Position numbers and translations under genes: made by a program. Below, piece after piece: positions 1 to 64,000 of a stretch of 64,000 bases of DNA (position 1 is its first letter; every line of letters begins with the position of its first letter). The stretch is taken from contig JAGOTD010000002.1 in assembly GCA_018061945.1 (NCBI GenBank), positions 248,001-312,000 of the forward strand. The letters are read 5' to 3'. A model generated the notes under the pieces. The model made no database searches, was not told the DNA's origin, and was given only the letters and a program-made list of their open reading frames with translations. Source of the stretch: Candidatus Peribacteraceae bacterium. Its GTDB lineage: Bacteria > Patescibacteriota > Gracilibacteria > Peribacterales > Peribacteraceae.

Positions 1-103
1 GTGAGGAATAAGACGTCGAAAGTTAAAGAGTGATAGCAGAGTCATTCATTTTATCGCTCTCCTATCACTGCACTTTTCCAGTATGAAAAATCTAAAACCT
101 GCG

Positions 104-109
104 TATAAT
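104..109 (+). promoter_or_regulatory. -10 box of tRNA-Ser promoter
   Basis: A perfect TATAAT lies 10 nt before the first base of the tRNA-Ser, so transcription would start only a few bases upstream of the mature 5' end. No convincing -35 box is visible. Confidence 0.6.
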
Positions 110-119
110 CGCCCTACAC

Positions 120-210
120 GGAGAGGTGGCTGAGCTGGTCGAAAGCACCACACTGCTAACGTGGCAGGCTGTTAAAGGCCTCGAGGGTTCGAATCCCTCC
201 CTCTCCGCCA
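120..210 (+). tRNA. tRNA-Ser(GCU)
   Basis: The acceptor stem GGAGAGG (120-126) pairs with CCTCTCC (200-206). Discriminator G and an encoded CCA (208-210) follow. The anticodon loop CTGCTAA gives GCU, which reads AGC/AGU. The long variable arm marks a class II serine tRNA. The T-loop TTCGAAT is canonical. Confidence 0.97.
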
Positions 211-236
211 CGTAAAGCGCCTTCGGCGCCACGTGG
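208..236 (+). repeat. Palindromic tRNA 3' trailer (ACGTGG type)
   Basis: The CCA end of the tRNA plus the following CGT form CCACGT, which is complementary to ACGTGG at 231-236. Between them sits a second stem, GCGCC (217-221) with GGCGC (225-229), closed by TTC. The same architecture follows tRNA-Ile and tRNA-fMet in this window. A partial reversed copy (GCTTTACGTGG) lies at about 275-285. Confidence 0.75.
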
Positions 237-370
237 CACAGCCAAAAGTATCAGGCAATTATAACATCACGCAGGCTTTACGTGGCTTGTATCTCCATTC
301 GACTCACTATCGCTTGCTCATAGTCTGAATTATCTTTGATGATTATCATCATTTGCTATAGGCTTTAGTA

Positions 371-946
371 ATGCTTGGTCATAGTTGTTCTGCGTCCTTC
401 AATTCATTGCGTATACATTCTTGGTCGAGGCTGCGAAGGCTTGTCGCCATTCTGTCATTATCATTTATTACGAGCTTTATTGGAATATCGGCTCTTTTTT
501 TTGTGCTTAGGCTTATTCTCAATAGTCTGCTCGGTCATAATTATCGGCCAATTGCATATCTCTATCGTATGTTCATGTATCCGGACCAACATCCTTTACA
601 GTACATTGCTATTATTTCATTCATATTTGCTCTTTTGAATGCAGTATGGATAGTTGCCGTACGAAAAAAATTTTCTCAAAAGATGAAGTGGCTGCAAATT
701 ACTTTCATTGCATTCCTCTCTGCACTTATCAGCTGTGTTCTTTGCGGAATGCTTTGGATTTATCATGATATGCAAGCTGGATACTTTCCATCACACGACG
801 CGATGATTGCATATTTGAAATGGGGAGCTGTTCAAGGTTTCTTTCTAGGACCCTTAATAGTTGCCTTCTCTATTCCGATGAACCTTCTTTCATTTCTTAT
901 TATCTATAAGATTGCTAGCTTTACTCAACGCATATTTTCGACGTAA
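371..946 (+). CDS. Hypothetical four-helix membrane protein
   Basis: This 191-residue protein is not recognised as a member of a known family. It has four clear hydrophobic segments at about residues 26-50, 78-98, 108-130 and 151-182, separated by short basic or polar loops such as RKKFSQKMKW. This suggests an integral membrane protein with both ends probably cytoplasmic. It starts at an ATG 160 nt after tRNA-Ser and is convergent with the L,D-transpeptidase. The intergenic strip 947-986 is a run of CTC/CATCCTC-like repeats with no gene. A small transporter subunit or DUF-type membrane protein are both possible. Confidence 0.6.
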   Translation: MLGHSCSASFNSLRIHSWSRLRRLVAILSLSFITSFIGISALFFVLRLILNSLLGHNYRPIAYLYRMFMYPDQHPLQYIAIISFIFALLNAVWIVAVRKKFSQKMKWLQITFIAFLSALISCVLCGMLWIYHDMQAGYFPSHDAMIAYLKWGAVQGFFLGPLIVAFSIPMNLLSFLIIYKIASFTQRIFST

Positions 947-986
947 AAACTCCTCTCCTCCTCGCATCTTCTCATCCTCTCATCCT

Positions 987-1649
987 CTAGAACCCCCTCA
1001 CCGCCAATATCGCATTCTTGTCCTGTATGTACTTAGCAAATTCACTATCCCACTTCTGTAGACCTTCGGTAATGATCACCGGCATATCGCCAGTCACTGC
1101 TACAGTTTTCTCTATAGCTTTTAGCACATCTCGATTGGTAAGAATGCAGCCCATGCTGGCATAGCGAGCATCGCGGTCGCGGCTGAGGACTGTATCAATG
1201 TAAAGCGTGCTATGGATCCCATACGCTGTGCGCTCACCTCTATCTGTAATGAGCCGGAAGAATGTTCCGTCTTTGTCGAACGTAACCGGATCACCATATT
1301 GCCTCTCTTTTTTATAGACATGGAAAAGACCCTCTGGAGAAGCGGCAAAATACGTGCGTCCAATGTAACGAACCACCTTACGCTGACCCGAACCAATAGT
1401 CATACCGACATATTCTCCGTTTGCATGCATCAGATAACCGATATTTTTCTGGGTATCAGCAACAAAGACATCGCCCTTCTGTGGCTGCCACTCGCTGAGC
1501 GATCGTTCAAAAAAATAGCCGGGTATGGAAAACGCGTTTTGCTCTAGTCCCTCAGCAAAAGCTGAGAGGGGAGTAAGCGCCAGCGCTATCAGTGCCACAC
1601 TGATAAACCTTGGAATGGATAAAACCAAAGTACAGCATTGTACATTCAT
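987..1649 (-). CDS. L,D-transpeptidase (YkuD domain), secreted
   Basis: The enzyme would make 3-3 crosslinks in peptidoglycan, or attach proteins to it, outside the membrane. Residues 1-32 form a signal peptide ending in SAFA. The YkuD catalytic motif is visible as GIHST (His146) followed by YASMGC (Cys168), with the usual spacing between His and the nucleophile Cys. The 220-residue length is normal for a minimal YkuD enzyme. ATG at 1649 is the first start. However, a TTGACA (1664-1659) and TACAAT (1642-1637) pair spaced by 16 nt would start transcription near 1630, so a leaderless TTG start at 1628 is a serious alternative and still leaves a full signal peptide. The gene is divergent from the glycosyltransferase. 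Confidence 0.9.
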   Translation of the reverse strand: MNVQCCTLVLSIPRFISVALIALALTPLSAFAEGLEQNAFSIPGYFFERSLSEWQPQKGDVFVADTQKNIGYLMHANGEYVGMTIGSGQRKVVRYIGRTYFAASPEGLFHVYKKERQYGDPVTFDKDGTFFRLITDRGERTAYGIHSTLYIDTVLSRDRDARYASMGCILTNRDVLKAIEKTVAVTGDMPVIITEGLQKWDSEFAKYIQDKNAILAVRGF

Positions 1650-1664
1650 TGCTAGTTATGTCAA
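1637..1664 (-). promoter_or_regulatory. Promoter TTGACA-16-TACAAT overlapping annotated start of the L,D-transpeptidase
   Basis: On the minus strand TTGACA (1664-1659) is followed after 16 nt by TACAAT (1642-1637). Because the -10 lies inside the first codons of the longest reading frame, the transcript would begin about two bases before an in-frame TTG at 1628. Confidence 0.5.
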
Positions 1665-1773
1665 GACCTACAACACCCCAAACAGGCCGTTTTGCTCTTC
1701 CGTTAGAGCGGGGAGGGGGTATACAATAGTTCACATTCGGAAGTCTATACAGACAACCTTTATTTAGTACTCT

Positions 1774-2904
1774 ATGAAAATAGGTGTTTTCAGCTACGAC
1801 TTTGATCCGCCCATAGGCGGGCTTGGACGCAGTGTAAAAGCACTGTTTGACGCCATGAAACAACGGTATACAGATCACGAATTCCTCGTATTTTCACCAA
1901 GTTCAAATAGTGCGAAAAATGTACCGAAAATCGCCAGATTTTGGTGGAAAAAGAAGGGTGGTTGCCCCATGTTTTCATTGAGCCTCTATTTTGCCCTCTC
2001 TCGCCTCATTAAAAGGCACCAAATCGACATTATGCACGTCCATAGTGGCTCTGGAGGCGTTTTTGTCCTCCGCAAGCCTGCCTGCCGCTTGATTGTGACC
2101 TCGCACCATACGTACCGACAGGAAATGAATATCGTGTTTAAACCCAATACACCGCGTTATTGGTGGAAAGGACTGATGGCAAAACTTGAGCAAAGAACCT
2201 ACATGCTCGCCGATAAGATCATTTGCGTATCAGATGACACCAAATTGGCTCTGGCTATGCTGTACGGCATCCCTGCTCATAAGTTGTGTGTCATCGAAAA
2301 TAGCATCGATTTCGGGCCATTGGCACCGGATCAATCGGTGCAAAAAGACGGTAATACCATCACGTTTTTAGGTAGATTGGAGGAGCGTAAGGGTATTTGG
2401 ACGCTGCTTAAGGCATTCGTCAAACTGGCACGCAAATACCCAAGGCTCAAACTGCGCTTAGCTGGTGAAAACCTCATCGGACAGAAATTAGAGCGTTTTG
2501 TACAGTGTAATGGATTACAGGATTCGGTCGTTTTTTTGGGAAAATTGTACGATCCGCTTTTTCGCAAGGAAATGAAGGCGGCTACCGTTGTCGTTATTCC
2601 GTCGCTCATAGAAGGTTTTGGCTTGGTTGCCGCCGAAACAATGGCGGTTGGAACGATAGTGGTCGCTAGTAACAGCGAAGGGCTGCGCAGTATTATTAAA
2701 CACGGCAAAACAGGCTTGCTGTTTAAAACGAACGACGCAGATCATTGTGCCGCAACCATCGAACAGGCGCTACTTCGATCCGACGAACGCGCGATCATTG
2801 AGCGCCAGGCTATGAAAGAAGCGCGTGAGCGGTTTACGATCGAACGCCAAGCGCAGCAGACGATGGAGTGCTATGAACAATTTATGATTCGGGGATTGGA
2901 ATAA
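1774..2904 (+). CDS. Glycosyltransferase family 4 (GT-B fold)
   Basis: This protein transfers a sugar from a nucleotide sugar to a surface glycan or lipid acceptor on the cytoplasmic face. The 376-residue chain has the N-terminal Rossmann domain starting YDFDPPIGGLGR, HVHSGSGG near residue 88, and the C-terminal donor domain with GRLEERKG. The EX7E motif is SLIEGFGLVAAE (Glu280 and Glu288). No membrane segment is visible. It starts at an ATG with TAGTAC 3 nt upstream and no Shine-Dalgarno. It is convergent with the hydrolase-like gene, separated by 11 nt. The specific sugar cannot be read from the sequence. Confidence 0.92.
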   Translation: MKIGVFSYDFDPPIGGLGRSVKALFDAMKQRYTDHEFLVFSPSSNSAKNVPKIARFWWKKKGGCPMFSLSLYFALSRLIKRHQIDIMHVHSGSGGVFVLRKPACRLIVTSHHTYRQEMNIVFKPNTPRYWWKGLMAKLEQRTYMLADKIICVSDDTKLALAMLYGIPAHKLCVIENSIDFGPLAPDQSVQKDGNTITFLGRLEERKGIWTLLKAFVKLARKYPRLKLRLAGENLIGQKLERFVQCNGLQDSVVFLGKLYDPLFRKEMKAATVVVIPSLIEGFGLVAAETMAVGTIVVASNSEGLRSIIKHGKTGLLFKTNDADHCAATIEQALLRSDERAIIERQAMKEARERFTIERQAQQTMECYEQFMIRGLE

Positions 2905-2915
2905 GGATTTTACCT

Positions 2916-4187
2916 CTATGGAGCTGAAACATTCTTTTGCATAGTTTCGATATATCTCGCTACTTCCTGCCATCTCTTAAGTTCATTTTCGCGCATAAAT
3001 GGTGGTACGTGCATCATCTTGATGGCAAATTGACGTGATGCTGATGCGCCTTGGACAGGAACAGTATATGCACCAAGTGAATCCGGACTCTTCTTTTGCT
3101 GTTTTGCAGCTTGTAGAGCAAAACCTGGTGTTGTCATTGTTAGATCTGCGGTACCAGTCACTATGTTAGTACGCAGCGTCGGATCAATCTCTCGGCCCTT
3201 CATCAGTCCCCAAATAACATCACGAATGACTAAATTCTTGCGCTTAGCTTGTTCGGGATCCATTTGAGGACGAAACCCAGTTGTGCTTTTAACTGCATCA
3301 TTAAACGCAGGAATATGCTTGTTATTTGTTCGTACCACCGCTTTAAATTGCTCTAAAACTCCATCGATTAGATAACCAACAATAACCTGAACAGCATGCA
3401 AAGCTGATTGATTGATGGCAACAGGTGCTATCAATTTTACGTGCAGCTGAGGCTTGTTGCCTCTGTTCCCGGATTGTTCTGCAATACCATTACGCAACAA
3501 TTCTGCTGCAGTAGCAGCTGCAAAACTAGCACCCATCGACGTGCCATACACCTCAATATCTTTTCGACGAGCTCCTTCGAATGCAGCATCTTGCTTCAAC
3601 TGTTCTTCAATAAATGCAGCATATAATTTCCCATACGCGCCAAAAGGATCGGCTTGCACATTATTTTGAAAGGATGCGCTGACTTTACCTTGCTCATTCG
3701 CTGGATTACCAAGCGTGTAAACAATCAAATCCTCCGGCTCTCTGCCAGCAGCTAAATGTTCCAGTGCTCGCGGCAGTCTCTTCATGAGTTCATGAACAAC
3801 ATTCTCAACAAAATCAAACTGATGACCATCTTTAGTGCTTACAGTCGAAACCATCATGAAAGTTCGTTTTGAAGACTGATGTGTCAGATCTGTAACATCT
3901 GCTTTTGATGCAACAATATTGCCGCCATATGCTGTAAAAATTTCTTTTGCCAATTGAGCTAGACTCACAACATTCCATGGAAAAGAAGCGACCGATTCTC
4001 CATTCTCAGCTTGGTTATACATAGAAGAGCTCCTGATCGCCTGACGGAGAAATATTTGCAGGACATTTGCAGCGATTTTTTGTTGCTCGGCTGTTGCACC
4101 AATTTTTAGCATGTCTTCAAGTCCATGATGCACCTGAGGAAAAGGGACGAGATCGTCAGAATGCATCTTGTCAAATTCCTTGTTCAT
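2916..4187 (-). CDS. Putative alpha/beta-hydrolase-like protein
   Basis: This 423-residue soluble protein has a nucleophile-elbow motif, VYGTSMGAS, with Ser217 in GxSxG form inside a predicted strand-turn-helix. It is preceded by a strand-like segment DLIVYTLGNP. That is the signature of an alpha/beta hydrolase core, but the acid and His of the triad cannot be assigned by eye, and the rest resembles no family I can name. There is no signal peptide or membrane helix, so the protein is probably cytoplasmic. The ATG is preceded by TATAAT-ACAATT, implying a leaderless transcript. Confidence 0.65.
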   Translation of the reverse strand: MNKEFDKMHSDDLVPFPQVHHGLEDMLKIGATAEQQKIAANVLQIFLRQAIRSSSMYNQAENGESVASFPWNVVSLAQLAKEIFTAYGGNIVASKADVTDLTHQSSKRTFMMVSTVSTKDGHQFDFVENVVHELMKRLPRALEHLAAGREPEDLIVYTLGNPANEQGKVSASFQNNVQADPFGAYGKLYAAFIEEQLKQDAAFEGARRKDIEVYGTSMGASFAAATAAELLRNGIAEQSGNRGNKPQLHVKLIAPVAINQSALHAVQVIVGYLIDGVLEQFKAVVRTNNKHIPAFNDAVKSTTGFRPQMDPEQAKRKNLVIRDVIWGLMKGREIDPTLRTNIVTGTADLTMTTPGFALQAAKQQKKSPDSLGAYTVPVQGASASRQFAIKMMHVPPFMRENELKRWQEVARYIETMQKNVSAP

Positions 4188-4193
4188 AATTGT

Positions 4194-4199
4194 ATTATA
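4194..4199 (-). promoter_or_regulatory. -10 box, leaderless promoter of the hydrolase-like gene
   Basis: TATAAT on the minus strand is followed by only ACAATT before ATG at 4187. It is preceded by TGTGA, an extended -10. The transcript would begin at or next to the start codon. Confidence 0.6.
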
Positions 4200-4418
4200 T
4201 CACATTTATCAATTGTATGCATATTGCGTTATGGCAAATTCTAGCAAAAAAAGTTGTTGCGATGATTGCCAACCGCGGCCACCAAGAGCCGCTCTGATTT
4301 GTTGTAGCAGAACACTTGTCTCTGCCAATCCCGCAACCTCAAACAGTTGATATCAGACAAATTATTTGTACAATCAGTTCTCAGTGACTTTTCGTGCATT
4401 TTGAGCGAGAATGTTTAT

Positions 4419-5339
4419 ATGCTACACGAGAATTCCGATCATATTCCGGTCCTTCTCATTACCGTTCTCGATACTCTAAAAATCAAGTCTGGAGATAGCA
4501 TACTCGACTGCACGCTCGGACTGGGCGGACACAGCAAAGCGATGATCGAGGCAGCAGGGGAGAGCGGCACGCTCACGGCACTCGATGCAGATCTACGCAA
4601 TATGGCTGTGGCGAAAGAGCGACTCGCTGCGTTTTCCAGTCGCATTCGTTTCATCCATACCAATTTTCTGCATTTACCCGATTGTCTTGGTGCTGAGCAA
4701 GCGACATTTGACGTGATATTTGCGGATTTAGGTTTAAGCTCTCCACATATCGATCTCGCGGATCGTGGCTTTACCTTTCGCAGCAATGCACCACTCGATA
4801 TGCGCTACGATCATACCCAAGGTTTTACTGCCGCTGATGTCCTCATGAAATATAACGAAGAGGATTTACGACTGGTCTTTCAAAACTACGGCGAACTACC
4901 GAAAACGCACCGGTTCGTGACAGCCATTCTCGAAGCGCGAGAAGAAAAACCTCTGCGTACGGCAGATGATCTGAATGCGATTATCGACACTCTGTATAAC
5001 CGCGACGCCAAGAAAGTCACGGCGCAGATCTATCAGGCCCTGCGCATAGAAGTAAACAGCGAAATGCTAGCCGTAGAGCAATTACTATCCGTTGGCCCAA
5101 AGCTTCTCAAACCCGGCGGGCGTATGGCAATCCTTACGTATCACTCACTGGAAGATCGCCTCGTCAAACAAGCGTTCAAAGCGCTCTGCACTCCGGAGAA
5201 AGACGACTACACTGGCGCTGTCAAAGTCCCGGCAAATTTTTCTCTCCTTACGCGTCACGCCATAAAACCGACTGATGAAGAAATCGAGAACAACCCTCGC
5301 GCCCGCAGTGCTCATCTGCGCGCTATCCTCCGCCTCTAA
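4419..5339 (+). CDS. rsmH: 16S rRNA m4C1402 methyltransferase RsmH (MraW)
   Basis: RsmH uses S-adenosylmethionine to N4-methylate C1402 in the ribosomal decoding centre. The sequence shows the family's opening HIPVLL, motif I DCTLGLGGHSKA, FADLGLSSPH, the DRGFTFR..PLDMR block, and GGRMAILTYHSLEDR near the C-terminus. I chose the ATG at 4419 because family members begin about 8 residues before HIPVLL. The longer frame, from TTG at 4347, adds an unrelated stretch. The product is 306 residues, a normal length. As in the dcw cluster of other bacteria it is followed by a short FtsL-like gene, but the rest of that cluster is absent here. Confidence 0.96.
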   Translation: MLHENSDHIPVLLITVLDTLKIKSGDSILDCTLGLGGHSKAMIEAAGESGTLTALDADLRNMAVAKERLAAFSSRIRFIHTNFLHLPDCLGAEQATFDVIFADLGLSSPHIDLADRGFTFRSNAPLDMRYDHTQGFTAADVLMKYNEEDLRLVFQNYGELPKTHRFVTAILEAREEKPLRTADDLNAIIDTLYNRDAKKVTAQIYQALRIEVNSEMLAVEQLLSVGPKLLKPGGRMAILTYHSLEDRLVKQAFKALCTPEKDDYTGAVKVPANFSLLTRHAIKPTDEEIENNPRARSAHLRAILRL

Positions 5340-5407
5340 TCCTCTTGCGAACCGCCTCCTTTCCATCATCACCTGCTTCCTCAAAGCGTAGCTCGCTTGG
5401 GAACTTG

Positions 5408-5707
5408 ATGATGTCCAGCACGGCATTGCTCCTCTTTACGATTGGTGCCCTCATTGTCATCTTGGCACTGCTTATTTTGTTTCATCATAATCTCAACGCA
5501 ACCAAAGGGTATAAACTGCGCTCACTCGAATTCGTACGTAATCAGCTGCTTATTCAGCAAGAGACTTTGAATACCGATATTGCGAAATCCCAGGCTCTTG
5601 CCACTTTTCAAACTGATCCGAAAATACAGGCAATGGCACCACTGAAAAATCAGAAGTATGTAAAAAGTGAAGTGCCGATTGCGAAGGCAGCGACCATGAT
5701 GCAATAA
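5408..5707 (+). CDS. FtsL-like short membrane protein
   Basis: The protein has one transmembrane helix (about residues 5-28) followed by a predicted coiled coil (VRNQLLIQQETLNTDIAK) and a short polar tail. That is the architecture of divisome protein FtsL. Its position directly after rsmH supports this, since mraW-ftsL is a conserved order. Sequence alone is too diverged to prove it. A TTG at 5345 would extend the frame. I prefer the ATG pair at 5408/5411, which puts the helix at the N-terminus. In this reading it would bridge FtsB/FtsQ and the septal synthase; an FtsB-like gene is at 57018. Confidence 0.6.
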   Translation: MMSSTALLLFTIGALIVILALLILFHHNLNATKGYKLRSLEFVRNQLLIQQETLNTDIAKSQALATFQTDPKIQAMAPLKNQKYVKSEVPIAKAATMMQ

Positions 5708-5875
5708 AGAAACAGAGGAACCAAACGATGCAGCCGTTCGAGGCCCTGATGAGCCCTCAGGCCCAGAATGGGATGAACCAGAGGAATTTAGTAATGTATA
5801 AAAAACAGAGGATTGATGTAGGTCATACATCAATCCTCTGCATCGTCTGGTTCTTTTGGTTCCTCTGTTTCTTCT
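5706..5875 (+). repeat. Nested inverted repeat between FtsL-like gene and pyk (GAAACAGAGGA family)
   Basis: The outer arms GAAACAGAGGAACCA..GATGCAG (5709-5733) and their complement (5838-5874) bracket an inner perfect 15-bp hairpin: CAGAGGATTGATGTA at 5806-5820, a 5-nt loop, and its complement at 5826-5840. The right arm ends directly at the pyk stop codon. No gene is visible between the arms. It probably also serves as the convergent transcription stop, although no T-run follows the stem. Confidence 0.7.
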
Positions 5876-7288
5876 CTACAAAACCTTCCGAATCTGAATA
5901 CTCGAGACCGGTGTCTTACCCGACAAAATATCGGAGACAATGATGACCGTCTGATCTTTGCGGATTAATTTCTGGTCTTTGGCATAGATGAGCGCTTCAT
6001 TTACCGTCTTTTCAGGGTCGGCGAAGAAGGGGATGCAGTACGGATCAACTGCCCAGCTGAGCATGAGTCTGCGCGCAACGCTTTCGGAATCGGTGAAAGC
6101 GATGATCGGCATAAGCGGGCGCCAGTTACTCACAGCTTTTGCCGTGCGACCGTGCTTTGTAATAACGATAATGGCATCGGCTTGCGTGTTTCGTGCGAGG
6201 ATACTTGCCGACATTGCCTGCTGGTAGCGAGTGGCGGAGTTGTAATCTGTTGGCTCTTCTTCCAGTGTCAGCATTGTTTCGAGTGTGTCGATTTTTTCGT
6301 TGGCATCCAAAATCTTCGTCATCGCATCCATACACTTAAATGGATACATACCGCCGGCAGTTTCGCCCGACAACATGGTGCAGTCGGCCTGGCTCATAGC
6401 GGCGTGTGCGATGTCTGTTACTTCGGCGCGCGTTGGCATCGGGTACTGGATCATGCTTTCTAACATGTGCGTTGCCACAATGACCGGCTTGCCCTTCTTG
6501 CGACACTCAAGAACGATTTCGTCCTGGATGCGTGGCACATCCTCGTAGGGAGTTTCCACACCCAAGTCGCCACGAGCGATCATGATAGCGTCGGACTCGT
6601 CGATGATATCCGAAAGGTTATCGAGAGATTGCTGCGTTTCGATTTTGGCGATCACTTCGATCTGGCTCTTGTGCTTCTTGAGGAAGTTTTTAAGTTCGCG
6701 AATGTCTTTGCCGGTACGAACGAACGACGTCGCGATAAAGTCCACATCGTGCTTGATACCGAATTCAATATCAGTCCAATCCTTCTTGGTAAACGATGGC
6801 AAGCTGACGAATGCGCCAGGGATGTTGATGTGGCGGCGTGAGCCAATCTTTCCCGGCTCGAGTGCCTTGGCTGTAACAGCATCACCTTTGATGGATGTAA
6901 CATGGAACTCGATAGCTCCGTTATCGATCAAGATAACTTTCGTGTCTTTTACATCGCCAGGTAGTCCGTCGTAATCGACTTTGACGACGCGTAGTTTCTC
7001 TTTGCCTGTTGGCTTGTGAGTAAAGATAATCTCGTCACCCTTTTCGATCATCATAGGTGCAGTGACGTCACCTGTGCGGATTTCTGGGCCTTTTGTATCG
7101 AGCATGATCGCAACGCGCTTGCGCTTTTGAATATCATGAAGAGTAGTAATCACTTTCTCGTGAGATTCGTGATTACCATGGGAAAAATTGAGTCTCGCAA
7201 CCGCGACTCCGGATTTAATAAGACGTTCGAGAGTAGCAGGTTCGGACGTTGCAGGTCCGATCGTTGCAGTGATTTTTGTAAAACGCAT
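5876..7288 (-). CDS. pyk: Pyruvate kinase
   Basis: This enzyme converts phosphoenolpyruvate and ADP to pyruvate and ATP, the last ATP-yielding step of glycolysis. The 470-residue protein starts TKITATIGPATS and has ARLNFSHGNHE, VIAKIETQQSLDN (catalytic Lys), MIARGDLGVE, ATHMLESM..PTRAEVTD and MLSGETAGG, followed by a complete C-terminal regulatory domain. The ATG at 7288 matches the family start. The open frame extends to 7660 but reads through a repeat, so it is not used. Its stop abuts the arm of the 5706-5875 repeat. GAPDH is also in the window, so at least lower glycolysis is present. Confidence 0.97.
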   Translation of the reverse strand: MRFTKITATIGPATSEPATLERLIKSGVAVARLNFSHGNHESHEKVITTLHDIQKRKRVAIMLDTKGPEIRTGDVTAPMMIEKGDEIIFTHKPTGKEKLRVVKVDYDGLPGDVKDTKVILIDNGAIEFHVTSIKGDAVTAKALEPGKIGSRRHINIPGAFVSLPSFTKKDWTDIEFGIKHDVDFIATSFVRTGKDIRELKNFLKKHKSQIEVIAKIETQQSLDNLSDIIDESDAIMIARGDLGVETPYEDVPRIQDEIVLECRKKGKPVIVATHMLESMIQYPMPTRAEVTDIAHAAMSQADCTMLSGETAGGMYPFKCMDAMTKILDANEKIDTLETMLTLEEEPTDYNSATRYQQAMSASILARNTQADAIIVITKHGRTAKAVSNWRPLMPIIAFTDSESVARRLMLSWAVDPYCIPFFADPEKTVNEALIYAKDQKLIRKDQTVIIVSDILSGKTPVSSIQIRKVL

Positions 7289-7323
7289 AGCAAAAAAGGG
7301 GGTAAATTTGCGCGCATGATAGC

Positions 7324-7516
7324 AGGATAAAGGACTGAAAGGAAGTAGAGGACTCAGGCGGACAGGACTCAGAGGAAACAGAGGACTCAAAAGACTCAAA
7401 GGAATATGTACTATAGCGTCCCACCCATGACGGAAGAAATGACAATGACTCACGGGCAAGATGTTTGTGATACTCCCAATCCTTTGAGTCGTCTGAGTCT
7501 TTTGAGTCCTTTCAAT
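7324..7516. repeat. Inverted repeat of GACTCAGAGGA words between pyk and the mannosyltransferase
   Basis: The left arm (7324-7404) is an irregular chain of GGACTCAGAGGA / GACTCAAAGGA words. The right arm (7490-7516) reads TCCTTTGAGTCGTCTGAG and onward, the reverse complement. The 85 nt between hold no gene. The region lies upstream of pyk and downstream of the next gene. The same word family is found at 17789-17963 and, in variant form, at 5706-5875 and 48225-48265. Confidence 0.75.
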
Positions 7517-7518
7517 CT

Positions 7519-9021
7519 TTATTTCGTCGGCACCACCAACGTACTCTTCTTGGCGCAATTGACGCAGGTCAGCTCCCAAAGCGGCAAAATAGCCCGCCGC
7601 CGCACCTGAGCATTCATAATTGGTTCGTAGTAGGTAAACGGCCGGTATATTTGGAAGCACCCAAAGATGAGAATAGCGATAATAGTCAAAATAATGCCGC
7701 GTTTGTGCTCAGTGAGCACTTTGGACGCAAAAACATGGAAGTTTTCGAACGCGAGGGCAAACAGAATGTAGCTAAAGATAAGGGGCAGGAAGTAGTGATA
7801 CAAATACATCACGCGGTCCAATCGACTGATCGCAAACATGTAGCCAAAATACAATGCAGAGAACAGGATGATGAGATACAGATGATCGGGTTTCTTTTTA
7901 AGCGGCAGAAACAACCAGCCGAAAAGAATCGCGCAGCAGGCAAAAATACCAATGATTCCGCACAGCCAGCCAATAACATTCGGTACAAGGTACAGATACC
8001 GATACGTGGAATCGCTCACCGACTGCCACCGATAGTTGATGGTGCGGCCACCAAACGGCCAGAAGAAAAACGGACTGCCATTTTCATCGGCCTTACACAA
8101 ATCGAGGCGTGGAACACCTGCATTATAGTGGCGGACAAATTTCATCGAATCCCTGATCATCACCGGAAAAGAGAGCAGTGAAGCGGTAGTGCGATTGGTA
8201 AGAATCTTCTTGTAGGAAGCCGATGCCTGATAGTAACCATTATCCGGCAGTTTAGGCTGGATCTTGGCTCCGAGTGCGAAATGCGTCTGCCAAACCGCAA
8301 CGAAGGAGAGTGAAAAGCCCACAGCAGAGAGCAAAAGAAACGTACCAATCTTCTTCTTTTTTGGCCACAAGCGCAGACAGAGTGCCGGAAACAGCAGAAT
8401 CATGACAAGTCCGACTAGTTTTGTGGTCATGATCAATCCGAAAATCAGTCCAAACACGAATGATAGGGCCCAAAACATCCGCGGTTTCCATTTGTCTTTG
8501 AGCAGCAACAGGAAGAAAAGAATCATCGCCGTACACAAAAACAGCAACGTGGATTCGATCATGGCACCGCGCTCGTGCACAATGAGGGCATTGTCAAAAA
8601 TATACAGGAAGCTTAAAAGCGAGGCGTTGGCCTCATTTTTGGTAATAAGGAAAAATATCAGAAACAGGAGCGGCGCTGTAAGCCACGCAAGCAGACTTGG
8701 AAACAGGCGGAATCCGACGTACGAAAAACCTGCCGGCACTTCTTTGGCGTAGTCGGTATCGACGAATTGATTGGTGACTTTGTTAGGATGGGTGATTTTT
8801 TCTCCCAGCGCTATAAGAAGTTTTCCAAACGGCGGATGCTGCTCCATAAAGTACACACCGTTTAAGTATTTCTGCGCACTGGCAATGTGATACGGCTCAT
8901 CCCAAAACGTTGCAGGTGGCTGATAGTAATTGAAGAAATACGTGAAAAACGACGCGACGATGACGAATCCTAAATATAAAAAGAGTGATGATCGTTTGTG
9001 AAAGCTGGCAGAAGTTTGCAT
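7519..9021 (-). CDS. Dolichyl-phosphate-mannose--protein mannosyltransferase-like (PMT/GT39)
   Basis: This is a polytopic GT-C enzyme that would move mannose from a polyprenyl phosphate to secreted proteins on the outer face of the membrane. The 500 residues have a first helix at about 11-32, then the acidic motif FWDEPYHIASA, and EQHPPFGKLLIALGE with GFRLFPS, all PMT hallmarks. They are followed by around ten further helices. I chose the ATG at 9021 over the GTG at 9030. The C-terminal CVNCAKK is an unusual Cys pair. Target proteins could be the Ser/Thr-rich surface proteins encoded next to it at 9242-12126, though this is inference from position. Confidence 0.85.
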   Translation of the reverse strand: MQTSASFHKRSSLFLYLGFVIVASFFTYFFNYYQPPATFWDEPYHIASAQKYLNGVYFMEQHPPFGKLLIALGEKITHPNKVTNQFVDTDYAKEVPAGFSYVGFRLFPSLLAWLTAPLLFLIFFLITKNEANASLLSFLYIFDNALIVHERGAMIESTLLFLCTAMILFFLLLLKDKWKPRMFWALSFVFGLIFGLIMTTKLVGLVMILLFPALCLRLWPKKKKIGTFLLLSAVGFSLSFVAVWQTHFALGAKIQPKLPDNGYYQASASYKKILTNRTTASLLSFPVMIRDSMKFVRHYNAGVPRLDLCKADENGSPFFFWPFGGRTINYRWQSVSDSTYRYLYLVPNVIGWLCGIIGIFACCAILFGWLFLPLKKKPDHLYLIILFSALYFGYMFAISRLDRVMYLYHYFLPLIFSYILFALAFENFHVFASKVLTEHKRGIILTIIAILIFGCFQIYRPFTYYEPIMNAQVRRRAILPLWELTCVNCAKKSTLVVPTK

Positions 9022-9241
9022 GGCAGGCACTATACAAGAGTCTACCTAGAAATCTCAATTGTGAATTTTTTGATTACGTATCAACGAATAACAAGTGCGT
9101 CATCCGAAAGTTCGTAAGCCCGCAGAATTCTCTTATCATCATTCTTATAAAAGGTAATACATAATTCATCACAGATAATACAAGTCATAAACAAATCTCC
9201 GCTGGAAAAAAATCGTCTGTCTGCTACCCTCCTTACTACTC

Positions 9242-9739
9242 ATGTCCATCTCCTCGCGTGTCACCAGAGTGGTTGTCGGCCTTTTCCTTGGCTGCATCTT
9301 GGGCGTTGTATTGGCCGGCTCTACCGGCTTTCGATGGAACGGCGGAAGTTTTACTGCGGCTCTGGGCGATAGTTATTGCTGCGACCCCAACGGTCCGACG
9401 TGTCGCGCAACAGAAGCAGGCGCTCTATGCGGCGGCGGAAGTTTCCCGACTCTCGGCAGTTGCCAAACCAGTTGTGTCAAAACAATTTATTGCTGCGATA
9501 TCTTAAGTGGCATCGGACAAACATGCAGACAAGGCTTTAAAAACTTAAACGGCAGCACGTGCCAGAATCCAGCAGTGTCGTTTAACAACATGCAGGATTG
9601 CACTATGGCGTGCCCAACCAACGGAACAGGCGCTCTCTCCTCTTTTAGTTCGTCGGTTACAACAGGCGACGAAGATCTGCCGTACTGCGGATGTGACGAC
9701 ACAAGCGGCCAAGTATGCGTTCCGGCTACCGCCTCATGA
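9242..9739 (+). CDS. Small secreted cysteine-rich protein
   Basis: The 165-residue protein has a signal peptide or N-terminal anchor (about residues 8-30). It then carries repeated CC..C..C modules (SYCCDPNGPTC, IYCCDILSGIGQTC), each ending in a C-x3-C pair, and a terminal CGCDDTSGQVC. No family is recognised. The spacing suggests small disulfide-knotted domains. Its stop overlaps the start of the following gene in an ATGA, so the two are translationally coupled. It has one more half-module at its C-terminus, as if the two proteins arose by splitting of a single array. Confidence 0.75.
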   Translation: MSISSRVTRVVVGLFLGCILGVVLAGSTGFRWNGGSFTAALGDSYCCDPNGPTCRATEAGALCGGGSFPTLGSCQTSCVKTIYCCDILSGIGQTCRQGFKNLNGSTCQNPAVSFNNMQDCTMACPTNGTGALSSFSSSVTTGDEDLPYCGCDDTSGQVCVPATAS

Positions 9740-12126
9740 AAAATATTTTTGCATCAGTATGGGCAAGACTAGGGCTTGGAGCTCTCTTCTTAGGAGTGAC
9801 AGTGGTAATTATATGGCAAGCAACCGGAAGAAATTTACTTTTTCTCAAAGCGGGACCGCCGGGGGTGGTGGGAGCATGTCGTGGCGTAGGGGACTACAAA
9901 GCATGTTTTGTATGTTGTAATAGTATGGCTAGGCCCACGGCTGAAAAAAAGGCATGCACAGATGCATGCGAAGCGGATGCTTGCCCCCCGGAAAAAATAA
10001 AAAAAGATAAAACCTGTTCTTGCAGACCAGATGGTTCGCCACCTGTTAGTTGTGGCGGAGCAGATGCGAAAGATAATAAGGATTGTGTGTGCACTACCTG
10101 TGACGAGAAACTAGGAACATGGGATCCTGTAGGCGGCAAATATCGATGTCCAATAGATGGAGGTGGCGGAACATACGCAGGAACATTGTGCTTACCAAAA
10201 AATGAATGCTCTAAGTCTTCACCTGGAACATCCGGCGGAATCGGTGGGGGAATTGGAGGAAATACAGGAGGAACCGGAACGAATGGCAATACGGGGGGAA
10301 CAGGTAATAACGGAACATTCACCCCTCCTACTACCGGAGGAAATACAGGAGGGAATGGAGCGACTGGCGGTATTGGGGGAATTACTGGTGGAGGGACGAC
10401 TGGAACTACTGGGGGAAACACAGGGACAACTGGTGTAGGGACGACTGGAACAACTGGTGGCGGTACTGCTACCCCACCTGTCATTTCTCCTCCTGTCATC
10501 ATTCTTCCAGTCATTGTCCCGCCTACCATAAGCCCTCCTCCGAGTGCTCCCAGTTCTCGCCCGCCGATTTCTTGTCCCAGCTGTACACAAATTATATTTC
10601 CAATACCTAGTGGTTGCAGCGTAGTCTTGCTTAATGAGATTTGTAGCTGCCCAACGTTGGTCTGTACTAGTTCTGCGACCAGCTCAGAGTCGACACAAAC
10701 TCCCCCGATTCAAGTTCCACCCACTTCATCGGAAGGGAGCAGGGGAAGCAGTAGTGCGAGTACAGCTTCCAATGGGTCTAGTCAGTCCAGTAACGCCTCG
10801 AACAGTTCAAATGCTTCCAGTGTTTCAAGTAACGCTTCTGATAGCTCAAGAAATTCGAGTGTATCCAGCAACGCCTCGAACAGTTCAAATGCTTCCAGTG
10901 TTTCAAGTAACGCTTCAAACAGTTCAAATACTTCCAGTGTATCGAGTAATGCCTCGAACAGTTCAAATTCCTCTGCACTTTCTGCTTCTAGTAGCAGCAG
11001 ATCTGTCGAGTATCGCTGCAAGCCAGGACTGGCAAAGTTCAATACCCTCAATGATTGTCTGAATGTCTGCGTCCTCCAGTCATCAAGAAGTTCTTCTACC
11101 GGTTCGTATGGCTCAACATCGAGTAAAGGCTCGGCTGGCTCCAGTCGTTCCAGTAGTAGCTCCTCTCTCGGTTTTCCTACCTTTAGTAGTGCCAGCTCAC
11201 TTCGCACCTCTTCAAGCTGGTCAGCCATTACGACAGTTTCTTCGCGTAGCTCAAGTCGCAGCTCTAGTAGTTCTCGGTCTTCCAGCCAGGCATCCATTGG
11301 CATCACGTCCTGCACAACCGCCATTCAGTGTGCAACCGGCGTCTGTAAAAATGGTACCTGTATCGCTTGTGCCTCCAATCCGGATTGTACCGCCGGCATC
11401 TGTGTGAACGGAACGTGTCAGGCAAGCGCCAGATATTGCGGCGACACGCATATTGATCCGGGTGAGCAGTGTGACGACGGCTCGGGTAATGGACTACCAA
11501 ACGGCAACTGCACTGTCACGTGCCAGCTACGCAAATTGCCAGGCTGTGGCAATGGCACACTGAATACCGGCGAAGAGTGCGATAACGGTCCACTCAATGG
11601 CCGTAACGGTAATTCGTGTTCCGCCGAATGTCGCTGGGCAGTTGGCACCTGTGGCGACGGCGTCTTGCAGACAGCACTGCATGAACAATGCGACCTTGGC
11701 AAACAGCTCAATGGTAAATCCGGACAAACCTGCACCAACACCTGTCAGATTGCCCCAAGCGATCACTGTGGCAACGGAGCAGTCGAACCAGAATTTAGTG
11801 AGCAGTGTGATGATGGTTCTAATAATTCCGATACGCATCCTTCGGCTTGTCGCCTCAACTGTACCTACCCACGCTGTGGCGATGGCGTGCAGGATTACAA
11901 CGAAGAGTGTGACGACGGCAATCAGCTGTCTCGCGATCGCTGCTCACCAACCTGCGAAATAGAATTGGGCGCCGCACCAATCGATAATCCACCAGACCAA
12001 ATCCCAACCAATATTCCGCCACCTGGAAAAACCGAATCCGGCCCCGGTCTTGTCATCTTCCTCGCCTCCGGCGCTGCAGCCGGCATCGGAATTGTGCGCA
12101 GAAGGTTGTATCCGACGAAGAAGTAA
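9736..12126 (+). CDS. Large Ser/Gly-rich surface protein with DUF4215-type Cys repeats
   Basis: The 796-residue protein has an N-terminal hydrophobic anchor (about 5-30) and a Cys-rich segment. A GGxTGG-type Gly/Thr/Asn region (about 160-245) is followed by a Pro/Val stretch and a Ser/Asn tract (about 340-420) of tandem SNASNSSNASSVS-like units. It then carries five Myxococcus-type repeats of the form CGxG..GEQCDDG..C..C (about 575-755). A C-terminal helix ends in a basic tail (VRRRLYPTKK). This is typical of a wall- or membrane-anchored stalk protein carrying disulfide-rich heads. I chose ATG 9736 because of the ATGA overlap. The function, probably adhesion, is inferred. No LPXTG motif is seen. 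Confidence 0.8.
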   Translation: MKNIFASVWARLGLGALFLGVTVVIIWQATGRNLLFLKAGPPGVVGACRGVGDYKACFVCCNSMARPTAEKKACTDACEADACPPEKIKKDKTCSCRPDGSPPVSCGGADAKDNKDCVCTTCDEKLGTWDPVGGKYRCPIDGGGGTYAGTLCLPKNECSKSSPGTSGGIGGGIGGNTGGTGTNGNTGGTGNNGTFTPPTTGGNTGGNGATGGIGGITGGGTTGTTGGNTGTTGVGTTGTTGGGTATPPVISPPVIILPVIVPPTISPPPSAPSSRPPISCPSCTQIIFPIPSGCSVVLLNEICSCPTLVCTSSATSSESTQTPPIQVPPTSSEGSRGSSSASTASNGSSQSSNASNSSNASSVSSNASDSSRNSSVSSNASNSSNASSVSSNASNSSNTSSVSSNASNSSNSSALSASSSSRSVEYRCKPGLAKFNTLNDCLNVCVLQSSRSSSTGSYGSTSSKGSAGSSRSSSSSSLGFPTFSSASSLRTSSSWSAITTVSSRSSSRSSSSSRSSSQASIGITSCTTAIQCATGVCKNGTCIACASNPDCTAGICVNGTCQASARYCGDTHIDPGEQCDDGSGNGLPNGNCTVTCQLRKLPGCGNGTLNTGEECDNGPLNGRNGNSCSAECRWAVGTCGDGVLQTALHEQCDLGKQLNGKSGQTCTNTCQIAPSDHCGNGAVEPEFSEQCDDGSNNSDTHPSACRLNCTYPRCGDGVQDYNEECDDGNQLSRDRCSPTCEIELGAAPIDNPPDQIPTNIPPPGKTESGPGLVIFLASGAAAGIGIVRRRLYPTKK
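10759..10978 (+). repeat. Tandem Ser/Asn codon repeat inside the surface protein
   Basis: Units of about 33-60 nt (GCCTCGAACAGTTCAAATGC and close variants) recur several times and encode SNASNSSNASSVS. The copies are nearly identical at the DNA level, indicating recent expansion. The tract is a likely site of length variation. Confidence 0.75.
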
Positions 12127-12161
12127 AACACATTAAAGCAACCTATTACAAATTCCGCAGC

Positions 12162-12216
12162 AGCGATTCGCCCGTCCGAACGGATGATCGTTCATCCGGG
12201 CGGGCAAATCGCTGTT
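12162..12216. repeat. Long hairpin with GTCCGAACGGATGA core (downstream of surface protein)
   Basis: AGCGATT..GCCCG..CCG..GGATGA pairs with TCATCC..CGGGC..AATCGCT across a short loop, with small bulges. The core GTCCGAACGGATGA..CGTTCATCCGGGCGGG recurs at 14396-14430 and 31052-31086. It lies between a stop codon and a tRNA promoter and may act as a terminator. Confidence 0.65.
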
Positions 12217-12285
12217 TAGAGATTATTTCCAATCAGCATTTTGTCTTATGTATTCCAGCTCCCGAGACTGCTACAATGTTTCTAT

Positions 12286-12363
12286 GCCCTGGTAGCTCAG
12301 TTTGGATAGAGCAAGACCCTTCTAAGGTCGAGGTCACAGGTTCGACTCCTGTCCAGGGCACCA
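12286..12363 (+). tRNA. tRNA-Arg(UCU)
   Basis: The acceptor stem GCCCTGG (12286-12292) pairs with CCAGGGC (12353-12359). Discriminator A and an encoded CCA follow. The anticodon loop CTTCTAA gives UCU, which reads AGA/AGG. The T-loop TTCGACT is present. A TACAAT box lies about 10 nt upstream. The 3' flank begins CCACGTAAAATC, matching the trailer start of other tRNAs here but without the hairpin. Confidence 0.97.
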
Positions 12364-12449
12364 CGTAAAATCACTAAAGCTGATGATTATTGCCAACCAC
12401 ACCTAGAAAAGGTGCTCTCTTTGTGTGTATACGTATTTTTGAGATGTGC

Positions 12450-12455
12450 TATAGT
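12450..12455 (+). promoter_or_regulatory. -10 box, leaderless promoter of the DUF4870-pyrH unit
   Basis: An extended -10, TGCTATAGT, ends 7 nt before the ATG at 12463. TTGTGT about 17 nt further upstream could be the -35. Confidence 0.6.
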
Positions 12456-12462
12456 ACCCCAG

Positions 12463-12999
12463 ATGGACACACTTCCTCCAAGTAACCAAGAGGCCAAGCT
12501 CAAAGACATTGCAACGAATAAAGATATGGCCGCACTCAGCTACGTGTGGATTTTGTCAGTCATTCTTTTCTTTGCGCGCAAAGATTCGCCGTTCATCCGC
12601 TACCACAGCAAGCAGGCGATGATCCTGTTTATCATCAGTATTCCTATTTGGCTGATTCCCTTCATCGGACACTTTCTTATTCTGATCATCGTAGCCGGAA
12701 ACTTGATAGGTTTTATCAATGCAGCAAATGGCCTTTACGCTGATGTCCCGTTTGTCGGTCCGCTGTCGCGCGGCGAAAAAAGCATTGGCCAGGTGATGAC
12801 AGAAGGATGGGCATCGATCAAAGAAACCTGGAAAAAAATCATGGCAACATTTGCTCAAAAAAAACCAGAGCAGACACCACCCGAAAATCCTGTACAATCA
12901 ACTGAGCAAGCGATGCCTAGCCCTAACCCCGACCCTAACCCTCATCCTCCCAGCCCCAACCCAAACCCTCCTCCCGAGCCTCCCTCTCCTCAATCCTAA
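12463..12999 (+). CDS. DUF4870 family membrane protein
   Basis: The 178-residue protein has three hydrophobic segments in the DUF4870 (Tic20-like) pattern: MAALSYVWILSVILFF, a conserved basic loop SPFIRYHSKQAMILF, and two further helices. It ends in a hydrophilic tail very rich in PNP/PSP units (about residues 140-178). The family's function is unknown. I chose ATG 12463 because a -10 box ends 7 nt upstream; longer frames would lack a start. It ends 2 nt before pyrH and probably shares its transcript. Confidence 0.85.
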   Translation: MDTLPPSNQEAKLKDIATNKDMAALSYVWILSVILFFARKDSPFIRYHSKQAMILFIISIPIWLIPFIGHFLILIIVAGNLIGFINAANGLYADVPFVGPLSRGEKSIGQVMTEGWASIKETWKKIMATFAQKKPEQTPPENPVQSTEQAMPSPNPDPNPHPPSPNPNPPPEPPSPQS

Positions 13000-13001
13000 G
13001 T

Positions 13002-13712
13002 ATGCCAACCTACAAACGCATTCTACTGAAAGTTTCCGGTGAAGCACTATCTGGACCAGACGGTTTTGGCTTCGACTACAAAAAACTCCACGCCATTGCC
13101 GCGCAGATTATAGAAGTGGCAAAAACCAAAACACAGATTGTAGTGGTGATCGGTGCTGGCAACATTTGGCGTTACCGCGATACAACCGAGAGCGGCATTG
13201 AACGTACAGCGAGCGACGCCATGGGCATGCTTGCAACTATCATGAATGCCGTTGCACTGCAGTCTTCACTAGAAGCCATGGGTGCCGTGACACGCGTGTG
13301 TTCGGCTGTGGATGTCCCACAACTGGCTGAGCCGTATGTACGCCGTCGAGCCGAGCGTCACTTAGAGAAGGGGAGAATCGTCATTTGCGCTGGTGGAACA
13401 GGCAATCCGTTCTTTACAACAGACTCCGCCGCCGCTCTGCGGGCATTGGAACTGGAATGTGACATTATTTTGAAAGCATCGAACGTGGATGGTATTTACG
13501 ACAAAGACCCGAACAAATTCTCGAACGCCAAAAAGTACGACAAAGTCTCGTTCCAGGAAGCAATCGAAAAAAACCTGAAGGTGATGGATCAATCCGCCTT
13601 TAGTATGTGCAGGGAACAGAATTTGCCGATCGTCGTCTTCAACTTCGAAAAGAAAGGAGCGTTTTTGGCTGCAGCACAGGGGAAGAAGATTGGGACGCTG
13701 GTGAAGGATTAG
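13002..13712 (+). CDS. pyrH: UMP kinase
   Basis: The enzyme phosphorylates UMP to UDP in pyrimidine nucleotide synthesis. It is the bacterial amino-acid-kinase-fold type, unrelated to eukaryotic UMP/CMP kinases. The 236-residue protein shows RILLKVSGEAL, VVVIGAGNIWR, the DAMGMLAT..N block, CAGGTGNPFFTTDSAAALRA, and KASNVDGIYDKDP. It is in the typical pyrH-frr order, separated from frr by 125 nt that hold an inverted repeat. Confidence 0.97.
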   Translation: MPTYKRILLKVSGEALSGPDGFGFDYKKLHAIAAQIIEVAKTKTQIVVVIGAGNIWRYRDTTESGIERTASDAMGMLATIMNAVALQSSLEAMGAVTRVCSAVDVPQLAEPYVRRRAERHLEKGRIVICAGGTGNPFFTTDSAAALRALELECDIILKASNVDGIYDKDPNKFSNAKKYDKVSFQEAIEKNLKVMDQSAFSMCREQNLPIVVFNFEKKGAFLAAAQGKKIGTLVKD

Positions 13713-13713
13713 G

Positions 13714-13799
13714 TATCGAATTACGCTATACGAAGTACGAATTACGATGTATTTCATTTCGTAATTCGCGATTCGAAATTCGTACTTCGCTATACGTTC
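13714..13799. repeat. Inverted repeat of CGAATTACGAA words between pyrH and frr
   Basis: The left arm (13714-13748) is a chain of CGAATTACG / ACGAAGTACG words. The right arm (13757-13799) carries the reverse complement, TTCGTAATTCG..CGTACTTCGCTATACG. CTATACGAAGTACGAATTACG pairs almost throughout. The related loci are 15821-15869, 56498-56579, 58930-58962 and 63659-63713. Confidence 0.75.
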
Positions 13800-13837
13800 T
13801 TCCCTTTATAGCCATCAATCTGCTACTATCTATTCAT

Positions 13838-14380
13838 ATGACCAACCCTGCCATTACCATCTTTCAGCAAGAATTTCAGAAAGCGATTGAACACCTTAAG
13901 CAAGAATTTTCTCGGCTACAAACCGGCCGCGCCAATGCGTCGCTTGTCGAACATATTATGGTCGAAGCCTATGGCCAGATGATGGAAATGAAGGCAGTTG
14001 CCAGCGTGTCCATTCAAGACGCCCGTTCGATGGTCATTCAGCCATGGGACAAGTCTGTCTTGGGAGCGGTGGAGAAAGCGGTGCAGATGGCAGATATCGG
14101 CAGTAACCCGGTGAATGATGGTGTCGTCATCCGCCTCAACTTTCCACCAATGACCGAAGAACGCCGCTTGCACTTAAAGAAAGTGGTAAGTCAGCTAGCC
14201 GAACAATCGAAAATTAAGATTCGCCAATTGCGCCAAGAAGCGAATACCGCTCTTGCCGACGAAGATGCCGAAGACGAAAAAGCGCGCGCCGAGAAAGACT
14301 TACAAAAGCATGTCGATGATGCCAATGCGCTCGTCGAAGAATTGGCTAAGAAAAAGGAGGCAGAGGTGATGACGGTCTAG
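13838..14380 (+). CDS. frr: Ribosome recycling factor
   Basis: RRF splits post-termination ribosomes together with EF-G. The 180-residue protein shows the family blocks: LQTGRANASLVEHI, the WDKSVLGAVEKA region, DIGSNPVNDGVVIRLNFPPMTEERR and a long C-terminal three-helix segment rich in Lys/Glu. The ATG at 13838 fits the family length. The longer frame back to 13607 overlaps pyrH and reads through a repeat. TACTAT 8 nt before the ATG suggests a leaderless transcript separate from pyrH. Confidence 0.96.
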   Translation: MTNPAITIFQQEFQKAIEHLKQEFSRLQTGRANASLVEHIMVEAYGQMMEMKAVASVSIQDARSMVIQPWDKSVLGAVEKAVQMADIGSNPVNDGVVIRLNFPPMTEERRLHLKKVVSQLAEQSKIKIRQLRQEANTALADEDAEDEKARAEKDLQKHVDDANALVEELAKKKEAEVMTV

Positions 14381-14385
14381 GAAAG

Positions 14386-14510
14386 AACGAAGATCCCCGT
14401 CCGAACGGATGACGTTCATCCGGGCGGGAAAGAACCAAATTCTAAACAAGCTAGAAATTCTAATTTCCAAATTAGAATTTGTCTCGGATTTAGTATTTTG
14501 ATCTTCGAAT
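14386..14510. repeat. Composite intergenic repeat: CCGAACGGAT hairpin plus AT-rich word repeat
   Basis: A hairpin (14394-14430) is followed by AAGAACCAAATTC words and their inverted counterparts (AATTAGAATTTGTCTCGG). The hairpin block is nearly identical to 31042-31092. The AT-rich part shares an exact match of about 24 nt, in opposite orientation, with 50318-50341. The region holds no gene. Confidence 0.7.
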
Positions 14511-14554
14511 TTTGCCTCTTGTATCTCGGCTATTGCCCATTGTATTCTGCCCCT

Positions 14555-15805
14555 ATGCCAACCAAGCCAAAAATTGCTGTTCCACTCTTTCCCGGTAGCA
14601 ACGGAGAAATTGATAATCTTCAAGTACTCCGCCGCTGCGGCTTCGATGCATTTTTGTTTCGTTGGAATGATTCAGTCGAAAAACTCAAAGACTGCGATGG
14701 CTATTTTTTCGGCGCTGGCTTCAGCTACGAAGATCGCGGACGTTCGGGCATGGTTGCCGCGCGCGATCCGCTGTTTCAGTTTCTGCACACCGAAGCCGAC
14801 AGAGGCAAAGTGATTATCGGTAACTGTAACGGTGCTCAAGTACTGATCGAAAGCGGTTTGGTACCACTTGGCGATAAGCTACGGATGTCTCTCGCCCACA
14901 ACGCCATCAAACAAAAAGATGCGTGGGTATCGCCTGGATTTTTAAATGAATGGGTGTGGATCACGCCCAGTTGTGACCGCAATCGATGTGCGACCTCCGA
15001 CTGGACGGGTGCCATGCATATTCCCATCGCGCACGGCGAAGGACGCTTTGTCACCAAAGACCCTGACTTGATCGCAGCGCTCGAAGAAAACGGCCAAGTG
15101 GCATTTCGCTACTGCGACGCCAACGGCAACGTCTCGGCTGATGCGCCTATTACTCCAAACGGCTCAACGGGTGGTATTGCTGGCATCTGTAATCCACAGG
15201 GAAATGTGATCGCCATTATGCCACACCCAGAACGCACAACACTTGGCGACGCCTATTTCCTGTCTGCCAAACGCTGGATCGAGCAGAAGAAAAACGCACA
15301 AGTTGCAGCAAAATCGATTGCGAGTAATTATCAAAGTGCTGCGCCAGCCAATCGCGCGCCAAGACCACTCGAAATTTTTATCGATACCATTATTACCAAC
15401 AACGAAGAGCGAACAGTGGAAGCAGCTGCTCATCGAGTAAATGCGAATCTCAAGCTCAAACAGTATCGCTACATCGCACCATCAGACATAAAAATGGAAG
15501 CGATTCTCGAGACGTTATCGGTTTTTAACCCCAATAAAGAAATTGCCTACGTTCGCAAAGACGGCCAGTTCTACCGCTGGAACAGCGGCAAGAAGGAACT
15601 GCAGCCGACAGATAAAAAGCCCCTTGCTGGTATTTCACTACTCCGCCGCAACGAACCCGATACCGGCGCTGCACGTTTTGGAAAGGGGAGTGAGACAGGT
15701 GTATGTTATGACTGCCGGTCTGTGGATCAGGCAGCGGTGATGAACGCGGGACTGCTGGAAGTGTTTGGTAATCCACATGCTAGTACGATTGAAAGTATGC
15801 AGTAA
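14555..15805 (+). CDS. purQ: Phosphoribosylformylglycinamidine synthase, glutaminase subunit, with C-terminal extension
   Basis: PurQ hydrolyses glutamine and passes ammonia to PurL, which makes formylglycinamidine ribotide; purL is at 59735. Residues 5-265 form a class I glutaminase domain: VPLFPGSNGEIDNL, the nucleophile elbow IIGNCNGAQVL (Cys), and the His/Glu pair in MPHPERTTLGD. PurQ is normally 220-270 residues. This protein has 416, with about 140 extra C-terminal residues that I cannot assign. Their last helix (LLEVFGNPHASTIE) loosely resembles the end of PurS, so a diverged PurQ-PurS fusion is possible. I chose ATG 14555, with TATTCT 6 nt upstream. Confidence 0.85.
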   Translation: MPTKPKIAVPLFPGSNGEIDNLQVLRRCGFDAFLFRWNDSVEKLKDCDGYFFGAGFSYEDRGRSGMVAARDPLFQFLHTEADRGKVIIGNCNGAQVLIESGLVPLGDKLRMSLAHNAIKQKDAWVSPGFLNEWVWITPSCDRNRCATSDWTGAMHIPIAHGEGRFVTKDPDLIAALEENGQVAFRYCDANGNVSADAPITPNGSTGGIAGICNPQGNVIAIMPHPERTTLGDAYFLSAKRWIEQKKNAQVAAKSIASNYQSAAPANRAPRPLEIFIDTIITNNEERTVEAAAHRVNANLKLKQYRYIAPSDIKMEAILETLSVFNPNKEIAYVRKDGQFYRWNSGKKELQPTDKKPLAGISLLRRNEPDTGAARFGKGSETGVCYDCRSVDQAAVMNAGLLEVFGNPHASTIESMQ

Positions 15806-15820
15806 ATTGATCGGCTGATT

Positions 15821-15869
15821 ACGATGAACGTGAGAGCGAATTACGAATCTGGAATTACGAATTATGAAT
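15821..15869. repeat. CGAATTACGAA-word repeat between purQ and the TrmH gene
   Basis: GCGAATTACGAATCTGG and GAATTACGAATTATG words appear here in one orientation only, so this looks like a single arm of the family seen at 13714-13799. Confidence 0.55.
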
Positions 15870-15903
15870 ACCTTCATTTCCCATGTCCTAAGTCCTAACC
15901 CCA

Positions 15904-16371
15904 ATGGCCCAACCCATCGTCCTCATCGCCCACAATATCCGTTCGATCTGGAATATCGGCACACTCTTCAGAACTGGCGATGCGTTTGGCGTGGATCATA
16001 TTCATTTAACAGGCTATACCGCCCAGCCACCACGCAAAGAGATTTCGAAAACCGCTCTGGGGGCAGAAAAATGGATTCCTTGGAGCTACACCAAAGATCC
16101 GCTGGAAGTGATCGAGAAACGACGCGAGGAAGGTTTTATGATCGTCGCACTCGAAAAGAATGATGAGAGTATCGCAATCAATACACTTAAGTCCGATAAG
16201 CCCATTTGCCTGATCATCGGTCACGAAGTATTGGGTGTGAATGAGGATTTACTCAAAGCATCGGACACCATCGCTCACATTGCTATGCAGGGCAAAAAGG
16301 AATCGCTGAATGTGTCGGTTGCAACGGGGATTGCGCTGTATGCAATACGCTCACTTGAGAATTTAAAATAA
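15904..16371 (+). CDS. TrmH/SpoU-family RNA methyltransferase
   Basis: This is a SPOUT-fold 2'-O-methyltransferase acting on rRNA or tRNA. The 155 residues carry the three SpoU motifs: NIRSIWNIGTLFRTGDAFGV (motif 1), PICLIIGHEVLGVNEDLL (motif 2) and IAMQGKKESLNVSVATGIALYAI (motif 3). Motif 3 includes the knot residues that bind S-adenosylmethionine. It has the minimal catalytic domain with no N-terminal substrate-binding extension, like TrmL-type proteins. The exact target nucleotide cannot be read. Confidence 0.9.
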   Translation: MAQPIVLIAHNIRSIWNIGTLFRTGDAFGVDHIHLTGYTAQPPRKEISKTALGAEKWIPWSYTKDPLEVIEKRREEGFMIVALEKNDESIAINTLKSDKPICLIIGHEVLGVNEDLLKASDTIAHIAMQGKKESLNVSVATGIALYAIRSLENLK

Positions 16372-16433
16372 CACCAGTAATTGATTGATTCATATTAGAT
16401 CAATTAGCAACTTCAAGAAATAAATTCAGACAA

Positions 16434-16994
16434 TCAAACGTCTTTAGTAGGTTTCGGGCGTTTTCTACCATCAGGCCGATCTACAATAAAAAACGCAGGC
16501 AATACGATATACCGCTCTCCGTAAGTTGGCTGATTCGTGTCTTTCGTCCTGTAAAACAAACGGATCACTCCTCCAGTTGACGAATCGTCAGTCTGCCACA
16601 GTGGAGCCGCCGGCTCACCACCAGACGAGGACAAACCCCATTGTCGATCTTTTAAAACTTTCTTCAATGCTTCTGCAAAAGCCTCGGAAGCAGTATCTCC
16701 TTTCAGTTTTTGTAATTCAACTTGGGCCGCCAGCCGCGCAGTTTCATCGCGACCTGGGATGGATTGAATTGCGCTGAAAACTGCTTGCTGCTTCTCGCTG
16801 AGCTTGTGAATTATATTTTCAGTTCTCCTCGCATGTTGATCTAAGAGCATATCTAGCTTGTCGGAGATGGCTCTTAAAACACGATCAATAGAGTTAAAAG
16901 ATGCTTCCATAGATTCAACGCGCTTGGTCAAACGCGCGATCTGATCACCTACCCCTTCTGCCTCAGACTTGACTTTATTAACCATATTGAGCAT
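16434..16994 (-). CDS. Hypothetical coiled-coil protein
   Basis: The family is not recognised. The 186-residue product has a long heptad-patterned region (about 1-110: VGDQIARLTKRVESMEASF, ISDKLDMLLDQHARRTENI). A compact C-terminal portion rich in strands follows (GGVIRLFYRTKD, ERYIVLPAFFIV) and ends in a basic tail. No signal or membrane segment is seen. I used the first ATG, at 16994; a TTG at 17024 would add ten residues. Confidence 0.6.
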   Translation of the reverse strand: MLNMVNKVKSEAEGVGDQIARLTKRVESMEASFNSIDRVLRAISDKLDMLLDQHARRTENIIHKLSEKQQAVFSAIQSIPGRDETARLAAQVELQKLKGDTASEAFAEALKKVLKDRQWGLSSSGGEPAAPLWQTDDSSTGGVIRLFYRTKDTNQPTYGERYIVLPAFFIVDRPDGRKRPKPTKDV

Positions 16995-17136
16995 TACGCT
17001 ACTGCCAGTTATATGAGGTGTCAAGAATTCATTCGCCTAATGAGATTATGAATGCTCAGATTGGTAATACCGTAGTCTATCTTAGCTTGTACAAAGCAAT
17101 TGTACTGGTAAGATACGATCAATTTCCCCGTTTTTT

Positions 17137-17787
17137 ATGGCTGACGCTACAACCGGAACCAACCCACCAACACCACCACGTCCTGGCGATCCAGTGCCAA
17201 ACGAAGGACTCGACCCAACGCAGGTTTTTGGCGGCGCGCCAATGCCTCCGCCACAGTCTGGTGCTGCAGCCGCAGCAGGAACAGGGGATGACGCAACTAC
17301 TCCACCACCACAAGACAACAGTCCGCCACCGCCACCGGTTGGCACACCAGCTACGAAGGAAGCAGGTTACGATGATGAAGATATCAAGATTCTTGCCGAA
17401 ATCGGAAACTACCGATTTGCGAGCATTATGAACACGCTCAACAATCAGAATATTGTAGTACCTGCTCACCCAGAAACAAATTTTGATGAACAGGGTTTCC
17501 TCACACTACTTCGTGGATCCATTTCCCTTACACGCGACGAAAAGTGGCGCATCATTCAGGCTATTCCAAAGCTCAGCCAGTTTCAGATCGATGAACTGCA
17601 AAAGATTTTGCAGGAAGAGCGCACCAAATTCAGCATTCTGTCACCAAAGCACCTAAAGCACCTCATGTCGCTCGAAAAGAAACACGCCGAAGACTGGAAA
17701 GATCTGCAGTCGCTGTACATACAGCAGAACGCCAAGCAGAAAGAACAGTCGCAAGCAGATGAGATTAGAAAGCAGTTGGGACTGTAA
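17137..17787 (+). CDS. Hypothetical protein with Pro-rich head and helical tail
   Basis: The 216-residue cytoplasmic-looking protein has an N-terminal disordered region of Pro, Gly and Ala (1-70: PPPQ, PPPPP runs) and an all-helical C-terminal part (80-216). That part contains DEKWRIIQAIPKLSQFQIDELQKI-type amphipathic helices and a final Glu/Lys/Gln helix. I recognise no catalytic motif. The helical region looks like a protein-interaction module. It is followed at once by an arm of the 17789-17963 repeat. Confidence 0.65.
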   Translation: MADATTGTNPPTPPRPGDPVPNEGLDPTQVFGGAPMPPPQSGAAAAAGTGDDATTPPPQDNSPPPPPVGTPATKEAGYDDEDIKILAEIGNYRFASIMNTLNNQNIVVPAHPETNFDEQGFLTLLRGSISLTRDEKWRIIQAIPKLSQFQIDELQKILQEERTKFSILSPKHLKHLMSLEKKHAEDWKDLQSLYIQQNAKQKEQSQADEIRKQLGL

Positions 17788-17788
17788 G

Positions 17789-17963
17789 AAAAGACTCAAA
17801 GGAAGCAAAGGACTCAGAAGACTCAGAGGATTTTGTGAAACAACATTCAAATTTGAGATTATTTCTATGAGTGATTGTTTCTCAAAAGCGGCCAGTAGTA
17901 TCTGACTTGTTTAAGCTGCAATCCTTTGAGTCCTCTGTTTCTTCTGAGTCTTCTGAGTCCTTA
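17789..17963. repeat. Inverted repeat of GACTCAGAGGA words (convergent gene junction)
   Basis: The left arm 17789-17831 (AAGACTCAAAGGAAGCAAAG..GACTCAGAGGA) and right arm 17921-17963 (TCCTTTGAGTCCTCTG..TCTGAGTCC) are reverse complements of the same word set. The right arm runs into and supplies the TAA stop of the minus-strand gene at 17961. The roughly 90 nt between the arms hold no gene. Confidence 0.75.
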
Positions 17964-18773
17964 CACCAAATTCATCCTCAACACAAAAAACAAGCCAATA
18001 CCCACAACGCTGAGTGCTCCGCCTAAAATGAACTTTCCCGACATCGCTCGGTGAATAGAATGAAGGATAAGATACAGGAAAATCGCCAGAATGAAGCTCA
18101 AAATGAGTGGTGAATAGAAGAAGCCTTCGGCTGCCGGAATATCGACGGGCAGCATGCGAACATTTGTGTAATAGCCACAGGCAACGAATAATCCGTACCA
18201 GGCGAGAAGCCAGCCGGCATACAAACGTAAGGTCGAAAAGAGTGATGCATACTTTGTTGCAAGATTCGAGGTCTCCAATGGAGCTGATTTCTCTGGCGAA
18301 CCGGATGATACTTGCGTGTCTTCGGGAATTGTTACGAATACCGGTGGATCCTCGTAGGTGAGAGGCTTGGCAGGAGGGGATGGAGAGGTGGCAGCTTCAA
18401 CAGGTACAGCAACTGCCTGCCACTGCGCTAGTTCGTCATCCGCTATCGATGCAGGCATACCGACTGGTGCAAGCATACTGAGTCGCAAACCCTGCGAATG
18501 AAACAGATTATCGAATGCTTCCCGCTTGGTTGCCGCCTGCACGCTCCCTCGGTGCTGTGAGCCTGCTACATCTTTTCCCTCAAACGCAAACGTGATCATG
18601 TCGCTCGATGGCTGCGCAGTCGGCTGTTTGATGCGCATCGCTTCGGTGAGATCGATGAGTTCCAAATGCAAATCTTCGATGGCTGTCTTTGCGGCAATAG
18701 TATCGGGTGCATCCAGAGAGCCGTGCACTTCTTTGCCGTCCTGATCAACAGCACGATAAGCGTAGGTAGGCAT
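17961..18773 (-). CDS. Membrane protein with two GspF/PilC-type N-terminal domains
   Basis: The 270-residue protein opens YAYRAVDQDGKEVHGSLDAPD with an alpha/beta continuation, the short domain that precedes the platform domain in GspF/PilC. A second copy starts at about residue 55 (ITFAFEGKDVAGSQHRGSVQ). A Pro/Ser linker (about 115-165) leads to three transmembrane helices (about 175-195, 210-235, 245-265). The real GspF platform helices and motifs are missing, so this is not a secretion platform by itself. I used ATG 18773. It is 19 nt downstream of the lipoprotein gene on the same strand, so the two are probably cotranscribed. Confidence 0.7.
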   Translation of the reverse strand: MPTYAYRAVDQDGKEVHGSLDAPDTIAAKTAIEDLHLELIDLTEAMRIKQPTAQPSSDMITFAFEGKDVAGSQHRGSVQAATKREAFDNLFHSQGLRLSMLAPVGMPASIADDELAQWQAVAVPVEAATSPSPPAKPLTYEDPPVFVTIPEDTQVSSGSPEKSAPLETSNLATKYASLFSTLRLYAGWLLAWYGLFVACGYYTNVRMLPVDIPAAEGFFYSPLILSFILAIFLYLILHSIHRAMSGKFILGGALSVVGIGLFFVLRMNLV

Positions 18774-18792
18774 AAAGACAGAAAGAAGGCGT

Positions 18793-19887
18793 TTACTTGC
18801 CAGCGTACGGATCGATGTGAGCAATCATGTAGCTGATAGCTGCTTGCAGTCTGGCATCGCCTGTCACTTCGAAGTGACGTCCGTCCGTCCAATCCTTGTA
18901 GCCGGTTACAGTTGAACCGTTTGCAACCACCTGTCCGTCGCTTGCGCCTTTGGACGCTGAAAGGCCGGAGACAAGGTTGAGCTGAATAATGCCTTCATTG
19001 GCCTGATTGATATCGGCAAAACCGAATTCCACACGCCACAGCGAACCTGCCGAGGTGCCAAATGACTGATAGTACCACTGCTTGTGAACAGGAGTGCAGA
19101 AGCTGATGTGAGTGGTGCAGTAGCGCTGCGTCCACAGAGCATCGGAGCCGTAATTGAGTTTTGCCATCGCTACAATTTGCTCTTCTTTGGAAGCATCAAC
19201 TGGCACAGAGCTGGCAGCCGACGAGGAAGACGCGATGCTGCTACTGATAACAGATGAGCTGACTGCGGAGCTAGATGAAGAACTTCGTACCGGCGGTTTC
19301 GAGGAAGAAACAGACGACGAGCTTTCGACCAACTCGGAGACCGACGATGCAGAAGACGCCAATTGCACCACGCAAATACCACCACAATCTGCACCACCAC
19401 TTAGAGGATCGCACGAATCCGTCGGATCATCGACGCAAATCTGCCCGCTGTCGCAGGGGAATGCTGCGATACCGCCACACATTTTTGGCTTACTTGCGAC
19501 ACTGCTACTAGAAGAACTTTCGAGACTGATGACTTCTTCGACGTGCAATAACGTGCCACCGGCTTCTACCGTTGGCTCACTGGAACCTCGTACCTGTACT
19601 TTTGCGCCGATGTAGGTATCGAGATCCAAGTTGCTTCCTGCCGATTCAAGAATGATGAAGCGACCGTCATCGAGCATCAGCTTATGCGTTCCCTGCATGT
19701 AAATGGACGCACCTAGCTGATCGACAGTGCCGACAAAGCTGACATTGCGGGTGATAGACGTTGCCTGAGACATGACAGAACTGACAGATGTCTCACTGCC
19801 GGCGGTAGCTCCTCCATTTGCTTGACCATTGCAGGAGATAACAACAAGTAGACTTGAAAAAACCAGAGCGGTTCGTATAGTACGCAT
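18793..19887 (-). CDS. Ser-rich lipoprotein with OB-like and Cys-rich domains
   Basis: The 364-residue protein has a lipoprotein signal peptide ending VVISC (Cys19). An OB-fold-like domain follows (about 40-130: FVGTVDQLGASIYM..IGAKVQVRGSS), then a disulfide-rich module CGGIAAFPCDSGQICVDD..CDP..CGGIC (about 135-175). A poly-Ser linker (about 180-235) leads to a C-terminal domain with W, Y and C residues (SDALWTQRYCTTHISFC). It is probably anchored on the outer face of the membrane. The ligand is unknown. The first ATG fitting the signal peptide is at 19887. Confidence 0.8.
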   Translation of the reverse strand: MRTIRTALVFSSLLVVISCNGQANGGATAGSETSVSSVMSQATSITRNVSFVGTVDQLGASIYMQGTHKLMLDDGRFIILESAGSNLDLDTYIGAKVQVRGSSEPTVEAGGTLLHVEEVISLESSSSSSVASKPKMCGGIAAFPCDSGQICVDDPTDSCDPLSGGADCGGICVVQLASSASSVSELVESSSSVSSSKPPVRSSSSSSAVSSSVISSSIASSSSAASSVPVDASKEEQIVAMAKLNYGSDALWTQRYCTTHISFCTPVHKQWYYQSFGTSAGSLWRVEFGFADINQANEGIIQLNLVSGLSASKGASDGQVVANGSTVTGYKDWTDGRHFEVTGDARLQAAISYMIAHIDPYAGK

Positions 19888-19988
19888 AAGTGTGAGACAA
19901 AGGAAAAAGTAGACGTAAGTATACCGTCTTCCCAGATAGGAGCCAACCGTATCCACACCCAATATTCATTTTTTCACAACCAATTGTT

Positions 19989-21188
19989 ATGTACATCCCT
20001 CCCCAGCCCATTCTCGCGAAGTATGCGGATGTACTGGTCAAATTCGCATTAAATGGTGGAGAAGGAGTAAGGCCAGGCGAAGTGGTACAGGCTGTGATCC
20101 CCGATGTTGCCAAACCTTTGTACAAAGAAATTCAACGAGCGATCTTGGAATCCAGGGCGCATCCAAAGCTACATTTTATCGCCACAGAAACCGATAGCAT
20201 GTTTTTTGAATTAGCTGATGATGAGCAGCTGACGTTCTTCCCCGAAACATTTAAACGTGCAGAAGCAGATCTGATTGATCATCAAATCTCCATTATTGCC
20301 GATGTCAATCCATCGGAGCTCAAAGACATCAATCCAGAGCGTCTGTTTAAAGCGATGGACGCCCGCAAGAAGTATCGCGACTGGCTGAATGACAAAGAAA
20401 GTGCGGGCAAATTCACCTGGACACTAGCGCTCTATGGCACCGAAGGTATGGCCAAAGAAGCCGGTATGACACTGGAGGCGTACTGGGATCAGATTATTCA
20501 CGGGTGTTACCTGGATGCCGAGGATCCGATTACTGAGTGGCGTCGCATGCAAATAGAACAAGCTCGGGTAAAGGCCAACCTAGATGCACTGCAAATCGAG
20601 AAAGTACACGTCGAAGCGGAGCGGATCGATTTATTCGTTCAACTGGGCAAAAACCGCCGGTGGCTTGGCGGAAGCTGCCGCAATATTCCGAGTTACGAAC
20701 TATTTATTTCGCCGGACTGGCGGGGTTGTGAAGGAAAAATTGCCTTCAATCAGCCGCTGTTTCGCTACGGCAATATTCTGCGCGATATTTCACTGGAATT
20801 TAAAAACGGCAAACTGACCTACGCCAACGCCAAAGTAGGGGACAACGTATTGCAGTCGATGATCAAGCGCGAGAATGCCGATAAAATCGGCGAGTTTTCG
20901 CTGACAGACAAGCGCTTTTCGCGCATCACCAAATTTATGGCCAATACGCTCTTCGACGAAAACGTCGGCGGCGAATTTGGTAATACGCACATTGCTCTCG
21001 GCCGCGCCTACCGCGATAGTTACATTGGCAATCCGGCAACTCCCACAAATGAGGACTGGGAATCCTGGGGATTTAATAATTCGCCCGAGCACACCGATAT
21101 CATCTCCACCGAAGATCGCACAGTCACCGCGTATTTACAGGACGGCTCGAAGAAAGTGATATTTAAAGATGGGATGTTTACGGTGTAG
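19989..21188 (+). CDS. Aminopeptidase, M29 family
   Basis: This is a metal-dependent aminopeptidase that trims N-terminal residues from peptides in the cytoplasm. The 399 residues match the AmpS/PepS/aminopeptidase T family: SYELFISPDWRGCEGKI (first ligand Glu region), GEFSLTDKRFSRI, GEFGNTHIALGRAY (His ligand) and SPEHTDIIS (His/Asp ligands). The length is normal. The gene is divergent from the lipoprotein gene. Convergent with the DsbA-like gene, it ends at a palindromic repeat. Confidence 0.92.
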   Translation: MYIPPQPILAKYADVLVKFALNGGEGVRPGEVVQAVIPDVAKPLYKEIQRAILESRAHPKLHFIATETDSMFFELADDEQLTFFPETFKRAEADLIDHQISIIADVNPSELKDINPERLFKAMDARKKYRDWLNDKESAGKFTWTLALYGTEGMAKEAGMTLEAYWDQIIHGCYLDAEDPITEWRRMQIEQARVKANLDALQIEKVHVEAERIDLFVQLGKNRRWLGGSCRNIPSYELFISPDWRGCEGKIAFNQPLFRYGNILRDISLEFKNGKLTYANAKVGDNVLQSMIKRENADKIGEFSLTDKRFSRITKFMANTLFDENVGGEFGNTHIALGRAYRDSYIGNPATPTNEDWESWGFNNSPEHTDIISTEDRTVTAYLQDGSKKVIFKDGMFTV

Positions 21189-21346
21189 GTAAGGGAGGTA
21201 CGGTACGTATAGTAAGTAAAGTAGGTATGGTAGGTTTCAAAAATTGGATGAGTGATGCAATTAATCACTCATCCAATGGATTTATAATCTCGACATTCAT
21301 CTACCTTACTTACCTTACCTACAAGACCTACCGTACCTATTCGTAC
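21186..21346. repeat. Inverted repeat of GTAAGGTAGGTA words, convergent junction
   Basis: The left arm 21186-21237 (GTACGGTACGTATAGTAAG..GTAGGTATGGTAGG) and right arm 21299-21346 (CTACCTTACTTACCTTACC..CCTACCGTACC) are reverse complements in vocabulary. Between them is a perfect inner hairpin, ATTGGATGAGTGAT / ATCACTCATCCAAT. The right arm contains the stop codon and last residue of the DsbA-like protein. Confidence 0.8.
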
Positions 21347-22101
21347 ATCTTATCCGTGAACTTCCAGAATGCTTCGTTGCCACCTGCCTGCGCAATGCAT
21401 TCGGAGCCTTCGGCGATTAACTGAGCATTCGGGTGCATATTGGGCGGAAGTGGGAACTGGCGATGGACCCACATCAACTTATCGGTATTGTCCGACATGA
21501 GCTGTTGCAAAGTTGGGTGCACTCTCTGGCAGAACGGACACTCGTAGTCGGAATACTCAATGAGAGCGATATCTGACTTTGTATTGCCCCGAACGTGATC
21601 TTTTGCAATATCGACAGGAACAACGTTTGTGACAACGGTAATGGATGCATCGGATGGCTTGCCGTTTGGATCTTTGATCATGTCATCCAGCGCTGTCTGG
21701 AAAGAGGTGATCGGCCGAGCGCCCGAAATGAGCCAAGCTGCTTTCGTCTTCATGTTATACAAAATGTTCCCTGGGGTTCCATCCACACCAGCACTGGAAC
21801 CGCCGGCTTGCTGATCGAGCACTGTCTGACGGAATTTACCGCTATCCACACATGTCTTAAAATCGTCGGGATCCAAACCGATTTCGGCTGCAATGCGCGT
21901 CATTTTGGCAGCGGCACTTTCGCCTACGGCTGCTGGAACATCGGTTGGAGCCGAAGGCGCATTGGGTACCTGTACATTCATACCAAAACCACGACCGCTG
22001 GCCATGGCAAACACGTATCCGACAATAATGCCGATAAGAACCATAGCAACGCCGAACCACACATTATTTTCCGAATGATGAGAGCTGGAAGAGGAAGACA
22101 T
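21337..22101 (-). CDS. DsbA/thioredoxin-like protein with apparently permuted halves
   Basis: This is a membrane-anchored thiol-disulfide oxidoreductase facing outward. The 254-residue chain has a transmembrane helix at about 14-34. Residues 64-142 read like the C-terminal half of a DsbA domain: IAAEIGLDPDDFKTCVDSGKF, then the cis-Pro loop VDGTPG (Pro110) and ISGARPITSFQTALDDMI. Residues 170-254 read like the N-terminal half: IEYSDYECPFCQRVHPTL with CPFC at 188-191, then FPLPPNMHPNAQLIAEGSECIAQ..FWKF. The order is thus the reverse of normal DsbA. The last codons lie in the arm of a repeat. I used ATG 22101; a longer frame lacks support. Confidence 0.85.
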   Translation of the reverse strand: MSSSSSSHHSENNVWFGVAMVLIGIIVGYVFAMASGRGFGMNVQVPNAPSAPTDVPAAVGESAAAKMTRIAAEIGLDPDDFKTCVDSGKFRQTVLDQQAGGSSAGVDGTPGNILYNMKTKAAWLISGARPITSFQTALDDMIKDPNGKPSDASITVVTNVVPVDIAKDHVRGNTKSDIALIEYSDYECPFCQRVHPTLQQLMSDNTDKLMWVHRQFPLPPNMHPNAQLIAEGSECIAQAGGNEAFWKFTDKMYE

Positions 22102-22356
22102 ACGAAAATAGAGAAGGGGAAACTGAACGAACGCGATTATAGGGGAGCTCTGTAAATCTTCAATCGAATGAATCGAATTAACAGCCAATAACAGACGTAA
22201 TTATGGACTGAAATGAGCAGGGCATTGATATTTTTTTCTAATGCGAAATCATTAAAAAAGTATTCACATACTATTTTAAAAACTTTGCCAGAAAAAGCGT
22301 GTATACAAACGGCGCACTTATGCGTTGTGGTCTGTGCATTCAACCATCATCGTCGT

Positions 22357-22362
22357 ATAGTG
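22357..22362 (+). promoter_or_regulatory. -10 box upstream of the alpha-2-macroglobulin gene
   Basis: CGTATAGTG places TATAGT 27 nt before the ATG at 22390, giving a leader of about 20 nt. This supports the shorter start over the open frame back to 22213. Confidence 0.45.
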
Positions 22363-22389
22363 CCTCTGCATTTCTTTCTCTGTTCCACT

Positions 22390-25300
22390 ATGTCTCCTAA
22401 AAAAGAAAAACCAGTTCCAGCTGCCTCCGTAAAGACATCTTCCAATGCAAGATTAAAAATTGGCGGTGCAATTGCTGCCGTGTGTATCCTCGGCGCCATT
22501 GGCGTCGGCATCTACCTGCAGCAACAAAGCATGCAGCCGTTCAATTACAGCCAGACCATACGCGTAAGCCCTACAAGTGAACTGCGCATGAATTTTCCAG
22601 AACTGATGGATGAGCAGAGCACCGAAAGCGAGCTCAGTAAGCCGGCTGATGTAAGTGGCTCTATGGAATGGCGCGACGGCGTACTGGTGTTTCGCCCAAG
22701 CGAGAAACTCAAAACTGGCAAAGACTACATCTTTACAGTGACGCGCAATGCCAAGAAAAAAGACGGCACTCTGCTAGGCCGCGATATCAAATTCACTTTC
22801 CAAGTATCTGGCGCGCCAGCGGTTGTTGCACACTTTCCAGCATCGGATACAAAAGATATAAAAGATACATCGAAAATCACGATGATCTTCGATCAGCCGC
22901 TTATTGCACTTACGCAGGTGCAGGGTGAAGCGAGCAAGAAAAAATTCACCGATTGGCCGGTTGCCATCTCTCCCCCAGTTGAGGGCACATGGCATTGGCT
23001 GAGTACCACCACCGTAGAATTTATTCCCAAGACCGGACTCAATCCCTCTACCAAATATACAGTATCGGTTCCGGCTGGTATCAAAACTGCATCCGGCGAT
23101 GCAACAGACAAGGATTTTTCCTGGAGCTTTGAAACGATCCGCCCGACAGTAGAAGAAACCATGCCCGAAAATGCCGCTTCGTTTATTGGGCCAAAAACGG
23201 ACATTACGCTCCAATACAATCAACCGATGGATGTAAAGAGCGCCGAACAAAAAATTCGTCTCTATGCCGGCAATACCAGTCAAATGTCTTCTTCTGTTAT
23301 CCGCAATGATCAGTTTCCGCCTGCAAGCCCCGAGTCAACAAGCAGTACAGCCTCCACAACACCTATTCCATCGGGGTTTAAGCCGGTTGCTATTCGCAGC
23401 ATTCGCTATGGTACGACAGAAGAGAATGGCAAAGCCGTACAAGACCAAACGAAACTGGTCATCGTTCCGGCTGCGTCTTTGCAATTTGCAACCGCGTATA
23501 ATGTTCATGTCGATGCCAATATTGTTGGCAAAGGCGGAAACTTAGGTAGCACACAAGACTACAGTCTGTCGTTTACAACAGCCGGCGATTTACTGGTTTC
23601 AACTGGTAGCGTCACGCTAAATGGTGGCATCAGTCTTTCGTTCACCAATCCGATTCTCACCAAAAATCTCAAGCCGTTTATAACGATTTCCCCAGAGCCA
23701 GAGGATTGGAAAGACCTCACTATGCCCGAAGACGATTATGAAGGAGGCACCACCTACGTCTCGCTCACACCAACTCTAAAGCCGAGCACCGAGTACACCG
23801 TGACAATCAAAGCAGGACTGACTGATACATTTGGTCAGAAACTCGCCAAGCCGTATACGTTCAAGCAAAAAACGCGTGAGATGGAGCCGCGCGCATTCTT
23901 CCACACAAAAGGAGATTTCGGTTTCTTTGAAAAGACGCGTCCACCGGTGTACTACGTGAATTCGGTGAACATTTCGAAAGTGGATTTTGAGTTTGCCAAA
24001 CTCAGCCTTGCCGACTTCGTCAATTATCAGCAAGTCCGCACGAACTCCTGGGACAACCCGCCTGTGACTCTGGAAGGCAAGAACAGCTACAAAGCCTGGA
24101 GCATAGTGCCGCCCGGAGCTAAGCATGATGAATGGAAAGCGACGACGTTCGACGTGCAGAAACAAGTCGGCCAGACACTCGGTTCGGGTATTTATGCTCT
24201 CTCCATCAGTGCGCCGGAATACGCAAAGGAAGTCTCACAGCCGAACTTGGGCCGTTACGATGAAAGCACTGTTATCACGTCGAAAAAAGAGAAGATCAAG
24301 AACTATCAGTTCTTCGCACTGACCAACATGGCGATCACACTCAAGTATTCGGGTACGCGCACATTGGCGTGGGTCACCAATATTCAAACTGGTAATCCGG
24401 TAAGTGGTGCAGTGGTCAACTACGTAAACTATGAGAATAAAACTGTCTTAAGCGGCAGAACCGATGCCAATGGATTCTTCGAAGCGAATATTCCGTACGA
24501 TCAACTGATCAGTACGACCAACTATTCATCGTACGCTCAGCAATTCTGGGTGACTGCCGAAAAAGACGGCGACTTCGCGTTTGTCAGCAACACCTGGAAC
24601 CAGGGGATTCAGCCATACGATTTCGATGGCGTCTCGGGCTACGTGCGCGACCCCAGCCGAAAGTTTGAAGTACAGTCGTACCTCTATACCGAACGTCCAC
24701 TGTATCGCCCGGGGGATACCATCTACTTCAAGGCCATGACACGTTTGATGGACTTGAACGGCAAACTAAATATTCCTGCCAACTACTCCGCCGACGTCAA
24801 AATTTATAATCCGAAAGGCGATGTCGTGTACAATAAGAAATTGCCGATTAATTCGTACGGAAGCTTTAACGATAACTTCGTGCTGGCAAACGCAGCCGAG
24901 CTTGGCTACTACTATGTGCAAGCGGATTTGAGCAATGGAGATGACGTACTTACCAATTCGGTCTACGGCAATTTCTCGGTGCTGGCCTACCGGAAACCGG
25001 AATACAGCGTGGAAGTGAAACCGGCAAAAGAAGAATACGTAAACGGCGAAGTGATCGAAGCGGATATAGAAGGTGCATATTATTTCGGTGCGCCGATGGC
25101 CAATGCGACGGTAAAGTGGCGCGCGACAACAACGGACTATTACTTCAATAAATATGACTATAGCAACGGCTGGTATTCGTTTGGCACACAAGACGGCTGG
25201 TGCTGGATGAACTGTGAACGAGGCAGTAATAACATAACCGAAGGCACAGGAACTCTGGATGCCAGTGGTCATCTGCGCATCCGTTTCCCGGCCAATATCG

Positions 25301-28300
25301 ATGCCAATCTGGTAAGTCAGGTCGTGAGTATTGAAGCAGATATCACCGATGCCAATAATCAAATCGTCAGCAATCGTTCGTCTGTTGTCGTACATAAAAC
25401 CAATGTGTATGTGGGAGTAAAAACCGATGACTACGTGGTGACTCCAGGCAGCAAAGCAAAGGTGAGTGTTGTAACGCTGAATCCAGATGGAACGCCCAAA
25501 AAAGGTCAGGCAGTAACGCTCAAGCTGTCGACTCGCCAGTGGAACTCAGTCCGCAAGAAAGGTGTCGATGGCGAGTTCTACTACGACAACGAGAAGAAAG
25601 ATACGTTTGTGAACCAGATCTCTGTAACGACAGATGAGAAAGGAAAGGGGACAGGGGAAATTGCAGTAAACGACGGCGGTGAATACGTGATTGCCGCAGT
25701 CGCCAAAGACGAAGGCGGTCGCGAGACAGTCTCGGAAACCTCGCTCTACAGTTGGTCGAATACGTACTACAACTGGCCGCATTCCAATAATGATCGCATA
25801 GCGATTGTCGCCGATAAGCCCGAGTACGCCGTTGGCGATATTGCCAAACTGCTCGTCAAATCCCCATACCAGGGCAAAGGTGTCAAAGCACTCGTAACTG
25901 TCGAGCGCGAGAGTGTGGTCACCAAGAAAATTGTGGATATTACGAGCAATGCATTGCCAATTGAAATCCCGATTACGGAGGATTTGCTGCCAAACGCGTA
26001 CGTGTCGGTTGTCATTATCAAACCACGACAGGGCGAAACGTTCGACGAAACCGGACTCGATACCGGCATGCCGGCTTTCAAAATCGGCTACATCAAATTA
26101 GCGATAGAAACGAAAGCGAAAAAATTGAATGTTGCCGTTTCAGTTGATAAGGAGCGCTACCTGCCTGGTGAAAAAGTGACAGCCACCATCAAAGTGACAG
26201 ACTGGCAGGGTAAGCCGCAGAAAGCAGAAACGTCGCTGGGTGTTGTGGACATGAGCGTGCTGGCTTTAACCGGTTTCCAGCTACCCGACTTGATGAGCCA
26301 TTTCTACTACGAACGTTCGCTGGGTGTGAGTACCTCCAACATGCTCATGTACTTGGTCGAACGATTCAAACCGGGTTCTAAAGGCGGTGGCGGTGGCGAC
26401 CCAGAGGAGCGCAAGCGCATGAACTTGAAAGACACAGCCTTCTGGAACCCGACGATTCTCACCAACGACAAAGGTGAAGCAACAGTCACCTTCACTCTGC
26501 CCGACAACCTGACGACCTGGCAATTACTCGCTATCGCGAACACCAAAGACAGTCGCTTTGGCGCTAAAGACGGAACATTCCTGGAGACCAAACATGTCAT
26601 CGTGCGTCCCGTTCGTCCGCGCTTTGCGGTGATTGGCGACGAGGCAAAACTGGGAGCGATTGTGCATAACTTCCTGCCGACAACGCAGACATTTGTTGTC
26701 TCGCTCAAAGGCACAGGATTTACAATCAAAGGCAGTGCGACGCAGAAAGTGACGGTCAAACCAGACGAGCAGACGAAAGTGGAATTCCCAGTTGCGATCG
26801 ATGTCACAAATAAAGCGACGTTCGTTTTCAAAGCGGAGGCGGCTGGCGGCAAAGATGAGATAGAAGAATCGATTCCAGTCTATGAATTTGGCACACCTCA
26901 AGCGGTTGCAACCTCGGGTGTGACCGAAACGAATCAGACCGAAAAAATACTGATACCGAGTGCGAAAGATGCATCGCACGGAACGCTCTCTGTGTCTGTG
27001 TCACCAACGATTGCATCATATTTACCGAAAGGATTGGAATACTTGTTCCAGTATCCGTACGGTTGTTCCGAGCAAACCATGTCGAGCGTGTTGCCGGATA
27101 TTGTTCTGGCAAAAATGCAGGGCTTCGAAGCCTTCCATATTATGGATCAGAAGAAATTGGACACGACAATTTCGACTACCATGCAGAAGCTCTATGGTTT
27201 CCAGCGCGGCGATGGCGGCTTTGGGTACTGGCAAGACAGTGACAGAAGCAACGTGTATCTCACAACCTATATCGTCTACGGCTTACAGATTGCGAAGACG
27301 GCTGGCTACACGATCGATGCCAACGTCCTGTCGCGCGCCAGAGACTACATTACGACTATTTTGCACAACCCAAATGCGACCAATCCGAATGCTGAGTACA
27401 GTGACAAATTTCCGTACCTTGCCTTAGCGGAACGTGCATACATTCTATTCGTGTTATCTGAAGGCGGTCAGAATGATGTGAGTATGATGAACGCTGTGTA
27501 CGACAAGCGAAACGAATTACCACTCTTCTCCAAGGCGCAGCTGGCAATGGCACTTAAGAATGCCAAGACATCGGCAACCGATAAAAAAGCAGCCACTCTG
27601 ATGACCGAAATTCTCGCCTACGCTCAGGCCGATAACCGTGGTATCCGTTTCGAAGAAGACAGTTCCAGAAATTACGCGTACCTGATGAACACCGATACCC
27701 GCACGACATCGCAGGTATTGCAGGCAATGGTGCGCATTGATCCGACGAACGTTCTTGCTCCTCGTATCGTTCGCTACTTACTCTCTGTGCGCAATCAGTA
27801 TCACTGGGATACAACGCAGTCGACTACGACATCTCTGCTCGCACTCATGGAATACCTGAACATGACCAAAGAGCTCGATGGAAAGTTTACAGCCACAGTC
27901 GATATAAGCGGTCAGAATCTCCTAAAGAAAGATTTCGGGAAAACCAATATTCTCGAGCGCGTAGAAGCAGTAAAATCGATTACCGAATTGGCACGTGGCA
28001 AAGAAGTAGATCTGAACTTGGCCAAGCAGGGAACCGGTAAAATGTACTACGACGCGGTACTGTCGTACTTCTATACCAACAAAGATCTCCCAGCAGCCGA
28101 TGAAGGCATCAGCATCAGCCGTACTATGGAACCGATTGCAGGCAGCGCAAAAACGGTAAGTGTCGGCAATACATACAAAGTTCGCCTCACGATTACGGTT
28201 CCCGAGGATCGCCAGTATGTTGCGGTGGAAAGCCCGCTTCCAGCCGGTATGGAGGCAATCGATTTGTCGCTGCAGACATCGCAGACAGACTTGCTGAGCG

Positions 28301-28581
28301 GCGAAGTAAATCAGCCGACCACCAACTACGGTTACAGTTATTGGTACGGCTGGACGGACGATTATATCGCCAACGCCATGTGGCGTTTTACGCACAAGGA
28401 ATTCCGCGATGACCAGGTTTTCCTGTTCGCTGACTACCTGCCAACCGGCGTCTATCAATACGAATACTTAGTTCGCGCCACCACTCCTGGCCACTTCCAC
28501 TACCGCCCAGCGCGCGCGTATCAAATGTACTACCCCGAAATTTTCGGTCAGACCGACGGCAGCTGGTTTGATATCAAGTAA
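22390..28581 (+). CDS. Bacterial alpha-2-macroglobulin (thioester-containing)
   Basis: This protein traps attacking proteases. Cleavage of a bait region triggers collapse and covalent capture through an internal thioester. The 2,063-residue protein has an N-terminal membrane anchor (about 23-43) and Ig-like domains with SPTSELRMNFPELMD. MG domains follow with FEVQSYLYTERPLYRPGDTIYF, then the A2M signature FWNPTILTNDKGEATVTF..PDNLTTWQ. The thioester is in YPYGCSEQTMSS (Cys1559), followed by the alpha/alpha barrel. E. coli A2M is a lipoprotein; this one has no lipobox and seems held by an uncleaved helix. It is followed by pbpC, the usual partner. I used ATG 22390. Confidence 0.95.
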   Translation: MSPKKEKPVPAASVKTSSNARLKIGGAIAAVCILGAIGVGIYLQQQSMQPFNYSQTIRVSPTSELRMNFPELMDEQSTESELSKPADVSGSMEWRDGVLVFRPSEKLKTGKDYIFTVTRNAKKKDGTLLGRDIKFTFQVSGAPAVVAHFPASDTKDIKDTSKITMIFDQPLIALTQVQGEASKKKFTDWPVAISPPVEGTWHWLSTTTVEFIPKTGLNPSTKYTVSVPAGIKTASGDATDKDFSWSFETIRPTVEETMPENAASFIGPKTDITLQYNQPMDVKSAEQKIRLYAGNTSQMSSSVIRNDQFPPASPESTSSTASTTPIPSGFKPVAIRSIRYGTTEENGKAVQDQTKLVIVPAASLQFATAYNVHVDANIVGKGGNLGSTQDYSLSFTTAGDLLVSTGSVTLNGGISLSFTNPILTKNLKPFITISPEPEDWKDLTMPEDDYEGGTTYVSLTPTLKPSTEYTVTIKAGLTDTFGQKLAKPYTFKQKTREMEPRAFFHTKGDFGFFEKTRPPVYYVNSVNISKVDFEFAKLSLADFVNYQQVRTNSWDNPPVTLEGKNSYKAWSIVPPGAKHDEWKATTFDVQKQVGQTLGSGIYALSISAPEYAKEVSQPNLGRYDESTVITSKKEKIKNYQFFALTNMAITLKYSGTRTLAWVTNIQTGNPVSGAVVNYVNYENKTVLSGRTDANGFFEANIPYDQLISTTNYSSYAQQFWVTAEKDGDFAFVSNTWNQGIQPYDFDGVSGYVRDPSRKFEVQSYLYTERPLYRPGDTIYFKAMTRLMDLNGKLNIPANYSADVKIYNPKGDVVYNKKLPINSYGSFNDNFVLANAAELGYYYVQADLSNGDDVLTNSVYGNFSVLAYRKPEYSVEVKPAKEEYVNGEVIEADIEGAYYFGAPMANATVKWRATTTDYYFNKYDYSNGWYSFGTQDGWCWMNCERGSNNITEGTGTLDASGHLRIRFPANIDANLVSQVVSIEADITDANNQIVSNRSSVVVHKTNVYVGVKTDDYVVTPGSKAKVSVVTLNPDGTPKKGQAVTLKLSTRQWNSVRKKGVDGEFYYDNEKKDTFVNQISVTTDEKGKGTGEIAVNDGGEYVIAAVAKDEGGRETVSETSLYSWSNTYYNWPHSNNDRIAIVADKPEYAVGDIAKLLVKSPYQGKGVKALVTVERESVVTKKIVDITSNALPIEIPITEDLLPNAYVSVVIIKPRQGETFDETGLDTGMPAFKIGYIKLAIETKAKKLNVAVSVDKERYLPGEKVTATIKVTDWQGKPQKAETSLGVVDMSVLALTGFQLPDLMSHFYYERSLGVSTSNMLMYLVERFKPGSKGGGGGDPEERKRMNLKDTAFWNPTILTNDKGEATVTFTLPDNLTTWQLLAIANTKDSRFGAKDGTFLETKHVIVRPVRPRFAVIGDEAKLGAIVHNFLPTTQTFVVSLKGTGFTIKGSATQKVTVKPDEQTKVEFPVAIDVTNKATFVFKAEAAGGKDEIEESIPVYEFGTPQAVATSGVTETNQTEKILIPSAKDASHGTLSVSVSPTIASYLPKGLEYLFQYPYGCSEQTMSSVLPDIVLAKMQGFEAFHIMDQKKLDTTISTTMQKLYGFQRGDGGFGYWQDSDRSNVYLTTYIVYGLQIAKTAGYTIDANVLSRARDYITTILHNPNATNPNAEYSDKFPYLALAERAYILFVLSEGGQNDVSMMNAVYDKRNELPLFSKAQLAMALKNAKTSATDKKAATLMTEILAYAQADNRGIRFEEDSSRNYAYLMNTDTRTTSQVLQAMVRIDPTNVLAPRIVRYLLSVRNQYHWDTTQSTTTSLLALMEYLNMTKELDGKFTATVDISGQNLLKKDFGKTNILERVEAVKSITELARGKEVDLNLAKQGTGKMYYDAVLSYFYTNKDLPAADEGISISRTMEPIAGSAKTVSVGNTYKVRLTITVPEDRQYVAVESPLPAGMEAIDLSLQTSQTDLLSGEVNQPTTNYGYSYWYGWTDDYIANAMWRFTHKEFRDDQVFLFADYLPTGVYQYEYLVRATTPGHFHYRPARAYQMYYPEIFGQTDGSWFDIK

Positions 28582-28586
28582 CGATG

Positions 28587-28623
28587 AGGCAGACACCAGC
28601 GACTGAGTCGCTGGTGTCTGCCT
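28587..28623 (+). terminator. Strong hairpin after the alpha-2-macroglobulin gene
   Basis: A perfect 17-bp stem, AGGCAGACACCAGCGAC, pairs with its complement across TGA. No T-run follows, so it may stabilise the mRNA end or act as an intergenic palindrome as well as a terminator. Confidence 0.55.
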
Positions 28624-28736
28624 ACGCTCAATGCCAATAATAATCGAGATATGTTTCTGCTTTTACGACTGCCAATTATCAATTTTCCATTATACATTTT
28701 CAATTCGCAAGCCTCCGGCACTGGAAAAAAATCATT

Positions 28737-31043
28737 ATGATCAGTGCGATTACGATTCTTCTTGCGATCATTTTGTGGCCTCTCCCTCAAGGAATAATAG
28801 GAAGCAACAAACAAGCTTCTGTCCGTATTCTCGATCGTCATGGAACGCTCCTGTACGAATTGCGGCGCGGCGACGCCAACTCTCCGCTCAGTACGAAAGA
28901 AATTCCGGAGCGTTTTCGCAAAGCGATTGTGGCGGTGGAAGACCGTACATTTTACGAACACAGTGGCGTGAGCATTCGCGGAACCGCGCGCGCCATTACG
29001 CAGAATATCGAAGCTGGAAAGATAGTATCGGGCGGCAGCACACTCACTCAGCAATTGGTGCGATCGGTGCTGCATCCGACCAAACGAGGGTATCTCTACA
29101 AACTCTATGAAGCGTTTCTGGCACTCAAAACCGATACTGTTCTCAGCAAAGACGAGATCCTCACCAAGTACATCAATACCGCCTATTTCGGACATCAAGC
29201 GTATGGACTGCAGACGGCTGCTCACACGTTTTTTGGCAAAGATCCGTCGCAGCTCTCACTTGCGCAAACGGCATTTCTGGCCGGACTTCCGCAATCACCA
29301 AGTAACTACGATCCGTTTCAGAATTTCCCCGCTGCACTGCGACGCATGAAGACTGTCTTGCAGGCGATGGTCGATACGAAGGTGATTACGAAGGAGGAAA
29401 TGGATGATGCGTTGGCCGAACCGCTGCACTTGGCACCGGATGTTATTTCCATTCGCGCGCCACACTTTGTGATGTGGGTGCTGCAGAAACTTGATCCGCA
29501 AACACTGCCTAGCGAAGTGCGCACGACGCTTGATCTGCCATTGCAAAATGAAATAGAGATCACTGTGAAAAATCATATTGAGAAACTCAAAGATCGAAAC
29601 GTCACAGCGGGCGCAGTGGTTGTGCTCGATGCGCATACCGGCGATATTCTGGCAATGGTCGGTTCGGCCGATTATTTTGATACCGAGCACGATGGCGCAG
29701 TGAACGTGGCCGTCTCGGCGCGCCAGCCAGGTTCAGCACTCAAGCCGTTTACGTACGCTCTCGCCTTTATGAAAGGGGATACAGCAGCTACAACTGTCGC
29801 CGATATCGAAACACAATTTTTCACGCAAGACGGCAATCCGTACATTCCGCGCAATTACGATTACGGTTATCACGGTCTTGCGCGCTACCGCACTGCGCTC
29901 GCCAATTCGTACAATATCGCCGCTGTGAAAGTACTGGAAAAAATAGGCGTGGAGTCGCTACTGCAATTCCTCCGCAAAACTGGCCTTACGACTCTCACGC
30001 AAACAGCTGAACACTACGGATTGGCCCTCACGCTTGGCGACGGTGAAGTGAAGCTTTTGGAACTCACGCGCGCGTATGGCATTTTCGCACGCAAGGGCGA
30101 AACGCTTCATGAGCGCATGTTACTGTCTGACCCGATTAAAAAAGGTGAACAAGTACTGCCGGCATCCGTCGCATGGCTGACTGCCGATATCATGAGTGAC
30201 AATCAGGCCCGATTGCCGGAATTTGGCGAAGACGGTCCGCTGGAATTCGATTTTCCGGTTGCCGCAAAAACCGGCACCACACGCAACTCACGCGATAACT
30301 GGACTGTCGGTTTTACACCCGATCGTATTGTTGGCGTATGGGTTGGGAATGCCGATAACTCGGCAATGCGTCAGACATCGGGTGTCACAGGCGCCGGCCC
30401 GATTTTTCATGATGCGATGCTGGAAGCTACCCGCTATTTGCCACGTACGTGGCTTACTAAGCCTGCGAACATTATCGATCGCGACATTTGTATGCTGTCG
30501 GGATTACTTCCCACCGATGATTGCAAACAGCGCATGACCGAACATTTCATAGCTGGTACGGAGCCGACAAAATTCGATACGATCTACCAGCGTATCGCAA
30601 TCGATAAACGCAACGGGCTCAAGGCCAGCGAGAATTGCGATGCGACATTTGTGGAGGAGCGAGTCTTTACCAATTTTGCACCGGAGTTATTGCAATGGGC
30701 GCGAGCGAATCGGTATCCGCTTCCGCCACGCGAATTCTCGCCACTGTGCGCGCAGTCCACGCAGCATCAGCCAGGAGAATCGTGGCTCGAAATTCTGCGG
30801 CCGTATCCAAATGACAGCTACAAAATTGATCCACTTATTCCAGCCGTGAGTCAGCAAGTATTATTGATGGGTCAAGCGAGTGACGATATTGCTACGGCTG
30901 ATTGGTATGTCGATGGAAAATTAGTAAGCAAAGGAACCGCTCCCGCTTTTCGGTCGCAATGGCTGATGCAAGAGGGGAATCACACCGTTGAATTGCGCGC
31001 GAAGGGGATGGTGAAGAGTGTGAGGATTAGTGTTGAAAGATAA
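28737..31043 (+). CDS. pbpC: Penicillin-binding protein 1C (bifunctional)
   Basis: This protein polymerises glycan chains and crosslinks peptides, and is thought to repair wall damage together with alpha-2-macroglobulin. The 768 residues have an N-terminal helix (1-20) and a GT51 transglycosylase with VEDRTFYEH (Glu68) and GGSTLTQQLVR. The transpeptidase has SALK (Ser333, Lys336), SYN (391-393) and KTGT (Lys511). A C-terminal BiPBP_C domain (about 675-768) is diagnostic of PBP1C. The start at ATG 28737 gives a short cytoplasmic tail. It lies 155 nt after the alpha-2-macroglobulin gene, behind a hairpin. Confidence 0.96.
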   Translation: MISAITILLAIILWPLPQGIIGSNKQASVRILDRHGTLLYELRRGDANSPLSTKEIPERFRKAIVAVEDRTFYEHSGVSIRGTARAITQNIEAGKIVSGGSTLTQQLVRSVLHPTKRGYLYKLYEAFLALKTDTVLSKDEILTKYINTAYFGHQAYGLQTAAHTFFGKDPSQLSLAQTAFLAGLPQSPSNYDPFQNFPAALRRMKTVLQAMVDTKVITKEEMDDALAEPLHLAPDVISIRAPHFVMWVLQKLDPQTLPSEVRTTLDLPLQNEIEITVKNHIEKLKDRNVTAGAVVVLDAHTGDILAMVGSADYFDTEHDGAVNVAVSARQPGSALKPFTYALAFMKGDTAATTVADIETQFFTQDGNPYIPRNYDYGYHGLARYRTALANSYNIAAVKVLEKIGVESLLQFLRKTGLTTLTQTAEHYGLALTLGDGEVKLLELTRAYGIFARKGETLHERMLLSDPIKKGEQVLPASVAWLTADIMSDNQARLPEFGEDGPLEFDFPVAAKTGTTRNSRDNWTVGFTPDRIVGVWVGNADNSAMRQTSGVTGAGPIFHDAMLEATRYLPRTWLTKPANIIDRDICMLSGLLPTDDCKQRMTEHFIAGTEPTKFDTIYQRIAIDKRNGLKASENCDATFVEERVFTNFAPELLQWARANRYPLPPREFSPLCAQSTQHQPGESWLEILRPYPNDSYKIDPLIPAVSQQVLLMGQASDDIATADWYVDGKLVSKGTAPAFRSQWLMQEGNHTVELRAKGMVKSVRISVER

Positions 31044-31219
31044 CGAAGATCCCCGTCCGAACGGATGGCGTTCATCCGGGCGGGAAAGAACTAAATACGA
31101 GATAAATTCCAAGATACCTGCCCGACTCTCAATCATTCAGGCGGGCAAGATACAAACAGCAAAAATATTAATCATTTAATCAAAAAATCCTACAATCTCT
31201 AGAGCGGGCATTCTGCCCG
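31042..31219. repeat. Composite palindromes downstream of pbpC
   Basis: A copy of the CCGAACGGAT hairpin block (31042-31092) is nearly identical to 14386-14441. It is followed by CCTGCCCG..CGGGCAAG (about 31117-31146) and a small perfect stem, GCGGGCA-TTC-TGCCCGC (31203-31219). The 316 nt to the next gene hold nothing else I can support. Confidence 0.65.
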
Positions 31220-31359
31220 CGGCATACAATCATTCCTAGAAATTAATAATCTGTTTTAATACAACGCCGCAGGCCGGCTCTTCGACTGACTCATGGTAAA
31301 AAGCCCGCTGCTGAAGATGGTTTGTATGACATATAAAATAAACACAATGAATGCTATTC

Positions 31360-31758
31360 CTACACTGCTGCAGTTTTAGCATCAGTCTCACCAGTTTCCC
31401 CCAATCCCATTTTTACGATATCTGCCAGTTTCCATAAATCCATATCTCCTTTTACAAAGAAGTCTTTAGCTCCCAGTTCCAAACACTTCTTCATATCCAC
31501 ATCCTGCGCCAGATTACTCAGCACAATCACCGGAAATTTGTAAGCTTTCTGCTGAATGAATTTAAGCACGCCGAATCCGTCAACAATCGGCATCAGGAGA
31601 TCGAGAAGCAATAAATCCGGCTGACGCTTTTCGATGGCACGAATGGCCAACTCGCCGTTTTCTGCAATTTCCAGCTCGCGACCAGAGGCTTGCAGATTGA
31701 TGCCGTACAGCTTACGGAGAAGCTGATCATCTTCTGCAACCAGAATATACTTAGACAT
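31360..31758 (-). CDS. Single-domain response regulator
   Basis: This 132-residue receiver domain has no output domain. The acidic pair Asp10/Asp11, the phospho-acceptor Asp53 in LLLLDLLMP, Ser/Thr in VLSNL and Lys103 in FFVKGD are all present. It probably relays phosphate from the histidine kinase whose 3' end overlaps its start by 8 nt, and acts by protein binding. I used ATG 31758; the longer frame merely reads back into the kinase gene. Confidence 0.93.
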   Translation of the reverse strand: MSKYILVAEDDQLLRKLYGINLQASGRELEIAENGELAIRAIEKRQPDLLLLDLLMPIVDGFGVLKFIQQKAYKFPVIVLSNLAQDVDMKKCLELGAKDFFVKGDMDLWKLADIVKMGLGETGETDAKTAAV

Positions 31759-33013
31759 GGAAGAGTGGGGAAGCGGGAAGAGTAAGAGAGAAGATAGAGC
31801 CTTTATTGACCTCCGACGTGAAGTGAATGGTCCCACCGAGCAGGCCTGTCAGCTGACGAACAAGATACAACCCGAGCCCCGTTCCTTCTACTTGATTTTG
31901 TACGACGTTGTCACCGCGATAGAATTTGGTAAATACTTTTTGCTGCTGATAGGTCGGAATACCGACACCGTTGTCGCGCAGCTCGAAGTGAATTTTGCTC
32001 TCATCTTTCCACGCTGCCAAGTGAATGAGCCCCTTGTTCGGCGTGTATTTGATGGCGTTGCTGATGAGGTTGGTGAGAATTTCCTTGAGAATTTTTTTGT
32101 CGGTGATGATGTTAAGGTCGGCATCACAACCGATCATCAGCTTCTGCTCTTTCTTGGCGGATAAGAACAGGTTCTCTTTTTTCAGCTCATCGAGAAGAGT
32201 GGCAATCGGGAACGGATTCACATCCACTTCGATTTTCTGGCCTTCTATACGCGAGATCATGAGCATCGTCGAAATCATTTCCATCATGTGTAGCGTGTAG
32301 GTGCGAGCATCGGACAGAAGATCGAGCTGAGCAGGCGTGAGTGTTCCGCCGCTCTTTCCCCCGACGAACATATCCAGAATCCAACGAACAGCCGTGAGTG
32401 GTGTACGGAGTTGATGCGACGAGAGTGAGACGAATTCAGTTTTAGATTGCTCGATCGTCTTGCGCTGCGTAACATCGTGAAGCGCTACCACCATGAACGA
32501 CGCTTTCCCGGCATCGAGCACCGGATACAGAATGAAATCCGCCCAGAATGTGCTGCCGTCTTTGCGCATACAGACAATATCATCGCTATGAAATGCTGTG
32601 CCTTTGGCAATCGATTGCGACAATGATTCGAGCACCAGATCTTTTGTTTCGGCTGATGCGCAGTTACGAATATTTTGACCAAGCGCCTCGTGCGGCGAAA
32701 AACCGAACAGATGTTCAAAAGTCGGATTGGTGTAGACCATCTGCCCCGTTACCGACGTAATACAAATGCCATCGGTAGAAGACTCGACCGCTTTCTGAAA
32801 TTTGACCGAGTTTTCGGCCTGCTGCTTGAGCGACTGATAATTTTCATTGAGCTCGTACGACCGTGGGTCGCTTAAATAATCAAAATGCTCTTTATCTTTA
32901 TCATGCTGTACATACGTTTTACTTATTTCTTCAAATAACGGCGCAAGCTCACGTATCAACGCTGGATTCTCACCGAGCAACTGCCGAATCTGGAGGGTGA
33001 GTAAAGGATGCAT
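31751..33013 (-). CDS. PAS-domain histidine kinase, soluble
   Basis: The 420-residue sensor has a helical N-terminal portion (1-70), a PAS domain with PAC (about 72-185: GICITSVTGQMVYTNPTFEHLF), and a HisKA domain with SSHQLRTPLTAV (His200). A HATPase domain carries N-box NLISNAIKYTP, G1 DNGVGIP and G2 GTGLGLYLV. There are no membrane helices, so it would sense an internal signal. It forms an operon with the receiver protein. An extended -10, TGGTATAAT, lies about 27 nt before its ATG on the minus strand. Confidence 0.93.
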   Translation of the reverse strand: MHPLLTLQIRQLLGENPALIRELAPLFEEISKTYVQHDKDKEHFDYLSDPRSYELNENYQSLKQQAENSVKFQKAVESSTDGICITSVTGQMVYTNPTFEHLFGFSPHEALGQNIRNCASAETKDLVLESLSQSIAKGTAFHSDDIVCMRKDGSTFWADFILYPVLDAGKASFMVVALHDVTQRKTIEQSKTEFVSLSSHQLRTPLTAVRWILDMFVGGKSGGTLTPAQLDLLSDARTYTLHMMEMISTMLMISRIEGQKIEVDVNPFPIATLLDELKKENLFLSAKKEQKLMIGCDADLNIITDKKILKEILTNLISNAIKYTPNKGLIHLAAWKDESKIHFELRDNGVGIPTYQQQKVFTKFYRGDNVVQNQVEGTGLGLYLVRQLTGLLGGTIHFTSEVNKGSIFSLTLPASPLFHV

Positions 33014-33148
33014 TACGAAAATGTGTGTGTATTTGAAATATTATACCATACTTTTGCCTTTATTTACAGCAATAAACGAAGCGAGTCTGAAACTCGTTGT
33101 TAATACCCGATGTAAACGCATTGGTGAAGCGAGCGGTATCTACAAGAA

Positions 33149-34516
33149 TTACTCTGATAACGCAGCAGGCGGCGTATCTTGCGACAAGAGGACAATCGGC
33201 TGAAATTTATACGATTTCCCCAGTTCGATAACAATGCCACTGCCGGTTCCGTCGCATTCTTTTGCCGGAATATCAAGCAGTGATGAAAAATACAAAGCAG
33301 GGTTTTTTTGCGCTTTTTGGTCTGCGCTGTAGCAAAGAGTCGACGTAGGTTTGGACGCAAATATTTCTCCTCGCTTCGCCTTCTGCTCGGACACCGTAAA
33401 TCCGTATCGAGATATTTCACTCACCAGATCCGATGCAACGCCATAAGCAGCACCAGTCGAACGTACGATAATATTCTGATGCGCTAGGTAAATGTCACGC
33501 TTGCCAGTGAGCATGCGTGCAAAAGTCGCAATAGCGCTCCAGCTGTCGAGTTTCGGCGATGTGGCAATAGGCAGAAGAATGGCTGCACTGCCAAATTCGC
33601 TTAACGGTGGCGCATAAATAAACCCACCCGGTTCGGCTTTTACCCCGTTGCCACCCGAATTGAAATTGAGCTGCATGGTGATAAATCTCTCCGAGCTCAG
33701 TCCGCGTGCACCGCGCGCCAACGCGATCAATTCATCGGTAGAGAAGTTTGTCTCCACGTTGTTTTTCACAATATCAAAAATGCCTAAAAGATTCTGGGGA
33801 TTGGTCGATAGTTGTTTCTTCATTTTTTCCGACAGAAGTTGGAGTATCTGCTGCTGGCGCTGTGAGCGATCGAAATCGGTCGACGAATGTCTGGTACGCA
33901 CATATTTGAGCGCGTCTTCTCCACTCATATGCTGCAGGCCCGCTTGCACTTCGTAGATGCCAACACTGCCTTCTTCCAGTGGATACGTGTAATCCACAAT
34001 CCGCTTAGGTACATTCACGTCCAGTCCGCCGACAGAATCGATAAGTTGTGTAAAAGCTGTAAAATCGGATTTGATGTAGTACGGGATAGAAATACCAACT
34101 TTAGAACTGATGGTTGCCGACAATTCCTTGAGTGCACTACGCGACGACTCGGCATCGTTCATTTTTTCGTAACGATAGCGAGATTTGTAATCCGCATACA
34201 AACTATTGATTTTGCCCTGAGACATGCCCTTGGCATCCAAAAAGAGGAGATCGCGCGGAATGGACAGCAACACAATGTTCGGCGGATTGTTTACATCGAG
34301 GCTGGCGACAATCATTGTGTCGGTCAAATTGGCGCCGGAATGGCCGATGTCTCCCACGCCAAGTAACAGAATATTGACGTGCCCTTCGCTGTCTTTCAGT
34401 AAAATATTAGCCGGCGACGCCATAAAACTATGCAGTAATCCAGATAGTCGTACCGCGCCCACAACCAGTGTGATAAACAGAAACAGACCGCCTGCAAGAA
34501 GAGAAATTTTTCTCAT
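33149..34516 (-). CDS. LytR-CpsA-Psr (LCP) family protein
   Basis: LCP proteins transfer polyprenyl-linked glycopolymers to peptidoglycan outside the membrane. The 455 residues comprise an N-terminal helix (about 7-27) and an LCP core starting NILLLGVGD..NLTDTMIVASLD with IVLLSIPRDLLF (conserved Arg/Asp binding pyrophosphate). GEDALKYVRTRHSSTDFDRSQRQQ is also diagnostic. A C-terminal LytR_C-like domain follows (about 315-440). The gene stands alone. The 135 nt to the histidine kinase gene hold no recognisable feature beyond the kinase promoter. Confidence 0.93.
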   Translation of the reverse strand: MRKISLLAGGLFLFITLVVGAVRLSGLLHSFMASPANILLKDSEGHVNILLLGVGDIGHSGANLTDTMIVASLDVNNPPNIVLLSIPRDLLFLDAKGMSQGKINSLYADYKSRYRYEKMNDAESSRSALKELSATISSKVGISIPYYIKSDFTAFTQLIDSVGGLDVNVPKRIVDYTYPLEEGSVGIYEVQAGLQHMSGEDALKYVRTRHSSTDFDRSQRQQQILQLLSEKMKKQLSTNPQNLLGIFDIVKNNVETNFSTDELIALARGARGLSSERFITMQLNFNSGGNGVKAEPGGFIYAPPLSEFGSAAILLPIATSPKLDSWSAIATFARMLTGKRDIYLAHQNIIVRSTGAAYGVASDLVSEISRYGFTVSEQKAKRGEIFASKPTSTLCYSADQKAQKNPALYFSSLLDIPAKECDGTGSGIVIELGKSYKFQPIVLLSQDTPPAALSE

Positions 34517-34810
34517 AGGAAACTCCCAGGAAGCGAAGTGAGGGAGTGAGCCAGTCTAACAGGAAAACAAGACATTGTCATACGCATTTTTACAAGCAAA
34601 TACAAAGCAAGTAACTTCAACATTCTACAGACGTAAAGCTTCTAAGGAATGACAACGACGTACCTCCTGGTTGGCCAGCAGCGGTCGAATTTTCATCATC
34701 AGGCGCAAATAAAACAGAGAAAATCATATACAGAGAAGACGCGACTCGCAGTACAGACTTACACAGGTGATGAAATGCCGTATTGTCAGTTTGCTTAAAA
34801 ATCAATAATT
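34517..34810. other. Intergenic region without supported gene
   Basis: This strip of about 290 nt separates divergent genes. A 62-codon minus-strand frame at 34617-34805 is present, but it has no recognisable features and no promoter, so it is not called. No hairpin or repeat family stands out. Confidence 0.5.
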
Positions 34811-34819
34811 TGGTATAAT
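34811..34819 (+). promoter_or_regulatory. Extended -10 (TGGTATAAT) of the giant surface protein gene
   Basis: TGG-TATAAT is a full extended -10 element and would start transcription near 34826. The first usable start in frame, TTG at 34880, is 61 nt downstream of the box. Confidence 0.6.
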
Positions 34820-34879
34820 ATTCAGTTAAAACTCTTTACACCCATACAAAACCCACTTTCCTCAATCGGCAAAACACAA

Positions 34880-37800
34880 TTGTTCATTGCGTCACTGTCG
34901 CTGGCAATGGTGGCTGGTGTTGTCACATTTTCGCTCACCTCTGCTCCTACTACCCAAAAGCAGAAAATTGGCCTGCCACAGACGATTTTTACCGATGATA
35001 TTCCTCTTCCCTTCGATACAACCAAAAAGACGGATGGAGGCAGTACGCTCAAAGGAACAGTGGTACAAATTGGAACCAACGCGCTAAAAATCCCAATTTA
35101 CAAAGTGACGTTTGAGGATGCCAATGCCCAGTCATTGGCGCAGGATTCGATCTATATGGTGTTTGTGCCGCCGGGTGTAAACAACATGCCGTTCGATGCC
35201 ATGATTCGCGCGGCGAATGGCAATCAGACCAAAGAATATTTTGGCTACGTCTATTCCCCAAATGCGCAGCTGGAAAAAGATCGTCGCAATGAACCGGTAT
35301 TCAGCGCCCGTTTTCCCGGCGAATTCTTTGTCTCTGAAAAGGGGATGGCAAACAGTCGCCTGGCCAGTGATATTCATAATTTTGAAACACTCAATAACAT
35401 CCAGTTTAAAACCTCGGGCCCACGCCACAATACTGCCAATGGCATCCTGCTGGAAAACCGCATCTACGCTTTTATTGTCAATGAACCGACAGCGACGATC
35501 TTAAGCATCCGGCCGCCTGCCATTTGTGGTGATGAGTGGAAAGATGATAGCGAGCAGTGTGACGACGGAAACGGCATCAACGAAGACGGCTGCAGTCTGC
35601 AATGCACTGTTGAGCAAGGATTCATCTGCCAGGGTAGTCCGAGCATTTGTATTCCGTCGACATCGGTTTGTCGCGAGACAGCAAATAGCTTCAGTATCAA
35701 TGCACGCATTAGCGGGGATAGCCGGTTCATTGTTTTTGAGTCCGAAGCATCGAATCTCACACAACCGCCAGAAAAAAACACTTACAAAAATATATACCTG
35801 TTTGACCGGCAAAAAAACCAGACATTCCCGCTGACACCCGGCGCAAATGGAAACAGCGATCTGCCATCGATCAGTGACGATGGACGCTTCGTCGTCTTCC
35901 TCTCCCGGGCAAGCGATCTGGTCAGTAGTGATACAAACGGCGTGCAAGATGCATTTCTCCTTGATACCCGTGACGGATCCATCTTGCGCCTACGGCCACA
36001 ATCTGAGCTGAGCCATGACACGACGGATGTCTCCATTAACGGCAATGGAACGTTCGTCACATTCTCCGCACCAGCCGGCTCGCTCAACAGGAGCCAGGTA
36101 TATGTGTACAACATCGCAACCAGACAAGTGACAATGGAAAGTCTATCTCCAGACGGTCAGCCCGGCACAAACGACAGCTCGCGTGCAAGCATCAGTAACG
36201 ATGGTCGATATGTCGCATTCCAGTCAATGGGCAGTGAGTCGCTCGATGCCGCACATATCCGGTCATCTGGAACCGATGTCTACATCCGCGACCGCCAGAC
36301 ACAGAAAACGCAAACCGTCAGTGCCGGAGCCGTCAATGAAGAATTCGGTTACAGTCGCACTCCGCACATAAGCGACGACGGCAATGTTGTCGCATTCGTA
36401 TCAGACTCCGCCGGTCTTGTGCCGGAGATAGACGAAATGCATCAGCATACCTATCTGTATGATCGCAGGAGCGGACAGCGGGAATTGGTTGATAAATCAA
36501 GCGGAGGCGTTCCTGCAAATTATGCCAGCATTGTACACGACATCAGTTTCGACGGACGATATACTCTTTTTTCAACGGTAGCGGCAAATATAACCAGCGG
36601 CGACACAAACAGAGCTTTGGATGTTTACAGATACGACAGAGTAAAGAAAGAAATTGCTCGTGTAAGTATTACTTTGGGAGAAATAGAATATGCACGGTAC
36701 AGCTCATACGGCTCGATCAGCGATGACGGAAATATTGCCACGTTCTTTTCTGCCTCCAGCAACATCCGCTCGTTCGCCAATATTTTTGTGCGCGACATTG
36801 CTGCCGGTACGACAACACTTCTCGGCGAAGATGTTCCGTGCGCATGCATGAACGGTGATTGTAAACTGAGCCAGACTGATCCGGTGTGTGGCAACAACGT
36901 GCTTGAAATTCACGAAGAGTGCGACGACGGCAACCTGACAAATGGCGATGGTTGCAGCAGCAGTTGTTTGACAGAAGGCTCGCCAACTGCCATCTGTGGC
37001 AATGGAGTCGTGGACGCCGATGAACAGTGTGATGATGGAGCAAATAACGGACAGCAGACAAGCGTATGTCGCTTGGAATGTCTGCTTAAAGTTCCGCCAG
37101 CTGTGGATCCAAGTGGCGGCACACCGAACATACAGGTGCTCTACGGCACGACAATTGTTGATCAAGGCGGCAGCATGGCCTTCGATTCTGTGCCCGAGAA
37201 CGTCAAAGCAACGCGCACACTGACCATAAAGAACATCGGCACAGCACCACTGAAAATCGGACCGACGATTATCGTACGACCGATCTTTACGGTCGGCACG
37301 TTTGGAAAAACTGTTCTCGAACCAGGGGAAACAACAACGCTCGATGTAAGCATAGAAACCAACGCAATAGCGAACTACGCCTCTCTCATTACATTCCCTA
37401 CCAATGTGGCTGGTCGCAATCCATTTAGTTTTACTGCCAAAGCAACAGTGATTTCCAGCGGACCGAATGTGGACGTCTTGTTTGCCAATGCATCGGTTGC
37501 GCAAGGATCTCTGATCAACATGGGAACATCGGATCCAGATAGCCCAACCGAAACATCATTTGATATTCAGAATACCGGCGCACAGGATCTATCGATTACG
37601 AATCTTACAGTGCCAGCAGGATTTGTCCTCAAGGAGCCATTTGCAAGTCCGACGATCATCTCATCACTACAAAAAAAGACAGTGACACTGGTGCTCAGCG
37701 GTACGCCTGGAACGACCATAAGTGGCTCTATTCAGTTCTCCACAAACGTCCAGACAATCCCGACATTCTCGTTCAGAGTAAAAGCAACGATGCTGATGGC

Positions 37801-39574
37801 GCAAATTCAGGTGACGCAAAACGGAAGCAATATTGCATTTGAAACGGGTATTGTTGATTTCGGGTCGACGAATGTTGGCAACGCCGTTACCAAAACATTT
37901 GTCATCAGCAATCCGGGGACAGGAGTGCTGACGATTGCGTTACCAGAAAATATCGATGGATTTACCATCGATCCGACCAACACCTCATTTGTACTGCAAC
38001 CGGCAAGCGTGACATCGTTTAAAGTAAAATTGAACGCTACCGCCGTTACAAACCTCTCCACCACCTTCAGTATCGGAACCAATGTTTTGGGCAAAAACCC
38101 GTTCACCTATACACTCAAAGGTATCGTACGCGTTCCAGCCGGAACGCTAGAAGTGTACGACGGAACACTGAAGCTCACAAACGGCCAAACGCGCGATATG
38201 GGTTATAACGATACCGAGCATCCGGGTCAGAAAACGTTTATCATCAAGAACGCTGGCGACGCAACGTTGAATCTGCGTTCGCCAATTATCGACGTCTACC
38301 CGGTGACAGTGCTTGGCAATATAAAACTCATTCAGAACGTCACAACCATCATACTCGAACCAGGGGAAACGACGACGTTTACCGTCGGACAAAAAAACGT
38401 GCCGTATTCTGTACCAACCGGCAAAATCGAAATCGTATCCGATGATCCCCAGAACGAAAAGTTCACCATCCATACAACCGGCGGCACCATCTATACACTA
38501 CAAGGCCATGTGCACGCCACCGCCATCGACAATAACGTTCTCTATCTCGGGGGAGAATTTAGCGAAATTAACGGCGCTGCCCGCACAAACGTGGCCGCCA
38601 TCGATCTGGTAACCGGCAGACTCAAACCATGGGGTGCGGACATCGCAACCGACGGCCCGGTCTACGCGATTGCTGTCCATAATTCTATAACGTACATCGG
38701 AGGAACGTTTACGACAGTCGGCGGACAGCCTCGCTTGCTTGCCGCCGCTATCGGGACTGATGGCGTACTGAAAACAAACAAGATGCCGCTGCGCAATGCC
38801 ATAAGCGGCACAAGTGGTATCTACGCATTTGCAGTCGATGCCGCCAATGATCGCCTGTACATCGGCGGGCGCTTCGGTCGCAACGATTTCGGAACGCAGA
38901 CGGGTCTGTTTCAGGATTTGAGCTTGATGGGCATGCGAATGTCTTTGTGGACTCGCGATACCAATTTCACTCCGCAAATTGACGGCGGCATCGATCGATC
39001 GAGGGCCAATATCATCCGCAGTATCGCGCTCGATTCCTCGGTTATATATGTAGGCGGCACATTCTACGCCAACGAATTGAATCGCGGCACATCCTACGAT
39101 CTTGCCGCAATAGATTCGAGCGGACATATTCTGCCGTGGAGACCGGAAATGAGCGATGACGGGGCAGAATTTAGGTCTCTTGCGATACACGGAAACACGC
39201 TGTACGCAGGCGGGAATTTCAAAGTGACGGATGTGCCCATTCAAAATCTGGCAGCTGTGGAAAAGTATAATCCAGCCGGCAATACCACCAATCAAAATGG
39301 CGAAATGGTATGGAAGAGAAATTGGACACCGAATCCGGATAACACCGTTTCTCATCTTCTGACAGATGATGAAAACTTGTATGTCGCTGGCAGCTTTACC
39401 GTTATCAGCGGCATTTCGACCGGACACTTTACGTCTTACAAATTAAACACCATGCAGCGCACAGCCATCGGCAATCCCTTTGCGCCATCAGAAATTGATG
39501 CGCTCACCAATTACGACGCGACAAGATTGATTCTCTTTGGAAACGGCTCCGTTGCACTGCTGGAAAAACAGTAA
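34880..39574 (+). CDS. Giant multi-domain surface protein (PD40-type propeller, DUF4215, HYDIN-like, delta-60-like repeats)
   Basis: This is a secreted protein of about 1,564 residues. In order it has: a hydrophobic export segment; a Cys repeat CGDEWKDDSEQCDDGNG; seven or so TolB/PD40-like propeller blades (SISDDGRFVVFLSRAS, SISNDGRYVAFQS, HISDDGNVVAFVS); two further CGNxV..EECDDG repeats (about 670-735); four ASH/HYDIN-type Ig domains (TLTIKNIGTAPLKI, FVISNPGTGVL, FIIKNAGDATL); and a second propeller of LYLGGEFSEING / YIGGTFTTVGG units. It is probably an adhesin or extracellular scaffold. The start is uncertain: TTG 34880 is used, but the frame is open further upstream without an ATG. Confidence 0.8.
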   Translation: MFIASLSLAMVAGVVTFSLTSAPTTQKQKIGLPQTIFTDDIPLPFDTTKKTDGGSTLKGTVVQIGTNALKIPIYKVTFEDANAQSLAQDSIYMVFVPPGVNNMPFDAMIRAANGNQTKEYFGYVYSPNAQLEKDRRNEPVFSARFPGEFFVSEKGMANSRLASDIHNFETLNNIQFKTSGPRHNTANGILLENRIYAFIVNEPTATILSIRPPAICGDEWKDDSEQCDDGNGINEDGCSLQCTVEQGFICQGSPSICIPSTSVCRETANSFSINARISGDSRFIVFESEASNLTQPPEKNTYKNIYLFDRQKNQTFPLTPGANGNSDLPSISDDGRFVVFLSRASDLVSSDTNGVQDAFLLDTRDGSILRLRPQSELSHDTTDVSINGNGTFVTFSAPAGSLNRSQVYVYNIATRQVTMESLSPDGQPGTNDSSRASISNDGRYVAFQSMGSESLDAAHIRSSGTDVYIRDRQTQKTQTVSAGAVNEEFGYSRTPHISDDGNVVAFVSDSAGLVPEIDEMHQHTYLYDRRSGQRELVDKSSGGVPANYASIVHDISFDGRYTLFSTVAANITSGDTNRALDVYRYDRVKKEIARVSITLGEIEYARYSSYGSISDDGNIATFFSASSNIRSFANIFVRDIAAGTTTLLGEDVPCACMNGDCKLSQTDPVCGNNVLEIHEECDDGNLTNGDGCSSSCLTEGSPTAICGNGVVDADEQCDDGANNGQQTSVCRLECLLKVPPAVDPSGGTPNIQVLYGTTIVDQGGSMAFDSVPENVKATRTLTIKNIGTAPLKIGPTIIVRPIFTVGTFGKTVLEPGETTTLDVSIETNAIANYASLITFPTNVAGRNPFSFTAKATVISSGPNVDVLFANASVAQGSLINMGTSDPDSPTETSFDIQNTGAQDLSITNLTVPAGFVLKEPFASPTIISSLQKKTVTLVLSGTPGTTISGSIQFSTNVQTIPTFSFRVKATMLMAQIQVTQNGSNIAFETGIVDFGSTNVGNAVTKTFVISNPGTGVLTIALPENIDGFTIDPTNTSFVLQPASVTSFKVKLNATAVTNLSTTFSIGTNVLGKNPFTYTLKGIVRVPAGTLEVYDGTLKLTNGQTRDMGYNDTEHPGQKTFIIKNAGDATLNLRSPIIDVYPVTVLGNIKLIQNVTTIILEPGETTTFTVGQKNVPYSVPTGKIEIVSDDPQNEKFTIHTTGGTIYTLQGHVHATAIDNNVLYLGGEFSEINGAARTNVAAIDLVTGRLKPWGADIATDGPVYAIAVHNSITYIGGTFTTVGGQPRLLAAAIGTDGVLKTNKMPLRNAISGTSGIYAFAVDAANDRLYIGGRFGRNDFGTQTGLFQDLSLMGMRMSLWTRDTNFTPQIDGGIDRSRANIIRSIALDSSVIYVGGTFYANELNRGTSYDLAAIDSSGHILPWRPEMSDDGAEFRSLAIHGNTLYAGGNFKVTDVPIQNLAAVEKYNPAGNTTNQNGEMVWKRNWTPNPDNTVSHLLTDDENLYVAGSFTVISGISTGHFTSYKLNTMQRTAIGNPFAPSEIDALTNYDATRLILFGNGSVALLEKQ

Positions 39575-39669
39575 AGATCAACAGAACACGTAAATCTTCA
39601 AAAGGCTATTGATGGATCACTTTGTCATTATTAAATGGTGGCTCGTGGTCAAAGCAATCAGAACTTTTT

Positions 39670-40146
39670 TTATTCTTCCTCCCAATAAGATTCCTCTTTA
39701 ATAACTATAATTTCATTCGTTGTAGTATCGATAGTCATTTCGAATGACTCTAGAGCAGGATGATCTACAAGGAAGTTTTGGATGTTTTTACTACTAACTC
39801 CATTAGCTATAAGCAACTCTAGCAATACTCTGCTGTGTGCTCTAACTTCTTTAAGATATTCATCAAAATCTAATCCACATATTTCTATTGACTCTCGATC
39901 TGATGGGACATTTCCCGCAAGAGCAACTTTTAAATCTTCTTTGCAAGGCGCTCCACGAATTTCTTTTAAAAGAATATTTTCCATCCCTGGAGTAGTAAGC
40001 TGATATTCATGAATTAGATAGCCGATACGCTTTTTGGTATCTAAAATACCAATTGCTATACATGGCCCAACCCCTCCAGTTTGGGCGATGTCCGGGTACA
40101 AAACTCGAATTTCCTGACCCGAGCAGATTTCATGCAAAACTCCCAT
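39670..40146 (-). CDS. CheD-like putative deamidase
   Basis: The 158-residue protein carries TGGVGPC followed by a His 17 residues after the Cys (Thr23, Cys29, His46). This reproduces the spacing of the Thr-Cys-His triad of CheD, a glutamine deamidase of chemoreceptors (TLGLGSC..H). The flanking pattern AIGILDTKKRIGYLIH also matches CheD's strand-turn-strand. The C-terminal half is acidic and unlike CheD. No chemotaxis genes are in the window, so if active its substrate is something else. There is no signal peptide. Confidence 0.55.
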   Translation of the reverse strand: MGVLHEICSGQEIRVLYPDIAQTGGVGPCIAIGILDTKKRIGYLIHEYQLTTPGMENILLKEIRGAPCKEDLKVALAGNVPSDRESIEICGLDFDEYLKEVRAHSRVLLELLIANGVSSKNIQNFLVDHPALESFEMTIDTTTNEIIVIKEESYWEEE

Positions 40147-40182
40147 GTGTATTTTTTATACTATTTTTATAATTAAGTCAAT

Positions 40183-40257
40183 TGGTGGCCCAGGCCAGAA
40201 TTGAACTGGCGACGCCTGCCTCTTCAGGGCAGCGCTCTACCACTGAGCTACCGGGCC
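40183..40257 (-). tRNA. tRNA-Phe(GAA)
   Basis: The minus-strand acceptor stem GGCCCGG pairs with CTGGGCC. Discriminator A and an encoded CCA follow. The D-arm is GCTC..GAGC. The anticodon stem CTGCC/GGCAG encloses loop CTGAAGA, giving GAA. The T-loop is TTCAATT. Unlike the other tRNAs here it lacks the ACGTGG-type trailer. Confidence 0.96.
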
Positions 40258-40336
40258 ACAATGGAGTGGGGAGACTTTAGCATTGGGTGTCTGGCTTGGC
40301 AAATGTGGCATTGCGCCATTCTCTGCCAGAACCACT

Positions 40337-40356
40337 AATACGGACTTTTCCGTATT
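40337..40356. terminator. Small perfect hairpin in the intergenic region
   Basis: AATACGGA-CTTT-TCCGTATT forms an 8-bp stem between tRNA-Phe and the hypothetical at 40426. Its role is unclear. It could end transcription coming from the left or be regulatory. Confidence 0.35.
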
Positions 40357-40406
40357 GCAATCACTTTCTTAAATGCCTGCCGTGTTTATAGTTGACGAAT
40401 GGTACA

Positions 40407-40423
40407 ATTGAATTAGATTCAAT
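40407..40423 (+). promoter_or_regulatory. Possible operator palindrome at the start of the 40426 gene
   Basis: ATTGAAT-TAG-ATTCAAT is a perfect 7-bp inverted repeat. It overlaps TACAAT (40403-40408) and ends 2 nt before the ATG. A dimeric regulator bound here would block transcription start. Confidence 0.35.
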
Positions 40424-40425
40424 TC

Positions 40426-41091
40426 ATGAAAACTCCACATTGCGATATTGCGATCCTTCGTCCGATAGAAGCTGGCTTTGACAGTCTCTATTCGCAAAAC
40501 CCAGATCCATCCGAAAAAATATACGCAGAGAGAGTTGATGGAATAATTGATACCGTGCGCTCTCTATTGGATATCACTGCAGAAGAACTGGGAATACAAA
40601 CAGAAGTAACTGAATATCAGCTACATACAAACGCGAAAGGCGAAGCGTCTTTCTTGTCTCTAAAAAGATCAAGACGAGTAAGCGCAAAAGATCTGATTGT
40701 AACAGTGGACCCCTCTGCTACAGGGTTTTCCTATATTTCAAACGCGACAAAAGCACCGATGACTCGAGGCCTTATTGCATTTACGGATTCAAGGCAGCTC
40801 GACGATATGCAATTGCTCATAGCAGCAAATATAACAATGGTGATGAAGCTGGTGAAGGGGCAGCCTAGCTATTTCGGCATTCCTCGTCTCTTTCCATTAC
40901 AAGTTCCTTTAAATGAGGATGATCAAACGAAACATCATAAACAAAATATCGTTACGATAAAAAAAGCCTTACAGTATCCTCACATAACACCACACACATC
41001 GACGCGTGAAAGATTTACCACTCTGTATGTGGCAGATCCCGATGCACGCGAATCACAAGCGGATTTTCGGGCTAATTTTATAGATAAATAG
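40426..41091 (+). CDS. Hypothetical protein
   Basis: The 221-residue soluble protein is not recognised. It mixes strands and helices (DIAILRPIEAGFDSLY, DLIVTVDPSATGFSY, LIAFTDSRQLDDMQLLIAANITMV) without any motif I can tie to a catalytic family. There is no signal peptide or membrane helix. It begins directly after a small palindrome and may be controlled by it. It is convergent with the SGNH gene. Confidence 0.6.
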   Translation: MKTPHCDIAILRPIEAGFDSLYSQNPDPSEKIYAERVDGIIDTVRSLLDITAEELGIQTEVTEYQLHTNAKGEASFLSLKRSRRVSAKDLIVTVDPSATGFSYISNATKAPMTRGLIAFTDSRQLDDMQLLIAANITMVMKLVKGQPSYFGIPRLFPLQVPLNEDDQTKHHKQNIVTIKKALQYPHITPHTSTRERFTTLYVADPDARESQADFRANFIDK

Positions 41092-41137
41092 AAATCTATA
41101 CCCGCGAGGCAGGGAAGTTGTGTGATAGCCTGAAGAA

Positions 41138-42142
41138 TTACCATTGTTTCATCTGCATTACAGAACCCGATTCCGAAAGAAACGGCAGAAGCCTATTGGC
41201 AAGTTGTGTGGTAAAAAGTGTTGAACCCGTTGCGTTCAAGTGAATTGGATCGCTTAAATGCACTGCATCTGCAAACGGGGTATTTGTAAGATAATGACAA
41301 TACTCTGGCGATACAGAACGTAACGACTCACTGATAAATTCATCATAGTACGGCGGAAATGGATCGTTCGTCGTATCGAAGCCAATGGACGGCGCATGAG
41401 GCGTGGTAACAAAGATGAGCTGAATACGATGCTCAACTGCCAAGTTACAGATTGACTGCAGAAGTGATGTATTTTCAGAAGGTATGGAATCTGCATTTTT
41501 TTGCAACGCTTCAATCCGACTGCCCTCTTTGATACGTCCGAAGGTCGGCACAAAACCGTTATGCCTTTCAAATGCAGAGAAGTCGGCTGCCATGTCTTTT
41601 TGCACTCCAAATAAGCGATGCTTCAGAGAGTACGCCAGCCTAAAAGATGGCCACAGCTGAGAGATATATATGGTGAGGCGCTCCTCCAAAGCCAGCGGAT
41701 AATCGGTCAAAGCATCATGCATGGTTCGCGGACTAAAAAAATATTCATAAACCGTTTCGCGAGCCTGCACTTGGTGCCACATATGGATACTTCGACCAAC
41801 AATAATAATTTTTGGAGATTGATGATACCGAAGATATCGCTCAAGTAGTGTTGTATCTGCGTAAGCGGTCACGTTGCGATAGGTGGCAAGATTGTAAGCA
41901 GAAAGTCCGGTTACACGCTCGATAATTTGCGGATCAATTCCATTCGTCGCACTCGAATCTCCTAAGATGAGCACATCGTATGACTGAGGATCTTTCAGTT
42001 TTGTCAGTCGATGCATCAAGCGCACATCTTCTGCTCCTTCAAATGGTAACGCGTCGTACAGCTTAACGATGCCATATTCTGTCATCACCACCAAACAAGC
42101 AAAGAGCATCAGCCACAAAAAAAGATAATATTTTTTCATCAA
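41138..42142 (-). CDS. SGNH-hydrolase-like membrane-anchored protein (acyl transfer partner)
   Basis: The 334-residue protein has an N-terminal helix (about 5-25). An SGNH core follows, with block I VLILGDSSATNG (Ser63) and block V DPIHLN near the C-terminus. It is coupled to the MBOAT gene by a 4-nt ATGA overlap. In AlgI/AlgJ- and DltB/DltD-type systems such a pair moves acyl groups across the membrane to an extracellular polymer; this protein would be the final O-acyltransferase. The acceptor polymer is unknown. Confidence 0.8.
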   Translation of the reverse strand: MMKKYYLFLWLMLFACLVVMTEYGIVKLYDALPFEGAEDVRLMHRLTKLKDPQSYDVLILGDSSATNGIDPQIIERVTGLSAYNLATYRNVTAYADTTLLERYLRYHQSPKIIIVGRSIHMWHQVQARETVYEYFFSPRTMHDALTDYPLALEERLTIYISQLWPSFRLAYSLKHRLFGVQKDMAADFSAFERHNGFVPTFGRIKEGSRIEALQKNADSIPSENTSLLQSICNLAVEHRIQLIFVTTPHAPSIGFDTTNDPFPPYYDEFISESLRSVSPEYCHYLTNTPFADAVHLSDPIHLNATGSTLFTTQLANRLLPFLSESGSVMQMKQW

Positions 42143-43569
42143 AATTGTTTGTAGACAAAATCAAAGTGCTTAAACGGAGTAAGGTAAATGAGTGAATAGA
42201 GACAGATAGTAATAAAAATTACACGCAGTACAATTGACCGACTAGCAATACTATCACTCTGCTTATAGTGCAGATCGAGGACATGCATGGCGGCAATCGG
42301 CATCCAGAAGAAGAGAATGTACGGAAAGAACGTACCAATCGAGAAGCGAAGCGATGCAAAGACACTCCAAAACGGCAGCGACGAAAAATTCTGAAATATC
42401 ACCCAGCCGATACAAACGAGAATAAACCACAGTATTCCTGCAACGACTTTCTTGCGCAAAATTTTTGCGTACCATGCATCGGGCGAAACATATTTGTCAC
42501 TCAGCACATAGGCAACAGAAAGCATGCCATGATACGCGCCCCACGCGATAAAATTCCAGCTGGCTCCATGCCACAAGCCGACGATGAGCATGGTCAGGAA
42601 AAGATTGCGCAGGGTAAAAATAAAACCCAGCCGATTGCCACCGAGCGGAATATAAATGTAATCGCGACACCATTGCGATAGACTGATGTGCCACCTGCGC
42701 CAAAAATCCGTCGGACTGAGCGCGAGATACGGCATGTTGAAGTTTCTTGAAAGAGTAAAACCAAACAGCGTCGCAATGCCGCGGGCAATATCGCTGTAAC
42801 CGGAAAAATCCGCGTAGATCTGCAAGGGAAGAGCCAGCAGAATCGTGAAGGAATTGGCACTGATAAGTTCGGGTGTCAGAAGAGAATATATTGCGTACGT
42901 TGCGGCATTGTCGGCAATCACTACTTTTTGCACCAATCCCCAGATAATCAGAAAAAAACCCAGCGATAGATGTTTTCTGGTAACGTGCTGCACTGTCTGT
43001 AGCTGAGGCAGCAAGTTTCCTGCGCGCTCAATGGGACCGGCAATATATTTTGCGAAGAACGCCAGAAACAACGCATACGACACAAAGTCACGCGTCGGAA
43101 GCTGCTTACCGCGCGCAATATCTACCAGATAACTGATAATCTGAAAAATATAAAACGATAATCCGAGCGGTAAAATAACAGAAAATCCTGGAGCAAATGA
43201 TCGCAAGCCTATCGAACGAAACAGGACATTGATATTATCCAGAAAAAAATTCGTATATTTGCAGTACGCAAGCACGCCGATGTAGCCCACTACAGCAACC
43301 GATAAAACGACATGCTTGAAACGCGCCGATTGGAGGCGATGAAGAAAAAGTGCAATGAAAAAACTCGTGACAGTACAGACAAACAAAACAATGGGCACGC
43401 GCCAATCCCACGCTATCGCAAAGACATAACTCACAAGTAGCAGAAAGACATTTCGCAAAAACACTTTGCGATGAATCAGAAGATAGACGATATATGCACA
43501 ACCTAGAAGAAACCAAAATGACAATGTCGTAAAAGTCGGCGAGATAGTCAAAAAAGGAGTGACGTGCAT
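42139..43569 (-). CDS. MBOAT-family O-acyltransferase (AlgI-like)
   Basis: This 476-residue polytopic protein moves an acyl group through the membrane. It carries the MBOAT block FWRRWHISLSQWCRDYIYIPLGG (about 289-311) and the active-site His334 in LWHGASWNFIAWG, with about 11 helices. The length and motifs fit alginate O-acetyltransferase AlgI and related wall-polymer acetylases. The ATG is at 43569. It is followed by the SGNH partner with an ATGA overlap, a two-gene acetylation unit. Confidence 0.92.
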   Translation of the reverse strand: MHVTPFLTISPTFTTLSFWFLLGCAYIVYLLIHRKVFLRNVFLLLVSYVFAIAWDWRVPIVLFVCTVTSFFIALFLHRLQSARFKHVVLSVAVVGYIGVLAYCKYTNFFLDNINVLFRSIGLRSFAPGFSVILPLGLSFYIFQIISYLVDIARGKQLPTRDFVSYALFLAFFAKYIAGPIERAGNLLPQLQTVQHVTRKHLSLGFFLIIWGLVQKVVIADNAATYAIYSLLTPELISANSFTILLALPLQIYADFSGYSDIARGIATLFGFTLSRNFNMPYLALSPTDFWRRWHISLSQWCRDYIYIPLGGNRLGFIFTLRNLFLTMLIVGLWHGASWNFIAWGAYHGMLSVAYVLSDKYVSPDAWYAKILRKKVVAGILWFILVCIGWVIFQNFSSLPFWSVFASLRFSIGTFFPYILFFWMPIAAMHVLDLHYKQSDSIASRSIVLRVIFITICLYSLIYLTPFKHFDFVYKQF

Positions 43570-43599
43570 ACGATCAGCGTGATGGCCGAAATCATAGCA

Positions 43600-44904
43600 C
43601 TAGAAGAGTTGCTCATCGACTCTCGTTTTGCCGATGTAGACTTTTTCGCCGTCGGTACGCACTTTGTTAATCGCTTTAAGGAGTCCTGTACGCTCGACAA
43701 CGTCGACAAAGCGGTTCACAGCCGATGTGCTTCCAAAGTTTGTCATGCTGGTAAATTGTTCCAGGCGACGCCCTTTGATGATGATGCGTTTGTCCTTGCG
43801 CTCGATGCGATACACGCCCATCAAATCGGATTCCAAATGCGGACGCAAAACGGGCAGTGTATCACCCGATGCTTGCTCGGTGTATTCCAGCTCGCGCTGC
43901 TCTTTGGCCTTGAGCACAAGTGGCAACAATAATTTCATCAGATCCTGAATTCCTTGTGTGGTAGACGTAGAAATGGCGGCAGAAACCTTGATCTTGGCTT
44001 TTTTGAGTTCATCGATGAACGGCTTGGCGTCGCCAGCCACAAGATCGATTTTATTGAGCACAACAATCTCTTTCTTTTTGGCCAGAGCAGGGGAGTAGGC
44101 CTTGAGTTCATTTCTGATGGTTTTGTAATCTTCCACAATGTCCGGTCGGTTGATATCGAGCATGTGTACGAGAATGCCGCAGCGCTCGATGTGTTTGAGG
44201 AACTGATCACCAAGTCCTTTGCCTTCCGATGCGCCTTCTATAATTCCTGGTACGTCGCACATCACAAATTCGCGATCGAAGACTTTTACCACACCGAGGT
44301 TTGGAACGAGGGTCGTAAATTCGTACGCCGCGATTTTCGGCTTGGCCGACGAAACAGTCGCGATAAGTGACGATTTCCCCACACTCGGAAAGCCGATAAT
44401 GCCGACATCGGCAACCAGCTTGAGTTCTAGTTTTACATGCTGCGTGTGGCCCGGTTCACCAAGCTCGGCAAAATCTGGCGCCTGACGAATGGAAGATTTA
44501 AAGTGCGCATTTCCAAAGCCACCTTTGCCGCCTCTGGCAACAACCACTGTTTGTCCATTCACACGCAAATCGGCGAGTAGTTCGCCTGGCGCATCGATGT
44601 TGTCGGGGTCGAATCGCGTGACGATTGTTCCGGGTGGAACTGAGAGAATGGTGTCTTCGGCGCCTTTTCCGTTACAACTTTTACCAAGACCTTTGTCGCC
44701 ATTCTTTGCCTTAAAACGCTTGGCACTCGCGAAGTTACTGAGCGTATCGCTGTTTGGATCGGCCATAAGCACGATGTTGCCACCGCGTCCGCCATCACCA
44801 CCATCCGGGCCTCCATTTGGCACATATTTTTCTCGGCGCCACGCAACGCAGCCGTCGCCACCGCGGCCACCAGTTACGTCGATGATTGCTTCGTCGATAA
44901 ACAT
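43600..44904 (-). CDS. obg: GTPase Obg/CgtA
   Basis: Obg is an essential ribosome-assembly and stress GTPase. The 434-residue protein has the Gly-rich Obg fold (FIDEAIIDVTGGRGGDGCVAWRREKYVPNGGPDGG), a G domain with GFPSVGKSSLI, DVPGIIEGASEGKGLG and NKIDL, and a C-terminal OCT domain (about 345-425). The gene stands alone; rplU/rpmA, which often precede obg, are not adjacent, but bL27 is at 56168 in the window. Confidence 0.96.
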   Translation of the reverse strand: MFIDEAIIDVTGGRGGDGCVAWRREKYVPNGGPDGGDGGRGGNIVLMADPNSDTLSNFASAKRFKAKNGDKGLGKSCNGKGAEDTILSVPPGTIVTRFDPDNIDAPGELLADLRVNGQTVVVARGGKGGFGNAHFKSSIRQAPDFAELGEPGHTQHVKLELKLVADVGIIGFPSVGKSSLIATVSSAKPKIAAYEFTTLVPNLGVVKVFDREFVMCDVPGIIEGASEGKGLGDQFLKHIERCGILVHMLDINRPDIVEDYKTIRNELKAYSPALAKKKEIVVLNKIDLVAGDAKPFIDELKKAKIKVSAAISTSTTQGIQDLMKLLLPLVLKAKEQRELEYTEQASGDTLPVLRPHLESDLMGVYRIERKDKRIIIKGRRLEQFTSMTNFGSTSAVNRFVDVVERTGLLKAINKVRTDGEKVYIGKTRVDEQLF

Positions 44905-45070
44905 AAGGAGGAATGAAGAACCGAGAACGTAGAACGTTGAACGTTGAATAGATGTAATTTATAAAACTCAAAATCGAGAATTTGCTCTAGAGAATAACAC
45001 TTATTCGACTACGTTACTATACATCAGCAATAGCACTTTGTACATTCAGGTTAAAATATGTAGATAGATC

Positions 45071-45100
45071 TTGACCAAGATATCATTAGCACTCTATAAT
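45071..45100 (+). promoter_or_regulatory. dnaK promoter (TTGACC-18-TATAAT)
   Basis: TTGACC (45071-45076) and TATAAT (45095-45100) are spaced by 18 nt. The -10 lies exactly in the 9-nt spacer of the CIRCE element, so HrcA binding would cover it. The start site would be near 45107, leaving a leader of about 40 nt. Confidence 0.8.
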
Positions 45101-45112
45101 ACCGAGTGCTAA
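45086..45112 (+). promoter_or_regulatory. CIRCE operator (HrcA site)
   Basis: A perfect consensus CIRCE, TTAGCACTC-N9-GAGTGCTAA, lies 36 nt before the dnaK start. This predicts repression of dnaK by HrcA and release on heat shock. hrcA itself is outside the window. Confidence 0.95.
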
Positions 45113-45148
45113 ATTAGAGTTGTTCTTCATACTTTTCCAACCCAAACT

Positions 45149-47074
45149 ATGAGCAAAATTATCGGAATCGACCTTGGTACCACAAACTCTTGTGTCGCAG
45201 TCATCGAAGGAGGGGAACCACAGGTTATCCCCAATGCCGAAGGCAATAACACCACGCCGTCTATTGTTGCCTTTAAGGACAACGACGTTCTCGTCGGTAT
45301 TGCCGCCAAACGTCAGGCTGTGACGAACCCAAAAAATACGATTTACTCAGCCAAACGTTTTGTCGGTCACCGTTTCGAGGAAGTGGAAAAGGACGCCAAA
45401 ATGGTTCCCTACGAGGTAAAAGCCGGCAAAGAAGGACGCGCAGTGATCAACGCCAACGGCAAAGATATGTTCCCACAGGAAATCAGCGCCAAAGTGCTGA
45501 TGAAACTCAAGAAAGACGCCGAAGCGTTTTTGGGCCAGCCAGTCACCAAAGCGGTTATCACGGTTCCAGCCTATTTTGACGATAATCAGCGCCAGGCGAC
45601 CAAAGAAGCAGGCGAAATCGCCGGACTGGAAGTCGTACGTATTATCAATGAACCAACTGCTGCCACTCTCGCGTACGGACTCGATAAGAAGAAAGAAGAG
45701 AAAGTAATTGTCTACGACCTTGGCGGTGGAACATTCGACGTCACGGTTCTCGAAATTTCCGGTGACGGACACTTCGAAGTGCAGTCGACGAATGGTGATA
45801 CGCATTTGGGTGGCGACGACTTCGATCAGACAATTGTCGATTGGCTCCTAGCTGAATTTAAAAAAGACCAGGGTGTTGATCTTTCGAAAGATAAAATCGC
45901 TCTGCAGCGCCTCAAGGAAGCTGCGGAAAAAGCAAAGATCGAATTGAGCTCGGCTAACGAAACCGAAATCAACCTGCCTTTCATTACGGCTGATGCGACT
46001 GGCCCTAAGCACCTGACAGTCAAACTGGCGCGTTCGAAACTGGAAGCATTGGTATCGGATTTGATTGAACGCACAGCCAAGCCCTGCTTGAACGCACTCA
46101 AAGATGCAGGCTATTCCAAGGATCAGATCGATGAGGTAGTCCTCGTCGGAGGCATGACACGCATGCCAGCCGTCCAGGCCAAAGTAAAAGAACTGTTTGG
46201 AAAGGAACCGCACAAAGGAGTGAATCCGGACGAAGTGGTGGCAATCGGTGCCGCTATCCAAGCTGGTCAAATCGGCGGAGATATTAACCGCGATATTACG
46301 ATTGTGGACGTTATTCCGCTCTCTGTCGGTATCGAGACAATGGGCGGCATCGCAACCAAAGTCATCGAGAGAAACATGAAGATCCCAACCTCCAAGAGCC
46401 AGGTCTTTTCGACCGCGGCTGATAATCAGACATCGGTAGAAATCAACGTCGTCCAAGGCGAGCGCGAAATGGCCGCCGACAACAAATCCCTCGGCCGATT
46501 TATCTTAGATGGCATCTTGCCCGCTCCACGCGGCATGCCACAGGTGGAAGTCACATTCGATATCGATACCAACGGACTGCTGCATGTGAAAGCCAAAGAC
46601 AAAGGCACGGGCAAAGAGCAACACATCAGCATCCAAGGTTCGACCGGACTTTCCAAAGAAGAAGTCGAACGCATGAAGAAAGACGCAGAAGTAAACGCCG
46701 ATGCCGACAAGAAGAAGAAAGAGTTGATCGAAGCACGTAACACAGCAGACAGTCTTATCTTCTCGCTCGACAAACAAATGCGCGAGCACGACGCCAAGAT
46801 CAACGACGACACCAAGAAGAAGGTGAATGAAAAAATGAATGCGCTGCGCGACTTACTTAAGAAAGAAGATGCGACAGCCGAGGAAATCAAAAAACTCACA
46901 GAAGAGACAGGAGTAGCAGCACAGGAAATCGGCAAATTGATTTACGAGGAAGCCCAGAAGAAAGAAGCCGAAGCTACCAAGGCAGGCGAAAAGGGTGACA
47001 AGAAAGATGAAAAAGTCGTCGACGCCGAGGTAGTGGATGAGAAAGATGAGAAGAAGAAAGATGATGACAAGTAA
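45149..47074 (+). CDS. dnaK: Chaperone DnaK (Hsp70)
   Basis: DnaK is an ATP-dependent chaperone that binds unfolded hydrophobic segments. The 641-residue protein opens [19 protein letters not shown]. It has the ATPase signatures [15 protein letters not shown] and [14 protein letters not shown], the substrate-binding domain beginning after [11 protein letters not shown], and a helical lid with an acidic/Lys tail ([12 protein letters not shown]). It is controlled by CIRCE and followed by two hairpins. grpE and dnaJ are not adjacent, which is unusual for the operon. Confidence 0.98.
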
Positions 47075-47089
47075 TAATCCGTCCGCAGG

Positions 47090-47159
47090 CGAGGTTCCGC
47101 AACCTCGCTGGATCTAGCAGGAAAATCTCCACAGCGGCAAGCCGAGGCTTGCCGCTGTG
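47090..47159 (+). terminator. Two hairpins after dnaK
   Basis: GCGAGGTT-CCGC-AACCTCGC (47090-47109) is followed by a perfect 14-bp stem, CACAGCGGCAAGCC-GA-GGCTTGCCGCTGTG (47130-47159), then TTCTTGATT. The second stem is the likely dnaK terminator. Confidence 0.65.
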
Positions 47160-47205
47160 TTCTTGATTGATCACAAAATACTTGCTGGGTATGCTCTACA
47201 TTCCA

Positions 47206-47688
47206 ATGTCCACGCACGCTCATCACACGGCCGACGATATCGAAGTCCTTCGCGAGATGATTCGGTTAGCGGAAAAACGACGTGATGAGGAGTTACAGAT
47301 GATAGAAAGAATCAATCAATATAATCTCGCACTTATAGGATTTTCAGGATCATTCCTTTCTCTGCTAGTAACAGTAAAATTTCCAATTATAGTCGTGATA
47401 GTTGCCGGCGCTCTATTACTTGTATCTCTTACAGTTTCACTTACTACCATTCGACCAAAAGTTCTTAAAGGTGGCGCTATTGATCTTCGGTATGATATAG
47501 ATCTAGCAAAAGAAGGTAAGATTTCCACTCTCCACCATTACTTACTCGAAACTGCAGATGTTATTCAAGAGGCAGCTGCAAAGGCTGGCCAACGATCATT
47601 TGAAAAGAAAAATGGTACTATTTATTCAGCCCTTTTTCTTGCCTTAGCTTTAGCTGCTACTTATACTCTCTACATCATCTATGCCTAA
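47206..47688 (+). CDS. Small membrane protein preceding the micro-ORFs
   Basis: The 160-residue protein is not recognised. It has an N-terminal charged helix (IEVLREMIRLAEKRRDEELQ), two adjacent transmembrane helices (about 39-80), a cytoplasmic helical segment rich in Ala/Glu, and a final helix (about 138-158). ATG 47206 gives a hydrophilic start; TATGCT lies 10 nt upstream. Its stop TAA lies inside the first codons of the next micro-ORF (ATGCCTAAG), so ribosomes finishing here are placed to start on it. It may be the export or partner protein of the peptides, which is inference only. Confidence 0.7.
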   Translation: MSTHAHHTADDIEVLREMIRLAEKRRDEELQMIERINQYNLALIGFSGSFLSLLVTVKFPIIVVIVAGALLLVSLTVSLTTIRPKVLKGGAIDLRYDIDLAKEGKISTLHHYLLETADVIQEAAAKAGQRSFEKKNGTIYSALFLALALAATYTLYIIYA

Positions 47689-47716
47689 GCCAGGAAACAC
47701 CACCACAGGCCTTTAA
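47681..47716 (+). CDS. Micro-ORF 1, peptide MPKPGNTTTGL
   Basis: An 11-codon frame runs ATG to TAA and overlaps the stop of the membrane protein gene by 8 nt, which favours translational coupling. Its peptide differs from that of micro-ORF 3 (MPKIGNTTTGI) at only two residues, while five other codons differ synonymously (AAG/AAA, AAC/AAT, ACC/ACT twice, ACA/ACC). That pattern indicates selection on the peptide itself. I know no such peptide family. Confidence 0.6.
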   Translation: MPKPGNTTTGL

Positions 47717-47737
47717 AAGATTCTCTATCTTTTTGTA

Positions 47738-47815
47738 ATGCCAAAAACAGCTAATCCAGTTCGCGCACCAGCTCAATCTATGCCACGACCAGGCGACATG
47801 GTTGAAGGTCTGTAA
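47738..47815 (+). CDS. Micro-ORF 2, 25-residue peptide
   Basis: The 25-codon frame encodes MPKTANPVRAPAQS followed by MPRPGDMVEGL. Its last 11 residues align position by position with micro-ORF 1 (Met, Pro, basic, Pro, Gly, Asn/Asp, three variable, Gly, Leu, stop). It also starts with MPK like the others. It lies 21 nt after micro-ORF 1. Function is unknown; a signal peptide, leader or modified peptide are all possible. Confidence 0.5.
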   Translation: MPKTANPVRAPAQSMPRPGDMVEGL

Positions 47816-47830
47816 GCTTTAATATCAATC

Positions 47831-47866
47831 ATGCCTAAAATTGGAAATACTACTACCGGCATCTAA
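47831..47866 (+). CDS. Micro-ORF 3, peptide MPKIGNTTTGI
   Basis: The 11-codon frame lies 15 nt after micro-ORF 2. It is the near-twin of micro-ORF 1 at the protein level but not at the DNA level. The segment after micro-ORF 2 (GTAAGCTTTAATA) is echoed after this one (CGTAAGCTTTTTAATA, about 47892), so the unit seems to have arisen by tandem duplication long enough ago for silent sites to diverge. Confidence 0.6.
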   Translation: MPKIGNTTTGI

Positions 47867-47942
47867 AAACCAATATCATCAACCATTTGTCGTAAGCTTT
47901 TTAATAACCCCGACCATCCTTACAATTTTCCCGACTATTTCC

Positions 47943-47970
47943 TTGTCGGAATGTTCGGTGTGACTATAAT
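47943..47970 (+). promoter_or_regulatory. Promoter TTGTCG-16-TATAAT of the small basic peptide gene
   Basis: TTGTCG (47943-47948) and TATAAT (47965-47970) are spaced by 16 nt, with the ATG 36 nt further on. Confidence 0.55.
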
Positions 47971-48006
47971 CAGATTTCACTCTCGATTTTGACACATACA
48001 AAACAC

Positions 48007-48135
48007 ATGTATTTCCTTCCCGCCGAACGTATGCTTTTTAAGCTCCTCACCCGCGCAATCCGCAAACTCATTGCAACATTCAGTCCAAAGCCTGCGTACA
48101 GCTATGTACCGGTTCGGATACAGAGAAGGAAGTAA
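48007..48135 (+). CDS. Small basic amphipathic peptide (42 residues)
   Basis: The frame encodes MYFLPAERMLFKLLTRAI then RKLIATFSPKPAYSYV and a very basic end (RIQRRK). It has its own promoter 36 nt upstream and a clean terminator 22 nt downstream, forming a complete short transcription unit. The first half is predicted to be an amphipathic cationic helix. The family is not recognised. A membrane-active or nucleic-acid-binding peptide is conceivable. Confidence 0.55.
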   Translation: MYFLPAERMLFKLLTRAIRKLIATFSPKPAYSYVPVRIQRRK

Positions 48136-48157
48136 TAGATGTATTTAATACCAAATA

Positions 48158-48181
48158 GACCGCTCACCCGAGCGGTCTTTT
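48158..48181 (+). terminator. Rho-independent terminator of the basic peptide gene
   Basis: GACCGCTC-ACCC-GAGCGGTC is followed by TTTT: an 8-bp GC-rich stem and a T-run. Confidence 0.85.
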
Positions 48182-48224
48182 GATTATTGCAGATTCTAAT
48201 TTCTGATCCACGTGTTGGCTACTA

Positions 48225-48266
48225 TTCCTCTGGTTCATCTGCATCGTCTGTTTCTTCTGGTTCCTT
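48225..48266. repeat. Single arm of GAAACAGAGGAACCA word repeat downstream of gap
   Basis: CCTCTGGTTCATCTGCATCG and TCTGTTTCTTCTGGTTCC are reverse complements of the words at 5706-5733. Only one orientation is present here, and it abuts the GAPDH stop codon as the pyk arm abuts the pyk stop. Confidence 0.6.
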
Positions 48267-49271
48267 TTATAACTTCCCTCCCACATACCCCGCCAATTCA
48301 ACCAAACGATTGCTATAGCCCCACTCATTGTCGTACCACGAGAATGTTTTAACCAAAGTTCCTCCGATTACCTGCGTGAGCTCGGCATCAATAATCGAAC
48401 TACGCGGATCTCCGACAAAATCCTTGAGAACGAGTGGTTTGGTTTCGTAACCGAGAATGCCTTTCATGGCTCCTTCGGATGCCTTCTTGAACGCAGCATT
48501 CACTTCTTCTTTGGTCGTCGGCTTTTTGGTGATAACAGTGAGATCGGTAATACTACCGGTTGGCGTAGGTACACGCATCGACATACCGTTCATCTTTCCA
48601 TTCAGCTCCGGAATCACAAGCCCGATTGCTTTGGCGGCACCGGTGCTGCTTGGAACAATATTCACCGCCGCAGCTCGCGCACGACGTAAATCCTTGTGCG
48701 GAAGATCGAGTAAGTTCTGGTCATTGGTATAACTATGAATCGTCGTCATCAAACCGTATTCGATACCAAAGGAATCATTCAAAACCTTGGCCATAGGCGC
48801 CAAACAATTTGTGGTGCACGATGCATTCGAAATGATGTTCATCGTTTTTGGATCATATGTTTCATGATTCACGCCGATACAAAACGTGCCATCGACTGCA
48901 TCCTTGGAAGGAGCGGAGATAATTACTTTCTTCGCGCCTGCTTTTATATGCGCCGATGCACCTTCTTTGCTCGTAAAAAATCCTGTGCATTCCAACACAA
49001 CATCAACTTTTAGATCTTTGTGCGGCAGAAGTGAAGGATCTTTTTGTGCAGTGATCGTAATGTCGCCATGCTTGGTCTTAAACTTGTCGCCCTCAACGCG
49101 CATTTGAGCGTCGAAGTGGCCAAACGACGAATCGTACTCAAACAAGTGAGCGAGAGTTGCCGGATCTGTCAGATCATTGATAAGCACAACATTTATATCC
49201 GGATGGCTCTGCATAATGATGCGAAGCGCCTGCCGACCAATACGACCGAAACCGTTGATGGCGATGTTCAT
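48267..49271 (-). CDS. gap: Glyceraldehyde-3-phosphate dehydrogenase
   Basis: This enzyme oxidises and phosphorylates glyceraldehyde-3-phosphate with NAD in glycolysis. The 334 residues include the Rossmann start INGFGRIGRQALR, the active-site SNASCTTNCLAP with catalytic Cys, SSTGAAKAIGLV, and SWYDNEWGYSNRLVEL at the C-terminus. It is of type I and normal length. Its start is followed outward by an inverted GTAGGTAAG repeat. Confidence 0.98.
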   Translation of the reverse strand: MNIAINGFGRIGRQALRIIMQSHPDINVVLINDLTDPATLAHLFEYDSSFGHFDAQMRVEGDKFKTKHGDITITAQKDPSLLPHKDLKVDVVLECTGFFTSKEGASAHIKAGAKKVIISAPSKDAVDGTFCIGVNHETYDPKTMNIISNASCTTNCLAPMAKVLNDSFGIEYGLMTTIHSYTNDQNLLDLPHKDLRRARAAAVNIVPSSTGAAKAIGLVIPELNGKMNGMSMRVPTPTGSITDLTVITKKPTTKEEVNAAFKKASEGAMKGILGYETKPLVLKDFVGDPRSSIIDAELTQVIGGTLVKTFSWYDNEWGYSNRLVELAGYVGGKL

Positions 49272-49312
49272 AGGGGGAGAGGGGAGAGAAGTGAAGTTAT
49301 AATAACACGATG

Positions 49313-49418
49313 ACGGTACGGTAGGTAAGGTAGGTATTGTAGGTAAAGTACGTAATCAGATATTTCTAGAACGTCAGCAGCTACCATACGTACTATACGT
49401 ACCTTACCTACCTTACTT
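49313..49418. repeat. Inverted repeat of GTAAGGTAGGTA words between gap and the AP endonuclease
   Basis: Left arm 49313-49357 (CGGTAGGTAAGGTAGG, TTGTAGGTAAAGTACG) and right arm 49381-49418 (TACGTACTATACGTACC, TTACCTACCTTAC) are reverse complements. A 23-nt centre holds no gene. Confidence 0.8.
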
Positions 49419-49432
49419 TTCTAAGATCGTAA

Positions 49433-50257
49433 TCACGATCGCCCGTATTCCTGTATCAATAAAACCGTATCCTCCTCCATCGCTGGAGATTCACAAACTA
49501 ATTGTCCGCCGACTTTACGCTTTTTCAGTACGGCAATAAAATCTTTCCACGGCGCATCGCACTCGGCAAACGGCAAATGTTTGCGTTCGCCTTTTTCGGT
49601 GTAGAGAATGCCGGAAAAATGCATATGCATATTGCTGAGTGATTCTTTGCCGAGATATGTTTGATAGGTATCGAGCATATCGTTCCATTCAGCCGTCGAA
49701 TTGATTTTGCCGTTGTAGCGCGCGTGTAAATGCGCTGGGTCTACTGTTGGGTAGATGCCGAATTCTTTACTCACTTCCAGTACTTCTTCCAGCGTTCCCC
49801 ACTGCACCGGCTTGCCCATCGTTTCGTACGCAAGATTCACATGTGGGAATAATTTCTTCTTGTCCTTCAATATTTCTTCGGTCGCTTTCTTGATGCGTTC
49901 GGTCACATCTTTCGGATCTTGTTTTAGATAAAAAGCTGCATGCACACACACAGACTTAGCACCGCAGAGTTCTGCCATACTCAGGGCATCGATAATGCGC
50001 TTCTTGCTGGCAGCAAGAGTAGCAGGCTCTGGCGAATTGAGGTTGATGTAGTACGGCGCGTGCACAGTCAGATTCATTTTTAACTCTTCGGCAAGAGCGC
50101 GAATTTCAGCCATGCGCTCAGGGTTTTTCGGAACCTGTTGTACCCACTCCAGTTCCATGGCACGAATGCCAAGTGAATGCGCGTATTTGAGTCCTTCGAG
50201 TGTGCCACCTGGTTTAGGCGTAAGGATGGGCGCACCGGCGACAGCGATTGAGAGCAT
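49433..50257 (-). CDS. Endonuclease IV-like AP endonuclease / TIM-barrel (AP endonuclease 2 family)
   Basis: The enzyme is likely to cut DNA at abasic sites. The 274-residue TIM barrel carries the metal-ligand pattern of the family: HAPYYINL, VCVHAAFY, LAYETMG (Glu), PTVDPAHLHAR (Asp and His pair), MHMHFSG and LVCESPAMEED (Glu). Sugar isomerases share the fold, but the HAPYYIN and DPAHLHAR strings favour the archaeal-type endonuclease IV. TATAAT lies 6 nt before its ATG, giving a leaderless transcript. Confidence 0.85.
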   Translation of the reverse strand: MLSIAVAGAPILTPKPGGTLEGLKYAHSLGIRAMELEWVQQVPKNPERMAEIRALAEELKMNLTVHAPYYINLNSPEPATLAASKKRIIDALSMAELCGAKSVCVHAAFYLKQDPKDVTERIKKATEEILKDKKKLFPHVNLAYETMGKPVQWGTLEEVLEVSKEFGIYPTVDPAHLHARYNGKINSTAEWNDMLDTYQTYLGKESLSNMHMHFSGILYTEKGERKHLPFAECDAPWKDFIAVLKKRKVGGQLVCESPAMEEDTVLLIQEYGRS

Positions 50258-50263
50258 AGGGGG

Positions 50264-50269
50264 ATTATA
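50264..50269 (-). promoter_or_regulatory. -10 box, leaderless promoter of the AP endonuclease gene
   Basis: On the minus strand, GC-TATAAT-CCCCCT precedes ATG at 50257. Six nt separate the box and the start codon. Confidence 0.65.
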
Positions 50270-50303
50270 GCGGAAATTTTCAGAATATTGATATAAATGA
50301 AAA

Positions 50304-50405
50304 AATACGAAGAACTAAATACTAAATCCGAGACAAATTCGAGTTTGTAAGTTTGAATTTTAAAAATTGTTTCGTATTTGGTTCTTTGATCTTCGAATTT
50401 CCAAT
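50304..50405. repeat. AT-rich word repeat with inverted arms (CTAAATACTAAATCC type)
   Basis: ACGAAGAACTAAATAC / ATTTGGTTCTTTGATCTTCG form inverted arms. The segment 50318-50341 matches 14476-14499 exactly for about 24 nt in the opposite orientation, 36 kb away. Confidence 0.7.
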
Positions 50406-50441
50406 ACTTTTCATCTAACCCTTTTCCCGTATACTTTATCT

Positions 50442-50726
50442 ATGTCTACCCTTCCTCCTCGCTATTACAAAGAACTATTCGCACTTTTCGCAGCAATCGA
50501 AAACGAGAAGGAAGCAAAGACGGTATTGGAAGACATATTCACGCCACAGGAAATTGATGACCTCGCCCAGCGCTGGCAGCTCATTCAGAAGCTTATCGAA
50601 GGCAAGCCACAGCGTCAGATAGCCGAAGATCTTGGCATATCCATCAGCAAAATCACACGCGGATCGACGATGCTCAAACACGGCAGCGGAGCGTTTGAGA
50701 AAATGTACAAGAAATTGAAAAGGTAA
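50442..50726 (+). CDS. TrpR/YerC-family DNA-binding regulator
   Basis: This 94-residue all-helical protein of the Trp-repressor superfamily binds operator DNA as a dimer. It shows LFALFAAIENEKEAKTVL and LEDIFTPQEIDDLAQRW, then the helix-turn-helix RQIAEDLGISISKITRGS. YerC/YecD members are often uncharacterised, and the ligand need not be tryptophan. No trp genes are near. I used ATG 50442 because TATACT ends 6 nt upstream; the longer frame has no family match. Confidence 0.88.
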   Translation: MSTLPPRYYKELFALFAAIENEKEAKTVLEDIFTPQEIDDLAQRWQLIQKLIEGKPQRQIAEDLGISISKITRGSTMLKHGSGAFEKMYKKLKR

Positions 50727-50829
50727 GGTACGTATTGTAGGTAAGGTAAGTAAGGTACGTACTTTGATTCATCTATAATCTCATAACCTACTATACTTAC
50801 ACTACCTACCTTACCTACAATACCTCCCC
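50722..50829. repeat. Inverted repeat of GTAAGGTAGGTA words between the TrpR-like and CCA genes
   Basis: Left arm 50722-50766 (AGGTAAGGTACGTATTG, GTAGGTAAGGTAAG) and right arm 50788-50829 (CCTACTATACTTACAC, CTACCTTACCTACAATACC) are complementary in vocabulary. The right arm contains a TACAAT that could be the -10 of the following gene. Confidence 0.8.
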
Positions 50830-50832
50830 TCC

Positions 50833-52182
50833 GTGCCTCTCTCTCCCAACATCATCACCCAGACTCTCGCCACTTCTCAAGGCCAAGCTGCCTACAAAAT
50901 CGCTGAGACTTTGCTGGATGCCGGCTTCGAAGCCTGGTGGGTGGGCGGCTGCGTACGCGATATGTGGCTTGAGAAGATTCCCTACGAAATTGATATTGCA
51001 ACGAACGCTCTACCCAATCAGATTCAAAAACTGTTCCCAAAAAATAAAGATATTGGTAAGCAGTTTGGAAGTATTATCGTCCAAATCCAAAATCAAGAAA
51101 TAGAAGTCACAACATTCCGCGAAGATGACGAACAATCGGACGGACGCCATCCGGAATCAGTAGTTTTTGGCACGCGCGAAAAGGATGCGGCAAGACGAGA
51201 TCTCACCATCAACGCGCTCTACTGGAACCCCATTTCGAGTGAACTCTATGATCCTTTCGATGGCGAAGCCAATCTGAAAGAGAAACTGATTACATTCATC
51301 GGTGATCCGGCAATCCGCATCAAGCACGATGCACTGCGCATGCTACGAGCCGTACGCTTTCGAGCGACTCTCGACGGACAATATCACCCAGATACCTACC
51401 GTGCATTACAAGAATTAGCTTCGATGAGCGAAGTGCTGTCGGGTAGCCGCCAACTGCAGGAATTGGAAAAAATGCTGCTATGTCCAAATCCGGCACGCGC
51501 ACTGGAAGACTTATGGGAACTGGGGATCTTGCAATATATTTTGCCTGAGCTGCATGCGTGTAAAGGCGTACCTCAGCCCAAAGACTATCATCGCGAAGGA
51601 GACGTATGGGAACATTCGCTGCAATGCGTTCGTTCCTTTAAAGAAGATCAGGGGATTGACACCCGCATTGCGGCACTGTTTCACGATTGCGGCAAAGCGC
51701 AGACGTTTTCACTCAAAGAACGTATTCGCTTCGATCATCATGCAACGGTGTCGGCAGAGCTGACAGCAAAAGCCATGACGCGTTTGCAGATGCCAAAGAA
51801 GCGGATCGATAAACTTAGCTGGATTATCGATCATCACATGATGATGGGCTCATTTGCCGACATGAACGACGAGCGCAAAGCACACTGGTATTTTCACCCG
51901 TGGTTTCCAGAACTCTTGCACATCTTCTGGCTCGATATCGCCGGCACGACGCCATCAGAATTCAAGCTCTACGATGAGATAGTGGCTGATTACAATCGCT
52001 TTCTCAACAGTCACCCGAAGCCTCCGAAGCCACTGCTGAGTGGCGACGACATTATCGAACTCCTTGGCATCAAACCTGGCGCCCGCGTCGGCGAATTGAT
52101 GCAAAAACTCTTAGATGCACAAATTCGTAAAGAAGTGACGACCAAGCAGGAGGCCAAGGATTTCTTAACAAGAGTGAAATAA
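50833..52182 (+). CDS. CCA tRNA nucleotidyltransferase / poly(A) polymerase with HD domain
   Basis: This enzyme adds or repairs the 3' CCA of tRNAs. The 449 residues carry WWVGGCVRDMWL, the catalytic EIDIATNA acid pair, FREDDEQSDGRHP, EKDAARRDLTINALYW and RMLRAVRFRATL. An HD phosphohydrolase module has HDCGKA and DHHA (about 275-325). All five tRNAs in the window already encode CCA, so repair may be the main role. It starts at GTG 50833; no ATG fits. Confidence 0.94.
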   Translation: MPLSPNIITQTLATSQGQAAYKIAETLLDAGFEAWWVGGCVRDMWLEKIPYEIDIATNALPNQIQKLFPKNKDIGKQFGSIIVQIQNQEIEVTTFREDDEQSDGRHPESVVFGTREKDAARRDLTINALYWNPISSELYDPFDGEANLKEKLITFIGDPAIRIKHDALRMLRAVRFRATLDGQYHPDTYRALQELASMSEVLSGSRQLQELEKMLLCPNPARALEDLWELGILQYILPELHACKGVPQPKDYHREGDVWEHSLQCVRSFKEDQGIDTRIAALFHDCGKAQTFSLKERIRFDHHATVSAELTAKAMTRLQMPKKRIDKLSWIIDHHMMMGSFADMNDERKAHWYFHPWFPELLHIFWLDIAGTTPSEFKLYDEIVADYNRFLNSHPKPPKPLLSGDDIIELLGIKPGARVGELMQKLLDAQIRKEVTTKQEAKDFLTRVK

Positions 52183-52228
52183 CTGACGGAGCAAATAACA
52201 CCTTAATTCACTCTTAATCTACTCTCCG

Positions 52229-52295
52229 TATAGTACGTTTTAGACATGCAGGAACAGGAAAGAAAAAAGGGAGCCACTCCGGTGGCTCTTTTTTT
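52229..52295 (+). ncRNA. Possible short transcript: promoter box plus terminator
   Basis: TATAGT (52229-52234) is followed about 36 nt later by a strong terminator, GAGCCAC-TCCG-GTGGCTC plus TTTTTTT (52271-52295). This would yield an RNA of about 55 nt. It could be a small RNA, or merely a terminator for the CCA gene with a chance -10. The region to 52474 also holds a G9 run (52336-52344) and AT-rich direct repeats but no gene. Confidence 0.35.
52267..52295 (+). terminator. Rho-independent terminator downstream of the CCA gene
   Basis: The stem is GAGCCAC / GTGGCTC with a TCCG loop. An A-tract precedes it and seven T's follow. Confidence 0.85.
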
Positions 52296-52459
52296 ATACA
52301 TACACGCTGATTATCAAAAATTTTCTATTGATAGCGGGGGGGGGTTGGACACCTACAGTTTTTATCTGATTTAGTTGATATTGGCTTATTTAAGCCGAAA
52401 TACAACTACTTGCATTTTTATTATAATATTACATATTTGCATATTTGTAAATAATGTAG

Positions 52460-52465
52460 TATAAT
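52460..52465 (+). promoter_or_regulatory. -10 box, near-leaderless promoter of vanW
   Basis: TATAAT ends 8 nt before the ATG at 52474, inside a very AT-rich region. Confidence 0.6.
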
Positions 52466-52473
52466 ATCATCAA

Positions 52474-53886
52474 ATGTCAAACAAACACCACACACACAAA
52501 AAGCATTTTCATTATCACAAAATTTATCGAAAAAAGCGAAACATTCAGTCATTGCGTGTTATCGCTCCTTTGATGATTACGGTGCTCTTTGTTCTTGCAC
52601 TCTCACTTGCGACAAGCACATCGGAGAAGAGGGGACTGCTTCAACCGCTTAACGAGGTCCATAATGCAGCACCTGCTACGACACCTACTATCGCTTCAAG
52701 CACAACATCAGTGATTGAAACACTGGAACCAGCACCTATAACGCCATCAACAGATCTCACGAGCCTCAGCCTCTTTGTGACGGTTAGAGATGGATCGCGT
52801 ACAGCAACAGGTATGATTGCCGTCAAAGATCACCCGGAGTGGATTCATACCGAAAAAGGGATGTGGTCAGAAAAAACAAGTATCGATCCCCAAGCGGTTG
52901 AACAGACAATTGCAAGTAACGGTATTGCCGGTATTCCGCTTGTACAAAATAGCGAGATTCTGAGTATCGAAACCGATAAGAACAAAGTGCTACGCCCAGT
53001 GACAAGCAGACTAGCAAAAGCCGGCTTTAGCTTGAATGCAACAGAAGTAGCGACTGCGATTACAAACGCTCTCTTAAAAAACGAATCCACACTCACAATC
53101 AATGCGCCATATGTACAGCCAATCGTGACGATGACAGCCGAAGATGGCACAGTCAAAACACTTCGATTACTTACAACAGGCTATTCGGATTTTGCCGGCT
53201 CCGCTCCTGGACGAACGCACAATGTGTATAAAGCGATCGAAGAGCGCATCAAAAGTATTCTCGTAAAAAAGGGCGACACATTCTCCCTCATTCCAGCTCT
53301 CGATGCTCCTATTACCGTCGCCAAAGGCTGGGAGGAAGATTTGGGCCTGTTCGGTGGTGGCGCCGCTCTTACACCAGGTGCCGGCATCTGTCAGTCGGCA
53401 ACGACTCTGTATCGCGCAGCACTTCTTGCCGGATTGCCGATTGTCGAAAGACGCAACCATAGTCTGGACGTCGATCACTACGAACCGTACGGCAGAGGCT
53501 TGGATGCGACTGTTTTCCCTTTTGATATTGCCGGCAAGAACACGGCCGTCAATCTCCGGTTCAAAAACGATACACCCGATGATCTCTACATTCAGTCACA
53601 TATCGAAGGCAATACGGTTCTTGTTCAGCTGTTTGGCACTGATGACGGCCGCAAATCCCTGCTTGAAGGCCCCTATTTCTCCATCAGCAAAAACCGTCCA
53701 AAGGGCGAAATCCGCGCGCTGAGCAACCGCGAAATCGGTTGGGTACAAACCATCACACGCGCTGACGGCACCAGTACAAAGAAGCCGATTATCTCGACTT
53801 ACGCCAAACCCATCTGGCATTCCCAGATGCTCAAATACGTCGACGCGAAAGGCATGGAGCTCATGGTGCCGGAGCAGTATAAGTAA
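52474..53886 (+). CDS. VanW family protein with PG-binding domain
   Basis: The 470-residue exported protein has a basic N-terminus and a helix at about 27-48. A PG_binding_4-like domain follows (about 90-230). A VanW domain carries DFAGSAPGRTHNV, GDTFSL, GGGAALTPGAGICQSATTLYRAA and NHSLDVDHYEPYGRGLDATVF (about 245-410). VanW occurs in vancomycin clusters and widely elsewhere, but its activity is unknown; the conserved Gly-x-Cys-Gln and His/Asp hint at catalysis on the wall. It stands alone between a terminator and a kinase gene. Confidence 0.9.
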   Translation: MSNKHHTHKKHFHYHKIYRKKRNIQSLRVIAPLMITVLFVLALSLATSTSEKRGLLQPLNEVHNAAPATTPTIASSTTSVIETLEPAPITPSTDLTSLSLFVTVRDGSRTATGMIAVKDHPEWIHTEKGMWSEKTSIDPQAVEQTIASNGIAGIPLVQNSEILSIETDKNKVLRPVTSRLAKAGFSLNATEVATAITNALLKNESTLTINAPYVQPIVTMTAEDGTVKTLRLLTTGYSDFAGSAPGRTHNVYKAIEERIKSILVKKGDTFSLIPALDAPITVAKGWEEDLGLFGGGAALTPGAGICQSATTLYRAALLAGLPIVERRNHSLDVDHYEPYGRGLDATVFPFDIAGKNTAVNLRFKNDTPDDLYIQSHIEGNTVLVQLFGTDDGRKSLLEGPYFSISKNRPKGEIRALSNREIGWVQTITRADGTSTKKPIISTYAKPIWHSQMLKYVDAKGMELMVPEQYK

Positions 53887-53933
53887 AACAGATATGTACG
53901 GCTGCGTAGAGAGAAACTATTATCTTGCATTCC

Positions 53934-55406
53934 ATGCCTTCAAACCCCTCTCCATCATCGAAAGACCCTGAATCAAATGACGAAGGAACATATCATGCGC
54001 CTCTTGATCCACATTCTATCGATCCCAATCCACAGCCAAAAGAAAAAACGATAGATGCCCGCAATATGTTTGCTTTTGATGAATTGATGAAAGATTTACA
54101 ATCACTTCATGATGAGCAACATCTCAACAGATCCGAGGAATTCAAAGATGAATTTGAGATCAATATTCAACAGCGAAAATTCTCTATCAACCGATTAATT
54201 GAACAATTATTCGAACAAAAAGAGATACCGACTGAATTTCTTTCCATCATCGTACGTAAATATCTCTTCAAAAAAGCCGAGACAGAAGAATTACCTGACG
54301 ATGAGAAGCTCATTCTGGAAGGCATACTAGCCGCTGCCACACCTCCAAATTTTGTCATGGATAAAGAAACTCAGACAAAAAAACCTCTCACGACATTTAG
54401 CATCAAACGCCTGCAACACCAAAAGTTAAAAGATCTCGGTCTTCCAGAAGATACTGTCAGAATGCTGATGGAATTTTTTGAAACGCAGGCATATCGGAAA
54501 AATAATGCCCAGCGGAAAGATGTTGCCAGCCTGCCTTTGAATGAGATGTATGAGAAATCAAGAGATGTACTGCCGTATGACAACGCTTCTACCATCACAA
54601 GAATCAACGTACTTTCGCAAGGCATCGCCTACGATGTATGCCTGATTACGACAATGAACGGACAAAAAAGTATCGTTAAATTGGCAAAAATAGACAATAG
54701 ACATGACCTGGAAACAGAGGCAGGAATTCAACGAAAAGCAATCCGGATTGATCCAGCAGTTCCCGAGGTTCTGGCAAGCCGGCCGGACACTATGCATATG
54801 ACATTTTTGCGCAGCTCGAGGATGAACCAAGAAAGAGAAGGTGCAAACGCACTTCCGTTCATTCTGCAACTGATGAAAAAGATGCAAAAAATGCACGAAG
54901 GCGGCATCATCCATCGCGATATCAATCCAAATAACGTTCGTGTGCTCGCAAGCGGTGAACCTGTTATTATCGATTACGGCCTTGCCAGACAAATAACGCC
55001 TGCAAGCTCCATAGAAGAAAATCATACCGAAGGCACCTTGAAGTATTTGCCTCTGGAATCGCTCAATCACATGCCAGGCGATACGACAATCTCCTCAGAA
55101 AAAACTGATGTGTACGGTGTCGGATGCATACTTTTTCACTTGCTGACCAAAAAATCCTGGATGGATCGCCCGTCTGTCAGCACTATTGCACCGCAAGAAA
55201 TCCAGAAACTGTCTGCCTATTACAAAGACATCCAGCAAAAGTATCTGGATGATCCGAAGAAACTGGAAACAGCGCTTGCAGAAATTGAGGACGAAAAAGT
55301 ACGAAGTATTGTACGCGGCTTTTTGCATCCGGATATAAAAAAGCGTTTTACCTCGGCGGAGGCTGTTCAGAAATTGGAAGAGTATCTCGAGAGCAAACAG
55401 CAGTAA
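53934..55406 (+). CDS. Serine/threonine protein kinase-like protein
   Basis: The 490-residue protein has a charged N-terminal part (1-200) without recognised domains. A kinase domain (about 215-485) has a beta-3 Lys in SIVKLAKID, the catalytic loop IIHRDINPNNVRV (His327, Asp329) and PVIIDYGLA in place of DFG. An APE-region and DVYGVGCILFHLL follow. All key catalytic residues except the Phe of DFG are kept, and Tyr is tolerated in other kinases. No transmembrane helix or PASTA domain is seen, so it is cytoplasmic. ATG 53934 is preferred over TTG 53925. Confidence 0.85.
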   Translation: MPSNPSPSSKDPESNDEGTYHAPLDPHSIDPNPQPKEKTIDARNMFAFDELMKDLQSLHDEQHLNRSEEFKDEFEINIQQRKFSINRLIEQLFEQKEIPTEFLSIIVRKYLFKKAETEELPDDEKLILEGILAAATPPNFVMDKETQTKKPLTTFSIKRLQHQKLKDLGLPEDTVRMLMEFFETQAYRKNNAQRKDVASLPLNEMYEKSRDVLPYDNASTITRINVLSQGIAYDVCLITTMNGQKSIVKLAKIDNRHDLETEAGIQRKAIRIDPAVPEVLASRPDTMHMTFLRSSRMNQEREGANALPFILQLMKKMQKMHEGGIIHRDINPNNVRVLASGEPVIIDYGLARQITPASSIEENHTEGTLKYLPLESLNHMPGDTTISSEKTDVYGVGCILFHLLTKKSWMDRPSVSTIAPQEIQKLSAYYKDIQQKYLDDPKKLETALAEIEDEKVRSIVRGFLHPDIKKRFTSAEAVQKLEEYLESKQQ

Positions 55407-55422
55407 AAAGTCTGATGAAGGC

Positions 55423-55455
55423 GGTGCCACGTGGCCGCGCAGCGATTTTACGTGG
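55423..55455 (-). repeat. Palindromic trailer of tRNA-Ile
   Basis: On the minus strand the tRNA's CCA begins CCACGTAAAATCGCTGCG, which folds back on GCGGCCACGTGG. This is the same ACGTGG-type trailer as after tRNA-Ser and tRNA-fMet. Confidence 0.7.
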
Positions 55456-55529
55456 TGGGCCAGGGTGGACTTGAACCACCGACCGCAGGTTTATAAGTCC
55501 TGAGCTCTAACCACCTGAGCTACTGGCCC
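55453..55529 (-). tRNA. tRNA-Ile(UAU)
   Basis: The minus-strand acceptor GGGCCAG pairs with CTGGCCC. Discriminator A and an encoded CCA follow. The body closely resembles tRNA-Ile. The anticodon loop CTTATAA gives UAU, and the stem CAGGA/ACCTG ends in an A31-A39 mismatch. UAU reads AUA directly, instead of the CAU-plus-lysidine solution used by most bacteria. Confidence 0.9.
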
Positions 55530-55631
55530 GTGGGTAGTAGCATAGCATGCAGAGATTATTCATCGAGGGAAAATAGGAAGCCGCAATACAATGTGTCTGC
55601 TTAGATGGGTTTCATCTGCTAGCATTCATAC

Positions 55632-56117
55632 ATGCCTGCACTACGCCAAAAAGCCGTTCATCCGATGGGAGAAGTGATTGTGTACGAATCTGCCAAAGGG
55701 AAAACGCAGGTGGAAGTACGATTGCAAAAAGAAAGCCTTTGGCTGAGTCTTCAGCAAATGGCCCGCTTATTCGGACGAGACAAATCCGTCATCTCGCGCC
55801 ATATTCAAAATATCCTAAAAGATAAGGAGCTTGAGCGGAAATCAGTTGTTGCAAATTATGCAACAACTGCTGAGGATGGAAAAAATTATAACGTTGATTA
55901 TTACAATTTGGATATGATTATTTCGGTAGGCTATCGGGTCAATTCCAAACAAGGAACTCAATTTCGTATTTGGGCAACGCAGATACTCAAACAGCATATT
56001 GTGAAGGGCTTCACTATCAACGAAAAGCGACTCAAAGAGCAACAGACTATTCGCATAAAAGAACTAGAAAAAGCAGTAACATCACTGCAAAAAGCTCTGT
56101 TGATTGCAAAGAAATAA
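55632..56117 (+). CDS. RhuM-family (virulence-associated) short protein
   Basis: The 161 residues match the N-terminal half of RhuM proteins: VRLQKESLWLSLQQMARLFGRDKSVISRHIQNI (a winged-helix-like DNA-binding part), ELERKSVVANYATTAEDGKNY, and YNLDMIISVGYRVNSKQGTQFRIWATQILK. Family members are usually about 330 residues. This one stops after the conserved domain plus a short coiled coil, so it may be a truncated but still foldable form. It has its own TAGCAT box 6 nt before the ATG. RhuM genes are often mobile. Confidence 0.85.
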   Translation: MPALRQKAVHPMGEVIVYESAKGKTQVEVRLQKESLWLSLQQMARLFGRDKSVISRHIQNILKDKELERKSVVANYATTAEDGKNYNVDYYNLDMIISVGYRVNSKQGTQFRIWATQILKQHIVKGFTINEKRLKEQQTIRIKELEKAVTSLQKALLIAKK

Positions 56118-56118
56118 A

Positions 56119-56146
56119 AAAAACGGTCCCAGAGGAACCGTTTTAT
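56119..56146. terminator. Bidirectional terminator between rhuM-like gene and rpmA
   Basis: AAAACGGT (56120-56127) and ACCGTTTT (56137-56144) form a stem with A- and T-runs on both sides, serving two convergent genes. Confidence 0.8.
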
Positions 56147-56167
56147 AAATCGAAGTGATGAAATGAC

Positions 56168-56449
56168 TTACGCAGCAGCTTTAACGCCGATGATCGTAGC
56201 CATTTCGCGCTTGCCGTTAAACTTCTCGATACGCTTCTTTAAGAAGAAAACCTTACCTGGAACCTCGGCATGGAGTGTCCAATCCTTAGCTACATATACG
56301 TTATCGCCTGGGCGATACCAGTAGCCTTTCTGACGAATAAGAACCTCTCCGGCATTGACGATCTCTCCGTCGTGGCGCTTAACGCCACGTCGTTTGGACC
56401 AACTATCTCTGCCGTTTTGCGTAGACCCGCCGGCCTTTTTTGTTGCCAT
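56168..56449 (-). CDS. rpmA: 50S ribosomal protein bL27
   Basis: bL27 reaches the peptidyl-transferase centre with its N-terminus. The 93-residue protein starts [20 protein letters not shown], the canonical bL27 start with GVKRHDGE. It continues through [28 protein letters not shown]. No cleavable N-terminal extension is present. TATAAT lies 9 nt before the ATG. The usual partner rplU is not adjacent. Confidence 0.96.
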
Positions 56450-56497
56450 AGCGGAGGCATTATAGGGATGTTAGAGAGGTTTGCAAGATAAAATGGC

Positions 56498-56579
56498 GGA
56501 ATACGAAGTAAGAATTACGAATCACGAATTACGATCAACAATTCGCGTAATTCGTACTTCCAAATTCGTAATTCGAAAT
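56498..56579. repeat. Inverted repeat of CGAATTACGAA words
   Basis: Left arm 56498-56535 (AATACGAAGTAAGAATTACG, AATCACGAATTACG) and right arm 56538-56579 (AATTCGCGTAATTCGTACTTCC, AATTCGTAATTCG split by a few bases) are reverse complements. No gene is present. Confidence 0.75.
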
Positions 56580-56589
56580 CGATCCTGTT

Positions 56590-56690
56590 GGCTGCGCCAC
56601 GTGGTTAAAAGCAATCAGATCGGTCGTTAAGTACAAGTCACGTAAAATCGCTTCGCGATCACGTGACACGTAAAGCCTGCTTTGATATTT
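56590..56690 (-). repeat. Free-standing copies of the tRNA-trailer palindrome
   Basis: TCACGT-AAA-ATCGC-TTC-GCGAT-C-ACGTGA (56638-56666) has the same architecture as the tRNA trailers, with both outer arms changed in a compensating way (CCA to TCA, TGG to TGA). Partial pieces (GCCACGTGG, CACGTAAAGCC) surround it. It lies 3' of tRNA-fMet without its own tRNA. Confidence 0.6.
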
Positions 56691-56714
56691 TGATTGTCTG
56701 ATCCGGTTGGCTGC

Positions 56715-56744
56715 GCCACGTGGCCGCGCAGCGGCTTTACGTGG
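56715..56744 (-). repeat. Palindromic trailer of tRNA-fMet
   Basis: The minus strand reads CCACGT-AAA-GCCGC-TGC-GCGGC-C-ACGTGG, beginning with the tRNA's own CCA. It is a complete double stem. Confidence 0.75.
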
Positions 56745-56818
56745 TTGCGGGAGCAGGATTTGAACCTGCGACCTCCAGGTTATGAGCCTGGCGAGCTACC
56801 GGGCTGCTCCATCCCGCG
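56742..56818 (-). tRNA. Initiator tRNA-fMet(CAU)
   Basis: The minus strand begins CGCGGGATGGAGCAG. The C1-A72 mismatch, the GGG/CCC pairs in the anticodon-stem region (CCAGG CTCATAA CCTGG) and the CAU anticodon mark an initiator. CCA is encoded. The T-loop is TTCAAAT. Confidence 0.96.
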
Positions 56819-57017
56819 TCGAGGCGCCCAGTATGCCTTGTCCGCGTGGCAATTGCAATCACCATACTCATTTTTCAAACAATTATCTTTTCGATCATGT
56901 ACTGCTCTCAATTTTGCTTTGTACCGCGGAGCGTTTATTTGATTCAAAAATACAGCTCTCACGCAAACAAATATACGAAGTAGAGCTCCAAACGCGGAGT
57001 GGTATGAAAGTGATGGG

Positions 57018-57461
57018 TCAGGCGCGGCCCTTCAAATCATCAATTTTCTCATGATGAAACAAGTAGAGCATCCAATGATCGATAGTGGAGATGTTGCGCA
57101 AGTTTTCCTCGTAGATGGCCTGTTTTTGTTCCGGCGTAAGTTCTTCGCTTTTGTTGTACACAACCGGTTGCGTCGCATGCGTAATGATGAGCACTTTCTC
57201 GGTATTGTTCACCAGGCCCATATTCTCCTTGGCATATTTATCTTTGTACTGCAGCGAATTGTAGTACTCCAAATCGCCATAGCCTTTATCAATTTGCTCT
57301 TTGAGCTGATCATTATGATCCTGCATGGAAATGAGCTGCTGATCAAACAATGTATTTTTGTAGTACGACAACGCCAGACCGAACGCCATACCACCCACCA
57401 CAAATAAACCGATCATAATCGTTAAACGTTTGGGGAACGGCGCTACCTCGTGGTACGACAT
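57018..57461 (-). CDS. FtsB/DivIC-like septum protein
   Basis: The 147-residue protein has a short cytoplasmic tail and one helix (about 13-35). A coiled coil follows (about 38-65: DQQLISMQDHNDQLKEQIDK), then the FtsB-type end KDKYAKENMGLVNNTEKVLII. The extra C-terminal 50 residues are longer than usual. It would connect FtsL and FtsQ in the divisome. It is divergent from murC; the gap contains AT-rich words (TTGTACATTGTC, CAATTGTACATTTTC). I used ATG 57461. Confidence 0.75.
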   Translation of the reverse strand: MSYHEVAPFPKRLTIMIGLFVVGGMAFGLALSYYKNTLFDQQLISMQDHNDQLKEQIDKGYGDLEYYNSLQYKDKYAKENMGLVNNTEKVLIITHATQPVVYNKSEELTPEQKQAIYEENLRNISTIDHWMLYLFHHEKIDDLKGRA

Positions 57462-57563
57462 GTATGCAGAATGAAGAATGCAGTATGAAGAATCAAGTCG
57501 AGCTACTCGTAAAACCGCGCTTTTCATTGTACATTGTCAATTGTACATTTTCACATTTTATTC

Positions 57564-58841
57564 ATGATTATTCACTGTAGTGGCATCGGCGGTATTGGGC
57601 TTTCGGCGTATGCAGCGCATATGAATGCGGCTGGGCATACAGTTTCGGGTAGCGATAAAAATGATTCGGCTTTGATAGAAGATCTCACATCTCAAGGAAT
57701 ACAGGTAAGCCTCAAACAAGATGGCAGCGCTTTTCCAGAAGGCTGTGAACTACTGGTCTATTCTGAAGCGATTCCAGAGTCAGCACCAGAACGAATGGAA
57801 GCGGCCAAGAGGGGAGTGCGACAGATATCGTATTTTAAGGCACTCGGTGAAATGACTGCAGGAACGGATTTGATTTGTGTGTGTGGCACACACGGCAAAT
57901 CGTCGACAACCGCAATGGTTGCAAAAATGCTGATCGATGCCGGGCTGGACCCAAACGTCGTTGTGGGCACCAAAATGCGCGAGCTGGGCGGCCGTAACTG
58001 GCGCAAAGGAAAGGGAAATCTGTGGGTGGTAGAAGCCTGTGAATATCGCCGTTCGTTTCACTTTCTTTCGCCACAGACTATTTTGCTAACCAACGCCGAT
58101 GGCGATCACTACGATGCGTATCCAACGTACGAAGAATATGCTCAAGCTTTTGTCGAATTCTGCCAAAAACTGCCCCAGGAAAAACCGGTCATTGCCCATG
58201 GTAATGATGCGCAGTCGGTCGCAATCGTCGAAAAAGCTGGTCGCATGCTGCTCGACGCCGATACGCAGCCACTCATTCCCCTTGGTACGCCTGGCCTACA
58301 CATGCAACAAAACGCGCAACTCGCCCTAGCGCTCGCGATGTATGTAAACCTAGACGGCAACAAAGCAATCGAATCGCTCGGTGGCTACACCGGCACATGG
58401 CGCCGCATGGAAAAGCGCGGCAAAACAATCGCCGGCATCGAAATTATCGACGACTACGCCCATCACCCAACCGAAATCCGTGCGACTCTTGCTGCGCTGC
58501 GTGGAGCGTACCCAAACCACAGGCTCGTCACGGTGTTCCAGCCACACACGCACGATCGTACCTTGCGTTTGTGGGATGAATTTACAACTGCTTTCAAAGA
58601 TACCGATGTGCTTGTTCTCGCCGGTATTTACGATGCACGCCCCGATACCGAAAAAGCTCAAGCCGATCCGATCAAGCTAGGAAATGATATTCGAACAAAA
58701 AGCAATTGCGACGTCATCAATGCATCCACACTGCAAGAAGCCGAATCTCTGCTTCGGACCTCTGTGTTGAAACCAAACGATTTGCTGATTGTGATGGGAG
58801 CGGGGAATATTTCAAAGCTCGCGGAATTGATGACGAAGTAA
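57564..58841 (+). CDS. murC: UDP-N-acetylmuramate--alanine ligase (MurC)
   Basis: MurC adds the first amino acid to UDP-MurNAc in the cytoplasm. The 425 residues begin IIHCSGIGGIGLSAYA. The P-loop is CVCGTHGKSSTTAMVA. The central domain has VVEACEYRRSFHFLSPQTILLTNADGDHYD, and the C-terminal domain has GIEIIDDYAHHPTEIRATL and FQPHTHDRT. The central block is EACEYRRSF where typical MurC has EADESD, so substrate preference may differ; Mpl-type ligases are an alternative. The ATG is at 57564. Confidence 0.9.
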   Translation: MIIHCSGIGGIGLSAYAAHMNAAGHTVSGSDKNDSALIEDLTSQGIQVSLKQDGSAFPEGCELLVYSEAIPESAPERMEAAKRGVRQISYFKALGEMTAGTDLICVCGTHGKSSTTAMVAKMLIDAGLDPNVVVGTKMRELGGRNWRKGKGNLWVVEACEYRRSFHFLSPQTILLTNADGDHYDAYPTYEEYAQAFVEFCQKLPQEKPVIAHGNDAQSVAIVEKAGRMLLDADTQPLIPLGTPGLHMQQNAQLALALAMYVNLDGNKAIESLGGYTGTWRRMEKRGKTIAGIEIIDDYAHHPTEIRATLAALRGAYPNHRLVTVFQPHTHDRTLRLWDEFTTAFKDTDVLVLAGIYDARPDTEKAQADPIKLGNDIRTKSNCDVINASTLQEAESLLRTSVLKPNDLLIVMGAGNISKLAELMTK

Positions 58842-58867
58842 GAATTAATACCACAAAAAATGATCGA

Positions 58868-58962
58868 ACCCCCGGACGCCTGCCCGACTCCAAATTATTC
58901 AGGCGGGCTGCGTCCCAGCTGCGGATAGTATCGTAATTCGTAATTCGCACTTCGTAATTCGA
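58868..58962. repeat. Palindrome (CCTGCCCG/CGGGC) plus CGAATTACG-word arm after murC
   Basis: GGACGC-CTGCCCG and GGCGGGC-TGCGTCC form a long stem (about 58872-58916). It is followed by TCGTAATTCGTAATTCG words (58930-58962), one arm of the family at 13714 and 56498. It lies at a convergent junction. Confidence 0.65.
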
Positions 58963-58966
58963 CCGA

Positions 58967-59698
58967 TCAGCTGCCTTTCTTCGCTGCTCTCAGCGCCTCT
59001 CTCAGTCTCGCCGCTTCTTGAATAGCACGCTTGGTTTGGCGGCTGTTCTCGATGATAATATCAGTCCCTGTCTTTGCAGTGCACGGCAAATCGATAGTGA
59101 GAGTGACACGTTTGTCCTGCTCAACATACCGATTATACGGTGGAGAAGTCATGCAACCCTTCGCTTGGTCGGCAATAACTGTGTACTTACCGGCCGGCAA
59201 ATTCTTAAAGGTATAGGGTGCGCGTGCTTTTGCGGCAAAACCATCGGGGCCCGTGACAGTGAGCTGCGCTCCGGTTGGAATGCTGGTAATACCGAGCGTT
59301 CCGACGTTGGAAAAACTATAGCGAATGAGAAAACGCAACGTGTCGTTTGGGTAGAGGGTAACAGTCGCTTGTGTCGTATCTTTTGTACTGACCAAATTGC
59401 CATTGCGATAGATGAGTACTGTACTTTTCATGCCAGCCGGCTGCTTGATGGACAGAGTGACAGGACCAAATTGCCGAAAAGAGAATGCTGTTTTCTTTGC
59501 ATCAACACCTTTGTCTTTGCTGGATTTTGTCGTGTTATCAGTTGAGAAAAATGTCCATGTGCCAAGAAGTGCCGGAGAAACTTGCTCGATGCTGATGGAC
59601 GCCTGCAAGTCGGCGTGCGCCTTTGGAATATTCAGTAAATGAACCGATGCGATGCTAAGACAAAGCACAGTAACAAAGAGTGATCGAGTGAGTCTCAT
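58967..59698 (-). CDS. Secreted PEGA-domain protein
   Basis: The 243-residue protein has a signal peptide ending AHA (about 1-29), a beta-rich domain (about 35-135), and a PEGA domain GTLGITSIPTGAQLTVTGPD..PYTFKNLPAGKYTVIA (about 138-185). It ends in a basic helical tail (QEAARLREALRAAKKGS). PEGA domains occur in surface proteins and usually mediate protein contacts. It is 36 nt downstream of purL on the same strand. No enzyme motif is seen. Confidence 0.8.
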   Translation of the reverse strand: MRLTRSLFVTVLCLSIASVHLLNIPKAHADLQASISIEQVSPALLGTWTFFSTDNTTKSSKDKGVDAKKTAFSFRQFGPVTLSIKQPAGMKSTVLIYRNGNLVSTKDTTQATVTLYPNDTLRFLIRYSFSNVGTLGITSIPTGAQLTVTGPDGFAAKARAPYTFKNLPAGKYTVIADQAKGCMTSPPYNRYVEQDKRVTLTIDLPCTAKTGTDIIIENSRQTKRAIQEAARLREALRAAKKGS

Positions 59699-59734
59699 AC
59701 GAAGGTGGAGAAAGACGATCGGGACACGACGACG

Positions 59735-62185
59735 TTAGCCGTTCAATGCCGTGAGGAGTGCATTCTCCCAAACTGGTCGCACTTTCGCAAACGAAAGGTC
59801 GAGAATCTGGCTTGAACCCGATGCGATCTTTATGACTGGCTCTGCTACTGTTTTACCAAGGGGCAGAAGCTCGCAACCATGATCTGCTGCCAACTTGCTG
59901 ATGGCCGATACCTGATCTGGCGCAACTTCGAGCACGAAACCACCTGTCTCGGAAAACAGCGCTGTGTCGATACGCAGCGACCCGACAATCGAAGCCATAT
60001 CAATCTGCAAACCAATATCGCCGCCACACTTGCGCTGGGGCAATGTCATTTCGTAGAGTGCCAAGAGCAATCCGCCTTCAGAAATATCGTGAGCAGAGAG
60101 CAGGAGCGACGCGCCGATTGCCTCGCGCATGAATCGCAGCTGAGAGCTGAGTACTGCAAAATCCGGTGTCGGCACATTTTTGCCAAGCAAACTGTCTGGC
60201 ACAGATTTCGTGAGACGTTCGAGTACATCGTAATACGCCGATCCGCCACATTCGTCTTTGCGCTTGCCAAGCAGGAATATCTGCGAACCGACTTTTTTAA
60301 TCTGCATCGTGATCGCTTTCTGCGCGTCTGGCATGACGCCAACGCAACACACCACTCCGTTTGGATCGATGCCGCCGTTATACAAACTCACATTACCGCT
60401 GATAACCGGCACCCCTTCGCCGTCGAGTGCAATCGCTTTGGCGGCATCGGCAATGCCTTTTACGCCTTGTTCCAGTGCCCACAGTTGCTCGGGGATTTCC
60501 GGATTGCCGTAGTTGAGACAGTCGGACAATGCACGTGGTGTGGCGCCAACCGCTGCGATATTCGAGATATTTTCGGTGACAGCGTTCACACCTTGCAGAT
60601 ACGGAGAAATGCGACCGTAACGACCGTTGCCGCCAGACGCGAGCGCCACCCCCACTTTTGCCTCTGCCTCAGTGAGTTCCCACGATGAATGACCTTCTTC
60701 AGAACTATAGCGAGCGATATCGCGTAGCGGCTGAATGACTGTGGCATCGGCTTCGCCGGCTTCTATAACGCCATTGCCGATGATATTTTTATCGTAATGC
60801 TTAAAAATATCCGCTTTGCTGGCATGCGATGGATGCCCAATCATGCCCATAAAAATTTCTTCGATCGATAACTTTTTGCCGGCAACTCCGACTGATCCAT
60901 CGGTATATGTAATGGTCGGCTCGGTGAAAGTTTTCTGCGGATCTTTCGTGGGCCGCACGTACTGCAAGCCGGATGTAATGTCTTCGCTACGAGCAGAGCA
61001 AACCTTTTCGCCGTTACTCAGCAGCGTATACGTATCGTCTTCCGTCACTTTCCCTACAACTGTGGCAGCCGCTCCTTCGGCCACACTCGGCAAATCCCAT
61101 GTCACATTGTAATGATGCAAAATATCGGCGGTGAGACTCGGGTGACAAATCCAGCAGAAGCGCTCCTGCGTTTCGGCGCACGCCGCAACCTCAGCCGGTA
61201 AATCAGCAATTGCCTTATGCAGTTTATCGAGATCGACAATCGCACCCATGCCGACAGGTGCCACTTGCTCAACCGATGCACACACCACTCCGCCGGCGCC
61301 TAAGTCTTTAAAGCTCACTTTATCCAAATGGCCATCGCGTACGAGCTTGTCGAACAGTGCGTAGCTGGATGCAAGCAGATGACGTTCCAAAAATGGATTG
61401 GGCTCCTGCACTGCGCCCGTATTGCGCTCGCTGTCTTCTTCTTTGATAGTCACGCTCGCAAACGACGCGCCGCCAAAGCCGCTGCGGTCTGTCGCTTTAC
61501 CGACGATGATAATGTCGTAACCAGCTTTGCCGGCTTCTTGCTGCGCGTAGCTATGAATGATTTCATCTTCGCGCATGAGTCCGACGACCACAACGTTTAC
61601 GAGACACTGCTTGTTGTATGCTGCATCGAAAATCGTGTCGCCACCCAGGTTTGGAATACCGAGCGGATTGCCGTAGCCAGCAATACCACGTGTCACTTCG
61701 GAGGCAATGGACCGTGTTTCTTGTGTCTGCAAATCGCCAAGACGCAAGTTATCGAGTGCGCCAATCACGCGTGCGCCCATACACACCACATCGCGCACGC
61801 AACCACCGACACCGGTTGCCGATCCTTCGTAGGGAACTAATTGCGATGGCTTGTTGTGAGATTCATGACTGATGACGATTCCCCAACGCTTGCCCTTAGG
61901 CCCGTCGGTAATGGCCACAATGCCGCTGTCTTCTTTGGGACCCAAAATGACATGTGAGCTGTCGGTTAAAAATTGTTTGAGAAACCGACGGCTGGACTTA
62001 TAGCTACAGTGTTCACTACCTTGTATTCCCCAAATCGTCGCCTCGGTAAGAGTCGGCGGACGCCCGAGCATTTCCTGCACCTTGCGCGCTTCTTCAACGG
62101 TGAGTCCGATTCGATGCTTGGAAAGCGCTGCCTTCACCTCGTCATCGGTCATCGTGGCAAACGGCAGAGTAGGGGAGGGAGTCAT
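59735..62185 (-). CDS. purL: Phosphoribosylformylglycinamidine synthase subunit PurL
   Basis: PurL uses ATP and PurQ-derived ammonia to form formylglycinamidine ribotide. The 816-residue protein is of the small-PurL type and carries GSEHCSYKSSRRFL, ISHESHNKPSQLVPYEGSATGVGG, DLGAGG and ALASGGNGRYGRISP, plus SGNVSLYN and SAHDISEGGLLLAL in the second half. It has no PurS-like N-terminal domain and no glutaminase domain; purQ is at 14555. The ATG at 62185 is preceded by TATTTT 6 nt upstream. Confidence 0.95.
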   Translation of the reverse strand: MTPSPTLPFATMTDDEVKAALSKHRIGLTVEEARKVQEMLGRPPTLTEATIWGIQGSEHCSYKSSRRFLKQFLTDSSHVILGPKEDSGIVAITDGPKGKRWGIVISHESHNKPSQLVPYEGSATGVGGCVRDVVCMGARVIGALDNLRLGDLQTQETRSIASEVTRGIAGYGNPLGIPNLGGDTIFDAAYNKQCLVNVVVVGLMREDEIIHSYAQQEAGKAGYDIIIVGKATDRSGFGGASFASVTIKEEDSERNTGAVQEPNPFLERHLLASSYALFDKLVRDGHLDKVSFKDLGAGGVVCASVEQVAPVGMGAIVDLDKLHKAIADLPAEVAACAETQERFCWICHPSLTADILHHYNVTWDLPSVAEGAAATVVGKVTEDDTYTLLSNGEKVCSARSEDITSGLQYVRPTKDPQKTFTEPTITYTDGSVGVAGKKLSIEEIFMGMIGHPSHASKADIFKHYDKNIIGNGVIEAGEADATVIQPLRDIARYSSEEGHSSWELTEAEAKVGVALASGGNGRYGRISPYLQGVNAVTENISNIAAVGATPRALSDCLNYGNPEIPEQLWALEQGVKGIADAAKAIALDGEGVPVISGNVSLYNGGIDPNGVVCCVGVMPDAQKAITMQIKKVGSQIFLLGKRKDECGGSAYYDVLERLTKSVPDSLLGKNVPTPDFAVLSSQLRFMREAIGASLLLSAHDISEGGLLLALYEMTLPQRKCGGDIGLQIDMASIVGSLRIDTALFSETGGFVLEVAPDQVSAISKLAADHGCELLPLGKTVAEPVIKIASGSSQILDLSFAKVRPVWENALLTALNG

Positions 62186-62210
62186 ACGTGAAAAATAGCA
62201 GAAAGGAGAA

Positions 62211-62289
62211 AAAGGTAAAGTGAGTAAAGCGGGTAAGGTGGGTAAAAACTGCTATTACTCGCCTTACTCACAATACCCACCTTACCCTT
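62211..62289. repeat. Inverted repeat of GTGAGTAAGG/GGGTAAGG words between purL and murJ
   Basis: Left arm 62211-62249 (AGGTAAAGTGAGTAAAGC, GGGTAAGGTGGGTAAA) and right arm 62259-62289 (GCCTTACTCACAATACCC, ACCTTACCC) are complementary. This is a dialect of the GTAAGGTAGGTA family, lying between two divergent starts. Confidence 0.75.
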
Positions 62290-62328
62290 CGCTCGTACTC
62301 AGTCATTCATCGCGCTACAATCGATAGC

Positions 62329-63702
62329 ATGAAACGATTCCTCCTCCCATTCCTCTCGCAAAAACGCATCGCCGGTGGCGCTCTGGTGCTGGCTGTTACA
62401 CAATTTGCCGCATCTATCTGCGGATTTCTGCGCGACCGTGCATTCTCGGTGATGTTTCCGATTCAGAATGATCCTATCGGTGTTGCATCGGTCTACATTG
62501 CAGCCTTTCGCCCGAGTGATCTACTGTTTCAGTTGTTTGTCATGAGCTCGCTGAGTGTGATTCTCGTGCCATTTTTAGCGAGCCACCTGGCACACGACCG
62601 GCGCGATGAAATGAACCGTGTCACCTGCAGTATCCTCGTTATTTTCGGCTCCGTCTTTGGCGTCATCATTCTACTTACGGGTTTGTTCTTTCCGATGCTT
62701 GCACCGTATCTGGTCAAATTCACTGGGCCAAGCCTGGCGCTTTACATTCAATTTGGTCGCTTTGCACTGATCACCAATGCGCTATTTGTACTGGGTAATA
62801 CTCTCGGCCAATATTTGATCGCCGTCCAAAAATATTGGATCTACGGCATCACCCCAATCATCTGGGCGTTTGGAACGATTGGCGGCATCTATTTCCTCAC
62901 GCCACACTTTGGACCGATTGGAGTGATGTACGGCACTGTGATCGGTACTGCTGCCTACATTATGGGCCGACTCTACGGCGCCTATAAAAGCGGTTTTCGT
63001 TTTATGCTGCCCACAACCGGCTTTTTACATGCGGATGTAGCGGAAATGGGCTGGCTGATTATCCCACGCATGATGGCGCTCGGCGCGCTGCAACTCCAGC
63101 TCTTACTGATCGATCGTCTGGGCTCTGGTCTTGGCAACGGAATTGTTGCCATCAATCAATTTGCCAGTAATTTTGAGTCGGTTATTCCCGGCATTGCGGG
63201 CATCGCCATTGCTCAATCCATTTTCTCACTGCTCGGTCAAGCGCATGCCAAAGGTGAAACGCAGCAATTTTGGAGCTACATCAAAAAGGGGATTGGGCTC
63301 AACCTCGCCCTCACCATTCCGGGAGCCATTGCTATGGCACTGCTTACATCCGTTGCGGCGTGGCTTTTGCATTTGCAACCGGCTGTCAGTTCGGTCTTCC
63401 AAACATCGCTTCTTATTTACGCCATTGCCGTCCCGTTTGAAGGAGTCAATCATATTCTCCTGCGCGCATTCTACTCGATGAAAAATACACTCACACCTGC
63501 CATCACAACAGCTCTCAGCGCCGCCTGTGGTATATCGGCCGGCTACTTACTGGTGAGCACCTACGGCATCTACGCCCTGGCCATCGCGTATATTGTCACA
63601 CAAAGTATGCAGACACTCTTTTTAAGCGTTGGATTGGTGATGGATTCACGAGCGCAGAAACGAATCACGAATTACGAAGTACGAAGTACGAACTTGTCGT
63701 AA
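62329..63702 (+). CDS. murJ: Lipid II flippase MurJ (MviN)
   Basis: MurJ moves lipid II across the membrane for wall synthesis. The 457 residues carry the MVF-type pattern: GALVLAVTQFAASICGFLRDRAFS, RPSDLLFQLFVMSSLSVILVPFLA, a membrane segment with GNTLGQYLIAVQKYW, and about 13-14 helices. The TACAAT box lies 7 nt before the ATG, a leaderless start. The last dozen or so residues (KRITNYEVRSTNLS) are encoded by the arm of an intergenic repeat, so the tail is probably not part of the ancestral protein. Confidence 0.95.
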   Translation: MKRFLLPFLSQKRIAGGALVLAVTQFAASICGFLRDRAFSVMFPIQNDPIGVASVYIAAFRPSDLLFQLFVMSSLSVILVPFLASHLAHDRRDEMNRVTCSILVIFGSVFGVIILLTGLFFPMLAPYLVKFTGPSLALYIQFGRFALITNALFVLGNTLGQYLIAVQKYWIYGITPIIWAFGTIGGIYFLTPHFGPIGVMYGTVIGTAAYIMGRLYGAYKSGFRFMLPTTGFLHADVAEMGWLIIPRMMALGALQLQLLLIDRLGSGLGNGIVAINQFASNFESVIPGIAGIAIAQSIFSLLGQAHAKGETQQFWSYIKKGIGLNLALTIPGAIAMALLTSVAAWLLHLQPAVSSVFQTSLLIYAIAVPFEGVNHILLRAFYSMKNTLTPAITTALSAACGISAGYLLVSTYGIYALAIAYIVTQSMQTLFLSVGLVMDSRAQKRITNYEVRSTNLS

Positions 63703-63713
63703 TTCGAGATTCA
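63659..63713. repeat. CGAATTACGAA-word inverted repeat overlapping the murJ 3' end
   Basis: CGAATCACGAATTACGAAG, TACGAAGTACG and the opposite CGTAATTCGAGATTC bracket a few bases. The left arm is inside the murJ frame and the stop TAA lies in the right arm. A CCTGCCCG..GGTGGG pair follows at about 63720-63752. Confidence 0.7.
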
Positions 63714-63762
63714 TATTCGCCTGCCCGCCGAAGCTCCGCAGAGCGTAGGTGGGTACTTCGAA

Positions 63763-63790
63763 AAAAGAGCACCCGTTTGGATGCTCTTTT
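63763..63790. terminator. Bidirectional terminator after murJ
   Basis: AAAAGAGCA (63763-63771) pairs with TGCTCTTTT (63782-63790) around a 10-nt loop. There are A's before and T's within the stem, and it lies between two convergent genes. Confidence 0.8.
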
Positions 63791-63809
63791 AGTATCGATA
63801 ATTTTAAAA

Positions 63810-64000
63810 CTAACGAATGGAGTTGCCGTCGTAGATCGTATTCGTCTTGGCCTTGGCCGTAACACGCAAGATCTTCGCCTGCTTTAAGTCTTGTGGATTG
63901 AGCGAAATGAACACATCTTTGCCGATGAGTGACAAAGCCTCCATGCCGAATACCTGATAGTTGATATTAATCTCGGTATCGCCATTGATGTCGTACATCA
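63810..64000 (-). CDS. C-terminal fragment of a gene continuing past the window
   Basis: About 63 residues are visible, ending LRVTAKAKTNTIYDGNSIR. They are mostly beta-strand-like (GDTEININYQVFGMEALSLI, GKDVFISLNP). An internal ATG at 63998 exists, but the real start is probably beyond the edge. Too little remains to name a family. Confidence 0.5.
   Translation of the reverse strand, partial: MYDINGDTEININYQVFGMEALSLIGKDVFISLNPQDLKQAKILRVTAKAKTNTIYDGNSIR

Follow-up and report, generated by a model that had tools for sequence, protein, structure and literature searches.

Between dnaK and gap in the 1.37-Mb genome of a Candidatus Peribacteraceae bacterium lies a run of open reading frames only eleven codons long, which raises the question of whether such frames can encode a peptide family under selection and, if so, how the peptides would be made and used. 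The window analysed here is a stretch of 64,000 nucleotides, corresponding to positions 248001–312000 of a 319,617-base contig. Within it, dnaK (45149–47074) and gap (48267–49271, minus strand) form the upstream and downstream flanks of an interval (47075–48266) which holds a gene for a 160-residue membrane protein, the micro-ORFs and a 34-residue ORF. An intrinsic terminator follows dnaK on the plus strand (47130–47165; stem 47130–47159, 13 pairs). Its stem is retained with altered sequence in an alignment with the equivalent locus of a relative, and it is predicted to set the cassette apart from the dnaK transcript. A terminator scan of the locus detected none between the membrane gene and the array; one is predicted 3' of the 34-residue ORF (48157–48178). 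Upstream of dnaK itself is a perfect CIRCE element (45086–45112; TTAGCACTC-N9-GAGTGCTAA), so HrcA-type heat-shock control of this gene is likely.

The membrane-protein gene (47206–47688) and the array are on the plus strand. The first micro-ORF, W1 (47681–47716; MPKPGNTTTGL, then a stop), begins at the ATG of ATGCCTAA and therefore overlaps the TAA of the membrane gene by 8 nt. It is followed by a 25-residue frame (47738–47815; MPKTANPVRAPAQSMPRPGDMVEGL, then a stop) with an inner ATG at 47780, and by W4 (47831–47866; MPKIGNTTTGI, then a stop). Re-reading the ORFs upheld the coordinates and peptides of the preliminary description, together with its remark that the codons of the outer two differ mostly synonymously: W1 and W4 differ at seven codons, of which five are changed synonymously. 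Its middle peptide, MPRPGDMVEGL, was also read correctly, but the account of that frame was incomplete, since two copies are fused in it. W2, one of the four window copies, has no stop and reads on into core W3 (47780–47815), which has its own in-frame ATG and stop. All window copies share one frame. The repeated spacer pieces noted earlier, GTAAGCTTT..TAATA, are found at 47812 and 47892, in the window genome but not in the relative.

The similarity of W1 and W4 is the strongest micro-ORF match in the contig and is beyond chance. By summed BLOSUM62 score, W1/W4 reaches 49, W1/W3 36 and a third pair within the array 24. The comparison took in the 1,729 micro-ORFs on the forward strand of the 319,617-base contig, where the best pair outside the array scores 25; in four Markov-shuffled contigs no pair reached 22. 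A search of the source genome with a degenerate 36-nt pattern found nothing similar elsewhere. The GNTTTG-[LIM] DNA pattern likewise occurs nowhere else in either genome, and mimicry of another cell protein was set aside.

As the finding had been made on one genome, the nearest relative provides an independent check. This is a Candidatus Peregrinibacteria MAG (CALMES010000106.1), the one other genome of the genus examined. It carries the same membrane gene (91% amino acid identity), followed at the same place by a six-copy array: G1 MPKPGNTTTGL, G2 MPKPANTTSGI, G3 MPRPGSITEGL, G4 MPKIGNITTDI, G5 KPRLGSISEGLS and G6 MPKIGTIATGL, with start-to-start spacings of 56, 48, 47, 45 and 47 nt. Both the membrane gene and the frames beside it are thus kept, with synonymous changes and five of the six copies intact, which favours the earlier proposal. 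G5, on the minus strand of the relative's contig, has AAG for ATG and TCA for the stop, and is probably a dead copy. The counterpart of the W2–W3 fusion is a pair of separate ORFs, MPKPANTTSGI and MPRPGSITEGL, each with its stop. W1 and G1 are identical at 36 of 36 nt, with the next spacer diverged; W4 and G4 are identical at 30 of 36, with four synonymous and two nonsynonymous codon changes. In a tree of the cores W4 is sister to G4 and W3 groups with G3 and G5, matching the positional expectation. Copy-specific residues are common to the two species: Arg3 (CGA in the window, AGA in the relative) and Glu9 in copy 3, and Ile4 in copy 4. In both genomes, too, the first micro-ORF overlaps the membrane stop. 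The relative's copies lie in different frames, so the spacers cannot form one coding sequence with the copies; a single long protein read through the stops, as the common frame in the window might have allowed, was rejected on the same ground.

Across both genomes the nine eleven-codon cores (eight distinct, each 36 nt) align without indels and follow the pattern M-P-[KR]-x-[GA]-[NSDT]-x-x-x-[GD]-[LI], most columns of which tolerate more than one residue; the spacers between them vary from 8 to 21 nt with no fixed frame. Variation is concentrated at third codon positions (mean entropy over the eight distinct cores 0.48, 0.78 and 1.21 bits for positions 1, 2 and 3; column permutation, p = 0.0013). 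In 20,000 runs of a neutral simulation along a K2P tree of the cores, started from an observed intact copy, at least seven of eight ORFs stayed intact with p = 0.002, or 0.054 (not significant) at half branch lengths. A third-position bias as strong arose with p = 0.0013 (0.0007 at half branch lengths), and at neither branch-length scale did any of the 20,000 runs show both properties. Concatenated orthologous cores gave dN 0.115 and dS 0.505, a ratio of about 0.23, which is rough because each core has 36 nt and few changes; paralog dS is saturated among the cores. The preliminary description had proposed tandem duplication with the peptide under purifying selection, and third-position bias, indel-free cores and a dN/dS of about 0.2 across orthologous copies all agree with it. 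Selection at the level of the peptide sequence is thus well supported for the array by sequence comparison of two genomes.

These data bear directly on the idea that the array is a non-coding tandem repeat, a set of DNA- or RNA-binding sites whose open frames are incidental. The origin by tandem duplication is clear, and a GCC near the start and a GGC near the end, common to the copies, would allow a stem of 3–5 bp in some. The third-position bias and the intact frames speak against this idea, as does the distribution of indels, which are many in the spacers and zero in the cores. Moreover, amino acid identity among the cores is highest in the coding frame (0.50, against 0.29 and 0.34 in the other forward frames, which carry stops), and folding is no better than in shuffled sequences (z from -1.22 to 0.39 for single units and 0.00 for the whole 311-nt region). 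Such a repeat is, on balance, highly improbable. An RNA element was rejected on the same folding results for units and whole array and the want of an Rfam match at threshold; Rfam gave sub-threshold matches only, one at the terminator after dnaK and another at the end of dnaK itself.

Selection on the peptides may also lie in the past, with the array now being lost copy by copy. The lost start of G5, the lost stop of W2 and the difference in copy number (six versus four) would fit such a decaying remnant. Against this, W1 has stayed identical over 36 nt and W4 and G4 have changed mostly synonymously since the species split, so that decay is an improbable account. The two losses do indicate that copies turn over, and since one of six copies in the relative lacks a start and one of four in the window lacks a stop, loss of a single copy appears to be tolerated.

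The locus offers some indications of how the peptides might be translated. A Shine-Dalgarno-like motif precedes 5 of 44 long ORFs, counting any candidate start, compared with 16% in the control, and none precedes the micro-ORFs. Several genes of the window have TATAAT 6–8 nt before the ATG, which suggests leaderless mRNAs. A promoter-like TTGATC-N17-TATGCT, recognised by eye and not listed by a consensus scan, ends 10 nt before the ATG of the membrane gene; a TTG at 47167 would yield a longer ORF. A -10 box in front of each micro-ORF was considered and dismissed: a TATAAT stands before G3 and G4, where it is formed by the last codon and stop ahead of them, and most other copies have nothing comparable. 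Beyond W1, each micro-ORF starts 8–21 nt past the previous stop. An overlap of -8 nt is among the stop-to-start spacings enriched in neighbouring genes (PMC12548453), and in one study cited there coupling still occurs at spacings as wide as +25 nt. With W1 overlapping the membrane stop by 8 nt and later starts within the reported coupling range, termination-reinitiation is plausible. The translational coupling suggested in the preliminary description is consistent with this arrangement; the overlap on which it was founded is real and conserved, and the coupling itself is a matter of inference.

Based on the promoter-like sequence and the absence of Shine-Dalgarno enrichment, transcription would start just before the membrane gene to give an mRNA that is leaderless or nearly so. 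Ribosomes ending at the membrane TAA could then reinitiate at the overlapping ATG and make the first peptide, stop, and reinitiate at the next ATG 8–21 nt on, so that the array would be translated in series. Taken jointly, a near-leaderless mRNA, serial reinitiation and selection at the peptide level make up a reading that we regard as probable, if by no wide measure. A competing view is that translation alone matters: ribosomes kept on the 3' part of the mRNA would tune the membrane gene or the 34-residue ORF, through stability or expression, in the manner of regulatory leader or decoy ORFs. The short stop-to-start spacers, the 8-nt overlap and the location between two genes all suit it, and bacteria are known to have short ORFs that act in cis (for example PMC8092293). 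It predicts, however, that ATG and stop are kept, and not residues with synonymous change, whereas Arg3, Glu9 and Ile4 are kept between the species; we therefore consider it unlikely.

Under serial reinitiation with selected peptides, what the products would do is a further question. Methionine aminopeptidase removes Met before Pro, and since all copies have Pro in second place, Met removal is expected; it would leave hydrophilic 10-residue peptides starting with Pro. The array peptides end in Leu or Ile and have no signal peptide. It is attractive to consider a role for them in the cytosol as short ligands, whose target would most likely be the membrane protein translated with them and whose copy variants would fine-tune this protein. 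This is our preferred guess, though a speculative one in which we place limited trust.

A different function was raised in the preliminary description, which offered a signal, leader or processed peptide system with the membrane protein as partner. In its fullest form, the peptides would be exported signals, the membrane protein their exporter or receptor, and the variants a source of specificity. Multiple variants of one short peptide do resemble the duplicated pheromone peptides of RRNPPA systems (PMC11343458). Yet the peptides have no signal sequence, no processing gene is seen nearby, the cassette includes no protease or regulator gene, and no transporter or receptor domain was recognised in the membrane protein, so that neither the signalling role nor the partnership gained support, and exported signals are the least probable of the readings weighed here.

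The membrane protein is itself an orphan. Three apparent hydrophobic helices are present, with hydropathy peaks at residues 61–79 and 142–160 and the first helix of the hairpin placed by eye at about 41–59. The gene is conserved in the relative (NG86 dN 0.047, dS about 0.69). No confident family was found in Pfam, NCBIfam, PADLOC, PHROGs or PDB sequences, no relative outside the genus had a convincing E-value, and the protein is absent from the plasmids and phages searched; a profile gave weak class-level matches (E 0.004–0.008) of partial coverage only. Profile searches did not recognise it as an 8xMP, PycTM or SLATT-like effector, with scores of 15.1 bits against a curated cut-off of 30 for 8xMP and 8.1 against 27.2 for PycTM, and no SLATT match; PADLOC gave none either. 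A structure model built from two sequences has a pLDDT of 52, too low to support a comparison of folds.

The closest likeness to a known system is with the insect gene tarsal-less / polished rice / mille-pattes (tal/pri/mlpt), whose polycistronic mRNA contains a number of 36-nt ORFs, the 11-residue products of which are almost the same, and a longer ORF in which the motif occurs twice (PMC3136413). The window array is likewise a series of ORFs on one strand, two of them encoding 11 residues and one a 25-residue ORF of two units, on what would be a shared transcript. The insect core motif LDPTGxY is absent from the window peptides (MP[KR]x[GA]....), and the insect system is eukaryotic and differs in start context and cell biology. 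The sequences are unrelated, and the likeness is one of convergent architecture, not homology. By analogy, the array could be a bacterial counterpart of tal/pri, in which separately translated leaderless variants of 10–11 residues from a polycistronic mRNA act together to control the membrane protein encoded with them, in a Patescibacterium whose translation is of the non-Shine-Dalgarno kind; we put this forward as a tentative possibility.

Bacterial systems offer looser parallels. In the tandem RRNPPA pheromones (Rap-Phr, Bacillus phages) one locus yields several variants of one short peptide (PMC11343458). Those variants lie inside one secreted, proteolysed propeptide that acts with a cytosolic receptor, whereas the array peptides each have their own start and stop and no signal, and their neighbours, dnaK, the membrane orphan, the 34-residue ORF and gap, include no such receptor. 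The microcin C precursor gene mccA is likewise exceptionally short and encodes a leaderless peptide; it has a single 7-residue product with a C-terminal Asn, which is modified by an adenylating enzyme encoded alongside. The array peptides end in Leu or Ile, and inspection of the ORFs between 42000 and 54000, largely by eye, showed no adenylating enzyme or exporter. The type I toxin genes ibs and ldr are tandem very short ORFs for hydrophobic membrane peptides, with antisense RNAs; the array peptides are hydrophilic, and no Rfam match at or above the gathering score for a described antisense RNA was found at the locus. A literature phrase search for tandem arrays of small ORFs gave no match, which is weak evidence of novelty. 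As the preliminary description had held, the peptides match no known bacterial family in the libraries and literature searched, and on this basis family and array layout appear to be new in bacteria, which is not to claim a new mechanism. If translated, they would form an 11-codon gene family below the length limits of ordinary gene callers, in a lineage with non-Shine-Dalgarno translation and no cultivated members. It would follow that bacteria keep functional peptides this short in arrays, and the locus would be a clean case for studying serial termination-reinitiation and what peptides of some 10 residues can do.

The distribution of the array is narrow. A search with the degenerate 36-nt pattern covered genomes at three ranks, 74 from the family, 353 from the class and 380 from the phylum. 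Among the family and class genomes, the array was found only in the two of this genus, and the 380-genome phylum sample held none beyond the genus; no match was found in IMG/VR. Four other class matches to the pattern are unrelated, with TCA in place of the stop. The membrane gene, the array and the 34-residue ORF thus appear from these searches to be a low-GC cassette confined to the genus among the genomes searched, the membrane gene (40% GC) and array together having 40–43% GC against 50% for dnaK and 47% for gap. In the other family genomes examined, dnaK and gap are 2–100 nt apart or have 263–1273 nt of unrelated content between them. This variability between genera suggests that the junction is an insertion hotspot, and the simplest reading is that the cassette is a genus-specific insertion into it; we infer that it was acquired from outside. 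Some family genomes have SIR2-like, GIY-YIG or DUF559 proteins at the junction.

The third member of the cassette is the 34-residue ORF MLFKLLTRAIRKLIATFSPKPAYSYVPVRIQRRK (48031–48135, plus strand). Upstream of it, at 47930–47970 on the same strand, is an inverted repeat, CCGAC-N9-GTCGG, which is identical in both genomes and overlaps the -35 of a promoter-like TTGTCG-N16-TATAAT. The ORF has 69% identity in the relative and one weak match elsewhere (E 0.05) among the 74 family genomes, and its product has a cationic, amphipathic-looking start.
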